A stretch of 44,830 nucleotides of DNA from a virus. Both the position numbers and the translations under genes were made by a program. Below the pieces are notes generated by a model. That model worked only from the letters and a program-made list of their open reading frames with translations. It was not told the origin of the DNA and made no database searches. Below, piece by piece: positions 1 through 44,830 of this stretch. The DNA lies in the IMG/VR virus record IMGVR_UViG_3300046477_000190, positions 1-44,830 of that record. One strand, 5' to 3'. Positions within the stretch are counted from its first letter, which is position 1; every line of letters starts with the position of its first letter.

Positions 1-39
1 GTGGCCTTCCAGCGAAAGAACCACAAGCAGGCAGCCTAA
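1..39 (+). CDS. 3' end of the 44143-44676 gene (partial duplicate)
   Basis: Twelve codons and a TAA stop, identical to the last codons of the gene at 44143-44676. The fragment is present because the window repeats its own beginning, so it is not a separate gene. On a closed map it is the end of the last gene and is followed by the structured gap at 40-275. Confidence 0.9.
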   Translation: MAFQRKNHKQAA

Positions 40-193
40 CCAAAACTTTCAAATAGGGGATCTGCGAGGGTTTGGTAGAGGGGTCTCCTGAACCCTACTC
101 CGGATGCAGATCTTAAACGACAGCCGTTATCAGGTCCTGAACCAGAAGTAGCGAATTAGCGTCCTCCCCCCGGCGCTGGCCGAACGCCACATC
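1..193. repeat. Terminal overlap, left copy
   Basis: Bases 1-193 are the same as 44638-44830 except at one site: G at 66, A at 44703. The offset is 44,637, which gives the unit length. This is either the overlap of a circular assembly or a short direct terminal repeat. The sequence alone cannot tell these apart. The mismatch suggests a mixed population or a read error. Confidence 0.95.
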
Positions 194-275
194 AGCCCCC
201 AAGGCGATCCGCCCTCTACAGCTGTCAGGATACATGTGCCCTATACCTAACTGAAAAAAAACGATAAGGAGAAAC
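40..275 (+). other. Intergenic stretch with a long imperfect hairpin
   Basis: No plausible gene lies here. A 7-bp stem GATCTGC (59-65) / GCAGATC (106-112) encloses a second stem GGGTT (68-72) / AACCC (91-95). The 18-base apical loop contains AGGGGTCTC (79-87), the reverse complement of the conserved GAGACCCCT seen after the six phage promoters. The variable base 66 (G here, A at 44703) faces T105, so both alleles keep a pair (G-U or A-U). No T-run follows, so it is not an obvious terminator. The first part looks loosely tRNA-like but lacks a T arm. It may be a small RNA or processed 3' UTR, by inference only. Confidence 0.45.
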
Positions 276-533
276 ATGCCCGCCACCCCGATGGACGAGG
301 TCCCCGGAAGCACCGGAAACGACGTCGTCACCGACTACCAGTTCGACAACCTGTTCGACGGCCAGCCGCTCGACGTCAAGGCCTACCTGAACACGCCCGG
401 CAACATGGGCGACACCACCCAGGTCATCATCAACTGGCAGACGGCCGCCGCGCCGTGGGCCGGCACGAAGCAGTACGCGACCGACTACCTCGGCAACTGG
501 GACGTGATCTACCCGGACCTCGCGGGACAGTGA
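276..533 (+). CDS. Small hypothetical protein, 85 aa
   Basis: Starts at ATG 276 behind a clear AAGGAG ribosome site. The protein is acidic and soluble, with no membrane segment and no motif I recognise. Its stop overlaps the next start (TGATG at 531-535), so the two are translationally coupled. It is the first gene after the structured gap and is probably co-transcribed with the following small gene. Function unknown. Confidence 0.75.
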   Translation: MPATPMDEVPGSTGNDVVTDYQFDNLFDGQPLDVKAYLNTPGNMGDTTQVIINWQTAAAPWAGTKQYATDYLGNWDVIYPDLAGQ

Positions 534-712
534 TGTACTTCGACGCGGTGCTGGACTTCGATATGGAGCCGCTCTTCAACGGTACTCCGGCGGAGACCAA
601 GAACTGGATCGCCGACAACGCTTACGAATTGACTCGTAGACATCCGAAGGCTCGGGTCTGCATCGGTCGAACCTTAGCGATGGTAGAGATCGACGAGTAC
701 ATGAAGCGGTAG
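533..712 (+). CDS. Small hypothetical protein, 59 aa
   Basis: ATG 533 overlaps the TGA of the previous gene, indicating coupled translation; a GTG at 530 is an alternative. The product is a short soluble protein with mixed charge and no recognisable domain. Its stop at 712 abuts the TCGC element of the promoter at 713-747, so it ends an upstream transcription unit. An upstream extension in the same frame overlaps the previous gene entirely and was rejected. Confidence 0.6.
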   Translation: MYFDAVLDFDMEPLFNGTPAETKNWIADNAYELTRRHPKARVCIGRTLAMVEIDEYMKR

Positions 713-747
713 TCGCAGGAAAAACGGGGCCTATAATGAGACCCCTA
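713..747 (+). promoter_or_regulatory. Phage promoter P1 (TCGC-N15-TATAAT-GAGACCCCTA)
   Basis: TCGC at 713-716 and a perfect -10 TATAAT at 732-737 lie exactly 19 bases apart (start to start), followed by GAGACCCCTACC. The same arrangement occurs five more times at 40-42 kb. GGGG and CCCC flank the -10 here. No TTGACA-type -35 is visible, so TCGC at about -31 may replace it. The leader to the ATG at 764 is very short and includes the ribosome site GAAAGG. Confidence 0.85.
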
Positions 748-763
748 CCGAAAGGCTACCACC

Positions 764-901
764 ATGAACCCCAAGCTCACAAAGATGCTCGTCAAGGGCG
801 CTCTTGGATTTGCAATCTCCGCCGCGATCGGCTACACGATCAAAATGGAGAAGCAGATCGAAGAGCGCATCGACGAACACTTCGAAAGCAAGATCGACTG
901 A
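764..901 (+). CDS. Single-pass membrane microprotein, 45 aa
   Basis: ATG 764 lies eight bases after GAAAGG and just downstream of promoter P1. The protein has a short basic N-terminus, one hydrophobic segment at about residues 12-27 and a charged helical C-terminus rich in E, K and D. It resembles the products of the cassettes at 40-42 kb in size and layout: promoter, tiny membrane ORF, hairpin. A hairpin follows at 933-949. Function unknown; membrane insertion is predicted from hydrophobicity alone. Confidence 0.75.
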   Translation: MNPKLTKMLVKGALGFAISAAIGYTIKMEKQIEERIDEHFESKID

Positions 902-932
902 CGAAAACCCGCCGTACCAGCCAAAACTGATC

Positions 933-960
933 GTCCATTCTACATGGACTTTTAGTTTTA
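933..960 (+). terminator. Hairpin terminator after the P1 cassette
   Basis: GTCCAT (933-938) pairs with ATGGAC (944-949) around a five-base loop. A T-rich tail follows (TTTTAGTTTTA). It closes the transcription unit that begins at promoter P1. Confidence 0.7.
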
Positions 961-977
961 CTCTTTTGAAGGTAGAC

Positions 978-1613
978 GTGGAAGAATTCCCCAGTAACAG
1001 CCATTCGCCGAAGCCTCCGGTCGAGGATAAGGTGACCGAGAAGCGCGTCCAGAAGGTAGTCGAGGGGAAAGTCACCCGTCGAAAGAAGCCGCTGGGTACG
1101 CGAGTAAGAGAGATGTTCCTCGCGGACGCCGATGGAAGCGTAGTCGACTACGTTTTCGGCGAGGTGCTCATCCCTGCACTGAAAGACATGATGACTGATG
1201 CCGTCAGTCAGGGTTTCGAGCGCATGATCTACGGCGAGACACGGTCGAACAACCGTCGCGCACGCCCGACTTCCAGTGCGTTCAGCAGCAATCCCAATCG
1301 TGTCGCGTACAACCAGTACTCGTCCGCCAACCAGCGTCGAGACGAGCGTCCATCACCTCGTCGACGAGCTTCTCACGACTTCGACCAGGTGATACTTGGT
1401 AGTCGTGCCGAAGCGATCGACGTCATCGAGAGTCTTCGTGACATCATCGGAAAGTACGAGGTCGTGAGCGTCCAGGACCTGTACGAGATGATCGGCGAGG
1501 AGTTCCACCACACCGACTCCAAGTGGGGATGGACGGACTTGACTGACGCCATGCCCCGACGAGTCTCCAACGGATACCTGCTCGAGCTTCCCAAGACCGA
1601 GCCCATCGATTAG
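978..1613 (+). CDS. Conserved phage protein of unknown function, 211 aa
   Basis: I chose GTG 978 because GAAGG lies six bases upstream and the reading frame 5' of it runs through the terminator and the P1 gene. The protein starts EEFPSNSHSP, followed by a K/R-rich stretch, a conserved amphipathic block (about residues 45-90, including DVxxPALKD-like sequence and a YGE motif), and a basic, serine-rich low-complexity middle. Proteins with this N-terminal layout are common among replication-side genes of Gram-positive siphophages, where they stay hypothetical. The basic character would suit nucleic acid binding, which is inference. Confidence 0.8.
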   Translation: MEEFPSNSHSPKPPVEDKVTEKRVQKVVEGKVTRRKKPLGTRVREMFLADADGSVVDYVFGEVLIPALKDMMTDAVSQGFERMIYGETRSNNRRARPTSSAFSSNPNRVAYNQYSSANQRRDERPSPRRRASHDFDQVILGSRAEAIDVIESLRDIIGKYEVVSVQDLYEMIGEEFHHTDSKWGWTDLTDAMPRRVSNGYLLELPKTEPID

Positions 1614-1620
1614 GAGAGAC

Positions 1621-1770
1621 ATGCGCATCGTGTTCGTTCTGGCTGCCGGAATCATCGGCGGTTACGCGCTGCACAGCAAGAAGGACCAGTCCATCGATTC
1701 GCTCGCCACCGGTGCGGTCGACTTCATCACGAAGAACCGGAAGGTCGTACGAGACCGTTTCGGCAAGTAA
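1621..1770 (+). CDS. Membrane microprotein, 49 aa
   Basis: ATG 1621 is preceded by AGGAGA at good spacing. A hydrophobic segment lies at residues 2-17 (RIVFVLAAGIIGGYAL), followed by a basic C-terminal half ending KVVRDRFGK. It sits between the 978 gene and the DUF6353-type membrane gene at 1808 and is probably in the same operon. I do not recognise a family. Confidence 0.7.
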   Translation: MRIVFVLAAGIIGGYALHSKKDQSIDSLATGAVDFITKNRKVVRDRFGK

Positions 1771-1807
1771 GTAACCCGTCCACCCACAAACCACCTAAGG
1801 AGACCCG

Positions 1808-2710
1808 ATGAGCCTCGCGGCCATCAGGAACAAGGTCACAAGCAAGGTCGGACGACAAGTCCTGATCACCAGAAAGAACTCGCCCGCGATCCTGTTCGCC
1901 GCCGGCGTAGTCGGAGTCGGTGCAACCGTCGTCCTCGCCTGCCGTGCCACGCTCAAGATGGAGGAAATCCTCGCCCAGGCCGAGAAGAACAACCTGGAGA
2001 TCGAGGACGCGGAGGCTCTCGAGCACGACCAGTACAACGAGCAGGACGCCAGCAAGGATCGCGCGACAAACCGCATCCAGACCGCCTACAAGATCAGCAA
2101 GCTCTACGCTCCGGCCTTCGCCGTGGGAATCGTCTCCATCGGCGCGCTGACCGGCTCGCACGTGATCCTGTCCCGGCGCAACATCGCAGTCACGGCGGCC
2201 TACGCGGCGGTCGACAAGGCCTTCCGCGAGTACCGCGGGAGGGTCGTCGACGAGCTCGGACGGGACAAGGACGAGGAGTTTCGCTACGGGACGACTGAGC
2301 GTGAGATCGCGGTGGACACAGACCAGGGTGTCGCGGTCAAGACCGTGAAGGTCGTGAACAAGAAGAACAAGGAGGATCCGTATTCCTTCCTGTTCGACCG
2401 AGACACGACTCAGAACTGGTCGCCGACCCCGGCGTACAACCTGATGTTCCTGAAGGCCCAGCAGAACTACGCGAACGACCTGCTGAACGGCCGCGGACAC
2501 GTCTTCCTGAACGACGTGCTCGACATGCTGGGGTTCCAGCGAACCAAGGCCGGCGCAGTAACCGGCTGGGTCAAGGGGCACGGAGACGGCTACATCGACT
2601 TCGGAGTCCTCAGCGGCAACACGTACGAAGGCCAGCGCTTCATCAACGGCGACGAGAAGTCCGTCTGGCTGGAGTTCAACGTGGACGGCGTCATCTACGA
2701 TCTGCTCTAG
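1808..2710 (+). CDS. DUF6353-type phage membrane protein, copy 1 (300 aa)
   Basis: ATG 1808 follows AAGGAG. Two hydrophobic segments are visible at about residues 27-45 and 100-120, separated by a charged helix. Between TM2 and residue 150 is the typical block with RRxIAVTAAYA and FREYRGRVV. The C-terminal half is soluble with aromatic residues. The architecture matches the family annotated DUF6353 in actinophages and Gram-positive phages, of unknown role. A shorter paralogue (259 aa) is at 42690-43469 with the same TM spacing and a related FREYKEKVLD block. Duplicated membrane proteins may act on the envelope or on superinfection; this is inference. Confidence 0.8.
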   Translation: MSLAAIRNKVTSKVGRQVLITRKNSPAILFAAGVVGVGATVVLACRATLKMEEILAQAEKNNLEIEDAEALEHDQYNEQDASKDRATNRIQTAYKISKLYAPAFAVGIVSIGALTGSHVILSRRNIAVTAAYAAVDKAFREYRGRVVDELGRDKDEEFRYGTTEREIAVDTDQGVAVKTVKVVNKKNKEDPYSFLFDRDTTQNWSPTPAYNLMFLKAQQNYANDLLNGRGHVFLNDVLDMLGFQRTKAGAVTGWVKGHGDGYIDFGVLSGNTYEGQRFINGDEKSVWLEFNVDGVIYDLL

Positions 2711-2719
2711 GAGGGCGGC

Positions 2720-3496
2720 ATGGACAAGAACATCATCAACGCTGCTGTCCTATCGGCAGTGGGAGGACTCGGTCTCGGCTACGCACTCGGTAGGCGCAGG
2801 AGCTCGCGTGCGTTCGATAAGGCCGTGGCTGAGTCTTCCGAGGAGTACCGAGAGCATTTCCTTCGAGAGCGTACGGAGCTGGAAGAGCGCATCCTTGATC
2901 AGGAAACCGTGTATGAGAAGAAGCTCACGGAGTTCTCCATCGTGGCCGCGGACGCAACCAATGCCCTGACGGCCTACCGAGGTGAGCAGGATCTTATCCA
3001 GGCCGCCGACGAAATTTCTCAGAGGGAGTCGATGTTGACGGCTGAGGAAATGGACTACGACAAGACCGAGGACGAGGGACTGACTCCGGACCCCGAGCCG
3101 GTTCCTCAGCTGGAGGCTCCGTGGCAGCCGGATCCTCGCAACGCCCCCAGTCCAATGCGAAAGCCGACTCCGCCGAAGCCCAAACCACGGGAGCCGTACG
3201 TGGACAAGAGCAAGCCGTACGTCGTCCCGGTCCAAGAGTTCCTGGAGAACGAGAGCAACTGGTCGCAGTCTACCCTCACCTACTACGAGGGAGACGACAC
3301 GCTGGCGGACGACAAAGACGCGATCATGGACGACCGCAGTCGGCTGGTACTCGTCGGTACGAACCTCAGCGACTTCGGGAAGCTCTCGGACAGCGAGAAT
3401 TCGGTGTACATCAAGAACGAGAAGATGATGCTGTACATCGAGGTCGTCAAGAGCGAGGGTAAGTACTCCGAAGAGGTCGCAGGGCTTGGTGGATAG
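2720..3496 (+). CDS. Membrane-anchored conserved phage protein, 258 aa
   Basis: ATG 2720 lies behind a strong AGGAGGG site, nine bases after the previous stop. Layout: one N-terminal membrane segment (about 5-24, ending in RRR), a coiled-coil-like charged helix (about 30-110), a proline-rich linker (about 122-160), and a C-terminal domain starting KPYVVPVQEF with LTYYEGDDTLADD and DFGKLSDSENSVYIKNEK. That C-terminal domain recurs in phage membrane proteins next to DUF6353 genes. The cytoplasmic domain could recruit a partner to the membrane (inference). Function unknown. Confidence 0.8.
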   Translation: MDKNIINAAVLSAVGGLGLGYALGRRRSSRAFDKAVAESSEEYREHFLRERTELEERILDQETVYEKKLTEFSIVAADATNALTAYRGEQDLIQAADEISQRESMLTAEEMDYDKTEDEGLTPDPEPVPQLEAPWQPDPRNAPSPMRKPTPPKPKPREPYVDKSKPYVVPVQEFLENESNWSQSTLTYYEGDDTLADDKDAIMDDRSRLVLVGTNLSDFGKLSDSENSVYIKNEKMMLYIEVVKSEGKYSEEVAGLGG

Positions 3497-3498
3497 GA

Positions 3499-4032
3499 AT
3501 GAACGCCAAGCCACTTGACGAACTGTACTTCATCTGGCTGTATCGTCAAGTCGCTAATCCCGATGTCGCAGATCCCGCATTCACGTACTGGAAACTGCTG
3601 AAGGAACTCTACACGAAGGAGTTCGTCTGGCTGGTTCCGAACGACGACAATCGTATCGTGGATGGTAAGGAACTGCGGGTCGAGTTCATTCAAGACGAAG
3701 GTCTCACCGAGGTGGATCTAGACTGGATCGAGCTCGGTTGCTCCATGTTCGAATTGATGGTGGGGTTGTCTCGACGTCTCTCGTTTGAGGCCGAAGGAGA
3801 ACCCCACTATTGGTTCTGGAACATGATGGAAAACATCGGACTGCAGAAATACAGCGACGAACGGCGGTTAGCCAGAATACACATAAACAAAGTGCTTGAT
3901 CGGGTGATCTTCCGAACGTACGACCCCGACGGAAGAGGCGGGTTATTCCCTCTGAATCACTCGACACAAGATCAACGAAACGTGGAGCTCTGGTACCAGC
4001 TCAGCGCATATGTTCTGGAGCAAAGCGAATAG
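3499..4032 (+). CDS. Conserved phage protein, 177 aa
   Basis: ATG 3499 sits two bases after the previous stop, with TAGGA upstream. The sequence contains patterns conserved in siphophages of Gram-positive hosts: FVWLVPNDDNR, ELGCSMFELMVGLSRRLSFEAEGEP, YWFWNMMENIGL and a C-terminal LDRVIFRTYDPDGRGGLFPL. It is soluble, acidic and rich in tryptophan. It lies directly upstream of the replication fusion gene in the same operon. No catalytic motif is recognised, so the role is unknown. Confidence 0.8.
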   Translation: MNAKPLDELYFIWLYRQVANPDVADPAFTYWKLLKELYTKEFVWLVPNDDNRIVDGKELRVEFIQDEGLTEVDLDWIELGCSMFELMVGLSRRLSFEAEGEPHYWFWNMMENIGLQKYSDERRLARIHINKVLDRVIFRTYDPDGRGGLFPLNHSTQDQRNVELWYQLSAYVLEQSE

Positions 4033-4046
4033 TGAACGGAGGATAG

Positions 4047-7000
4047 ATGGACTTCTTTCAAATCAACACGAAGGAGGCTCGGGGTGGTGTTCTAGAGGTA
4101 TTTCCCGACTTCACCGTGGGCCGATCCAAGGACCTCATGGTCCAGGGTCAATCGTTCTATGCGATCTGGGATGAGGAAAAGGGACTCTGGTCTCGGGACG
4201 AGTATGACGTCACTCGTCTCGTGGACGAGTTCGTTCTCAACCACGTAAAGGGTATGCAGGCCGACGGTCTTTCGTGTAACGCAAAGCTCCTCCGTTCGTA
4301 CGGCACCAACGGCTGGAACCAGTTCCGCAAGTTCATGAAGAACGTCAGCGACAATTCACATCCGCTGGATACGAAGGTGACGTTCGCCAACACCGAAGTC
4401 AAGAAGACCGATTACGCGAGTCGTAGGCTTAAGTACAATCTCGAGCCAGGTCCTCACCCCGCCTGGACCGAGATCACCACCACACTATATTCGGACGAGG
4501 AACGAGCGAAGTTCGAATGGGCCATCGGGGCCATCATCGCAGGGGATTCCAGGAAGCTTCAGAAGTTCCTGGTGTTCTACGGCCCCGGTGGCAGTGGTAA
4601 GTCCACCATCATGAACGTCATCGCGAAGCTTTTCGGAGGGCTAGTGCGCGATGGTGGATATTGCGCCATGTTCGATGCCAAGGCTCTAACGGGGAACAAC
4701 GGCTCTTTCGCCATGGAGTCCTTCAAGGACAACCCTCTTGTTGCGATCCAGCAGGATGGTGATCTGTCGAAGATCGAGGACAATACCAAGCTGAACTCGA
4801 TCGTGTCTCACGAGGACATGCGGATCAACGAGAAGTACAAGGCGACCTACGACTCCAGGATCAACGCCTTCCTGTTCATGGGTACCAACAATCCGGTGAA
4901 GATCACCGATGCCAAGTCGGGATTGATCCGAAGGCTCATCGACGTTGTCCCCTCGGGGAAAACTCTCCCTGTCAAAAGGTACAACCTCCTGGTGGAGAAG
5001 ATGGATTTCGAGCTGGGCGCAATCGCAGCCCACTGCCTCGAGGTCTATCGCTCCATGGGGAGAAACTACTACAACGGATATCGTCCGGTCGAGATGATGT
5101 TCGAGACGAACGTGTTCTTCAACTACATCGAAGCCTACTTCGACATCTTCAAGTCGCAGGACGGCGCGACTCTCAAGCAGGCTTACACTCTCTACAAGGA
5201 GTACTGCGAAGAGTCCTCGATCGAGTTCAAGCTCCCCATGTACAAGTTCCGTACGGAGTTCAAGAACTACTTCGAGGAGTTCCACGACAGAATAGTCCTC
5301 GACGGAGTAACCGCACGAAGCTACTTCAAGGGTTTCAAAGCCAAGCAGTACAAGACGACGTCGGCAGATGACGACAAGACTTTCTCTTTGGTCTTGGATG
5401 AAACCACTTCGCTGTTCGACGAAGTCTACGCGGAGTTGCCGGCGCAGTACGGAAACTCGAACGAGACCCCTGTGAAGTATTGGACTGATGAAGAACGATT
5501 GATCAAGGGTGTCATGAAGAAGCCACAGCCCAATCAAGTGGTGGACACGACATTGAGTTCGATCGATACGTCCGTGCTGCATTTTGTCAAGGTTCCGGAA
5601 AACCACATCGTCATCGACTTCGACTTGAAGGACGACAATGGCGAGAAATCCCTTGAGAGGAATCTCGAGGCAGCTAGTGCCTGGCCCGCTACCTATGCCG
5701 AGCTCAGCAAGTCGGGAGGAGGTGTCCACCTTCATTACATCTATGACGGGGGTGACGCCTCTGAGCTGGCAGCTGAATATGCTGATGGAATTGAGATCAA
5801 AAGGTTTGGCGGAGGAAGTTCTCTCCGTCGGCGGCTCACTCATTGTAATGCCGTCCCGGTCTCGACGATCAGTAGCGGCCTACCGTTTAAGGAAAGGAGC
5901 ACGGTGCTTGAGACGAAGGTTCTCCAAAGCGAGAAGAGCCTCAGGGAGCTGATCGCACGAAATCTGCGAAAGGAGATTCATCCCGGCACCAAACCGTCCA
6001 TCGACTTCATCTGGAAGATCCTGGACGACGCCAACAAGTCCGGCATGGTCTACGACGTGACCGATCTGCGTCCGCGGATGATGGCCTTCGCCAACAACAG
6101 CAGCAACCAGGCTCTGATCTGCCTCAAGACGGTTCAGAAGATGAAGTTCGCCTCCGAGGTCAAGCTCGAGGACCTCAACAAGAACCATGAGGTCTTCGTC
6201 AAGGACCCGCGTTTCGTGTTCTTTGACGTCGAGGTCTATCCGAACCTGTTCATTATCTGCTGGAAGTATGCGGGTAGTGATACTGTCGTTCGTATGATCA
6301 ACCCGTCTGCGACTGAAGTGGAGCAGCTGTTCCAGTTCAGGCTGATCGGCTTCAACAACCGGCGGTACGACAACCATATCCTGTGGGGCGCGTTCATGGG
6401 ATACAACAACATCCAACTGTACGAGCTCTCCAAGAAGATCATCGACGGCAACCCGAATGCCATGTTCGGCGAGGCGTACAACTTGTCTTACGCGGACATC
6501 TACGACTTCAGCACCAAGAAGCAGGGTCTGAAGAAGTTCATGATCGAGCTCGGTCTCCATCATATGGAGATGGATCTGCCGTGGGATGAGCCCGTGGATC
6601 CGGCACACTGGCCTCGCGTGGGCGACTACTGTGTAAACGACGTTCTTGGCACGGAAGCCACGTTCAACGCCCGCAAGGGCGACTACATCGCCCGCAAGAT
6701 CCTGGCGGAACTGAGTGGTCTGACACCCAACGACACGACCCAGAAGCATACCGCGACCATCATCTTCGGCAAGGATCGCCGGCCGCAGGACAAGTTCATC
6801 TACACGGACTTGAGTCAGGAATTTCCGGGGTACATCTATGACTTCGGAAAGAGCACATATCGGGATGAAGTCGTCGGCGAAGGTGGTTACGTCTACGCCG
6901 AACCGGGCATGTACGAGAACGTCGTACTGCTGGACATCGCTTCGATGCACCCGACGTCGATCGAAAACCTCCAGGTCTTCGGTGAGTACACCGGCAAGTT

Positions 7001-7943
7001 CTCCGAGCTGAAAAATGCGAGGATCGCGATCAAGCGGGGGCAGTTCGACGAGGCCCGAAAAATGCTCGGTGGGAATCTCGCCCCATACCTCGAGGACGAG
7101 ACCGACACGGTGGGTCTGAAGGCGCTGTCGGACGCGCTGAAGATCGCTATCAACATCGTCTACGGCCTCACCTCGGCCAAGTTCGACAACCCGTTCCGAG
7201 ACCCCCGGAACAAGGACAACATCGTCGCCAAGCGCGGTGCTCTGTTCATGATCGACCTGAAGCACGCAGTACAAGAGCAGGGCTTCCAGGTCGTACATAT
7301 CAAGACGGACTCGGTTAAGATCCCCAACGCCACTCCGGAGATCATCCAGTTCGTCACGGACTTCGGCGCCAAATATGGCTACGAGTTCGAGAACGAGGGC
7401 ACCTACGAGAAGTTCGCTCTCGTGAACGACGCGGTCTATATCGCACGTAAGGAGGGCAAGTGGGACGCGGTCGGTGCACAGTTTCAGCACCCCGTGGTCT
7501 ACAAGGCGCTCTTCAGCGATGAGCCGATCAAGTTCACCGACCTGTGTGAGACCAAGCAGGTCACTCAGGGCGCGATGTACCTCGACTTCAACGAGTCGCT
7601 GGCTACTCCGTCCACCCCGTACAAGGGGATGCACTTCGTCGGTCGTACCGGCATGTTCATCCCTGTGCACAAATCGGCTGGTGGCGCGACTCTCCTCCGC
7701 GTCAAGGACGACAAGACCTATGCAGTAGCCGGAACCAAGGGCTATCTGTGGCTGGAAGCCGAAATGGTCCAAGAGCTCCACCTCGACGAGATCGAGCGTA
7801 TGCGTTTCGAGGACCTCACCGACACGATCGGCGGAGACGGATCCATCACGGATATCGTCAACATCGACTACTTCAACAACCTCGTCAATGACGCGGTCGA
7901 GACTCTGGAGAAGTTCGGCAGCTTCGAGAAATTCGTACAGTAA
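4047..7943 (+). CDS. Helicase-primase-DNA polymerase B fusion, 1298 aa
   Basis: ATG 4047 follows a clear GGAGG site. Four enzyme modules lie in order. (1) D5-like SF3 helicase: Walker A GPGGSGKS (179-186), then a QQDGD-SKIEDNTKLNS block and TNNPVKITDAKSG with an arginine pair. (2) AEP/PrimPol-type primase: D524-F-D526, HLH at 561-563 after SGGG, then EIKRFGGGSSLRRRLT. (3) 3'-5' exonuclease: DVE at 727-729, FNNRRYDN, and a YCVND third motif. (4) Family-B polymerase: D963 in LLDIASMHP, K1032/N1036/Y1039-G in motif B, and KTDS with D1088. Such proteins replicate phage DNA in the cytoplasm; the fusion would supply unwinding, priming, synthesis and proofreading from one chain. All catalytic residues appear present and no frameshift is visible. 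There is no thumb-to-terminus extension of the protein-primed kind. Confidence 0.93.
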   Translation: MDFFQINTKEARGGVLEVFPDFTVGRSKDLMVQGQSFYAIWDEEKGLWSRDEYDVTRLVDEFVLNHVKGMQADGLSCNAKLLRSYGTNGWNQFRKFMKNVSDNSHPLDTKVTFANTEVKKTDYASRRLKYNLEPGPHPAWTEITTTLYSDEERAKFEWAIGAIIAGDSRKLQKFLVFYGPGGSGKSTIMNVIAKLFGGLVRDGGYCAMFDAKALTGNNGSFAMESFKDNPLVAIQQDGDLSKIEDNTKLNSIVSHEDMRINEKYKATYDSRINAFLFMGTNNPVKITDAKSGLIRRLIDVVPSGKTLPVKRYNLLVEKMDFELGAIAAHCLEVYRSMGRNYYNGYRPVEMMFETNVFFNYIEAYFDIFKSQDGATLKQAYTLYKEYCEESSIEFKLPMYKFRTEFKNYFEEFHDRIVLDGVTARSYFKGFKAKQYKTTSADDDKTFSLVLDETTSLFDEVYAELPAQYGNSNETPVKYWTDEERLIKGVMKKPQPNQVVDTTLSSIDTSVLHFVKVPENHIVIDFDLKDDNGEKSLERNLEAASAWPATYAELSKSGGGVHLHYIYDGGDASELAAEYADGIEIKRFGGGSSLRRRLTHCNAVPVSTISSGLPFKERSTVLETKVLQSEKSLRELIARNLRKEIHPGTKPSIDFIWKILDDANKSGMVYDVTDLRPRMMAFANNSSNQALICLKTVQKMKFASEVKLEDLNKNHEVFVKDPRFVFFDVEVYPNLFIICWKYAGSDTVVRMINPSATEVEQLFQFRLIGFNNRRYDNHILWGAFMGYNNIQLYELSKKIIDGNPNAMFGEAYNLSYADIYDFSTKKQGLKKFMIELGLHHMEMDLPWDEPVDPAHWPRVGDYCVNDVLGTEATFNARKGDYIARKILAELSGLTPNDTTQKHTATIIFGKDRRPQDKFIYTDLSQEFPGYIYDFGKSTYRDEVVGEGGYVYAEPGMYENVVLLDIASMHPTSIENLQVFGEYTGKFSELKNARIAIKRGQFDEARKMLGGNLAPYLEDETDTVGLKALSDALKIAINIVYGLTSAKFDNPFRDPRNKDNIVAKRGALFMIDLKHAVQEQGFQVVHIKTDSVKIPNATPEIIQFVTDFGAKYGYEFENEGTYEKFALVNDAVYIARKEGKWDAVGAQFQHPVVYKALFSDEPIKFTDLCETKQVTQGAMYLDFNESLATPSTPYKGMHFVGRTGMFIPVHKSAGGATLLRVKDDKTYAVAGTKGYLWLEAEMVQELHLDEIERMRFEDLTDTIGGDGSITDIVNIDYFNNLVNDAVETLEKFGSFEKFVQ

Positions 7944-7975
7944 GGGCAAAAAGATGCAGTTGAGTGCCCAGTAGC

Positions 7976-8212
7976 ATGAGTGAGATCAGAGAAGAGACCA
8001 AGAATGAACGAGCTCGCATAATCAATCGGTCTCGTGAGTTTGGGAAGACTGTTCGAGAGCTCGAGGACAAGGGTGATTTCCAGAGGATGAAGGCCGTTCG
8101 TACTGAATGGCGTCGTTTCTCGAACCACCTCGACCGTAAGTACCGTATCGGATCGATCGATGCTTACTACGACGAGTACTGCAGGGAACCGGCTGACGGC
8201 GAATACGACTAG
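7976..8212 (+). CDS. Small basic/acidic helical protein, 78 aa
   Basis: ATG 7976 is the likeliest start, with GTG 7964 in frame as an alternative; neither has a strong ribosome site. The protein is highly charged and helical, rich in R and E, with no membrane segment. It lies 30 bases after the replication fusion gene. Function unknown. Confidence 0.65.
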   Translation: MSEIREETKNERARIINRSREFGKTVRELEDKGDFQRMKAVRTEWRRFSNHLDRKYRIGSIDAYYDEYCREPADGEYD

Positions 8213-8221
8213 GAGAAGACC

Positions 8222-8320
8222 ATGCACAAGAAGAGGCAGATAGCTTGGGCTAAGCAGGGGCCGCTCATGCGGCAGATCACGGCGGCCGGCAAGGCGCTGC
8301 AGAAGCGGAAGACGTCATGA
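8222..8320 (+). CDS. Very small basic protein, 32 aa
   Basis: ATG 8222 follows AGGAGAAG at good spacing, and its TGA overlaps the next ATG (ATGA at 8317-8320). The peptide is strongly basic (KKR and RKRK ends). The ribosome site and the coupled overlap support it as a real gene. Function unknown. Confidence 0.6.
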   Translation: MHKKRQIAWAKQGPLMRQITAAGKALQKRKTS

Positions 8321-8667
8321 CTCTCTCACCGCGCGAGTGGGATATCCTGACGGGACAGGTTGGTCGTAGCGATGACTTGACCGAGGCTTTGACCGAGCCG
8401 TGTTCTGACTTGGCTGGAGGACGCCCGTGCCTTCACTTCAAGCAGCACCACACGGACGACTTGGCGAAGACCATTGTCGATGCGATCCAGAACCCCAAGA
8501 CGAGTAACACGGTCGACGTGGTGCGATACGAGAACGATCGGCGCATCGTGGTCGGGACGGCGGAGGTTGAGGTTGTGGATGGTGATGTGCACGCCACCTT
8601 CGTCATAAACGGCGGATCCATCAGCAAGAGGTTCGGGACCATCGGCCCGTTCTCGATAGGCTGTTAG
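8317..8667 (+). CDS. Hypothetical protein, 116 aa
   Basis: Coupled to the preceding microgene through ATGA. A soluble protein whose C-terminal half reads as alternating beta strands (RRIVVGTAEVEVVDGDVHA). Cysteines at 29, 38 and the C-terminal residue, with nearby histidines (HFKQHH), could bind metal, but no zinc motif is clear. It lies in a run of small genes between polymerase and ssDNA-binding-like protein. Function unknown. Confidence 0.7.
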   Translation: MTLSPREWDILTGQVGRSDDLTEALTEPCSDLAGGRPCLHFKQHHTDDLAKTIVDAIQNPKTSNTVDVVRYENDRRIVVGTAEVEVVDGDVHATFVINGGSISKRFGTIGPFSIGC

Positions 8668-8674
8668 ACAACAC

Positions 8675-8890
8675 ATGTACAGCAACGCAAACGGGGAAGT
8701 TGGGGGTCCGGTGCGACTGGACTCCCTTCTTCTCGATCTCGACGCCAAACTGAGATTCGAAGCCTGGGTATCCATCCATCAACTCGGAATGTTGGCCGAC
8801 CATGAAATTACGTACGATACCGGTGCTGGCCGTTTCCGTCTGGCTGCACCGAAGGAAGGTTCGGAAGGCGAAGGAACAGAACTTCAATGA
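8675..8890 (+). CDS. Hypothetical protein, 71 aa
   Basis: ATG 8675 has only a weak upstream ribosome site. The soluble protein has a plausible helical core (DSLLLDLDAKLRFEAWVSIHQLGML) and an acidic tail. Its last 89 bases overlap the frame of the next candidate gene, so the boundary between the two is uncertain. Function unknown. Confidence 0.5.
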   Translation: MYSNANGEVGGPVRLDSLLLDLDAKLRFEAWVSIHQLGMLADHEITYDTGAGRFRLAAPKEGSEGEGTELQ

Positions 8891-9047
8891 GAAGTTGTTG
8901 GGGGATCTGGAATACTTCACAACCGTAAACAAGGACTACTGCAAGAGTCCGTCCTGTGGCTACAACGAACCACACGCGCATGGATTCGCGTGCGACAAAG
9001 GCTGCATGTGTCGTGCTCTGGTAACGAAGATGGAGAAAAAGAAGTGA
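8802..9047 (+). CDS. Cys-rich small protein, up to 81 aa (start uncertain)
   Basis: The C-terminal half contains a cysteine/histidine cluster: C-x4-C, then two histidines in NEPHAHG, then C-x3-C-x-C. This looks like a small zinc-binding fold. ATG 8802 gives 81 residues but overlaps the previous gene by 89 bases, so a downstream TTG near 8895 may be the true start. The TGA overlaps the GTG of the next gene (GTGA at 9044-9047), which supports the 3' half as coding. Confidence 0.55.
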   Translation: MKLRTIPVLAVSVWLHRRKVRKAKEQNFNEKLLGDLEYFTTVNKDYCKSPSCGYNEPHAHGFACDKGCMCRALVTKMEKKK

Positions 9048-9373
9048 ACCAGCGCGAGAGGCAGAACTGGGATGACGATACTCGGGTAATGCCGACGGTT
9101 CCGCAGAACGAGCGTGTCAGTTACCAAGATATGGCGATGCATCTGGTGATCTGCACGATCGAGGACACACTGAAGGAAGGAGAAGAGTTTCCCGACCTCG
9201 ACGTCTACGTCGTGTGGTTCTGCAAGACGCTGCAAAACTGGAAGGCTCTGGTCTGCACCACGATGGAAGACGGTGCGTACTACGAGGTCACCCACAACGG
9301 TGACTTGCGCGAGACATACATCGACACTTATCGCAAGCAGGACAACCGGAAGATCCTGGATTCGGGGATCTAG
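9044..9373 (+). CDS. DUF6275-like protein, 109 aa
   Basis: GTG 9044 overlaps the previous stop as GTGA, which is why I prefer it to an upstream ATG at 8990. The core pattern VYVVWFCKTLQNWKAL..T...DG.YYEVTHNGD..E.Y.D.Y matches the DUF6275 family of small phage proteins, for which no function is known. Length is slightly longer than typical because of an N-terminal extension of about 25 residues. It is soluble and lies in the replication operon. Confidence 0.75.
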   Translation: MNQRERQNWDDDTRVMPTVPQNERVSYQDMAMHLVICTIEDTLKEGEEFPDLDVYVVWFCKTLQNWKALVCTTMEDGAYYEVTHNGDLRETYIDTYRKQDNRKILDSGI

Positions 9374-9595
9374 ATGGCGACCAAGAAGCAGAAGCGTGAA
9401 GCTGCGGAAGCCAAGCGCAAGGCGTTCGAAGAGCAGGAAAGACGTGACGGTCTAGCGGCTCAGGAAATCGATCATGAGCGCCGGCGCATTGAAGACGAGC
9501 GTACTCGTGGTGAGATGCGGGAGATAAACGCTCGTCACCAGGAAATCCTGGAGAAGGCCTACAGGGCCAGTAACTTGCAGAGGATGGAGAACTAG
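9374..9595 (+). CDS. Coiled-coil small protein, 73 aa
   Basis: ATG 9374 directly follows the previous TAG. Nearly the whole chain is charged helix (K, R and E repeats), as in a short coiled coil. It lies immediately upstream of the ssDNA-binding-like gene and may be its co-translated partner. No family recognised. Confidence 0.65.
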   Translation: MATKKQKREAAEAKRKAFEEQERRDGLAAQEIDHERRRIEDERTRGEMREINARHQEILEKAYRASNLQRMEN

Positions 9596-9598
9596 AAC

Positions 9599-10123
9599 AT
9601 GGCCAACCCGAGAGACCTCGAAGTCTCCCTCGAGAACATGCGGATCGTCTTCCGCAACTTCGCCGGCGCGGAGAAGCAGTTCAACGCCGAGGGCAAGCGG
9701 AACTTCGCTGTGGTCCTGAGCGAGGAGCAGTACGAGATGCTCAAGGCCGACGGCTGGAACGTCAAGAGCAAGCCCCCGCGTGAGGATGGCGACGACTGGT
9801 TCCGCTTCCTGGGTGTCACCGTCTCGTTCAAGGGTCGTCCGCCGCGTCTGGTGATGGTCTCTTCGCGTGGGCGTACGACGCTGGACGAGAGCACCGCGGA
9901 ACTGCTGGACTTCGCCGAGATCGACAACGTGGATCTGATCCTCCGTCCCTACGACTGGGAGGTCAACGGTAACCAGGGTCGAAAGGCCTACCTCAAGACC
10001 ATCTACGTCACTATCCACGAGGACGACCTGGACATGAAGTACGCGGATGTCCGGGAGATCGCCATGAGTGACTCCATGCTGGAGCTCACCGCCGAGCCGT
10101 ACATGGAGATCGTGGAGGACTAG
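9599..10123 (+). CDS. Probable ssDNA-binding-like protein, 174 aa
   Basis: ATG 9599 follows GGATGGAGA. The sequence has the layout of a phage family often annotated as ssDNA-binding: an N-terminal strand with RIVFRNFAG, FNAEGKRNFAVVL, GWNVKSKPP, then VDLILRPYDWEVNG and KAYLKTIYVTI, with an acidic C-terminus (ending MEIVED). An acidic tail is typical of phage SSBs that dock other replication proteins. Its place among replication genes supports the call. I could not verify an OB fold. Confidence 0.65.
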   Translation: MANPRDLEVSLENMRIVFRNFAGAEKQFNAEGKRNFAVVLSEEQYEMLKADGWNVKSKPPREDGDDWFRFLGVTVSFKGRPPRLVMVSSRGRTTLDESTAELLDFAEIDNVDLILRPYDWEVNGNQGRKAYLKTIYVTIHEDDLDMKYADVREIAMSDSMLELTAEPYMEIVED

Positions 10124-10342
10124 GTGGAGTACGAAAGACTTACGCATCCGGAAGCTCTCGTCGAAGCCAAGAGGCTAGGGCATAAGGCTGGCGAATACAA
10201 AGATTTTCCGGACGCACTAGATCTCGCTTGGTCCATATCGGAATGGAATGACTTTTACAGGGTTATTCCGGTCGAGTGGAACGTGGATGTCATCTTGGCA
10301 TTCGCTAAGGGATACTACGATGAAGAGAAGGATACCGAGTAA
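10124..10342 (+). CDS. Hypothetical protein, 72 aa
   Basis: GTG 10124 immediately follows the TAG of the previous gene, so translation is probably coupled. A small soluble acidic helical protein with several tryptophans. No domain recognised. Confidence 0.65.
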   Translation: MEYERLTHPEALVEAKRLGHKAGEYKDFPDALDLAWSISEWNDFYRVIPVEWNVDVILAFAKGYYDEEKDTE

Positions 10343-10343
10343 C

Positions 10344-10568
10344 ATGCTGTGGATCGTCATTCTGGAGGTGCTGTCTGTCGCCGGAATGGCGGCCGTGGTA
10401 CTGAAAGACGAGAAGAAGCTCACCGCCTCATTCAACCGCTGGATGGGCGGTGAGGAGCGCAAGAAGATCGTCTACCGAGTTCCGCTGCACTTGGTCGTCC
10501 GGGAGGAGATCAAGGCGAAGGTGGAGAAAGCAGTCAAGCAGGGTCCGAAGCACCGCTACGTTCACTAG
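10344..10568 (+). CDS. Membrane-anchored small protein, 74 aa
   Basis: ATG 10344 is one base after the previous TAA. Residues 2-20 are hydrophobic (WIVILEVLSVAGMAAVVL), followed by a strongly basic cytoplasmic tail (EERKKIVYRV...KAKVEKAVKQ). An upstream in-frame extension overlaps the previous gene and was not used. Function unknown. Confidence 0.65.
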   Translation: MLWIVILEVLSVAGMAAVVLKDEKKLTASFNRWMGGEERKKIVYRVPLHLVVREEIKAKVEKAVKQGPKHRYVH

Positions 10569-10586
10569 AGCCGGGGAAGGCCTATC

Positions 10587-10967
10587 ATGAGCGAAGTCGT
10601 CAGGGTCGTGGATTCGCGTTGCGTCACGATCGAGGAAATCGAGGAAGTCGCTGAGTGGTGTGACAGCCACGTCGGCATGATGTACGAAGGCCTGGGTGAA
10701 GGGCAGCATTACATCCAGGTCGGAAACGACCGCGCCATCGTCGGTGACTGGATCCTGACGGACGGTCTCAACTACTCGAAGGTCAGCGACGCGGAGTACA
10801 AGTCCTCGTTCGCTGCGGCCATGCGGAACCGCAAGAAGTTCATCCAGATCCTCGAACTGGTGGCTGACGCCATACACCAGGGCGCTCCGCACGTCATCCA
10901 CGGCGTCGGGGTCGACCGAAACATCGTCGCCGAGCAGGCGGCCCTGCAGATCATGCAGATTCTCTGA
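10587..10967 (+). CDS. Hypothetical protein, 126 aa
   Basis: ATG 10587 follows GGGGAAGG. A soluble mixed alpha/beta protein; a WxL-type strand region (AIVGDWILTDG) is followed by a helical C-terminus. The pattern GxHYIQVGNDRAIVGDWIL is typical of small phage proteins of unknown role. TGA overlaps the next ATG (TGATG). Confidence 0.7.
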   Translation: MSEVVRVVDSRCVTIEEIEEVAEWCDSHVGMMYEGLGEGQHYIQVGNDRAIVGDWILTDGLNYSKVSDAEYKSSFAAAMRNRKKFIQILELVADAIHQGAPHVIHGVGVDRNIVAEQAALQIMQIL

Positions 10968-11155
10968 TGGGTTTACGAACGTGCGATGTCTGGGCAATCC
11001 ATAAGGACGCTCTCGGGCGGGCCAAAGATCTCATGCACTACGGTCATGAGAAGCATGTCTGTGTTCTTACTCGTCGGTTCATGCAGGAACATGAGGGCGA
11101 TCACCTGTGTTCCTGTGGTTTCACTTACCCCAAACAAGAAACAGATAACGACTGA
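10967..11155 (+). CDS. Hypothetical protein, 62 aa
   Basis: ATG 10967 overlaps the previous stop. The C-terminal region carries a CSCGF motif with histidines before it (HEGDHLCSCGF), possibly metal-binding. Otherwise no recognisable family. Confidence 0.6.
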   Translation: MGLRTCDVWAIHKDALGRAKDLMHYGHEKHVCVLTRRFMQEHEGDHLCSCGFTYPKQETDND

Positions 11156-11253
11156 ACATACGTAGTCAGTGGGATCGGGGTGTGGGCCAAGGGAGCGAAA
11201 TCTCTGGCCCCTCCTCGTCCCTTTCTCGTGCATCTATGATGGAGGAAAGCATC

Positions 11254-11919
11254 ATGCAACTCACCCCGATATTCGATCAGCTTGTCGAGGAGTTCGTGCA
11301 GAAGGACATCCACATCCTCGGACTGTACGAGACGACTCCGCCAGCGATCACTGTCGAGTCCGTTCGAGAGGGGATCAGCTTCCTTGCCAATCTCGGTGAG
11401 GTGCTGGCACAGGACGAGGAGGATGACGACCCCACGGTAGTTGTGGAGGCCCGTACGGACGAGGAAGGCGAGCCTACGGCGGAGTTCGACATGGTGGCGG
11501 AACTGATCGAAGCCAACATGCAGACCGCCGACGAGATGCGGGAAGGCAACGGCGTCACCGACAACACCTTGTACGATGCTTCTCACCTCGCCACCATCAA
11601 GCCGGCGATCCCCGAAATGGTCAAGATGCCTCGTCAGAGCGTCTCTGAGGCCCTCAAGGAGGCGGACGAGGAGTTGGGTATAGCTGAGTTCGATGAGGCC
11701 TTTGAGGAGGCTGACAGGAAGCTGGAGCCGCACACCTCCATCGTCACGCTTCCCGCCAAGGCTTCTCCGGCGACAGTGGCCGCGTTCAAGAGGAACATCG
11801 AACAGAGCGGCTGGAACCCCAAGGTCGAGCAGGCAGTACCGCGGCGACAGAACAAGCGCAACAACCGGAACAAGAACCGTAACCGCGTCGGCGGAAACGC
11901 CAACAAGGTCGTCGGGTAA
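11254..11919 (+). CDS. Acidic protein with basic Asn/Arg tail, 221 aa
   Basis: ATG 11254 has GGAGGA seven bases upstream, so I chose it over the in-frame ATG at 11182. The body (residues 1-185) is acidic and helical (LAQDEEDDDPTVVVE and several E-rich stretches). The last 25 residues are a basic, asparagine-rich tail (RRQNKRNNRNKNRNR). That charge split suggests nucleic acid contact by the tail. It precedes the SF2 helicase by 77 bases. No family recognised. Confidence 0.75.
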   Translation: MQLTPIFDQLVEEFVQKDIHILGLYETTPPAITVESVREGISFLANLGEVLAQDEEDDDPTVVVEARTDEEGEPTAEFDMVAELIEANMQTADEMREGNGVTDNTLYDASHLATIKPAIPEMVKMPRQSVSEALKEADEELGIAEFDEAFEEADRKLEPHTSIVTLPAKASPATVAAFKRNIEQSGWNPKVEQAVPRRQNKRNNRNKNRNRVGGNANKVVG

Positions 11920-11996
11920 AACCCCCACAGTAGTTTCACAAGGCCGTGATCCTCCCTCCCCAAGGAATACGGTCTAACCCCCACAGGGAGCTAGCA

Positions 11997-13169
11997 ATGG
12001 TAGTAGACCTGTACCCGCACCAGAGGAAGGCCGTGGATGAGCTCTCCAACGGTAAGATCCTCTGGGGCGGTGTCGGGACTGGCAAGTCGCTCACGGCAGC
12101 TGCCTACTATATGCAGAAGGAAGCGCCGAAGGACGTCTACGTTATCACCACTGCAAAGAAGCGCGACTCTCTTGACTGGGAGTCTGAGTTCGTCAAATAC
12201 GGCGTGTACAAGTCGACAGACGCGACCGTAGCTGGTGTACTGCGAGTAGATTCGTGGAACAACATCAGCAAGTACAAGAATGTCCGGGGGGCGTTCTTCA
12301 TCTTTGATGAGCAGCGTCTCGTAGGCAGTGGTGAATGGGCGAAGGCGTTCATCTTCATCGCGAAACACAATAACTGGATCTTGCTCAGCGCAACCCCCGG
12401 AGATACATGGCTCGACTACATCGCCGTGTTCATCGCGAATGGGTTCTATACGAATCGCACGGCGTTCAAAGAAGAGCATGTAGTCTACAACAGTTATGCC
12501 AAGTTCCCGAAAGTCGAGTACTACAAGAATGTCGGAAAGCTGGTACGTCTTAGAAACCAGCTTCTAGTTCACATGCCGTACGAGCGACATACCACCCGAA
12601 CGTTGGTGGATGTTCCGGTGGAGTTCGATGTCGAACCGTACGACAAAGTCACCAAGCAACGATGGAATGTGTACGAAGACCGTCCTGTGCGCAGCGTCGC
12701 AGAGCTGTTCTACACACTACGGAAAGTCGTCAATTCGGATCCCTCGCGCCTTGATGCGATCCGAAAGCTCAACCAGAAGCATCCTCGGTTGATCGTCTTC
12801 TACAACTTCGATTACGAGTTGAAGATGCTCCGAACACTGGGCGGGGAAGTCCAGATAGCGGAGTGGAACGGTCACAAACACGAGGCAATCCCCGACACCG
12901 AACGGTGGCTGTACTTAGTTCAGTACGTTGCTGGAGCTGAAGGATGGAACTGTACGACGACGAATGCGATGGTCTTCTACTCGCTGACATACTCGTACAA
13001 GAACTGGCATCAGGCACATGGTAGGACGGATAGGCTAAATACACCCTTTACGGAACTGTTCTATTACACGCTCCTGTCAAATTCGATTATCGATCGAATC
13101 GTGATGGGCGCCTTGAAGGGCAAAAAGAGCTTCAACGAAGCTAGGTATGTCAAATCTCACAAGTTCTGA
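11997..13169 (+). CDS. SF2 DNA helicase / ATPase, 390 aa
   Basis: ATG 11997 follows GGGAG. SF2 motifs are in order: Q-like YPHQRKAV (6-13), Walker A GGVGTGKS (24-31), Walker B-type FDEQR (103-107), SATPGD (131-136), and motif [10 protein letters not shown] near residue 350. The layout is like Snf2/RecQ-adjacent phage helicases of about 400-500 residues. It probably remodels or unwinds replication or recombination intermediates. The GC-poorer coding style differs from neighbouring genes. Its 3' end contains an ATGTCAAAT copy (13147-13155) shared with the gap that follows. Confidence 0.9.
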
Positions 13170-13474
13170 GCAGATTTGGCAGCGTTTTTGGCAGCCGAAA
13201 CTCTGGGAAAACCCCCTGTTCGCAGCCTCGACCTAGTTAGAATGTCCGTTTTATACCCCTGAAAATGTCAAATGTCAAATCTGAACCACAAAACTATCCC
13301 AGAATACTGTTCCCAATATCTGTGGCAGATATTAGGTACGTGTAATAATAAAAAGTTTTCTCGAAAATTTTTGACATTTGACATGCGTGTCCGGTTCGTT
13401 GCAAAATGATCAGCGAAGTCCAGTACGTGCGGGATTGACCAACAGCTCACTGTGCAAGAGGAAGTGGGCTTCCT
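13170..13474. other. AT-rich gap with inverted and direct repeats; candidate origin or operator
   Basis: No gene is visible over 305 bases. ATGTCAAATGTCAAA (13265-13279) is the exact reverse complement of TTTGACATTTGACAT (13370-13384). Each arm is two tandem ATGTCAA units, and another unit sits at 13147-13155. Between the arms are AATATCTG/CAGATATT (an 8-bp inverted repeat near 13314-13332) and an AT-rich run. The arrangement, iterons plus an AT-rich core next to a helicase gene, suits a replication origin. It could also be an operator with promoter TTGACA (13376-13381) for the next gene. Confidence 0.55.
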
Positions 13475-13996
13475 ATGATCTCTGAGTTGCACCCAGTACT
13501 TGGTCCGTTCGTCGAGTGGCGTCGCATCACCGCCTTCCCGGGCTACACCGTCAGTTCCACCGGCTTCGTTCGCAACGAAGAAAACGGTAGGCGCATGACG
13601 ATGTTGGTCAACCAGTCGGGAGTTGTGAACGTCGGCCTCACTCGAAACCGTACTCAGTACAAGCGGGCTGTCGCTCTCTTGGTCGCCAAAGCTTTCCTCA
13701 CCGTCGTAATGCAGGAAACGTTCGACACTCCGATCAACCTCGACGGTGATCGCTACAACAACAGGATCGGTAACTTGTCTTTGCGTCCTCGCTGGTTCGC
13801 AACAAAGTATTTCCAGCAGTTCCACGATGAGTTGGTCGAAGACTATCCGATAGAGGAAGTCGACTCAGGCGAGGTCTTCGAAAACACGTGGCAGGCGGCT
13901 ATCAAACTCGGATTGTTGCATTCCGACATAGTCACGTCTGTGCACACCGGTAAGCGAGTCTGGCCAACTAACCAAAGATTCCGTCCACTGTCCTAA
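13475..13996 (+). CDS. NUMOD4/HNH-like protein, 173 aa
   Basis: ATG 13475 follows AGAGGAAG at long spacing. Residues 13-40 read as a NUMOD4-type DNA-binding motif (EWRRITAFPGYTVSSTGFVRN). The middle (AVALLVAKAFL, then NLDGDRYNNRIGNLSLRPRWFA) matches the HNH-type fold, but the first histidine of a classical HNH is replaced by asparagine/leucine (INLDGD). It may therefore be a degenerate or structural homing-type protein. It stands alone after the repeat-rich gap. Confidence 0.75.
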   Translation: MISELHPVLGPFVEWRRITAFPGYTVSSTGFVRNEENGRRMTMLVNQSGVVNVGLTRNRTQYKRAVALLVAKAFLTVVMQETFDTPINLDGDRYNNRIGNLSLRPRWFATKYFQQFHDELVEDYPIEEVDSGEVFENTWQAAIKLGLLHSDIVTSVHTGKRVWPTNQRFRPLS

Positions 13997-14055
13997 CGGC
14001 GCAGATATTACATCGTGTCGCAATCGTAGCATATAATAGAAGGAGTAGAATACGC

Positions 14056-14376
14056 TTGCTAGAAAGCAAATTCCAGGCGAAACTCGTCACTAAGCTCCGA
14101 CTCTTGTTTCCTGGATGCATGATTCTGAAGAACGACTCCGGATATCTGCAAGGCGTTCCCGATCTCGTGTTGTTGTATCGAGACCGGTGGGCTATGCTTG
14201 AAGTCAAGAAAGACAAGCCTTCCAGGTATCAGCCCAATCAGGAGTACTATCTCCAGATGCTGAACGAGATGTCGTTCGCTTCGCGTATCGACCCTTCTAA
14301 CGAACAGGAAGTTCTAAGTGCGCTTCAACGTGCATTCGAACCTCGCCGGAACCCACGCCTTCCTCGGCGCGAGTAA
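14056..14376 (+). CDS. VRR-NUC domain nuclease, 106 aa
   Basis: TTG 14056 is the best start; AAGGAG lies upstream with long spacing and no ATG is available. VRR-NUC signatures are present: SGYLQGVPDLVLL (D36), then WAMLEVKK (E49-V-K51) and PNQ (60-62). This PD-(D/E)XK-type family is small and often stand-alone in phages, where it acts on branched or flapped DNA. It overlaps the next nuclease gene by 59 bases in another frame. Together with the helicase it suggests a recombination or junction-processing set. Confidence 0.88.
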   Translation: MLESKFQAKLVTKLRLLFPGCMILKNDSGYLQGVPDLVLLYRDRWAMLEVKKDKPSRYQPNQEYYLQMLNEMSFASRIDPSNEQEVLSALQRAFEPRRNPRLPRRE

Positions 14377-14878
14377 CTATCACTGGATCAACTACGACGA
14401 CGCCAAGCTCGACCATGCTTTCACGACCGCTCAGGCGGCCCGTAGAGGCACGCAGATGCATGAGTTGGCGTACCAGTGCATCGCACTTGGGGTGAGGCTT
14501 CCTGACGTCCAGCAGACCATCAATCTGTACGTCAACGACGCCATTGGGTTCAAGATGGTTCCCGAGCAGATCCTGTTCTATTCCCCAAACTGTTACGGAA
14601 CCGCGGACACAATCTCGTTCCGTCGCGACAAGTTGCGTATCCATGACTTGAAGAACGGCGTGACTAAGTCATCCGAGAATCAGCTCTATGTGTATGCAGC
14701 GCTCTTCTGCCTCGAGTACGAGGTTAAGCCGCACCAGATCGAAACCGAACTTCGGATCTATCAGAGCGATGAAGTCCGAACGTACGAAGGCGATCCGGAG
14801 ACGATCCTCTACATCATGAGCAAGATAAAAGCTTTCGACGCAAGGATCGAAGCGATCAAGCTCGACCTGTACTCGTAA
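14318..14878 (+). CDS. PD-(D/E)XK (Cas4/RecB-like) nuclease, 186 aa
   Basis: GTG 14318 lies inside the VRR-NUC gene, so the two are probably translationally coupled. Motifs of the RecB/Cas4-type nuclease fold appear in order: GTxMHELA (H48), GTAD (D97), IHDLKNG (D110-L-K112), and QLYVYAALF (Q122). No iron-sulfur cysteine cluster is seen, so it is not a typical Cas4. It probably degrades DNA ends during replication or recombination. Confidence 0.8.
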   Translation: MRFNVHSNLAGTHAFLGASNYHWINYDDAKLDHAFTTAQAARRGTQMHELAYQCIALGVRLPDVQQTINLYVNDAIGFKMVPEQILFYSPNCYGTADTISFRRDKLRIHDLKNGVTKSSENQLYVYAALFCLEYEVKPHQIETELRIYQSDEVRTYEGDPETILYIMSKIKAFDARIEAIKLDLYS

Positions 14879-14894
14879 AGGGGGATGAGAGTTC

Positions 14895-17561
14895 GTGGAG
14901 TTAAATGAAGAAGATTATCTCGCGCACTACGGAATCCTTCGAAAGTCTGGACGTTATCCGTGGGGTTCGGGAGCAACCCAAGAAGAGCGCAACCGCACCT
15001 TCCTCAGCACAATCGAGGATCTTCGCGTCAACCACAAGTTGAGTGATACTGAGATCGCCCGTGGTTTCGGAATGACCACAACTCAACTTCGCGCTAGTCG
15101 GTCGATTGCGAAGAATGCAGAGAAGCAGGGTCAGATTAACATGGCTCAGCGACTCAAGGATAAGGGATATTCAAACGTTGCCATTGGGCAGCGAATGGAA
15201 TTGAACGAATCCTCCGTTCGCGCACTTCTTGCGCCTGGAGCCAAGGACAAGGCCGATATTCTCGAAACCACGTCCAACATGCTCAAGGACGCAGTCGAGG
15301 AGAAGCACTACGTCGACATCGGAAGTGGTGTCGAGCATCACCTCGGCGTTAGCTCTACCAAGCTCTCTACGGCCGTCGCACGGCTTCAGGAAGAGGGCTA
15401 CACGGTTCACTACGTGAAGGTCGAGCAACTCGGAACAGGCCAGCAGACCACCATCAAGGTTCTCGCTCGTCCAGACACTCCGTACAGCGAAGTCTATCGG
15501 AATCGTGACAACATCAAGCAAGTCACGAGTTACTCCGAAGATGGTGGTAGAACCTACAACAGGATCCAGCCACCCATCTCGATCGACTCTAAGCGCGTCT
15601 CAGTTCGCTACGCGAACGAAGGTGGGGCAGACGCAGATGGCGTCATTTATGTACGCCCAGGAGTCAAGGATGTATCGCTAGGAGCGTCTCGTTATGCTCA
15701 GGTTCGTGTCGCAGTTGATGGCACGCACTACCTCAAGGGCATGGCGATGTACAAGGACGATCTGCCTGCTGGCACAGATCTACAGTTCAACACGAACAAG
15801 AAGGAAACCGGCAACAAGCTCGACGCCATGAAGCCGATGAAGGATGACCCAGACAATCCGTTTGGTGCGTCCATTAGTCGGCAGATCGGCGAAGACGGTC
15901 CCGATGGCAAGAAGCGTGTCACCTCAGTGATGAACATCGTCAATGAGGAAGGTGACTGGGAAAACTGGTCTAGAAGCCTGTCGTCTCAGATGCTATCGAA
16001 GCAGAGTCCGGCCTTGGCTAAGACTCAGCTCGACATGACACTCTCGCGGAAGAAGAATGAGCTTGAAGAAATTCAGGCCCTAGATAACCCCGCCGTCAAA
16101 AGGAAGCTGCTTGAGTCCTACGCAGATGACGCCGATTCTTCGGCTGTCCATCTCAAGGCTGCAGCTTTGCCACGTCAAGGCTCGCACGTCATACTCCCAG
16201 TCAATTCGATGAAGGAGACGGAAGTCTATGCACCTAACTTCCGTGATGGTGAACGAGTGGTGCTGGTTCGCTATCCTCATGGCGGTATCTTCGAAATTCC
16301 GGAACTTACCGTAAACAATCGGCACCCGGAAGCGAAGAAACTGCTTGGAAATGCAAAAGATGCAATCGGCATCCACAGCAAGGTCGCAGAACGTTTGTCT
16401 GGTGCCGACTTCGATGGCGACACCGTTCTTGTGATTCCGAACAACAGTCGTAAAGTCAAGACCGAACCTGCGCTTGAGGGTTTGAAGGGTTTCGATCCTC
16501 AGCGAGCTTATCCTGGTTATGAAGGTATGACCAAGATGTCGGCCAGAACCAAGGCTATCGAGATGGGAATCATCTCAAACCTCATCACCGACATGACAAT
16601 TCGTGGTGCCACATCTGCTGAGAAAGCACAAGCAGTTCGGCATTCAATGGTTGTCATCGATGCTGAGAAGCACGGCCTTGACTGGAAGCGGTCTGCAACC
16701 GACAACGGCATTTCGAGGTTGAAGGAAAAGTACCAGGGTCGCAAGAATGCTGGCGCATCAACTGTGATCTCTAGGGCGTCTGCAGAAGTTCGAGTTCCTG
16801 AACGTAAGGCTCGGCCTGCTGCAGAAGGTGGACCTATCGATAGAGTCACAGGCAAGAAGGTCTTTGAAGAGACTGGAAATACCTACACCAATCGTGCCGG
16901 CAAGACGGTTGTCAAAACCGTCCAGTCCAAGAAGCTTGCGGAAACAGACGATGCTCACACCTTGTCGTCCGGAACTCCGATCGAGAAGATCTATGCAGAC
17001 CACTCGAACAAGTTGAAGGATCTTGCCAATCAGGCAAGACTGGAAGCGATCAACACCAAGACGACTCCATATTCACCTGCTGCTAAAGTGAAGTATGCTG
17101 ATCAAGTCAAGACTCTTGAAGCCAAGCTTAATCTGGCACTCAGGAACAGTCCGCTTGAACGGCAAGCCCAGGTGATCGCAAACTCCGTTGTTACTCAGAA
17201 GCGGAACGCGAACCCTGACATGGAGCCGTCTGAGATTAAGAAGCTGAAAGCACAGGCACTAACCGAAGCCCGTAATCGCACTGGCGCAAAGAAGACCCGT
17301 ATCGAAATCAGTGACGATGAATGGACTGCGATTCAGGCCGGCGCAATCAGTACCAATAGGTTGCATCAGATCTTGAACAATGCAGATCTGGATAAGGTCA
17401 AGCAACTAGCAACACCGAAGTCTAGAGACAAGCTCAACTCAGGTAAGGTCAACCAAGCAATCGCCATGCTTCGAAACGGTTACACTCAAGCAGAAGTGGC
17501 TGATCAACTTGGTGTGTCTGTCTCGACCCTGAAGCGAAACCTTAGTGAAGGTGGTGCATGA
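14895..17561 (+). CDS. Single-chain RNA polymerase-like protein (DFDGD), 888 aa
   Basis: GTG 14895 follows GGGGGATGAGA. Residues 9-26 read LAHYGILRKSGRYPWGSG, the phage motif related to GMKWG tags seen at 19278 and 22579. Residues 40-115 contain two HTH-like blocks (SDTEIARGFGMTTTQLRA; SNVAIGQRMELNESSVRALL). A first double-psi-barrel-like region has K281 and K287 (HYLKGMAMYK). The core matches beta-prime: VVLVRYPHGGIFEIPEL followed by SGADFDGDTVLV with D505, D507 and D509, the metal-binding aspartates. A third HTH-like block ends the chain (GYTQAEVADQLGVSVSTLKR). The layout resembles YonO/QDE-1-like single-chain polymerases. Activity is inferred, not shown. GC appears lower than in the head genes. 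Confidence 0.72.
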   Translation: MELNEEDYLAHYGILRKSGRYPWGSGATQEERNRTFLSTIEDLRVNHKLSDTEIARGFGMTTTQLRASRSIAKNAEKQGQINMAQRLKDKGYSNVAIGQRMELNESSVRALLAPGAKDKADILETTSNMLKDAVEEKHYVDIGSGVEHHLGVSSTKLSTAVARLQEEGYTVHYVKVEQLGTGQQTTIKVLARPDTPYSEVYRNRDNIKQVTSYSEDGGRTYNRIQPPISIDSKRVSVRYANEGGADADGVIYVRPGVKDVSLGASRYAQVRVAVDGTHYLKGMAMYKDDLPAGTDLQFNTNKKETGNKLDAMKPMKDDPDNPFGASISRQIGEDGPDGKKRVTSVMNIVNEEGDWENWSRSLSSQMLSKQSPALAKTQLDMTLSRKKNELEEIQALDNPAVKRKLLESYADDADSSAVHLKAAALPRQGSHVILPVNSMKETEVYAPNFRDGERVVLVRYPHGGIFEIPELTVNNRHPEAKKLLGNAKDAIGIHSKVAERLSGADFDGDTVLVIPNNSRKVKTEPALEGLKGFDPQRAYPGYEGMTKMSARTKAIEMGIISNLITDMTIRGATSAEKAQAVRHSMVVIDAEKHGLDWKRSATDNGISRLKEKYQGRKNAGASTVISRASAEVRVPERKARPAAEGGPIDRVTGKKVFEETGNTYTNRAGKTVVKTVQSKKLAETDDAHTLSSGTPIEKIYADHSNKLKDLANQARLEAINTKTTPYSPAAKVKYADQVKTLEAKLNLALRNSPLERQAQVIANSVVTQKRNANPDMEPSEIKKLKAQALTEARNRTGAKKTRIEISDDEWTAIQAGAISTNRLHQILNNADLDKVKQLATPKSRDKLNSGKVNQAIAMLRNGYTQAEVADQLGVSVSTLKRNLSEGGA

Positions 17562-17809
17562 TGGAAGAACACATGCTCACCACCAAGGACAACCCATACA
17601 GTCCCGTCACTGAGTTCGATGAGTGGCGCACTTGGGACCAAGCAGCAGGCTACAATACGCTGTCTTACTTAGGTCGTGTGGTGAGAACATCAGACGAACT
17701 ATCCGATGCTGATCAAAGCCTTGCCTATGAGCAGGCCATAGATGAGATCGTGGCTAACAACGGCGACTTCTACGTCAAGGTTGTAGTGCCTGGTGAGACA
17801 GCAGCATAG
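17558..17809 (+). CDS. Small conserved partner protein, 83 aa
   Basis: ATG 17558 overlaps the TGA of the polymerase-like gene (ATGA); an internal ATG at 17573 (MLTTKDNPYSP) is a possible alternative start because homologous small phage proteins begin that way. The sequence TTKDNPYSPVTEFDEW...YNTLSYLGRV...DELSDADQSLAYEQAIDEIV is a recurrent small protein found next to this large gene in phages. Its role is unknown; the coupling suggests it works with the polymerase-like protein. Confidence 0.8.
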   Translation: MMEEHMLTTKDNPYSPVTEFDEWRTWDQAAGYNTLSYLGRVVRTSDELSDADQSLAYEQAIDEIVANNGDFYVKVVVPGETAA

Positions 17810-18172
17810 CAGAACAATTCAATACACCACCTACTAACAGGCACGTGCCTGCCTCCTGCCACACACCAGGCAGATAGGTCAATCAGTTGACTGCTCGATC
17901 ACTCGATTCGTCGTTTGGTTGGTCAGTCAACTGATTGGTTAGTAAGTAGCTCGAACTTGTACTTTGTTTTAGCTAACAGAATGACTTGCCAATCCTACGG
18001 GTCCTCCACGGTCCAAAGGGTGGGCGGGGGGTCACGCAACTTATAGCCCCCCTATGCATCGCCTGGCCACCAAAAATAGCCCCGGAGGGATAAAAACCCG
18101 GGGGTTTGTGATCTTGGTCCGGGGGAAACCCCAGGAAAGCTCTTTGTAACTCTGTAGAAAGGAGTTGTAACT
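17810..18172. other. Noncoding gap upstream of the small terminase; candidate cos/regulatory region
   Basis: No gene is visible over 363 bases. AGGCACGTGCCT (17839-17850) is a perfect palindrome. CAATCAGTTGACTG (17880-17893) is the exact reverse complement of CAGTCAACTGATTG (17924-17937). The second half has several G/C runs: GGGCGGGGGG near 18022, CCCCCC near 18047 and AACCCGGGGG near 18096. Packaging sites often lie just upstream of terS and can have G/C-rich cohesive ends, so this is the best place to look for cos or pac. No site can be proven from the sequence. Confidence 0.5.
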
Positions 18173-18514
18173 GTGTCAGCAAAGTCCGGGGAGCCCGGTT
18201 CTAGGCGCAGTAGACCAGCCACAACTCCCGAAGGCAGGGAAAGCCAGCTGGTTTCGTTGGCTTTCGATCTAGTAGAGCAACGAATTCGTAAGGGGACGGC
18301 AACCTCACAAGAGGTTACGCACTTCCTGAAGCTAGGATCCTCGAGAGAGAAGCTCGAGCAAGAGCGATTGCATCATGAGAACTTCCTGACGCAGGCTCGG
18401 ATAGAACAGCTCGCTTCTCAAGCACGAGTGGAAGAACTCTACAGGGATGCGCTAACTGCAATGCGCAACTACCAAGGACAAGAGCCTCCGCCTTCGGACG
18501 AATACGATGCCTAG
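18173..18514 (+). CDS. terS: Terminase small subunit, 113 aa
   Basis: GTG 18173 has AAAGGAG eight bases upstream. The sequence carries the typical small-terminase core: RIRKGTATSQEVTHFLKLGSSREKLEQERL, then a long helix (LTQARIEQLASQARVEELYRDAL). Such subunits bind the packaging site and recruit the large terminase. Length of about 110 residues is normal for this family. The preceding 363-base gap is where its binding site may lie. The stop overlaps the HNH start (ATGCCTAG). Confidence 0.88.
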   Translation: MSAKSGEPGSRRSRPATTPEGRESQLVSLAFDLVEQRIRKGTATSQEVTHFLKLGSSREKLEQERLHHENFLTQARIEQLASQARVEELYRDALTAMRNYQGQEPPPSDEYDA

Positions 18515-18914
18515 AACTTATTCCGAACTTCGCCGATTGGAAACGCTTGAGGAAAGATTCAGATACCTCGCACTCCACGGCCAAGTCGGCGATATAACCT
18601 TCGGTTTCGATCGATACCTGAACCAAGCCTTTTATCGATCCACTGAATGGCGTAATATCCGCAACCACATCATCGTGCGTGATAACGGTTGCGACCTCGG
18701 CGTCGAAGGTTTTGATATCCACGACAGGATCTACATTCACCACATGAATCCGATGAATGTCGAAGACATCGAAACCAGCGACTCAAGAATACTCGATCCC
18801 GAGTTCTTGATCGCAGTAACCCAACGAACTCACAACGCAATCCACTACGGAGACGAAAGTCTGCTTCCGAGGCAACTCGTTGAACGCAGACCAGGCGACA
18901 CGAAGTTGTGGTGA
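18507..18914 (+). CDS. HNH endonuclease, 135 aa
   Basis: ATG 18507 overlaps the terS stop. HNH signatures: YRSTEWRNIRNHIIVRDNGCDL, then IHHMNP with paired histidines, then FLIAVTQRTHNAIHYG with a final N/H pair. HNH proteins next to terminase genes are needed for DNA packaging by HK97-like terminases in several phages. It lacks the full set of zinc-binding cysteines (one cysteine seen). Confidence 0.88.
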   Translation: MPRTYSELRRLETLEERFRYLALHGQVGDITFGFDRYLNQAFYRSTEWRNIRNHIIVRDNGCDLGVEGFDIHDRIYIHHMNPMNVEDIETSDSRILDPEFLIAVTQRTHNAIHYGDESLLPRQLVERRPGDTKLW

Positions 18915-18939
18915 CACAGGCACCCGGGAGGTGTCCCAC

Positions 18940-19359
18940 GTGATCAACAGTATCCTCGATAGTGTCAAGAAGAATCTCGGACTCGATCCGAGTTACACAG
19001 TGTTCGATCCTGATGTGACGATGCACATCAACTCTGTGTTCTCGACACTCAACCAGCTCGGCATCGGGCCCGACAATGGTTTCATGATCGAGGACAACTC
19101 GGTTACGTGGGACGCCTTCGTCGGGACTGATCTCAAGCTTAACTCCGTCAAGACCTACACATTCCTTCGCGTCAAGATGCTCTTCGATCCTCCGCAGACA
19201 TCCTTCGTCATCGACGCGATGAACAAACAGATCGAAGAGTTCGAATGGCGACTCAACGTCAAGAGGGAAGGAGAATCATGGACGGATCCCAACCCAACGC
19301 CGACAACCCCGGTCGATCCGGAGATGTGGGACTGGTACTACAACGTCAACGGGTACTAG
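18940..19359 (+). CDS. Gp6-like head-tail connector, 139 aa
   Basis: GTG 18940 follows GGGAGG at 18926-18931. The family pattern is clear: INSILDSVKKNLGLDPSYTVFDPDVTMHINSVFSTLNQLGIGP, DNGFMIEDNSVTWDAF, then a helix ending in QIEEFEWRLNV. Proteins of this type form part of the neck between portal and tail tube. Unusually, it precedes the large terminase. Its last 82 bases overlap the next gene in another frame. Confidence 0.78.
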   Translation: MINSILDSVKKNLGLDPSYTVFDPDVTMHINSVFSTLNQLGIGPDNGFMIEDNSVTWDAFVGTDLKLNSVKTYTFLRVKMLFDPPQTSFVIDAMNKQIEEFEWRLNVKREGESWTDPNPTPTTPVDPEMWDWYYNVNGY

Positions 19360-19709
19360 ATCAGGTGTTGGAGCATCACGGCGTCAAGGGTATGAAGTGG
19401 GGTAGCCGTAAAGGTTCCTCCTCCTCCACCTCCACCTCCTCCACAGACCACGCAAACGCCGAGGCCATCAGGACCAAGCTTCGCACCGGTGGAGTCAAGT
19501 CGCTCTCGAACCACGAGCTTCAGCAACTCAACACTCGCCATCAGTTGGAGGCGAACCACCGGAATCTTGCGGGTCAGCAACCGAACAAGTTCGACAAGGG
19601 CCACCAGCACGTCAAGAAGGTTCTGGCGGCAGGCAAGACTCTCGCCGACATCTACAACACTGTCAACAGCCCCGCCGGCAAGGCAGTTCGAAAGGCGGTA
19701 GGTGGATGA
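19278..19709 (+). CDS. GMKWG-motif protein A, 143 aa
   Basis: ATG 19278 follows AAGGAGAA, and the chosen start is inside the connector gene. The tag reads LEHHGVKGMKWGSRKG (residues ~32-47), followed by a serine/threonine-rich linker and a charged helical C-terminus. A paralogous tag occurs at 22579 (LAHHGVKGMKWGSRRG), with near-identical DNA, and a diverged one begins the polymerase-like protein at 14895. The motif is widespread near head genes of Gram-positive phages but has no assigned role. I infer a targeting or cleavage peptide. Confidence 0.72.
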   Translation: MDGSQPNADNPGRSGDVGLVLQRQRVLDQVLEHHGVKGMKWGSRKGSSSSTSTSSTDHANAEAIRTKLRTGGVKSLSNHELQQLNTRHQLEANHRNLAGQQPNKFDKGHQHVKKVLAAGKTLADIYNTVNSPAGKAVRKAVGG

Positions 19710-20500
19710 GCGCATTCCGCAAAGCCTACGACGGGATCTACGCGGACAGGCTTCCGAAGGATGGTGATCTTTACCTCGGGTACGACGACGGCAACTGGCC
19801 CGATGCTGCTGAGGAAGTGAAACTCTTCCCGGGTAAGCTCGTCGTTCTGATCACCACCAACCCGAACGACAACAAGGGGATCATCGGCGACGGTCCTCCG
19901 GACAACGGGACGTGGCAGCAGTGGGTTGGCTGGGTCGTAAAGCGTCGGGCTGCGGGTGAGGATCCCTGGATCAACACCAACAAGTCCAACTGGGTCGCCG
20001 GTAAGTTGGCTTTCGCCGTGGCCAAGGTTCCCGAGCCTCACTGGTGGATTGCCTGGTACAACAACGATCCCACCCTGATCGATGGCTCTCCGATGAAGCA
20101 GTTTGCGTCCAACAACGATTACGACACTTCATCGTGTGCTTCCTACCTTCCGGGCATCGATCCCAAACCGACAACGACTCCGACCCCCGTGGTCGACGAG
20201 GAGGACGACATGGCCAAGTTCGAGAAGACCAGCAACCCGGTCACCGGCCGTGCTGGCATCGGTTTCGCCGAAGGTCTCTGCAACACCTTCCAGGTCACCT
20301 GCGACAAGGGACAGCTCGTCGCTGCTGACACCTTCCGCTTCATCATCGTTCTCGACAGTGGCCCCGACGTCGTCATCGAGAACCAGTCGGCGCCCAACGG
20401 CAAGGCCGTCGTGCACGTTCCTCAGCCGTTCTTCGGCAAGGCCTCCGGCGTCATCGTCTACGGCCCGAAGAACCTCGAGTACGAGCTCTACGCTCAGTAA
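19706..20500 (+). CDS. Lysin-like (DUF1906/GH25-like fold) protein, 264 aa
   Basis: ATG 19706 overlaps the previous stop (ATGA). The N-terminal 150 residues resemble the DUF1906/GH25-like hydrolase fold: YDGIYADRLPKDGDLYLGYDDGNWPD, KLVVLITTNPN, DPWINTNKSNW, PHWWIAWYNNDP and MKQFASNNDYDTSSCASYLPG. A proline/threonine linker (about 152-165) leads to a 96-residue C-terminal beta domain. Such proteins cleave or bind cell wall polymers; phage endolysins often have this layout. The placement between terS and terL is unusual for an endolysin. The catalytic residues are not certain. Confidence 0.6.
   Translation: MSAFRKAYDGIYADRLPKDGDLYLGYDDGNWPDAAEEVKLFPGKLVVLITTNPNDNKGIIGDGPPDNGTWQQWVGWVVKRRAAGEDPWINTNKSNWVAGKLAFAVAKVPEPHWWIAWYNNDPTLIDGSPMKQFASNNDYDTSSCASYLPGIDPKPTTTPTPVVDEEDDMAKFEKTSNPVTGRAGIGFAEGLCNTFQVTCDKGQLVAADTFRFIIVLDSGPDVVIENQSAPNGKAVVHVPQPFFGKASGVIVYGPKNLEYELYAQ
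20199..20212 (+). promoter_or_regulatory. Possible internal ribosome site in the lysin-like gene
   Basis: GAGGAGGA sits just before ATG 20210, in frame with the gene. Starting there would give the C-terminal 96-residue domain alone (MAKFEKTSNPVTG...). Separately made C-terminal domains occur in some phage endolysins, where they complex with the full protein. The same bases also encode the E-E-D-D linker, so the match could be accidental. Confidence 0.4.
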
Positions 20501-20509
20501 GGATCTGTC

Positions 20510-20824
20510 ATGTCGATCACGATCGGACGGCTAGTCCACTACACGCTGAGTGAGTACGACGCCAAGAAGATCAACAAGCGACGCTTGGATGCTCTCGAGG
20601 CGAATCGTTCTCACACCGAGGACGGTGTTCAGATTCACGTCGGAAACCCGCCTCACGAAGGCGACGTTCTTCCGATGGTGGTCGTCAAGACCTACGAGGA
20701 CAGCGACCAGGTCAATGGTCAGGTCTACCTCGATGGAAACGACACCTACTGGGTGACGTCCGTTCCGCAGTCCATGGGTCTGATTCCGGCCACCGGCTGC
20801 TGGCACTGGCCCTTCCTCGACTAG
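20510..20824 (+). CDS. Conserved small phage protein, 104 aa
   Basis: ATG 20510 follows AAGGATC. A soluble beta-rich protein. The pattern RLVHYTLSEYDAKKINKRR, HVGNPPHEGDVLPMVVVKTY, QVNGQVYLDGNDTYWVTSV and a closing GCWHWPFLD are typical of a widespread actinophage protein next to lysis or structural genes. Function unknown. Confidence 0.75.
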   Translation: MSITIGRLVHYTLSEYDAKKINKRRLDALEANRSHTEDGVQIHVGNPPHEGDVLPMVVVKTYEDSDQVNGQVYLDGNDTYWVTSVPQSMGLIPATGCWHWPFLD

Positions 20825-20839
20825 TGATTTGGGGCGACG

Positions 20840-22582
20840 ATGAGCCTATCGAACACGGCAACTCCAACCTACTACGGTCTGTTCCGTGACGCAGTAGTTC
20901 GAGGTGAGATTCCTGTCAATCGGGAGATCTCAATGGAGATGAACCGGATAGATGCGCTCATCGCCAACCCAAACATCTACTACGACGACAAGGCCGTAGA
21001 AGGGTTCTTCCTCTACTGTGAAGATGAACTTACTCTCACTGATGGCAGCGATCTCCATCTTCTTCCGTCTTTCAAACTCTGGGCCGAGCAGATCTTCGGT
21101 TGGTATTACTTCGTCAGCAGGAGCGTTTACCAGCCCAAGGAAGACGGCCTTGGCGGAAGTTACGTCAACAAGACAATCAAAAAGCGTCTAACGACTAAGC
21201 AGTATTTGATCGTAGCACGAGGTGCCGCGAAGTCGATGTACGCTGAATGCATTCAGAGTTACTTTCTGAATGTCGATACTTCCACCACGCACCAAATCAC
21301 GACGGCTCCGACGATGAAGCAAGCGGATGAGGTCATGTCACCTTTCCGAACTGCCATCACTCGTAGCCGAGGACCTCTGTTCAAATTCTTGACCGAAGGT
21401 TCTCTACAGAACACCACCGGGTCCAAAGCGATGCGTGTGAAATTGGCATCCACAAAGAAGGGTGTCGAAAATTTCCTCACAGGCTCGCTCCTCGAAGTCC
21501 GCCCCATGGCGATCAACAAACTGCAAGGTTTGCGCCCCAAGATCTCGACGGTTGACGAATGGCTTTCTGGCGATATTCGTGAAGATGTTGTTGGTGCAAT
21601 CGAACAGGGTGCTTCTAAGCTTGACGACTATCTTATCGTCGCAATAAGCTCCGAGGGAACCGTTCGAAATGGCTCCGGCGACACGATTAAGCTGGAATTG
21701 GCCGACATCCTTAAGGGCGACTACAAAGCTCCTCATATTTCGATCTGGCATTACAAGTTGGACGAACTAGAGGAAGTAAACGATCCGGCAATGTGGTTGA
21801 AAGCAAACCCCAACCTCGGTCGGACAGTCACCTACGACACGTATCAACTGGATGTCGAGCGTGCCGAGAAAGCTCCTGCTTCCCGGAACGACATTCTCGC
21901 CAAGAGGTTCGGAATTCCGATGGAGGGCTACACGTACTTCTTCACGTACGAGGAAACTCTTCCGCATCGCCGTAGGGACTTCGATGGAATGCCTTGTGCT
22001 CTGGGTGCCGACCTCTCGCAGGGTGATGACTTCTGCGCATTCACTTTCTTGTTCCCGCTTCCCAAGGGATTTGGTGTCAAGACCCGTAGCTACATCACTT
22101 CGTTGACTCTGTACAAACTACCTGGCGCTATGAGGCAGAAGTACGACGAATTCATCAATGAGGGCAGCCTCCATGTGCTCGAGGGAACTGTCCTTGACAT
22201 GATGGAGGTTTACGATGACCTCGACGCGTTCATCGAAGCGTCGCAGTTCGATGTCCGTGCTCTCGGCTTCGACCCATACAACGCCAAGGAGTTCGTGGCT
22301 AGATGGGAAGCTGAGAATGGACCGTACGCCATCGAGAAAGTCATTCAGGGTGCGAAATCGGAATCCGTTCCGCTCGGAGAACTGAAGATCTTCAGTTCAG
22401 AACGTCAACTCATCTTCGATCAGACGCTCATGACATTCGCCATGGGTAATGCGATCACGATGGAGGACACGAATGGTAACCGTAAGCTCCTGAAGAAGCG
22501 TCAAGAAGACAAAATCGACAACGTGGCTGCGATGATGGATGCCTATATCGCATGGAAGGCTAACAAGGAGGCTTTCGAATGA
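20840..22582 (+). CDS. terL: Terminase large subunit, 580 aa
   Basis: ATG 20840 follows GGGGCG. ATPase motifs: ARGAAKS (126-132), a deviant Walker A; TVDEW with D240-E241 as Walker B; and AISSEGTVRNGSGD as a coupling-type motif. The nuclease half begins ALGADLSQGDDFC near residue 390, with ALGFDPYN and a final acidic site in DKIDNVAAMMDAYIAW. The size and layout match Terminase_1-type motors that cut and package DNA. It is followed without a gap (4-base overlap) by GMKWG protein B and then the portal. Confidence 0.92.
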   Translation: MSLSNTATPTYYGLFRDAVVRGEIPVNREISMEMNRIDALIANPNIYYDDKAVEGFFLYCEDELTLTDGSDLHLLPSFKLWAEQIFGWYYFVSRSVYQPKEDGLGGSYVNKTIKKRLTTKQYLIVARGAAKSMYAECIQSYFLNVDTSTTHQITTAPTMKQADEVMSPFRTAITRSRGPLFKFLTEGSLQNTTGSKAMRVKLASTKKGVENFLTGSLLEVRPMAINKLQGLRPKISTVDEWLSGDIREDVVGAIEQGASKLDDYLIVAISSEGTVRNGSGDTIKLELADILKGDYKAPHISIWHYKLDELEEVNDPAMWLKANPNLGRTVTYDTYQLDVERAEKAPASRNDILAKRFGIPMEGYTYFFTYEETLPHRRRDFDGMPCALGADLSQGDDFCAFTFLFPLPKGFGVKTRSYITSLTLYKLPGAMRQKYDEFINEGSLHVLEGTVLDMMEVYDDLDAFIEASQFDVRALGFDPYNAKEFVARWEAENGPYAIEKVIQGAKSESVPLGELKIFSSERQLIFDQTLMTFAMGNAITMEDTNGNRKLLKKRQEDKIDNVAAMMDAYIAWKANKEAFE

Positions 22583-23034
22583 TACTGGGTGAGGAGGACA
22601 AACCTTCTCTGGACGAACTCGCGCATCATGGCGTCAAGGGTATGAAGTGGGGGTCTCGCAGAGGAAAAAGCGAATCCGTCAGTTCAGCCAAACCAAACGG
22701 CTCTGAAATCCATGCAGCAAGAGCTCGCCATAATGATCGCATGGACCGACTTGAGACTGAGGGAGCCCGCCTTAGCTTTGCTAAGTCCGCATCGGATAAA
22801 CAACGAGTTCTTAACGGGATTCATGCAATCGCCAATGAAAAGGGCGCTCACGAAGACGCAAACGTTGCTACTCGCCTCACTAGAGGAGAAAAAATTGCCA
22901 ACACTATTGTTAGTGGCGGCTTGTCAACTGCTGTGGCTTCGAGAAGTATGAAGAAGCAAGGGCGCGAAGCCCACGACATGCTTAACGCCTACAAGAACTC
23001 GACGGTCTCGGACTACCACGACGCCAGTAAGTAA
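22579..23034 (+). CDS. GMKWG-motif protein B, 151 aa
   Basis: ATG 22579 overlaps the terL stop (ATGA). The tag LAHHGVKGMKWGSRRG is at about residues 14-29; the rest is charged and helical (ARARHNDRMDRLETEGARLSF) with a hydrophobic glycine-rich stretch near residue 115. At DNA level 28 of 29 bases of the tag equal those at 19374-19402. Its position between terminase and portal suggests a minor head component or a portal-associated factor. Function unproven. Confidence 0.72.
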   Translation: MILGEEDKPSLDELAHHGVKGMKWGSRRGKSESVSSAKPNGSEIHAARARHNDRMDRLETEGARLSFAKSASDKQRVLNGIHAIANEKGAHEDANVATRLTRGEKIANTIVSGGLSTAVASRSMKKQGREAHDMLNAYKNSTVSDYHDASK

Positions 23035-23069
23035 TCCCGCTTTCGAATAGCCCAGAAAGGAGGTAGCTC

Positions 23070-24419
23070 ATGGGTATATTCTCTCGCTTGTCTCACGCAT
23101 GGAACGCCTTCACGAACTGGGATCAGAGTTACCAGCAGGTGCAGTCTTACGCCTCTGGTGCGACGTTTGGCGTTCGCCCTGACAGAACTCGTCTGAACTT
23201 CTCTAACGAACGATCGATCATCTCATCGATTCTCACCCGCATGAGTCTCGATGCTGCAGCGATTCAGTTCACTCATATTCGGAATGACGTCGACGGTAAG
23301 TACCAAGGCGACATCCTAAGTAATCTGAACAACTGTTTCACTGTTCAGGCGAACATCGATCAGTTCGCTCAGCAGTTTCGTCAGGACATCTTCATGACGA
23401 TGTTCGACAAGGGTGTGGTAGCTATCGTTCCGACGGATACCACAATCAACCCGATCGACTCGAACGCGTACGACGTCTTGACGATGCGTTGCGGTGAGGT
23501 TGTGGGATGGTACCCCGAGCACGTTCGTGTCATGCTCTACAACGAGCAGAAGGGCTATCGTCAGCAGATCACTCTTCCGAAGAGTATGGTTGCGATCGTA
23601 GAGAACCCACTCTATCAGGTGATGAATGAGCCGAGCTCTACTCTTCAGCGCCTGATCCGGAAGCTCAACATGCTGGATCAAGTCGACGAACAGTCAAGCT
23701 CCGGAAAGCTCGACATGATCATCCAGTTGCCCTACGTCATCAAGTCGGAAGCTCGTCGAGGGCAGGCTGAACAACGACGTAAGGACATTGAGTTCCAACT
23801 GAAGGGTAGCCAATACGGCATCGCCTACACAGACGGAACCGAGAAGATCACGCAGCTGAACCGACCTGTGACTAACAACCTCATGGATCAGATTACGTAT
23901 CTGACTCAGATGTTGTACGATCAGCTCGGACTTACGGACACGATCATGAACGGTTCAGCGACCGAGTCCACGATGAACAACTATCTCGTTCGCACAATCG
24001 AGCCGATGGTCACCGCTGTGATCGAAGCCATGAAGGCGACGTTCCTCACCAAGACCGCTCGCACTCAGGGTCAGTCGATCGCGTTCTTCAGGAACCCGTT
24101 CTCTCTTGTCCCGATGGCGGACTTCGCCAAGATCGCCGACATGCTGTCGAGGAACGAGATTGCGTCTGCAAACGATCTCCGAACGGCAATCGGTTGGAAG
24201 CCGTCGAAGGATCCGAAGGCCGATCAGCTCATCAACAGCAACATGCCGACGCCGGCGCCGCTGGATCCAGCGTCAAGACCTCCCGGTCCACCAAGCGACA
24301 GGCATCTTCCGGGAACAGTTCCACGACCGGAGCTCACTCCGGTACCGAGACCTGCGCTTCATCCAGAGGTAGTGCGACAACTTACAGGGACAGGAGGAAA
24401 CAGTCAAAATGGAGCCTGA
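23070..24419 (+). CDS. Portal protein, 449 aa
   Basis: ATG 23070 follows a full AAAGGAGGT site. The HK97-type portal pattern is visible: MGIFSRLSHAWNAF, SIISSILTRMSLDAAAI, a central beta region (VVGWYPEHVRVMLYNEQ, QITLPKSMVAIVENPLY), and a helical stem with GIAYTDGTEKITQLNRPV and YLTQMLYDQLGLTDTIM. The C-terminus is proline-rich. The dodecameric portal forms the capsid vertex through which DNA passes. It sits between terL and the protease-capsid fusion, as in most siphophages. Confidence 0.9.
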   Translation: MGIFSRLSHAWNAFTNWDQSYQQVQSYASGATFGVRPDRTRLNFSNERSIISSILTRMSLDAAAIQFTHIRNDVDGKYQGDILSNLNNCFTVQANIDQFAQQFRQDIFMTMFDKGVVAIVPTDTTINPIDSNAYDVLTMRCGEVVGWYPEHVRVMLYNEQKGYRQQITLPKSMVAIVENPLYQVMNEPSSTLQRLIRKLNMLDQVDEQSSSGKLDMIIQLPYVIKSEARRGQAEQRRKDIEFQLKGSQYGIAYTDGTEKITQLNRPVTNNLMDQITYLTQMLYDQLGLTDTIMNGSATESTMNNYLVRTIEPMVTAVIEAMKATFLTKTARTQGQSIAFFRNPFSLVPMADFAKIADMLSRNEIASANDLRTAIGWKPSKDPKADQLINSNMPTPAPLDPASRPPGPPSDRHLPGTVPRPELTPVPRPALHPEVVRQLTGTGGNSQNGA

Positions 24420-26529
24420 CTTCAGCGGCTGGGCCACGAAGGCCAACATCAAGTGCTCCGACGGTCGAACCATCATGCCGAATGCGTTCCAGCACATGGA
24501 CGGTGCAGAGGTTCCACTCGTCTGGCAGCACGTCCACAGTTCGGCAGACAACGTTCTCGGCTACGGAGTGCTCAAGCACCAGGCCGAGGGTGTTCGCGTG
24601 GACGGTTACTTCAACACCACGAACGCCGGTCTCACCGCGAAGCAGCTCGTCGAGCACGGTGACGTCAAGTCGCTGTCGATCTACGCCAATGATCTCGTTG
24701 AGAAGAACAAGAACGTCATCCACGGCAACATCCGTGAGACCAGTCTCGTTCTGGCCGGCGCGAACAAGGGTGCGGTAATCGACCACGTCAACATCCGTCA
24801 CTCCGACGGAGAGACCTCCGAACTGGAGGGCGAGGCGATCATCACCATGGGTCTCGAGCTCTTCCACGCGGACAGTTCCACCACCCAGACCGACGCCACC
24901 AACGACTCAGGTGGTGACGCCGGCGACGACAACCCGATGGACAAGACCGTTCAGCAGGTTTGGGAAGGCATGAGTCCCGAACAGCAGGACGTCTGCAACT
25001 ACATCGTCGGAGAGGCCGTCCGCAACGTCCAGGATCCCGACAACGATGGTGACGTCGACATCACGGACGACGACACAGACGCCAGCCATTCACAGCAGAC
25101 CGGCGAGGAAGACCTCAGCCACCAGGAAGGAGCCGACACCAACATGTCGCGTAACGTGTTCGAGGCGCAGAGCGCCACCATCCCCGCGAACACCCGGGGG
25201 CTGACGCACGCGGGTATCAACCCGGAAACCGGCAACGAGTTCAAGCACGTCGACCAGCTGTTCACGCTCGATGACCGCAAGGCCATCTTCGCGAACGCCA
25301 AGAAGCCGGGCATGACGCTGAAGACCGCCTTCGACGAGGCCGTCCTCGCGCACGGCATCACTCCGATGGACGTTCTGTTCCCGGAGTACAAGAACATCGA
25401 GAACACCCCCCAGTTCAACACGAGGCGCATGGAGTGGGTGGCGCCCTTCCTCTCCGCGCTCAGCCACACCCCGTTCTCCCGCGTCAAGTCGATCGTGGCG
25501 GACATCACCATGGACGAGGCCCGCGCCAAGGGCTACGTCAAGGGGACCATCAAGCGCGAGGAGTGGTTCTCCGTCTCGAAGCGCTTCACCACGCCGACCA
25601 CGGTCTACAAGAAGCAGCAGCTGGACCGCGACGACATCATCGACATCGTCGACTTCGACGTCATCTCGTGGATGAAGGCCGAGATGGACACGATGCTGAA
25701 GGAGGAAATCGCTCGCGCGATCCTCATCGGCGACGGTCGTGACATCAGCGACACCGACAAGATCAGGGACCCCGCTGGCGCGGTCAGTGGCGACGGCCTT
25801 CGTTCGATCGTCAACGAGCACGAGCTCTACAAGACCGACGTCAACATCAACCTCGGTAGCACCCCGAACTACGAGAACCTCGTCGAGGAGTGCATCCGGG
25901 CGAAGCGGTTCTACAAGGGTTCCGGAACCCCCACGATGTACTCCACGTGGGACATGATCAGTAACATGCTGCTCATCAAGGACACCCTCGGCCGGCGTCT
26001 CTACATGAGCATCAGCGAGCTCGCGACCACCATCGGCGTCACCGACATCGTGCCCGTCGAGGTCATGGAGTCCGGCCCGGCGAACCTGATGGCCGTCATC
26101 TTCAACCCGGCGGACTACAACGTCGGTGCGGACAAGGGTGGAGAGGTCAACCTCTTCGACTTCTTCGACATCGACTACAACCAGCTCAAGTACCTGTCGG
26201 AGACCCGCATCTCCGGCGCCCTGACCAAGGTCAAGGCCGCTCTGGTCATCTGGAGCGTTCCGTCCTCCGACACCCTCGTGGTTCCGGTCGCCCCGACCTT
26301 CAACTACGCCACCGGTGTCGCCACGGTCCCGACCGAGACCGGCGTCGTCTACAAGGACGGCAACGGCAATACCCTCACCGCCGGTGTTCAGACCGCGATC
26401 GCCCCGGATGCCAGTCTCACGATTCAGGCGGTCCCGGCCACCGGGTACTACTTCTCGTTCTCCGGAAACCAGACCGCGTTCTGGAACTTCACCCGCCCGA
26501 ACCCCGACGGCGCCAACAGCAACAGCTAG
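24409..26529 (+). CDS. Prohead protease-scaffold-major capsid fusion, 706 aa
   Basis: ATG 24409 follows CAGGAGGAAA and overlaps the portal stop. Domains: (1) residues 1-135, S78-type prohead protease with H41/H43 in VWQHVHSS and a serine in VKSLSIYA (S88/S90); (2) residues about 150-245, an acidic scaffold-like linker with VQQVWEGMSPEQQDVCNYIVGEA; (3) residues 246-620, HK97-fold capsid protein (MSRNVFEAQSATIPANTRG, EWFSVSKRFTTPTTVYKKQQLDRDD, MKAEMDTMLKEEIARAILIGDGR); (4) residues 625-706, a beta-rich surface-type domain also present on the tail tube protein. The protease normally frees the capsid from its delta domain. Internal ATG 25144 could also make capsid alone. Confidence 0.9.
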   Translation: MEPDFSGWATKANIKCSDGRTIMPNAFQHMDGAEVPLVWQHVHSSADNVLGYGVLKHQAEGVRVDGYFNTTNAGLTAKQLVEHGDVKSLSIYANDLVEKNKNVIHGNIRETSLVLAGANKGAVIDHVNIRHSDGETSELEGEAIITMGLELFHADSSTTQTDATNDSGGDAGDDNPMDKTVQQVWEGMSPEQQDVCNYIVGEAVRNVQDPDNDGDVDITDDDTDASHSQQTGEEDLSHQEGADTNMSRNVFEAQSATIPANTRGLTHAGINPETGNEFKHVDQLFTLDDRKAIFANAKKPGMTLKTAFDEAVLAHGITPMDVLFPEYKNIENTPQFNTRRMEWVAPFLSALSHTPFSRVKSIVADITMDEARAKGYVKGTIKREEWFSVSKRFTTPTTVYKKQQLDRDDIIDIVDFDVISWMKAEMDTMLKEEIARAILIGDGRDISDTDKIRDPAGAVSGDGLRSIVNEHELYKTDVNINLGSTPNYENLVEECIRAKRFYKGSGTPTMYSTWDMISNMLLIKDTLGRRLYMSISELATTIGVTDIVPVEVMESGPANLMAVIFNPADYNVGADKGGEVNLFDFFDIDYNQLKYLSETRISGALTKVKAALVIWSVPSSDTLVVPVAPTFNYATGVATVPTETGVVYKDGNGNTLTAGVQTAIAPDASLTIQAVPATGYYFSFSGNQTAFWNFTRPNPDGANSNS
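25127..25146 (+). promoter_or_regulatory. Possible internal start for the major capsid protein
   Basis: AAGGAG at 25127-25132 precedes ATG 25144 by 11 bases, in frame with the protease-capsid gene. Translation from here would begin MSRNVFEAQS, the usual start of the capsid module. This would give capsid in excess over protease without cleavage. The spacing is a little long, so the signal is moderate. Confidence 0.45.
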
Positions 26530-26535
26530 GACGTC

Positions 26536-26865
26536 ATGGGTTCAAGAAGATTCTACGGGAGAGTCGGGTACGGCGTATCTGTGGAATCAGCTCCTGGCGT
26601 GTGGAAAGACGTTATCACCGAAGTCAACTACTACGGCGATATCCTTCGAAACACACGCCAGGAGAAGGACGGTACGAAAGTCAACGACGATCTTACCGTC
26701 AATAATTCCATATCCATCGTCGCTGACGCGTACGCGAACGAGAACTTCTTTGCCATGCGTTATATCGAGTGGGCGGGGACTTTGTGGGCCGTCGCAACGG
26801 TCGAAGTACTTAGTCCTCGCCTTCTGCTGACGCTGGGAGGTGTATACAATGGGCCTACGGCTTGA
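26536..26865 (+). CDS. Head-closure / neck protein, 109 aa
   Basis: ATG 26536 follows AGGA. The chain matches a recurrent siphophage neck protein: GRVGYGVSVESAPGVWKDVITE, YYGDILRNTRQ, NDDLTVNNSISIVADAYANENFF, and YIEWAGTLWAVATVEV with GGVYNG at the end. Such proteins connect the capsid to the tail. Overlaps the next gene by 17 bases. Confidence 0.78.
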   Translation: MGSRRFYGRVGYGVSVESAPGVWKDVITEVNYYGDILRNTRQEKDGTKVNDDLTVNNSISIVADAYANENFFAMRYIEWAGTLWAVATVEVLSPRLLLTLGGVYNGPTA

Positions 26866-27157
26866 TCTCCAGACGCTCCTTGAAAGCCTCGTTCCGGAAG
26901 GCGCGAAAGTATATTTCCAGCCTCCGGACAACGTTCAGATGGTGTTTCCTTGTATCACCTATCAACGATACAACGGGAAGACTCAGTTCGCGAATGGGAA
27001 GCCGTACAACTACACCGATCGTTATCAGGTTACTGTGATCGATCTGGATCCTGACAGTCTGATTCCCGCCAAGGTCGCAGCACTACCGATGTGCATCAAG
27101 AATCGGTTCTTCGTGGTGGGCAACCTCAACCACGATGTCTTCAATCTCTACTTCTGA
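26849..27157 (+). CDS. Tail terminator protein, 102 aa
   Basis: ATG 26849 has GGGAGG eight bases upstream; the in-frame GTG at 26840 is less favoured. The sequence MGLRLDLQTLLESLVP, VYFQPPDNVQMVFPCITYQR, then NYTDRYQVTVIDLDPD and a closing FFVVGNLNHDVFNLYF matches the tail-terminator / neck family. It caps the tail tube at the head end. Confidence 0.78.
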   Translation: MGLRLDLQTLLESLVPEGAKVYFQPPDNVQMVFPCITYQRYNGKTQFANGKPYNYTDRYQVTVIDLDPDSLIPAKVAALPMCIKNRFFVVGNLNHDVFNLYF

Positions 27158-27167
27158 GAGGCACAAC

Positions 27168-28031
27168 GTGACTACGCTCACTTGGGACAAGACGGGAGAG
27201 CGTCGGTACGAGACCGGTGTCGACCGCGGTGTCCTGTACATCCCGAACGACTCCGGCGTCTACGACACCGGCGTTGCCTGGAACGGCCTCACCAAGGTCA
27301 CCGAGAAGCCCGTCGGCGGCGTCCCGACTCCGCTCTACGCGGACAACATCAAGTACCTCCAGCTGATGTCGGTCGAGTACTTCGAGGCAGATCTCTCGGC
27401 GTTCGTGTACCCGGACGAGTTCGCTGCCTGCGATGGTTCTTCGGAGCCGGAAGTCGGCGTCGCGATCGGCCAGCAGCCGCGTCAGAGCTTCGGGTTCTGC
27501 TACCGGACGATGATCGGCGACGACGTCACCGGCACGACCCACTACAAGCTCCACATGGTGTACGGCGCCCTGGCAGCTCCGTCCCAGAAGGCCTTCGCCA
27601 CGATCAATGACACCCCCGCGGCGATCGAGTTCACCTGGTCCATCACCACTACCCCCGTCCAGGTCACCGGCTACGCCCAGACGGCCACGCTCACCATCGA
27701 CTCGTCCAAGGTCAGTTCCACCGCACTCGCCACGCTCGAAGGCTTCCTGTACGGCACCACGGGTACTGACCCGACGCTTCCGTCGCCGGACGCTGTCCTG
27801 GCCATCTTCGCCGGTACCATCACTGTGGCGACTCCGGTCGCTCCGACCTACACGGCCGGAACGCACACTGTCAACATCCCGACCGTCACCGGCATCGACT
27901 ACTCGATCGGCGGTGCTGTCGTCACCGGCGGTGTGGTCATCGCTGTGGACACCGTGGTCAACGCGGCTCCGCAGGTCGGCTACAAGTTCCCGGCCGTCTC
28001 GGTCGACGAATGGCTCATGCCCTACTCGTAA
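27168..28031 (+). CDS. Major tail (tube) protein A, 287 aa
   Basis: GTG 27168 follows GAGAGG. The protein begins TTLTWDKTGERRYETGVDRGVLYIP and has the long beta-strand pattern of siphophage tube proteins (YPDEFAACDGS, RQSFGFCYRTMIGDD, YKLHMVYGALA). Residues 221-287 form an extra domain like that at the capsid C-terminus. A paralogue (29% or more identity by eye over the first 90 residues, not computed) lies at 28609. Tube proteins stack as hexamers to form the tail. Confidence 0.88.
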   Translation: MTTLTWDKTGERRYETGVDRGVLYIPNDSGVYDTGVAWNGLTKVTEKPVGGVPTPLYADNIKYLQLMSVEYFEADLSAFVYPDEFAACDGSSEPEVGVAIGQQPRQSFGFCYRTMIGDDVTGTTHYKLHMVYGALAAPSQKAFATINDTPAAIEFTWSITTTPVQVTGYAQTATLTIDSSKVSSTALATLEGFLYGTTGTDPTLPSPDAVLAIFAGTITVATPVAPTYTAGTHTVNIPTVTGIDYSIGGAVVTGGVVIAVDTVVNAAPQVGYKFPAVSVDEWLMPYS

Positions 28032-28058
28032 ACCGTCTGACAGAAAGGAGGTCGGAGA

Positions 28059-28598
28059 GTGCTCACAATTGAAGTGGCGATGTCTGAAGGTTTCGACGAT
28101 GAGACCGAAGAATTCGTCGAGACTGACGTGGTCACTATCGAACTTGAGCACTCTCTGGTCTCCCTGTCAAAATGGGAGTCCTTCTTCGAGAAGCCGTTCC
28201 TCAGTGCTACTCAGAAGACCAGCGAAGAGACTCTGTGGTACGTCATGGCGATGACTCTAACGCCGGATGTTCCTTTGGCGGTGTACGAGAATCTCACAGA
28301 GAAGAATGTTCTCGCCATCGACACCTACATCAACTCGAAGCAGACCGCGACATGGTTTAGCGACGGTGGTGGGGAACAGAGTCGCGAGATAATCACTGCC
28401 GAAGTCATCTACTACTGGCTGGTTGCGCTTGAGATCCCGTTCGAGTGTCAGAACTGGCATTTGAACCGTCTCCTGACTCTCGTTCGGGTTTGCAACGAGA
28501 AGAACGCACCTAAGAAGCAGATGACCCAGGCAGAGGTGCTTGCTCGTAACCGTGAACTGAACGCAAAACGAAGAGCAGAACTCGGAACAGCCGGCTGA
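28059..28598 (+). CDS. Tail assembly chaperone, 179 aa
   Basis: GTG 28059 follows GAAAGGAGG. The N-terminal half has the chaperone-type pattern ([35 protein letters not shown]) and a helical C-terminal tail rich in K/R. In many siphophages a programmed frameshift makes a longer form here. No overlapping downstream frame is available, because tail protein B begins ten bases later, so a longer form looks absent. It lies between two paralogous tube proteins. Confidence 0.78.
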
Positions 28599-28608
28599 GA
28601 GGAGGATC

Positions 28609-29397
28609 GTGTCAAGAATCACTTGGGGCGATGTCGGCTCTCGCTTCTATGAAAACGGTGTGGATCGAGGCGTCCTCTACGTTGCCGGGTTGGATGGTGT
28701 TCCCTGGAGCGGATTGACTTCCGTCACAGAGAATACCACTGGTGGCGCAGCGAAACCTTACTACGTCGATGGTGAGAAGTATCTGAATACAGCCTCTCGC
28801 GAGGAGTACACGGCAACAATCACCGCCTATACCTACCCTGACGAGTTCGAAGTGTGCGATGGAACGGTCGCTGTTCGCCCAGGTTTCCTGGCGACGAACC
28901 AGAGAAGGCAACCGTTCGGTCTGACCTATCGAACGATGATCGGGAACGATCTGGATCCTAGCGCCGGGTACAAGATTCACATCGTCTACAGCGCTCTTGC
29001 GTCTCCCTCGGCCAAAGCGTTCAAGACCCTGAGTACCGGACAAAATCCGGACGACTTCAGTTGGTCTGTAACATCGCTTCCACCATCGATCTCCGGTTTC
29101 AAGAGGACGTCGCACTTCATAATCGATTCTCGCAAGATCGATGCGACAACTCTCGGTGGCATTGAGGATATTCTCTACGGAACCATCGCGACGTCGTCGA
29201 GACTTCCGGACATCACCGAGATCACTGACCTCATCGATGTTGGAGACCACCTCACCGTAACCGATAACGGCGATGGAACATACACTCTGACAGCGCCTGT
29301 CGCTGAACTCGTGATGTTGGACATCGGTACCTTCCAGATCACTTGGCCCACTGTCGTGGACAACGGTGACGGAACCTTCACCGCAACTTCCTCCTAG
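28609..29397 (+). CDS. Major tail (tube)-like protein B, 262 aa
   Basis: GTG 28609 lies behind GAGAGGAGG. It is clearly paralogous to protein A: ITWGDVGSRFYENGVDRGVLYV, YPDEFEVCDGT, RRQPFGLTYRTMIGNDL and YKIHIVYSALASPSAKAF align. It lacks the surface domain of A and instead ends with two DNGDGTxTxT repeats (TDNGDGTYTLT; VDNGDGTFTAT), which suggest an Ig-like or calcium-binding tip. It may form a distinct part of the tube. Confidence 0.78.
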   Translation: MSRITWGDVGSRFYENGVDRGVLYVAGLDGVPWSGLTSVTENTTGGAAKPYYVDGEKYLNTASREEYTATITAYTYPDEFEVCDGTVAVRPGFLATNQRRQPFGLTYRTMIGNDLDPSAGYKIHIVYSALASPSAKAFKTLSTGQNPDDFSWSVTSLPPSISGFKRTSHFIIDSRKIDATTLGGIEDILYGTIATSSRLPDITEITDLIDVGDHLTVTDNGDGTYTLTAPVAELVMLDIGTFQITWPTVVDNGDGTFTATSS

Positions 29398-29409
29398 AAA
29401 GGAGGTCTC

Positions 29410-31254
29410 ATGGCAACAGTATCAGGCTATACCTCCGCAGCGACCGACGCTCTTCTAGCAGGAAAGGCTGATCTGGCAGGCGGAGTAGTTCCCGACTCTC
29501 AGGCTCCTGCGATTTCGGTGAAGAAGGACACGTGGCTCATCAACATCATGGACCACGGAGGCCATGGTGACGGAGTAACTTCCGAAGACTCTGCTCTGGT
29601 CTCGGCTCTCGCCGCGATCAACCCGACATGGGGCGGGAAAGTATATTTCCCTCCCGGTCAATACCTCATGACTGGTTCCACGGCAGCCACGTTGTCGACT
29701 CACGGAACCATATTCGAGGGAGCGGGCAACGAGGCTTCCTCGATCGTCATCGGTACTGGATTCACCGGTGTCGCTGCGATCACTGTCTCGGCAAACGATT
29801 GTAAGATCGCGAACTTGGCGATCAAGGGCGCCAGCACCACAACTACGTCCAACGCCTACGCCGATGGCATCTACATCAACGGCGCTCAGCGCACCAAGGT
29901 CTCGCAGGTAAGCTTCTGGTACCTAAACGCTTGGGCAATTAGCGTTGTCGCCGGAAGTACCACGGGAACCAACCCGAGCGGCACCATGTTCGATGGCTTG
30001 GTCATGCGAACCTGTGCTGGTGGCATCAACGTTCTGGGTAATTCCGGTTCCGGCTCGTGCAGCATCCTGATGTCCAACCTTCAGATCGTCGCGACGGGCG
30101 TAACCACCGGTACGAATGCCAACCTCGATGCAATCAAGCTCGAGGATGCTTGGGATGTCTTCGGCGAGAACGTCATCGCGTGGATGACCGCTGGGACCGG
30201 GCACGCTCTGCACATCAAGGGCCACTGCATCTATTCCACATTTAAGAACGTGGAATTCGAGGGTGCAGCCGCCTCAACGGTTCTGATCGAAGACGGAACA
30301 AACGGATCTCCGTACGCAGTCAAGATCTCCTCCGGTGTGGCGCAACTCGGTACGATCGGTATTCGTATCACCGGTGGCGCGACGATCGTGAACCTGCTCG
30401 ACATGAGTATGGTGAACAACTCGAACCACGGTCTCTCGGTCGAAGGTACCGGCAACCCGATCCTGGTCAGTAACCCGTACTTCGTTGCCAACGGAGGTGG
30501 GGCGTCGGGTACCAACTACGACATCAACTGGGCCGGAACTTCCATCGGAAACGTGGTCAACCCGAGGTTCGAGACGGCCATCACGGCTGTCGGTGTCGCT
30601 GGCGTTCAGAAGAGCTTCAACGTTCCATCAGGTCAGAACGTTCGATGCTGGAACACGATGTTTGCTGGCACTGGTTCGTCCACTGCCAACAACTTCACGA
30701 ACACGCCTGCCTCCGCAATGGACTCTACGTCCGGTGCGTTCAAGTTCCTCACCGGCGTCACTTTCGCAGTGGGTCTTACGACTCAGGGGAACTTCTTATC
30801 GCAACCAACGTCCTCCTCGACCACCGTCTTCTCCTCGAATGTCGCCGGAACAGCTTCCTTCGACAACTTCCGTCTCACGGGGGACGGCTCGATCAACGCT
30901 GGTCCCGGTACGGCTGCTCGTGATACCACGTGGGGGCGTCTCGGTGTCGCTTTGTTCGGAAGTTCGGACAGCGATATCGTCGCCAACCTCGTCGGCAAGG
31001 GTTTCAGGATCAAGGAAGGCACGAACGCCCGAATGGGCACTGCGACTTTGGTCGCGGGAGCTGTCACCGTGGCGAATACCTCTGTCACGGCGAACACTCG
31101 AATCGTTCTCGCAGTCAAAACACCTTCGGCAACACCTGCGAATGGTGGCGCACTATTCGTGTACTCCGTGACCATCGGGACAGGATTCGTAGTCCACAGC
31201 ACGAATGCTGCCGACACTTCCGTGGTCGGTTACGTCCTGTTCGAAGCCGCATAA
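29410..31254 (+). CDS. Beta-helix (pectate lyase-like) tail spike, 614 aa
   Basis: ATG 29410 follows GAAAGGAGGT. The N-terminal part (residues 1-60) is a short tail-attachment-like region; from 45 onward, WLINIMDHGGHGDGVTSED and then YFPPGQYLMTGS are typical for Pectate_lyase_3 folds. Repeated strand units follow (GTIFEGAGNEASSIVIG, CKIANLAIKGAST, TKVSQVSFWYLNA, and others). The end is a small beta domain. Such spikes bind or cleave surface glycans during adsorption. It is placed before the tape measure gene, unlike most spikes. Confidence 0.85.
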   Translation: MATVSGYTSAATDALLAGKADLAGGVVPDSQAPAISVKKDTWLINIMDHGGHGDGVTSEDSALVSALAAINPTWGGKVYFPPGQYLMTGSTAATLSTHGTIFEGAGNEASSIVIGTGFTGVAAITVSANDCKIANLAIKGASTTTTSNAYADGIYINGAQRTKVSQVSFWYLNAWAISVVAGSTTGTNPSGTMFDGLVMRTCAGGINVLGNSGSGSCSILMSNLQIVATGVTTGTNANLDAIKLEDAWDVFGENVIAWMTAGTGHALHIKGHCIYSTFKNVEFEGAAASTVLIEDGTNGSPYAVKISSGVAQLGTIGIRITGGATIVNLLDMSMVNNSNHGLSVEGTGNPILVSNPYFVANGGGASGTNYDINWAGTSIGNVVNPRFETAITAVGVAGVQKSFNVPSGQNVRCWNTMFAGTGSSTANNFTNTPASAMDSTSGAFKFLTGVTFAVGLTTQGNFLSQPTSSSTTVFSSNVAGTASFDNFRLTGDGSINAGPGTAARDTTWGRLGVALFGSSDSDIVANLVGKGFRIKEGTNARMGTATLVAGAVTVANTSVTANTRIVLAVKTPSATPANGGALFVYSVTIGTGFVVHSTNAADTSVVGYVLFEAA

Positions 31255-31267
31255 GGAAGGAGCCGAA

Positions 31268-31648
31268 ATGCCCATAACATTCACCGTAACAGGAGACTTC
31301 AAATCCACTGGAGACTTTCTCCAACACGTGAAGAGTATCAACATCCTGTCGATACTTGAATCATGCGGTGAGTTGGGTGTTTCGGCTCTTTCTTCAGCTA
31401 CTCCGAAAGACACCGGTTTGGCTGCAGGTTCTTGGGGCTTTGATGCCTCAGTAAGTGACGGCGTTTATCGCCTCGCATGGACCAACATAGACGTCGAAAG
31501 CGATTTCCCCGTCGTCATCATGCTCCAATACGGTTATTCAACCGGCACTGGAGGATATGTGCAGGGTCGTGACTACATCAACCCGGCGATGGCGCCCATA
31601 TTTGACCAAATCGCAGATAGAGTTTGGAAGGCGGTGACCTCCGCATGA
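31268..31648 (+). CDS. HK97 gp10-like minor protein, 126 aa
   Basis: ATG 31268 follows GGAAGGAG. The protein matches the gp10-like tail-completion family: a hydrophobic strand start, SCGELGVSALSSATPKDTGLAAGSWGFD, then LQYGYSTGTGGYVQGRDYINPAM. That family normally lies among the neck genes; here it is displaced to after the spike. The stop overlaps the TMP start (ATGA). Confidence 0.72.
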   Translation: MPITFTVTGDFKSTGDFLQHVKSINILSILESCGELGVSALSSATPKDTGLAAGSWGFDASVSDGVYRLAWTNIDVESDFPVVIMLQYGYSTGTGGYVQGRDYINPAMAPIFDQIADRVWKAVTSA

Positions 31649-34600
31649 GTAGCATCGACCAACGCGTTGTGCAAATGCTGTTCGACAACGCTGCGTTCGA
31701 AAAGGGAGTCGCCACAACTCTCTCTTCACTGGACAAGCTGAGCAGTAGTCTGAAGCTTACGGGCGCCACAAAGGGTCTCGATGACATCGATCAGGCTGCC
31801 TCCAAGGGTCTGAGTCTCGGGAACCTATCAAGTGGCGTAGATACCATCGCCAGCAAGTTCTCGGCGTTGGGTGTCATCGGCGTTACCGCTCTGGCAAACA
31901 TCACCAACAAGGTGATCAACGCTGGCGTCGCAGTTGCGAAGAGTTTCGTCATTGACCCGATCAAAGACGGCTTCAACAACTACGAAACTCAGATCAATGC
32001 CGTCCAGACGATTCTGGCGAACACCGGTCTTACCGGCGCAGCGGGTCTAAGCAAGGTCAACGCAGTTCTGGCCGATCTGAACAAGTACGCCAACCAAACG
32101 GTGTACAACTTCAGTGACATGACCAAGAACATCGGTACCTTCACCGCTGCTGGCGTTGATCTGAACACCTCAGTCTCGGCGATCAAGGGTATCGCCAACC
32201 TCGCAGCGTTCTCCGGTTCGTCCTCGGAGCAAGCTTCGACGGCGATGTACCAGTTGTCTCAGGCAATCGCTGCCGGTTCGGTCAAGCTTCAGGACTGGAA
32301 CTCGGTCGTCAACGCTGGCCTCGGCGGCAAGACTCTTCAGACCGCTTTGATCAACACTGCTCGGGCAAGCGGTGTGGCAATCGACGCCATCATCAAGAAG
32401 GCGGGCGGCTTCCGAAACAGCCTACAGCAGGGCTGGCTCACCTCTCAGGTCCTCACCAAGACGCTGTCTCAGTTCACCGGAGACCTCAGCGTAGCCCAGA
32501 TCAAGGCGATGGGTTATACCGAGGCGCAGTCTGAGGCAATCTACAAGCAGTCCATAGTCGCAGTCAATGCGGCTACGAAGATCAAGACCATGTCTCAGTT
32601 GACACAGGCTCTTAAGGAAGAAGTTGGCACCGCCTACGCCTCCATCTTCACGACGATCTTCGGTAACATCACCGAAGCAACTCAACTGTTCTCGGCTGTC
32701 CACAACGCGGCTGAGAATGCTCTAACCAAACCGATCTATGATCTCAATGCTCTGCTTCAGGGCTGGGACTTGCTCGGTGGTCGAACAGTACTGATCTCAG
32801 CGCTGACTGAGGTCTTCCACACTCTCGGTTCGGTCCTGAAGGTTGTCGAGTCAGCGTTCCGTTCCGTCTTCCCGGCGACTACTTCCGCAGATCTGCTCAG
32901 GTTCACCGAGGACTTCAAGAAGCTTGCTGATAACTTCAAAATAGGAGCAAACACTGCTGACAATCTGAAGCGCACCTTAGCGGGTGTGTTCTCGATCTTC
33001 AGTATTGCCATCTTCATTATCAAGCAAGTCGCCGAAGCAATCGGTAGTATGTTGACTTATGTCGGTGCTGCCCCCGGAGACTTTCTTGCTCTGACGGCAA
33101 AGCTCGGCGACCTCCTGGTCAAGTTCAAGAATCTGGTCGAGACAGGCGACGGTGTCAAGAAGTTCTTCAGCTATCTGGCTGGAATCCTTCCCCTCACAGT
33201 CCTGCTTCTCCAGAATGCTGCCACTTGGGTCGAGAACCTCTACAACAAGTTCACTGGCGGTAACCCGGCCAAGTCGCTGGACAAGGTCAGTCTGAGTGTT
33301 GGTCCTCTTGGTGTTCTACTCAAGGGTCTAAACACCCTTTGGGCTGCGTTCTCGAACCACCTGACGCAGATCGAGAAGTTCATACAGCCCTTGGCGACGA
33401 AGTTCGATACCTTCTTCAAGGGGTTGGCATCTTCCGTTGCTCACGCTGTTGGAAGTCTGAACTTCCAAGACGTCGTCAACCTGATCAACACTGGATTGTT
33501 CGCCGCAGTCACGCTTCTTCTCAAGAAGTTCGTCGACAAGTTCCGTGGCGGAGGTGGTGGACTAGGCGACATCGTCAAGACCATCAAGGAGTCTTTCGAG
33601 ACTCTGAACGAGACGTTCGAAACGATGCAGAAGACGCTCAAGGCAGCTTCGCTGCTTGCGATCGCCGCTGCTATCGGCATTCTGACGATCTCGATGGTCG
33701 CACTGTCGAAGATCGACACTGGCGGTCTGCTTCGTGCTGGCGCTGCCATCACCGTGATGTTCGCTCAGTTGATGGGTTCGCTCGTCATCTTCGAGAAGTT
33801 CATCGAGGGTGAAGGCTTCCTCAAAATGCCGGTCATGATGCTGTCGTTGATCCTGCTTGCAGCAGCCATCGACATCCTCTCTGTCGCCGTCATCAAGCTG
33901 GCTGGTCTTAACTGGAACGACCTCGCAAAGGGTCTGACTGGTCTGACAGTCATTCTGGCCGAGATCCTTGTGACTCTCAAGCTCATGGGCGACCCCAAGG
34001 GACTGATCGCAAGCGGTATTGGTCTGACTGCCTTCGCCAAGGGTGTCAACGTTCTGGCAACGGCTGTCACCACTCTGGCCGGGCTCAGTTGGGACCAGTT
34101 GGCTAAGGGGCTTATCGGTGTTGGAGTTCTCCTCGGCAGTCTAGGTCTCTTCGAGAAGTTCGCTGGGACCAACGCAACTGGGATCTTGTCGGGTGCCGGC
34201 ATAATCCTTCTGGCCGAGGGTGTCAAGATCCTCGCCAGTGCAATGGGAACGTTCGCTCAGTTCTCATGGGAACAGATCGGCAAGGGTCTAACGTCGATGG
34301 CTGGTGGTCTCACGATCATCGGTGCGGCGTTGTACCTCATTCCGCCGTCGTCTGTGATCTCGGCTGCTGGTGTTCTGCTTGTCGCTGCATCTCTCGGGAT
34401 GATCGGCGACGCCATCGGCAAGATGGGTTCGATGAGTTGGAGTGCTATCGGTCGAGGTTTGACCGAACTCGCCGGCGCATTGACTCTGATCGCCGCGGCT
34501 CTGTTCGTTCTGCCACCTTCAACACTCCTGTCTGCCGCTGCCATCTTCGTGGTTGCAGCGTCGCTGGGGTTGGTTGCCGACGCACTTGCCAAAATGGGAG

Positions 34601-36168
34601 GAATGTCTTGGGACTCGATTGCCAAGAGTTTGGTCGAACTGGCCGGTGCTCTAGGCATCATCGCAGTAGCCATGATATTCATGGAGGTTGCGCTCCCAGG
34701 TGCGGCAGCTCTGCTTGTCGTTGCTGCGGCGCTCGAGGTCCTGCTTCCTGTGCTCACCACAATGGGCAACATGTCGTGGGCTTCCCTCGGAGAAGCGCTG
34801 GCGGGTCTTGCAGGAGTGTTTGTGATCTTGGCCGCGGCAGGTCTCCTGCTCACTCCTTTGGCACCAACGCTTCTTGCTTTGGGCGCAGCCATCGCTTTGA
34901 TGGGTGTCGGTGTTGCTCTAGCCGGCGCTGGGGTCTTCCTATTCGCTGCTGGGTTAACCGCACTCAGCATCGCTGGTACGGCCGCTGCTGCGGCTCTAAC
35001 GGGTATCGTCTCGGCACTGCTCGGTCTCCTACCGCAAGTCGGTAAGGAAATCGGCCTAGCCGTCATCGCATTCGCCACGACGATCGCAACTGCTGGTCCG
35101 GCAATCGTGACAGCAATAACCACGGTTCTGGATGCCCTGATCAAGGCCATCACAAAAGAATCACCGAAGATCAACACCTTGCTGGGAAACCTGCTGGTGA
35201 TGTTCCTCAACGACATCGTCAAGTACAGTCCGCAGATCAACTCTGTCTTCATGAAGTTGTTGACTATGCTGCTGTCCGACATCGTCAGCTTCGTGCCGAA
35301 GATGGTCGTCGCTGGGACTAATATCCTCGTCGGCGTTCTGAACGGTATCGCCAGCAACATCGGACGTGTGGTTGCTGCTGCAACAAACGTCGTGATTGCA
35401 TTCATCAACTCCCTGAGCAACAACGGAGTGAGGATTGTCAATGCTGGTATTCAGGCTATAATCAACTTCATCAACGGCGTGGCAAACGGAATTCGTAGCC
35501 ATACCGCGGAGTTGGACGCAGCTGGAGCAAACCTGGCTTCAGCAATTCTCAACGGTCTCACCGGCGGTCTTCTCGGAGGCGCAAGCGCTGTTGGTGACGC
35601 AGCGAGAACCATTGCTGAAGGGGCGATCACCGCAGCAAAGAAGGCGCTAAACTCGCATTCACCGTCAAAGGAGTTCGAGCAGATTGGTGCGGATGGTTCG
35701 CAGGGATTCGTCAATGGTCTGATCTCTCTAGGTGGTGCTGTAGCTGATGCGTCATCGAGTGTCGGAAATGGCGCTCTGACGGCCATGAGCAAGTCGATCG
35801 CCGGTATGTCGGATCTGATCACGGCCAGCATGGATGCCAATCCGACCATCACTCCGGTGCTGGATCTGAGCAGCGTCAAGAAGAGTGCCAGCCAGATCAG
35901 CGATCTGCTGACAACGACTCCAGTCACCGTCGGAACTTCAACTTCGTCGGCCAATAATGCCTCCGCGGGTTACACGGCAAATACCAATGCGATCACTGTG
36001 GCCGCAAACACTGGAGTGTCGAATCCCGCACCGGTAAGCTTCACCCAGAACAACTACTCGCCGAAGGCAATCTCGGCGGCAGAAATCTACCGCCAGACGA
36101 ACAACCAACTGTCGAAAGCGAGGGGCGTGCTTGTTTACCAAAATGGAGGCAACGAACAGTCAGGGTAG
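31645..36168 (+). CDS. Tape measure protein, 1507 aa
   Basis: ATG 31645 overlaps the previous stop; the TTG at 31624 is less likely. It is the largest gene. The N-terminal half is helical with glycine-rich repeats (NIGTFTAAGVDLNTSVSAIKGIANLAAFSG; SSSEQASTAMYQLSQAIAAGSVKLQDWNSVVNAGLGG). The middle has a long hydrophobic region (residues about 680-1130) with internal repeats ending in WDxLAKGL/WxxIGKGL-like units. The C-terminus has the SPSKEF motif and a low-complexity tail. TMPs set tail length and help DNA entry; at about 1.5 angstrom per residue this would be near 220 nm. Confidence 0.92.
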   Translation: MSSIDQRVVQMLFDNAAFEKGVATTLSSLDKLSSSLKLTGATKGLDDIDQAASKGLSLGNLSSGVDTIASKFSALGVIGVTALANITNKVINAGVAVAKSFVIDPIKDGFNNYETQINAVQTILANTGLTGAAGLSKVNAVLADLNKYANQTVYNFSDMTKNIGTFTAAGVDLNTSVSAIKGIANLAAFSGSSSEQASTAMYQLSQAIAAGSVKLQDWNSVVNAGLGGKTLQTALINTARASGVAIDAIIKKAGGFRNSLQQGWLTSQVLTKTLSQFTGDLSVAQIKAMGYTEAQSEAIYKQSIVAVNAATKIKTMSQLTQALKEEVGTAYASIFTTIFGNITEATQLFSAVHNAAENALTKPIYDLNALLQGWDLLGGRTVLISALTEVFHTLGSVLKVVESAFRSVFPATTSADLLRFTEDFKKLADNFKIGANTADNLKRTLAGVFSIFSIAIFIIKQVAEAIGSMLTYVGAAPGDFLALTAKLGDLLVKFKNLVETGDGVKKFFSYLAGILPLTVLLLQNAATWVENLYNKFTGGNPAKSLDKVSLSVGPLGVLLKGLNTLWAAFSNHLTQIEKFIQPLATKFDTFFKGLASSVAHAVGSLNFQDVVNLINTGLFAAVTLLLKKFVDKFRGGGGGLGDIVKTIKESFETLNETFETMQKTLKAASLLAIAAAIGILTISMVALSKIDTGGLLRAGAAITVMFAQLMGSLVIFEKFIEGEGFLKMPVMMLSLILLAAAIDILSVAVIKLAGLNWNDLAKGLTGLTVILAEILVTLKLMGDPKGLIASGIGLTAFAKGVNVLATAVTTLAGLSWDQLAKGLIGVGVLLGSLGLFEKFAGTNATGILSGAGIILLAEGVKILASAMGTFAQFSWEQIGKGLTSMAGGLTIIGAALYLIPPSSVISAAGVLLVAASLGMIGDAIGKMGSMSWSAIGRGLTELAGALTLIAAALFVLPPSTLLSAAAIFVVAASLGLVADALAKMGGMSWDSIAKSLVELAGALGIIAVAMIFMEVALPGAAALLVVAAALEVLLPVLTTMGNMSWASLGEALAGLAGVFVILAAAGLLLTPLAPTLLALGAAIALMGVGVALAGAGVFLFAAGLTALSIAGTAAAAALTGIVSALLGLLPQVGKEIGLAVIAFATTIATAGPAIVTAITTVLDALIKAITKESPKINTLLGNLLVMFLNDIVKYSPQINSVFMKLLTMLLSDIVSFVPKMVVAGTNILVGVLNGIASNIGRVVAAATNVVIAFINSLSNNGVRIVNAGIQAIINFINGVANGIRSHTAELDAAGANLASAILNGLTGGLLGGASAVGDAARTIAEGAITAAKKALNSHSPSKEFEQIGADGSQGFVNGLISLGGAVADASSSVGNGALTAMSKSIAGMSDLITASMDANPTITPVLDLSSVKKSASQISDLLTTTPVTVGTSTSSANNASAGYTANTNAITVAANTGVSNPAPVSFTQNNYSPKAISAAEIYRQTNNQLSKARGVLVYQNGGNEQSG

Positions 36169-36970
36169 CCTCCTCACGCTCCAGCTCGGTGATATCTCGA
36201 GTGGCATCAACATTCAAGACATCACCGGGCTGGACCCCGTGAAGGCGACTCTCGTCTCTTCGAGTTTCGCTAACCAAGACGGTGCGGTATACCAGTCCAG
36301 TCGTCGTGACACACGCAATATCGTCATCACACTGGAGCTGGATCCGGACCCAATGATAACGTCGGTTCTGTCTCTTCGACGAACCATATATCGGCAGTTC
36401 CGTACGAAGGATGCCGTCTCACTCAAGTTCTATGTAGACGACACCGACGACGCTGTCGAAGATGGATATGTGATTTCTGGTGTGGTGGAGTCGTGTGACT
36501 CCCCGATGTTCGCACCAGACTCGATCGTGACCATATCCATCATCAACTTCGATCCGGACTTCCAAGACCCTATCCCTGTTGTGATGACGGGGATCACTAC
36601 CGCAGACGTAGCAGCCACGGACGTCGCATATCCTGGCTCTGCTCCGACGGGATTCATCCTCGAGGTGGACGTCAATGCGTCTCTGTCCGAGTTCATGATG
36701 TACTACACCGATCCGAACTCGAACACCTGGACATTAGACTTCGCCTACGCTCTCCTCGCGGGCGACGTCGTGACGATCAGCACCGTTCCAGGTAGCAAGT
36801 ACGCAACGCTCGTTCGAGCCGGAGTGACAAGTTCGGTTCTATATGCAGTCTCGCCGCAGTCCGTCTGGCCGCAATTTGCCCCGGGGGACAATCACATCCA
36901 GGTCCACGCATCCGGTGGCGCTTCGATGCCTGTGAAGGTGACTTACATCAAGCGGTATGGGGAACTGTAA
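36131..36970 (+). CDS. Distal tail (Dit-like) protein, 279 aa
   Basis: TTG 36131 has AGGGGC five bases upstream; ATG 36143 is an alternative without a clear ribosome site. The start lies within the tape measure gene. Family features: LTLQLGDISSGINIQDITGLDPVKATLVSSSFA, then an RDTRNIVITLELDP...LRRTIYRQF block, and a VVESCDSPMFAPDSIVTISIINFDPDF block. Such proteins form the hub at the tail tip where baseplate or fibre proteins attach. The stop overlaps the next ATG (TAATG). Confidence 0.83.
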   Translation: MFTKMEATNSQGSLLTLQLGDISSGINIQDITGLDPVKATLVSSSFANQDGAVYQSSRRDTRNIVITLELDPDPMITSVLSLRRTIYRQFRTKDAVSLKFYVDDTDDAVEDGYVISGVVESCDSPMFAPDSIVTISIINFDPDFQDPIPVVMTGITTADVAATDVAYPGSAPTGFILEVDVNASLSEFMMYYTDPNSNTWTLDFAYALLAGDVVTISTVPGSKYATLVRAGVTSSVLYAVSPQSVWPQFAPGDNHIQVHASGGASMPVKVTYIKRYGEL

Positions 36971-38115
36971 TGGAACTCTACGTGCTGGACTCGTTGAATC
37001 GCCGTCAGTATGTCATCGACCAGTTCCTGACTTCGATCTGGACTGAGCGTTGGCAGGCTTACGGCGACTTCGAGTTGCATATCCCCTCAACGTTCGGGCC
37101 GAGATCTCTCCTGAAGCCGGACACCTGGCTTGCGCTCAACAGGTCGAACTACGTCATGCGGGTCGAGTCTGTCGAAGATGACTGGGCTACCGACGGCAGT
37201 CGAATCCTCATCATCAAGGGTCGTTCAATCGAGGCCTTGATGGACGATCGTGCTGCCCCTCGTGCTACCTGGACTGAAGCTCCGGCACTTATCGCTCGGA
37301 ACATGTTCCACCTGACTTGTGTCAGTGGGACTTGGGACATCGGCGACATCATCCCCGGAGTGGTCGAAGGCTCGTTCATGCCTGCCTCTACAATCGCAGA
37401 GCCGGCGGATGCCATCACCATTCTCATCGACAAGATAACGACTTTGTCGGATGGGGTTATCACCCAGATCTGCGCAAAGTACGACCTCGGATTCCGTCTG
37501 CTTCGTCAAGACAGTACCGGCGAGCTATATTTCGAGATCTACGCCGGCAGCGATCGGACTACGGGTCAAACGACACTTCCTCCGGTAGTCTTCGGTACGC
37601 AACTGGATAACCTCCAGAACACCAAGGAACTGACGGACATCACCAAGGCTAAGAACGTGGCTTACGTTCAGCAGGTGAGTGGTGCGTCGCAGATCGTCTA
37701 TGGCGATGGCGTAGACCCGACGGTGGACTCGTTCGAGCGTCGTGTTCTGATCGTGGACGCATCGGGCATCACAAGTCCTACGACGGCACAGCTCACGCAG
37801 GCAGGACTCGAAGCGCTAGCCGCGGCACGCACGAGTTACCTGTTCGATGGCGAGGTCAGTCAGCAGAGCCAGTATCAATATGGCACTGACTACAACCTCG
37901 GGGATCTGGTCGAGCAACGGAACTCGGACGGCGTCGTATCGAATATGCGTGTCACCGAGCAGATCTTCATTCAGGACAATACCGGCGAAAAGTCCTACCC
38001 GACCTTGGCGAGTTACACAACCATCAACACAGGCACGTGGCTCGCATGGAACAACAACAAGGCCTGGGTGGATCTCGACTCCGACACGACAGACGTCTGG
38101 GACAACCAGCCCTGA
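36970..38115 (+). CDS. ReqiPepy6 Gp37-like minor tail protein, 381 aa
   Basis: ATG 36970 overlaps the previous TAA. The N-terminus ELYVLDSLNRRQYVIDQFLTSIWTERWQAYGDFELHIP, the YVMRVESVEDDW block and the GRSIEALMDDR block match the Sipho_Gp37-type family, named after the rhodococcal phage ReqiPepy6. The C-terminal half has beta pairs (RVTEQIFIQDNTGEKSYP). It is the tail-tip component after Dit and supports an actinobacterial host. Confidence 0.88.
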   Translation: MELYVLDSLNRRQYVIDQFLTSIWTERWQAYGDFELHIPSTFGPRSLLKPDTWLALNRSNYVMRVESVEDDWATDGSRILIIKGRSIEALMDDRAAPRATWTEAPALIARNMFHLTCVSGTWDIGDIIPGVVEGSFMPASTIAEPADAITILIDKITTLSDGVITQICAKYDLGFRLLRQDSTGELYFEIYAGSDRTTGQTTLPPVVFGTQLDNLQNTKELTDITKAKNVAYVQQVSGASQIVYGDGVDPTVDSFERRVLIVDASGITSPTTAQLTQAGLEALAAARTSYLFDGEVSQQSQYQYGTDYNLGDLVEQRNSDGVVSNMRVTEQIFIQDNTGEKSYPTLASYTTINTGTWLAWNNNKAWVDLDSDTTDVWDNQP

Positions 38116-38128
38116 TAGGAGGTTTAGC

Positions 38129-38368
38129 ATGGCCATTGGAGATCAGGCAACTTCTGCGGGATATCAGATAGTTCCCGACACCGGTGAAGAAGGCCGTGTA
38201 CGTTGGGGCGGTCGAGAGATCAATCGAACGCGCGACTACGTGGCGGCAGTCCTCGCTAAGGTCCCGATCGGAAAAGCCGGCTTCCGTACGGCTGCTGGCA
38301 TATCCTCGGGGACGGCAGATCCATCTGGCGGTAACGACGGAGATATCTACTTCAAGATCGTCAGCTAG
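38129..38368 (+). CDS. Small tail-region protein, 79 aa
   Basis: ATG 38129 follows TAGGAGGT. A short soluble protein containing RTRDYVAAVLAKVPIGKAGFR and a glycine-rich end (SGTADPSGGNDGDIYFKIVS). The short DGDIYFK-type end resembles repeats found in phage collar and fibre proteins. Probably a minor tail component. Confidence 0.7.
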   Translation: MAIGDQATSAGYQIVPDTGEEGRVRWGGREINRTRDYVAAVLAKVPIGKAGFRTAAGISSGTADPSGGNDGDIYFKIVS

Positions 38369-38376
38369 GTGACCCA

Positions 38377-39114
38377 GTGACTGATTACAAGCAAAGCACT
38401 GGCGATACCGGCACCATGATGATCCGGGACACCGGAAGTACAGTCGAGTTCTGGATCAATTCGGGGAACTCGACCACGTTCGACAATGGACTGCCATGGG
38501 CTTATATCGTCAATGGTATAACAAGTCCGTGGCAGTCCTTCCGGTACAATGCCAATGCTGGGTGGCAAAGACTGGGTGCCTGGAATGTGACCTCAAATCA
38601 GACGGTCACCTTCAAGCTCAACGCCACAGGAACCGCTGGTCTGGGTGGTCCTACTACATTCAGTATCGGGATCGTCAGATCAAACATTCCCGGAGCACCA
38701 GCAAACCCAACACTCAGCAAAATCGGCCTCGACACGATCACTGTGTCCTGGTCAGCTCCGAATAACGGTGGTTCAGCAATATTGGGATATGAGCTCGGGT
38801 ATGGGGTCAGTTCCACTACTGGACAACTCTGGGCTTATCCCACGTCTCCATACGTGGTGAATAACCTGACGATGAACACCGTGTACTACTTCTGGGTGAG
38901 AGCAAGGAACAAGAACGGTTGGGGACCTTGGGGTCCTTCCTCAAGCGCAAAAACATATCTCGGCGTGTATGTCAACGTCGCAGGTACGTGGAGGCCGGCG
39001 ATTCCTTACGTGCGAACTGGCGGCGTCTGGAAACGGGCACAACCATACGCACTTGTCTCACCCATCATACAGGGTGGTAATCCTCCTCAGGGAGGAGGTC
39101 CTTTCCCGGCATAA
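38377..39114 (+). CDS. FN3-domain tail protein, 245 aa
   Basis: GTG 38377 follows TAGGT. Residues 1-105 form a beta-rich domain (VEFWINSGNSTTFDNGLPWAYIVNG). Residues 106-200 are a fibronectin type III domain (PGAPANPTLSKIGLDTITVSWSAP; YYFWVRARNKNGWGPWGPSS). The C-terminus has W-repeat units (VAGTWRPAIPYVRTGGVWKRAQPY) seen on tail fibres of actinophages. Probably involved in weak host-surface contacts. Confidence 0.82.
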   Translation: MTDYKQSTGDTGTMMIRDTGSTVEFWINSGNSTTFDNGLPWAYIVNGITSPWQSFRYNANAGWQRLGAWNVTSNQTVTFKLNATGTAGLGGPTTFSIGIVRSNIPGAPANPTLSKIGLDTITVSWSAPNNGGSAILGYELGYGVSSTTGQLWAYPTSPYVVNNLTMNTVYYFWVRARNKNGWGPWGPSSSAKTYLGVYVNVAGTWRPAIPYVRTGGVWKRAQPYALVSPIIQGGNPPQGGGPFPA

Positions 39115-39127
39115 AGGAGGGAGAACC

Positions 39128-39526
39128 ATGAGCTCTTGGTGGTCTCACGCAATGGTAATCGTCGTGGGCTCGATGCTCGGTTCCGGGGGCTTCTGGAAGT
39201 ACCTGGATTCAAGGAGCGTCAAGAACAACGCACAGGCTCGGCTCATGATGGGCATTGCCTACGACAAGATCACCACTCTCGGCATCCAGTACATCGACCG
39301 CGGGTGGATCACGAAGGACGAACTGGAAGAGTTCGAGAAGTACTTCTTCATCCCTTACAAGGGTCTCGGCGGTAACGGTATCGCGGAACGTATCGCGAAC
39401 CAGGTGAGGAATCTTCCATTCCGTTCCCACGCGCAATACGAAGATATATTCCGTAACGAAAGGTACCTTCCCGATGTCCCTGTCATCAACCCCAGCGTCC
39501 GGCGGCACCAAGACACCGCTGCTTAG
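39128..39526 (+). CDS. Membrane protein, possibly lysis-associated, 132 aa
   Basis: ATG 39128 follows AAAGGAGGG. One hydrophobic segment (residues 5-22), then a soluble helical domain with GIAYDKITTLGIQYIDRGWITKDELEEFEKYFFIPYKGLGGNG, a pattern seen in small phage proteins before the holin. It probably sits in the inner membrane and may help the holin. Overlaps the holin gene by 53 bases. Confidence 0.75.
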   Translation: MSSWWSHAMVIVVGSMLGSGGFWKYLDSRSVKNNAQARLMMGIAYDKITTLGIQYIDRGWITKDELEEFEKYFFIPYKGLGGNGIAERIANQVRNLPFRSHAQYEDIFRNERYLPDVPVINPSVRRHQDTAA

Positions 39527-39908
39527 CAGCAACACCTACAACGTCCTGAAGCACGTCGCTTCGATCGGCTTGCCTCTGGCTGCGGCTCTGTACTACGCAC
39601 TCGGTCAGATTTGGCACTTCCCGGACGTCGGTCAGGTGATGGCGTCCATCGCCTCGGTGAACACCATTCTGGGTGGGGTTCTGGGATACTCGACCGCGAC
39701 CTACAACGCCAGCGAGGCGAAGTACGCCGGAGTCATCGAGGTAGCCGAGACCGACCTGAAGAAGGTCTTCTCTCTGAACCTGAACGACTTGCCCGAGGAG
39801 CTCGAGAAGATGGCGGAAGCGACCTTCAAGGTTGTGTCGACAACGGGGAACATCCCGACCGTCTCGTCCGAGCCCAATCCCGGAACCGCACACGGCGCGT
39901 CTCTCTAA
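39474..39908 (+). CDS. r1t-type holin, 144 aa
   Basis: ATG 39474 lies inside the preceding gene; AAAGG is about 11 bases upstream. Two hydrophobic segments (about 28-47 and 52-71) flank HFPDVGQVM. The pattern VASIGLPLAAALYYALGQIWHFP...ASVNTILGGVLGYS matches the Lactococcus r1t holin family. The C-terminal soluble half contains DLPEELEKMAEATFKV. It would form lesions that release the lysin-like protein of 19706-20500. Confidence 0.85.
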   Translation: MSLSSTPASGGTKTPLLSSNTYNVLKHVASIGLPLAAALYYALGQIWHFPDVGQVMASIASVNTILGGVLGYSTATYNASEAKYAGVIEVAETDLKKVFSLNLNDLPEELEKMAEATFKVVSTTGNIPTVSSEPNPGTAHGASL

Positions 39909-39929
39909 CCCAAGGAAGCAGGCACATAC

Positions 39930-40211
39930 ATGCTGAGCAAGACCGAGCTCGACCAGAAGTTCAGTGCCGCCAAGGATCACGGCGAGGAGGTCGCGGCCAA
40001 GTTCAAGGAGTTCGTCCTGCATCTGGACGGCGTTCTGCCGGACGGTCTGTCCAAGACCAAGCTCATGAACAAGCTGGAAGAGGCCTCCAACTGGGCGCAC
40101 AACGCGCTGGCCGACGCCGAGACCGCGGCGAAGAACCTGGCTCACCAGCGTGCGAAGTCGGGCGCCAAGCCGGCGACCACCGAGCCGCAGGACGCTGCTC
40201 CGGTCAGTTAG
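39930..40211 (+). CDS. Acb2/Tad1-like hairpin protein, candidate anti-CBASS/anti-Thoeris sponge, 93 aa
   Basis: ATG 39930 follows AAGGA. An all-helical protein. Residues about 24-62 (KFKEFVLHLDGVLPDG, then LMNKLEEASNWAHNALA) match the conserved core of the Acb2/Tad1 hairpin family, in which LTKLEEAxxWAxxAIA is the family signature. Family members bind cyclic nucleotides (Acb2 sequesters CBASS signals; Tad1 binds Thoeris signals). The C-terminus is extended and acidic. Its place directly after the holin, in an accessory arc, fits an anti-defence role. Ligand and specificity are not visible. Confidence 0.6.
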   Translation: MLSKTELDQKFSAAKDHGEEVAAKFKEFVLHLDGVLPDGLSKTKLMNKLEEASNWAHNALADAETAAKNLAHQRAKSGAKPATTEPQDAAPVS

Positions 40212-40223
40212 TCTTCTAGGGGC

Positions 40224-40258
40224 TCGCGAGAATAACTTCTCGTATAATGAGACCCCTA
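40224..40258 (+). promoter_or_regulatory. Phage promoter P2
   Basis: TCGC at 40224-40227, 19 bases before TATAAT at 40243-40248, then GAGACCCCTACT. A perfect CGAGAA/TTCTCG hairpin (40227-40242) lies directly upstream of the -10, a feature not seen in the other copies. GAAAGG follows before the ATG. Confidence 0.85.
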
Positions 40259-40273
40259 CTGAAAGGCTACGCC

Positions 40274-40552
40274 ATGATCATCAAGACACAACCCACTGTG
40301 CTCGACGAGACCATCGACGCTGCTCTCTCGGAGCTGAAGGAACTCAAGACGAACGACCCCGCTTACCAGACGACCCTGGACCGCGTGAAGGAACTCTACA
40401 AGCTGAAGGAGCAGAACACTCCCAAGCGCGTGAGTCCCGACACGATGGTCCTGGTCGCCGGTAACCTGGCCGGCATTGTCCTGATCCTCGGCTACGAGCG
40501 TGCGCACGTCGTGACCTCGAAGGCACTGGGCTTCGTCCTGAAGTCCCGCTGA
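40274..40552 (+). CDS. Cassette membrane protein, 92 aa
   Basis: ATG 40274 follows GAAAGG, driven by promoter P2. The N-terminal half is a charged helical region (LKELKTNDPAYQTTLDRVKELYKLKEQ); one hydrophobic segment is at about 57-74 (TMVLVAGNLAGIVLILGY). It is topped by a strong terminator at 40568-40622. Function unknown. Confidence 0.75.
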   Translation: MIIKTQPTVLDETIDAALSELKELKTNDPAYQTTLDRVKELYKLKEQNTPKRVSPDTMVLVAGNLAGIVLILGYERAHVVTSKALGFVLKSR

Positions 40553-40567
40553 ACCCCCGTAGAACCC

Positions 40568-40622
40568 AACACGCCCCGTGTGAGAGCTAACCACTCTTGC
40601 ACGGGGTTTGTGTTTCTCTTTT
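40568..40622 (+). terminator. Terminator T1
   Basis: AACAC and GTGTT (outer), CCCCGTG (40574-40580) and CACGGGG (40600-40606) form a long hairpin, followed by TCTCTTTT. It ends the P2 cassette. Confidence 0.8.
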
Positions 40623-40627
40623 GCCTT

Positions 40628-40662
40628 TCGCAGAAAAAACGGGGCCTATAATGAGACCCCTA
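40628..40662 (+). promoter_or_regulatory. Phage promoter P3
   Basis: TCGC at 40628-40631 and TATAAT at 40647-40652, then GAGACCCCTATC. It is nearly identical to P1 (ACGGGGCC before the -10). It overlaps the tail of terminator T1. Confidence 0.85.
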
Positions 40663-40677
40663 TCGAAAGGCCACGCC

Positions 40678-40959
40678 ATGAACAAGGAAAAGCTCACCGT
40701 CATCAAGAACAAGATCAAGGACCACTCCCCGGAACTGATCTCGGCTACCATCGCGATCCTCTCGATTGCTGTCGTCGTCCAAACCAAGAAGAACTTCCGC
40801 CTCCACGAAAAGGAGTTGCTGAGCTTCATTGGAGAAGGACCCGACTTCATTTCGATCGATCGCATCAGGGCAGAAGAGATCAAGAACGGCAAAGTGTTCG
40901 GATACGATCTTGAGAACGGTACGCGAATTCTGATTTCAAAGGCAGCACAGAACAAGTAA
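40678..40959 (+). CDS. Cassette membrane protein, 93 aa
   Basis: ATG 40678 follows GAAAGG, in the P3 leader. A basic N-terminus, a hydrophobic segment at about 20-35 (LISATIAILSIAVVVQ), then a soluble beta-rich domain (SFIGEGPDFISIDRIRAEEIKNGKVFGYDLENGTRILIS). Terminator T2 follows. Function unknown. Confidence 0.75.
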   Translation: MNKEKLTVIKNKIKDHSPELISATIAILSIAVVVQTKKNFRLHEKELLSFIGEGPDFISIDRIRAEEIKNGKVFGYDLENGTRILISKAAQNK

Positions 40960-40967
40960 TCTCACCG

Positions 40968-41000
40968 CCTAAACACCCTAACACGGTGTTTAGGTTTTTT
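40968..41000 (+). terminator. Terminator T2
   Basis: CCTAAACACC (40968-40977) and GGTGTTTAGG (40985-40994) pair perfectly around the loop CTAACAC, followed by TTTTTT. It is the prototype of the repeated cassette terminator. Confidence 0.88.
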
Positions 41001-41027
41001 GCCTTTCGCAGATAGGGAGACGAGATT

Positions 41028-41111
41028 TTGGTAGTAGATATGCTCATAGGCATCGTGTTTTTCATCCTCGGCTGGAGCATGGCGGACTTCTTCAAAGACT
41101 TCAGACCCTAA
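41028..41111 (+). CDS. Membrane microprotein, 27 aa
   Basis: TTG 41028 has AGGGAGA seven bases upstream; ATG 41040 is an alternative start. The peptide is one hydrophobic segment (MLIGIVFFILGWSMADFF) with a short charged end. It lies between terminator T2 and promoter P4. It is short, and its coding status is moderate. Confidence 0.5.
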   Translation: MVVDMLIGIVFFILGWSMADFFKDFRP

Positions 41112-41146
41112 TCGCATGCTTTACACGGCCTATAATGAGACCCCTA
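41112..41146 (+). promoter_or_regulatory. Phage promoter P4
   Basis: TCGC at 41112-41115 and TATAAT at 41131-41136, then GAGACCCCTACT. GAAAGG follows before ATG 41162. Confidence 0.85.
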
Positions 41147-41161
41147 CTGAAAGGCCATGTA

Positions 41162-41359
41162 ATGGACAACTTTGAATCCGCCATCTACCGCGAACTCTTC
41201 AACTTTCCTGGACAGCTCTACATCACTCCCGATGGTCACCAGATCTATTTTCTGAATGATAAGAAGGAGATGTACCGAGTCGTTACCGAAGAAAACTTGA
41301 AGGAGAAGACCGATGCCGAAATTAACAAGTTCATCGCTGATGCCCTAGCAAATAACTGA
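41162..41359 (+). CDS. Cassette protein, 65 aa
   Basis: ATG 41162 follows AAAGG in the P4 leader. A soluble, mainly helical protein with an aromatic centre (FPGQLYITPDGHQIYFLNDKKEMYRV), the only cassette product without an obvious membrane segment. Terminator T3 follows. Function unknown. Confidence 0.7.
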   Translation: MDNFESAIYRELFNFPGQLYITPDGHQIYFLNDKKEMYRVVTEENLKEKTDAEINKFIADALANN

Positions 41360-41367
41360 TCTCAAAG

Positions 41368-41399
41368 CCTACAACACCTTAACACGGTGTTTAGGTTTT
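41368..41399 (+). terminator. Terminator T3
   Basis: CCTA plus AACACC (41368-41378) pair with GGTGTT plus TAGG (41386-41395) around the loop TTAACAC, then TTTT. It closes the P4 cassette. Confidence 0.8.
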
Positions 41400-41405
41400 C
41401 GCAGG

Positions 41406-41440
41406 TCGCAAGCATTACATGGCGTATAATGAGACCCCTA
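41406..41440 (+). promoter_or_regulatory. Phage promoter P5
   Basis: TCGC at 41406-41409 and TATAAT at 41425-41430, followed by GAGACCCCTACT. The Shine-Dalgarno is diverged (GATTGG) compared with the other cassettes. Confidence 0.83.
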
Positions 41441-41454
41441 CTGATTGGACCGCC

Positions 41455-41691
41455 ATGAAGCTTAACAAGCGAATTGTTGCAGACATCAGCCTCGCCAAGA
41501 CCCCCAAGAACGAAGAAGACCTCGACACTGAGATCGCCGCCGTCGTCGGAGAGTCCGCCACCAATATCATTAACGGTATGGTGGAAGACATCCTGCGCCC
41601 CGCTGCGAAAATCATAGTCACGTCCATCGTCACGGTGACCGTCGTGAGTGCTGTCTGCCGCATCGCCGTCAAGACCACCCGCAACCACTAG
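41455..41691 (+). CDS. Cassette membrane protein, 78 aa
   Basis: ATG 41455 in the P5 leader. An N-terminal soluble helical region (NEEDLDTEIAAVVGESATNIIN) and one hydrophobic segment at about 52-71 (KIIVTSIVTVTVVSAVCRI), ending basic (TTRNH). Terminator T4 follows. Function unknown. Confidence 0.75.
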   Translation: MKLNKRIVADISLAKTPKNEEDLDTEIAAVVGESATNIINGMVEDILRPAAKIIVTSIVTVTVVSAVCRIAVKTTRNH

Positions 41692-41697
41692 ACCTCT

Positions 41698-41740
41698 AAA
41701 CCTGACACCCTAACAAGGTGTTTAGGTTTTATCTTTTTGG
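41698..41740 (+). terminator. Terminator T4
   Basis: AAACCTGACACC (41698-41709) and GGTGTTTAGGTTT (41717-41729) pair with one bulge around CTAACAA, followed by TATCTTTTT. Same design as T2, T3 and T5. Confidence 0.8.
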
Positions 41741-41750
41741 AAGGAGAATC

Positions 41751-41873
41751 ATGTGGTGGATGTTCTTGTTGGGTGGTGCTGTAGGATTCGGATTGGGTTC
41801 TGTATGGATGTACTTCCTAACTCTAAGAGCTGTCGATAAACTAATCGAGGATCGTAAGATCGTTCGAGGGTAG
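41751..41873 (+). CDS. Membrane microprotein, 40 aa
   Basis: ATG 41751 has AAGGAGA upstream, a strong ribosome site. A hydrophobic, glycine-rich N-terminal half (MWWMFLLGGAVGFGLGSVW) is followed by a charged tail (DKLIEDRKIVRG). It lies after terminator T4, before promoter P6; it may be expressed by read-through. Function unknown. Confidence 0.65.
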   Translation: MWWMFLLGGAVGFGLGSVWMYFLTLRAVDKLIEDRKIVRG

Positions 41874-41888
41874 GGTTTCAGCGAGGGG

Positions 41889-41923
41889 TCGCGAAAAAAA
41901 CATGGCATATAATGAGACCCCTA
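41889..41923 (+). promoter_or_regulatory. Phage promoter P6
   Basis: TCGC at 41889-41892 and TATAAT at 41908-41913, then GAGACCCCTACC. The leader is diverged (CTAAGGATTTGAA before the ATG). Confidence 0.85.
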
Positions 41924-41938
41924 CCCTAAGGATTTGAA

Positions 41939-42163
41939 ATGAAGAAGATTTCCGATCTCTTCCCCAAGACCCGCACCGTCACCGTTGACGGCGTCGAGGT
42001 GGAGGTGGAAGCCCCCGAGAAGACCGAGGCGCAGTTGGCAAATGCCCGCTTCGTCAAGATCGCTTTGGCTACCACTACCATCGTCGCCGCTGTCGCCGTT
42101 TACGCGAAGGTCTCCGGAAGCAAGAACGAGACCGACATCATCGAGAACGCTGAGGAGAACTAG
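41939..42163 (+). CDS. Cassette membrane protein, 74 aa
   Basis: ATG 41939 in the P6 leader, with CTAAGGA upstream. N-terminal 38 residues are soluble and acidic (VTVDGVEVEVEAPEKTEAQ); a membrane segment follows at about 39-56 (VKIALATTTIVAAVAVYA). Terminator T5 ends it. Function unknown. Confidence 0.75.
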   Translation: MKKISDLFPKTRTVTVDGVEVEVEAPEKTEAQLANARFVKIALATTTIVAAVAVYAKVSGSKNETDIIENAEEN

Positions 42164-42170
42164 CCTCAAC

Positions 42171-42208
42171 AACCATAGACCCTAACACGGTTTATGGTTT
42201 TCCTTTTC
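42171..42208 (+). terminator. Terminator T5
   Basis: An 11-bp stem, 42171-42181 with 42189-42199 (one G-U pair), around the loop CTAACAC, followed by a T-rich tail (TTTCCTTTT). Same design as T2. Confidence 0.85.
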
Positions 42209-42231
42209 GACCGACACGTAAGGAGTGCACC

Positions 42232-42693
42232 ATGTTCAAGAAGCACTGGGTAATTGTTTCCCTGCTGGTTGCTCTGGCGCTCTTCGTCGGGGGGTTCGTG
42301 TTGGTGGGAGAAAACGCCAAGGCGTCCAGCTCGCGAGGAGTCGTTCCGGTGGCTGAAACCACTATGGTCGACATGAACGGTACCTGGACCCAGACGTCCA
42401 GCGGATTCTCAACGATCAACATGACCGCCACGATCAACGATGGTGAAATATCCATCGACATGTCGAACGGCAATCTTTCCGGCTTGTACTGGAAGGGGAC
42501 ATTCCCCGTCAGTTCGATCATGTCGAACGGCTTCACCACCACGTCGGTGGGGGATGTAGCAGCCATGAATTCGAGCATGCTAGCGTCCCTGGACAAAACC
42601 AAGACGTTCTCGTACAAGGACGGCGATCTCAGTTATTCATTCTCGATGCTGGGAATGACGACTACCGTCCACATGAAGAGGAGTTCTGAGTGA
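42232..42693 (+). CDS. Secreted or membrane-anchored protein, 153 aa
   Basis: ATG 42232 follows TAAGGAG. Residues 2-5 are basic, 6-26 hydrophobic (WVIVSLLVALALFVGGFVLVG), then an NAKASSSRG junction that could be cleaved. The remaining domain is beta-rich with repeated threonine/serine strands (GTWTQTSSGFSTINMTATINDGEISIDM). It may act outside the membrane. The TGA overlaps the next GTG. No family recognised. Confidence 0.72.
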   Translation: MFKKHWVIVSLLVALALFVGGFVLVGENAKASSSRGVVPVAETTMVDMNGTWTQTSSGFSTINMTATINDGEISIDMSNGNLSGLYWKGTFPVSSIMSNGFTTTSVGDVAAMNSSMLASLDKTKTFSYKDGDLSYSFSMLGMTTTVHMKRSSE

Positions 42694-43469
42694 ACATCGG
42701 CGCAATCGTACGTCGGGCCCAGAAGGCGACCGCGGACAACGCACCAACGATTCTCACCGCGCTCGGCGTGACGGGTCTGATCACGACTGCCGTTCTCACC
42801 GGGAAGGCCTCGTTCAAGGCTGCTGAAGTCATGGCCGTCAACCACCACAAGTTGGTGGACGATGAGTTCGAGCCGCTTCCGGACTTCGAGAAGGCAAAGA
42901 TCGTCTTCCCGGATGTCTGGAAGTTCTATATTCCGGCCGTCGGAACCGGTGCAGTGTCGATCGCCTGCATCATCAGCGCCAACCACATCTCGACGCGTCG
43001 CACCGCGGCGCTGGCCTCCGCCTACTCGATCGCACAGGAGGGCTTCAGGGAATATAAGGAGAAGGTCCTCGACAAGATCGGGGAAGTGAAGGAACAAGCT
43101 GTCCGAGACGAGATCGCTCAGGACCGGGTCGACAAGAACCCGCCGTCCGAAGTGGTCTTCATCGGTCACGGTGAAGTTCTGTGTCTGGACATGCACTCCG
43201 GTCGCTATTTCTTGAGCGATTTGGAGTCAATCCGCAAGGCGGAGAACGACACCAACTGGCAGATCCTGAACAACGACTATGCGTCGTTGACCGACTTCTG
43301 GGATCGTCTCGGGCTCGACAACACGTCGGAGTCCGACAACATCGGTTGGAACACCGATGCGAAACTGGAACTCGAAATCGGATCTGCCCTAGCCAAGGAC
43401 GGTCGTCCTTGCATTGCCGTGGGTTTCGGGCAGACAATCCCGGTCCGCGGTTACTGGTCCGCTCATTGA
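42690..43469 (+). CDS. DUF6353-type phage membrane protein, copy 2 (259 aa)
   Basis: GTG 42690 overlaps the previous TGA. Two hydrophobic segments at about 20-38 and 80-98 and the block HISTRRTAALASAYSIAQEGFREYKEK align with copy 1 at 1808. The C-terminal soluble half contains WQILNNDYASLTDFWDRLGLDN. Paralogues on a contiguous arc across the genome join suggest duplication and divergence. A small hairpin (43475-43496) follows. Confidence 0.8.
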   Translation: MNIGAIVRRAQKATADNAPTILTALGVTGLITTAVLTGKASFKAAEVMAVNHHKLVDDEFEPLPDFEKAKIVFPDVWKFYIPAVGTGAVSIACIISANHISTRRTAALASAYSIAQEGFREYKEKVLDKIGEVKEQAVRDEIAQDRVDKNPPSEVVFIGHGEVLCLDMHSGRYFLSDLESIRKAENDTNWQILNNDYASLTDFWDRLGLDNTSESDNIGWNTDAKLELEIGSALAKDGRPCIAVGFGQTIPVRGYWSAH

Positions 43470-43474
43470 AGAGA

Positions 43475-43496
43475 AGAACTGTACAGACGGTTCTTA
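43475..43496 (+). terminator. Weak hairpin after the DUF6353 copy 2 gene
   Basis: AAGAACTGT and ACGGTTCTT form a 9-bp stem (one T-G pair) around ACAG. There is no T-run after it, so it may be an mRNA-stabilising hairpin rather than a terminator. Confidence 0.45.
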
Positions 43497-43528
43497 AACT
43501 ACGTTGACTGAAGGGTATTTCAACCAAC

Positions 43529-43828
43529 ATGGCCACCACCGCCAAGAACGCCGCCGCTGCCGAGACCGCTGAGGTCGTCGAGGAGAAGTCCGTGCCGCAC
43601 CAGGCCAAGGTCACCTCGATCACGAAGGACGACGGCGAGAAGGTCTCGTACTACGGTGCGGACGACGACAACGAGAAGCTCTCCCTGGTCGAGAAGGCCA
43701 AGCGGCTGGTGAAGGACAAGCGCGTCATCGCGGGTGCGACTTCGGTCGCTCTCCTGTCGGTCGGCGTGCTGATCGCCCGCAAGCGCAACACCGTCGACGA
43801 GAACGACGAGACCCCTGCCGAGGCCTGA
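43529..43828 (+). CDS. Small membrane-anchored protein, 99 aa
   Basis: ATG 43529 has only a distant AAGGG (about 14 bases). An acidic soluble N-terminal region, then a hydrophobic segment at about 66-83 (VIAGATSVALLSVGVLIA) followed by RKRN and an acidic end. Tail-anchored topology is likely. Function unknown. Confidence 0.65.
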   Translation: MATTAKNAAAAETAEVVEEKSVPHQAKVTSITKDDGEKVSYYGADDDNEKLSLVEKAKRLVKDKRVIAGATSVALLSVGVLIARKRNTVDENDETPAEA

Positions 43829-44142
43829 GCCTCAAAAAAACTTAGAGGCAGAATCCGCTGTAAGAGTAGGTTCGGGTCCATTTAAACGGTGTAACGGATT
43901 ACCTTAGCGCCACCTACCGCCTCACAAAAGCTGCAGTCCCGAGAATCTGATATGAGTGTTGGCTTGGGTTGGCTCACTTATACGTACGGAAAAGCGAGGA
44001 TTCTCGGGGCTGCGACCCATCCCAACCCGGAGAAGTATGCTATGAACGTCATAACGCGCATTTGATGGAATAGTGTGTGGGCTTCTCCGGGTTGGGTTCA
44101 CTCTTGATCTCCAGTCGATTGGGGATAGCGAAAGGAAAAAGA
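43829..44142 (+). ncRNA. Structured leader with two large hairpins
   Basis: No gene over 314 bases. Hairpin 1: GCAGTCCCGAGAATC (43933-43947) with GATTCTCGGGGCTGC (43999-44013), and inside it ATGAGTG/CACTTAT. Hairpin 2: CCCAACCCGGAGAAG (44021-44035) is the exact reverse complement of CTTCTCCGGGTTGGG (44082-44096), with an inner ATGC/GCAT, TATG/CATA hairpin. GGGTTGG in loop 1 (43966-43972) can also pair with CCAACCC of hairpin 2, so two alternative folds are possible. It may regulate the 44143 gene or be a stable RNA. No T-run or promoter is obvious. Confidence 0.55.
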
Positions 44143-44676
44143 ATGCTGAAGAAGACGATAGTCTACACCGACCTCAACGGCGATGCGCAGGTGGAGGACT
44201 GGTACTTCGGTCTCACCAAGGCCGACCTGGCCGAGATGGAGATGACCACCGAAGGTGGCATGGCCACCTACCTCAAGCGCATCCAGGAGAACCAGAACGG
44301 TCGAGAGATCATCGACACGTTCAAGATGTTCATCGCAATGTCCGTCGGGCAGCGATCCGAGGACGGCCGGCGCTTCATGCGTTCCCCCGAGATCTCCAAC
44401 GACTTCATGCAGAGCCCCGCGTACGAAGAGTTCTTCATGGAGCTCGTCACCGACGCCAACTTCGCCGCGGAGTTCGTCAACGGTCTGCTCCCGAAGGACC
44501 TCGCTCGCCAGATCGAGAACGTCCAGCTTCCGGAGCCGAAGGAGTACACGCACGACGAGCTCCTGAACATGGACGACGCTGAGTTCGAAGCCGCCGTCGG
44601 CAACGACCCCCGCAAGATGTCCAAGGACCACCTGATGGTGGCCTTCCAGCGAAAGAACCACAAGCAGGCAGCCTAA
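44143..44676 (+). CDS. Conserved phage protein, 177 aa
   Basis: ATG 44143 follows AAAGGAAAA. The pattern LKKTIVYTDLNGDAQVEDWYFGLTKADLAEMEM...GGMATYLKRI, then FKMFIAMSVGQRSEDGRRFMRSPEIS and FFMELVTDANFAAEFVNGLLPKD is a widespread protein of Gram-positive siphophages. I recall it near structural or tail-assembly genes, but I do not claim a function. The end is duplicated at 1-39 because the window overlaps itself. Confidence 0.8.
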   Translation: MLKKTIVYTDLNGDAQVEDWYFGLTKADLAEMEMTTEGGMATYLKRIQENQNGREIIDTFKMFIAMSVGQRSEDGRRFMRSPEISNDFMQSPAYEEFFMELVTDANFAAEFVNGLLPKDLARQIENVQLPEPKEYTHDELLNMDDAEFEAAVGNDPRKMSKDHLMVAFQRKNHKQAA

Positions 44677-44830
44677 CCAAAACTTTCAAATAGGGGATCT
44701 GCAAGGGTTTGGTAGAGGGGTCTCCTGAACCCTACTCCGGATGCAGATCTTAAACGACAGCCGTTATCAGGTCCTGAACCAGAAGTAGCGAATTAGCGTC
44801 CTCCCCCCGGCGCTGGCCGAACGCCACATC
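44638..44830. repeat. Terminal overlap, right copy
   Basis: Same as 1-193 except A at 44703 (G at 66). It contains the C-terminal codons of the 44143 gene and the hairpin of the 40-275 gap. Confidence 0.95.

Follow-up and report, generated by a model that had tools for sequence, protein, structure and literature searches.

What reads a promoter-like element that occurs six times in one phage genome, each time in front of a small gene? The question is raised by a 44,830-nucleotide stretch of viral DNA (IMG/VR record IMGVR_UViG_3300046477_000190, positions 1 to 44,830), referred to here as the window. A preliminary description, made from the sequence alone, listed five tandem promoter-ORF-terminator cassettes and a separate sixth one, all with one shared promoter.

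Element copies and cassettes in the window

The sequence TATAATGAGACCCCTA is present in the window in six exact copies, all on the + strand (at 732, 40243, 40647, 41131, 41425 and 41908). In shuffled sequence 0.08 copies are expected, with up to three mismatches allowed, and no shuffle contained six. TCGC starts at 713, 40224, 40628, 41112, 41406 and 41889, with TATAAT always exactly 19 bases downstream, giving the form TCGC-N15-TATAATGAGACCCCTA; the fixed distance reported in the preliminary description is therefore exact. Each copy precedes one small ORF and a hairpin, as follows.

713..747, + strand: promoter element copy 1 (TCGC 713, TATAAT 732-737, predicted first transcribed base 738; exact match, PWM score 50.3)
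764..901, + strand: 45-aa ORF, cassette 1, one hydrophobic segment
923..959, + strand: hairpin and T-rich run after cassette 1 (fold -14.1 kcal/mol for 901-965)
40224..40258, + strand: promoter element copy 2 (TATAAT 40243-40248, predicted +1 at 40249; exact match and PWM)
40274..40552, + strand: 92-aa ORF, cassette 2, phrog_5818 (unknown function), relative of Bilo gene 26
40568..40614, + strand: hairpin/terminator, cassette 2 (fold -28.5 kcal/mol)
40628..40662, + strand: promoter element copy 3 (TATAAT 40647-40652, predicted +1 at 40653; exact match and PWM)
40678..40959, + strand: 93-aa ORF, cassette 3, one hydrophobic segment
40967..40995, + strand: hairpin/terminator, cassette 3 (fold -16.6 kcal/mol)
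41112..41146, + strand: promoter element copy 4 (TATAAT 41131-41136, predicted +1 at 41137; exact match and PWM)
41162..41359, + strand: 65-aa ORF, cassette 4, no hydrophobic segment
41367..41399, + strand: hairpin/terminator, cassette 4, approximate limits (fold -15.3 kcal/mol)
41406..41440, + strand: promoter element copy 5 (TATAAT 41425-41430, predicted +1 at 41431; exact match and PWM)
41455..41691, + strand: 78-aa ORF, cassette 5, one strong hydrophobic segment
41698..41729, + strand: hairpin/terminator, cassette 5 (fold -12.7 kcal/mol)
41889..41923, + strand: promoter element copy 6 (TATAAT 41908-41913, predicted +1 at 41914; exact match and PWM)
41939..42163, + strand: 74-aa ORF, cassette 6, one hydrophobic segment
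42171..42199, + strand: hairpin/terminator, cassette 6 (fold -13.5 kcal/mol)

The ORFs behind copies 1-6 (45, 92, 93, 65, 78 and 74 aa) begin with an ATG 24-26 nt downstream of TATAAT, and each is followed by a hairpin of -12.7 to -28.5 kcal/mol, in most cases with a T-rich run next to it. One clearly hydrophobic segment is found in 4 or 5 of the 6, in line with the earlier statement that they mostly have one membrane segment; the 65-aa ORF has none. The pairing of each copy with one tiny ORF and a hairpin holds for all six, but the array contains two further tiny ORFs (41040-41111 and 41751-41873) that lack an element copy of their own. The separateness of the cassette at 713 was not upheld. 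Compared with Streptomyces phage Bilo the contig is circularly permuted, so this cassette belongs to the same region as the array, and in gene order copy 1 corresponds to the last site of Bilo's cluster.

A phage moron is one gene flanked by a promoter and a terminator of its own, and the window cassettes have this arrangement. They differ from morons in that all the units carry one dedicated, apparently phage-specific promoter and stand in a single array beside the lysis genes. Repetition of promoter-ORF-terminator units in tandem would fit a recent duplication of a moron cassette, with the copies identical through recent copying. However, the upstream spacers, ORFs and terminators are all unlike between copies, and the boxes of the element are kept across phages whose polymerases (see below) are just 43-46% identical to that of the window, so that we regard duplication as exceedingly improbable.

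The element in related phages and the predicted start site

The preliminary description proposed a motif search over related phage genomes. The element is present in hundreds of relatives, and so is not absent from them, with the consensus TCGCR-N7-ACA-N5-TATAATGA; a PWM was built from 223 unique copies. A set of six matched units, previously thought unusual, is in fact ordinary, given that relatives carry 3 to 33. TCGC is found at -19 in 244 of 262 TATAATGAGACCCC sites, which were not selected on upstream sequence, and occurs at other offsets in these sites at background level only. This confirms a single, position-locked, promoter-like element. The 223 unique copies also bear out the lack of a canonical -35: in place of a sequence like TTGACA about 17 nt upstream of the -10 there are the TCGCR and ACA boxes. 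As for the parts that are recognized, TCGC stands, while GAGACCCCTA is not a universal part, CCCC being missing at sites driving tRNA-like RNAs and at sites in other clades; the ACA box, at -8 in the consensus, had been overlooked. No published description of the element was found in open-licence full texts.

The boxes differ in other phages, being ATTTTA..TTTTACATACCCTATAATGA in Lactococcus phage P118 (8 copies on the + strand and 0 on the other), TCACA..TTTTACA..TATAGTAGA in 1706/CHPC971, and TCGC..TATAGTAGA in Curtobacterium. Judged from sequence, the putative promoters of the more divergent polymerases, those of the Lactococcus phages, have altered boxes at unchanged positions.

The element is asymmetric, occurs on one strand, and is always oriented with the following gene. 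The start codon lies 23-28 nt after TATAAT in most copies, tRNA-like genes begin immediately behind the element, and the downstream sequences in relatives comprise small ORFs, tRNAs and structured RNAs. The asymmetry, the orientation and these distances argue against the element being mainly an operator or a replication/packaging site (repressor or stoperator-like) with the promoters elsewhere, an explanation that would account for several identical copies per genome, as also seen for the stoperators of mycobacteriophages, but which we consider very unlikely. A palindromic operator was rejected, since the GGGG...CCCC dyad is present in some copies only and the consensus is asymmetric.

At 27 non-mRNA sites (tRNA-like or structured RNAs), pairing with sequence further downstream is seen for the 6-mer at +1 (z=7.1) and is missing for 6-mers that start at -18 to -4 (z at or below 0.5). 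The pairing signal is absent from 199 mRNA-like sites (8-mer test). Because the stem pairing begins so sharply, the RNA start is predicted at the base after TATAAT, and not about 7 bases further on. TATAAT matches the sigma-70 -10 box exactly in 6/6 window copies, but the start about 7 nt after the -10 that is typical of sigma-70 does not fit, as judged indirectly from the RNA stem boundaries. The TATAAT of the element is probably not a sigma-70 -10.

The perfect match to the -10 consensus does make some host initiation possible. The host's RNA polymerase, carrying its main sigma factor, could read the element as an extended -10, with a phage activator, repressor or host-polymerase modifier using TCGC/ACA; relatives encode several annotated HTH proteins, and host polymerase is often altered by small phage proteins. 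Against this, the structured RNAs place their 5' end right after TATAAT, and a sigma-70 start about 7 nt on would cut their stems; there is no -35; and the box layout is common to phages of Actinomycetota and Bacillota, which makes it more likely that the reader is phage-borne. We therefore think it unlikely that the element is read by host polymerase.

A predicted RNA polymerase and its co-occurrence with the element

The preliminary description suggested a non-standard reader, which agrees with these results, but its proposals of a modified host polymerase or an operator-binding protein are less likely. The likeliest reader is a two-barrel RNA polymerase predicted in the window itself.

14895..17561, + strand: 888-aa predicted single-subunit two-barrel RNA polymerase, phrog_4291 (DFDGD at residues 505-509)
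17558..17809, + strand: 83-aa conserved gene directly after the polymerase, phrog_4303, function unknown

The family of the 888-aa protein is usually annotated as 'HTH DNA-binding', and a C-terminal sigma-region-4-like HTH is present at residues 861-884 (sigma70 region 4 HTH, E=7e-6). The DFDGD sequence, which has the form of the DxDxD catalytic motif that members of the two-barrel superfamily carry in a double-psi beta-barrel, is invariant in 89 sequences, and around it there is a weak, sub-cut-off Pfam RdRP match (E=0.014, residues 496-601). An AlphaFold model (pLDDT 80.7) was compared to the PDB and gave 12 matches with E<0.001, every one of them to QDE-1, RDR2 or the P74-26/P23-45 phage RNAPs. 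The Foldseek probability was 1.00, with low TM-scores (about 0.3) over the whole chain, and the predicted fold agrees with that of the superfamily. No sequence homology to SPbeta YonO was detected (hhalign probability 2.1%), the PHROG families differ (phrog_8308 for YonO), and a PDB sequence search with the window protein matched HTH fragments and helical proteins that were unrelated or designed, and nothing else. Given that these sequence searches gave no homology, the assignment is based on the predicted fold together with the catalytic motif and the PHROG family. The protein is predicted to be a single-chain two-barrel RNA polymerase of the QDE-1/YonO/P23-45 superfamily. A small gene is also found directly 3' of the polymerase in relatives, and the phrog_4303 protein is a possible cofactor.

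The element is present in 34 of 35 records picked solely for the 888-aa protein family (18/18 close and 16/17 distant), with 3-15 sites in each, almost all on one strand; the reversed-pattern control gave 0-1 sites. The single exception, G057, had no match to the standard element pattern. Distant polymerases in IMG/VR were retrieved with an alignment query. The polymerase of Lactococcus P118 is 43% identical to the window protein. In the other direction, of the 35 records that bear the motif and measure at least 30 kb, 30 contain phrog_4291. In three of the remaining five, the clade DNA polymerase lies close to the end of the contig (truncated in one case); the other two lack it as well, so that all five look cut before the usual position of the polymerase. 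There are 0 sites each in phiC31, sk1, lambda and SPO1, and 1 in SPbeta (whose YonO is a proven RNAP), equal to its control; the lack of the element in SPbeta counts against the proposed pairing. Over 50,697 phage records, blastn matches to the element were confined to organism groups in which the polymerase occurs as well (Gordonia 55/55, Streptomyces 54/54, Rhodococcus 4/4, Microbacterium 4/4). In all, 250 records bear the polymerase and 204 bear the motif. An equally complete co-occurrence with the motif is found for the clade DNA polymerase (253 records in the same groups), and therefore co-occurrence alone cannot pick the RNA polymerase among the core genes.

Proposed mechanism and relation to known systems

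It is concluded, from sequence analysis, that the six copies are probably promoters dedicated to the RNA polymerase which the phage itself encodes, and that they would drive an array of rapidly changing small genes and small RNAs. The polymerase, which has HTH domains of its own, among them the sigma-region-4-like C-terminal one, would recognize TCGC and ACA in double-stranded form. It would melt TATAAT, and the RNA would begin at the purine right behind. Each transcript in the window would begin with a leader of about 25 nt (GAGACCCCTA...GAAAGG), followed by one small, usually membrane-anchored protein and then the hairpin terminator. The array may act as a plug-in site, at which whole promoter-ORF-terminator units come and go, and the small genes with them. 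A relative of the polymerase, 1706 gp75 (EU081845), was deposited with the label 'structural protein', which is repeated in a ReqiPepy6 note, and hints that the polymerase may be carried in the virion; the cassette genes would then be expressed first after injection. More tentatively, and with slightly less than even confidence, we propose for this large clade of Actinomycetota and Bacillota phages a virion-delivered, self-sufficient two-barrel polymerase with its own sigma-like HTH, which uses a 27-bp duplex promoter without a sigma factor, starts right behind TATAAT, and in infection first expresses small RNAs and an array of exchangeable small membrane proteins.

Thermus phage P23-45 (gp64/gp96) likewise has two-barrel single-subunit RNAPs tied to a conserved promoter motif, and the 12 PDB matches above include gp64 as well as gp62, its homologue in P74-26. 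That study also made use of motif/RNAP co-occurrence across relatives (PMC10770324). The P23-45 motifs (AT-rich and GC-rich) are unrelated to the window element, and its virion RNAP gp96 is fused to the tape measure, whereas the window enzyme is a separate gene with HTH domains (PMC10770324). YonO of SPbeta, which carries a DNDGD motif, belongs to the same superfamily; it is a single-chain RNAP of a phage, and its transcription of phage genes is proven. It serves one late operon, as against many small units in the window, and neither its promoter sequence nor whether it needs extra factors was settled (PMC5467207). Upstream of yonK in SPbeta there is a loose TTTTACA...TTAAATGA stretch, on which no claim is based.

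T7-type promoters resemble the window element in being compact and asymmetric, with many copies per genome and a melting box that abuts the first transcribed purine. T7 RNA polymerase starts at TATA|GGGAGA; it has an unrelated fold and different boxes.

Since the promoter is defined, the start base predicted and the polymerase named, the proposal can be tested with one protein and one DNA template. If it is true, the gene now called 'HTH DNA-binding protein' would be re-annotated in many sequenced actinophages, there would be a route to listing the promoters and small genes of such phages, and Streptomyces and its relatives could gain a new orthogonal expression system. A single-chain enzyme with a built-in sigma-like HTH would also bear on the evolution of promoter recognition in two-barrel polymerases.

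Six copies in the window and a longer, widespread core

The sequence TATAATGAGACCCCTA occurs exactly at six positions, and TCGC lies 19 bases upstream in all six, as the preliminary description had reported. With up to three mismatches permitted, no seventh match was found in the window, for which the shuffle expectation is 0.08. The copies and the other features discussed are:

732, 40243, 40647, 41131, 41425, 41908 (+): exact copies of TATAATGAGACCCCTA
14895-17561 (+): 888-aa predicted polymerase
17558-17809: 83-aa gene (phrog_4303), directly 3′ of the polymerase gene
39930-40211: 93-aa ORF directly before the first promoter of the main array
41040-41111 and 41751-41873: tiny ORFs of 23 and 40 aa, both hydrophobic; each lies after a terminator and before the following promoter and lacks its own element

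The cassette ORFs (45, 92, 93, 65, 78 and 74 codons) start 24–26 nt after TATAAT, and each is followed by a hairpin, then in most cases by a T-rich run. None has a Pfam match above the curated cut-off, and a clear known relative exists for one only, the ORF at 40274 that opens the main array (phrog_5818, function unknown). The contig and Streptomyces phage Bilo are colinear apart from a circular permutation, so that the copy with TCGC at 713 is the downstream member of the same region as the main array. This region is flanked by lysis/tail genes and replication genes. In Bilo, genes 26 and 32 bracket small ORFs without detectable counterparts in the window, whereas the flanking genes do have counterparts there. 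The 93-aa ORF before the array matches phrog_1454 (E=2e-10) and, weakly and below the cut-off, the Pfam Acb2/Tad1 hairpin (E=0.014), so it is possibly a sponge for cyclic nucleotides that counters host defence. Genes with such an annotation occur elsewhere in a related Curtobacterium phage.

The element proved longer than first described, and widespread. The 16-mer is present in at least 118 IMG/VR stretches, and alignment of 223 unique copies shows conservation outside the search query, namely TCGC(A/G) at −19 to −15, ACA at −8 to −6, and, ahead of a start codon, a GAAAGG that resembles a Shine-Dalgarno sequence. Among 262 copies picked by TATAATGAGACCCC alone, TCGC is exactly at −19 in 244, the remaining offsets being at background level, and the start codon is mostly 23–28 nt after TATAAT. 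The core common to 246 unique sites drawn from a more diverse set of phages is TCGCR-N7-ACA-N5-TATAATGA. These sites do not share the CCCC part, and hence GAGACCCCTA, previously proposed as a recognition box, is not universal and is instead how mRNA leaders begin in one phage group. Among phages of Streptomyces, Gordonia and Rhodococcus it is near-fixed in the mRNA leader (for example window 738-763), in other phages GAGAACCC takes its place, and tRNA-like transcripts lack GAGACCCCTA, which perhaps serves translation or stability. In Qui (L137:16580-16750), a 26-nt inverted repeat takes in one copy of the promoter's ATAATGAGAGG and, about 170 nt further on, the reverse complement.

A predicted two-barrel polymerase inherited with the element

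The 888-aa protein matches phrog_4291 (‘RNA-dependent RNA polymerase’, 1365 bits) and contains an ADFDGD motif that is invariant among 89 relatives. Its AlphaFold model (mean pLDDT 80.7, pTM 0.69) has 12 PDB matches with E<0.001, all of them to QDE-1, RDR2 or the Thermus-phage RNA polymerases P74-26 gp62 and P23-45 gp64 (probability 1.00, TM about 0.3). By sequence comparison it is not a YonO orthologue. A C-terminal helix-turn-helix (HTH) matches sigma-70 region 4 (E=7e-6), and by our reading there are further HTH-like stretches among the N-terminal helices; most database records label the protein ‘helix-turn-helix DNA-binding domain protein’. The phage 1706 relative, gp75, is deposited as ‘structural protein’ (EU081845), which hints at a polymerase carried in the virion. 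The product of the 83-aa gene is a candidate cofactor of the enzyme, and inspected relatives also have a small gene in this place. Two short genes in Arthrobacter phage Qui (NC_070877 51094-51710, L224) match the HTH region of the polymerase, and a Qui HTH protein also matches it in predicted structure (38% identity); such stand-alone copies might compete for or regulate the promoters.

The polymerase is carried by 30 of 35 motif-bearing records, all of at least 30 kb. In the other five, the clade DNA polymerase is near the contig end (three, one of them truncated) or missing (two), so these contigs apparently end short of where the polymerase gene normally lies. Conversely, in records chosen by the protein only, the core (up to three mismatches) was found in 18/18 close and 16/17 distant ones, with 3–15 sites each, nearly all on one strand, against 0–1 for a reversed-pattern control. 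Named phages have 33 (Qui), 15 (ReqiPepy6), 8 (Cheesy), 8 (Camille), 7 (D_HF5_2C) and 5 (Bilo) sites; Lambda, phiC31, sk1 and SPO1 have none, and SPbeta one, which is the control level. Over 50,697 phage records, compared as counts per organism, the element's blastn hits lie in the same groups as the polymerase (Gordonia 55/55, Streptomyces 54/54, Rhodococcus 4/4, Microbacterium 4/4, Arthrobacter 74/95). At the level of sequence, element and polymerase are linked by inheritance. The clade DNA polymerase gene co-occurs with the element equally well, so this reflects inheritance as a unit and does not point to which protein reads the element.

Where an inspected polymerase-bearing phage lacks the standard pattern, the layout recurs in variant form. 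In Lactococcus P118, whose polymerase is 43% identical to that of the window, ACA-N5-TATAATG is found eight times on the + strand and never on the other, mostly within ATTTTA-N-(G/C)TTTTACATACCCTATAATGA. The variant in phages 1706 and CHPC971 is TCACA-N2-TTTTACA-N5-TATAGTAGA, and Curtobacterium Pippin15 has TCGC..ACA.. followed by TATAGTAGA or TTTAATAGA. The variation follows the polymerase, with the boxes changing and their positions staying fixed. A host-encoded reader is unlikely, given hosts from Actinomycetota to Lactococcus.

Structured RNAs and the predicted start

Some copies drive RNAs in place of ORFs. In ReqiPepy6 (L140:14193-14560), one drives a tRNA-Ala starting 9 nt after TATAAT (ARAGORN, Rfam), and the RNA of the next copy begins with a GAGAAG-GAAA-CTTCTC hairpin whose first base is the base after TATAAT (+1); this RNA matches no Rfam family at gathering score. 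Other phages have stems of about 9–16 bp starting at or beside +1, a few reaching some bases into the AT-rich box. At 27 non-mRNA sites, 6-mers from +1, +2 and +3 find pairing partners downstream (z 7.1, 6.6 and 6.4 against shuffled downstream sequence), and those with start points from −18 to −4 show no such pairing (z ≤0.5), the signal climbing only once +1 and its neighbours fall inside the 6-mer. It is absent from 199 mRNA-like sites. If selection on the RNA maintains this pairing, the most natural, though indirect, conclusion is a transcript that starts with the purine adjoining TATAAT. With a sigma-70 start, about 7 nt further on, these stems would lose their 5′ arm. Several promoters in the phage stretches L312, L315, L316, L322 and L134 drive tRNA-like RNAs whose stems are extended or odd. 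In some of these RNAs an intrinsic terminator is fused with the acceptor stem, and ARAGORN does not report the RNA of L134.

Known systems and proposed mechanism

A motif linked to a two-barrel phage polymerase is already known from Thermus phage P23-45 (PMC10770324); for SPbeta YonO, the published study left the promoter open (PMC5467207). The pairing is therefore known in kind, and no description of this element itself was found in the open literature searched. The element, its positions, its linkage with the polymerase, the box variants and the fold prediction are what the analysis shows. In the most likely mechanism, whose binding step, in vivo start site, timing and virion packaging we infer, the polymerase would bind the TCGC and ACA boxes, open TATAAT and start RNA at the adjoining G or A. 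Each unit would give one short mRNA or structured RNA ending at its own hairpin, and small genes could be gained or lost with their neighbours undisturbed.
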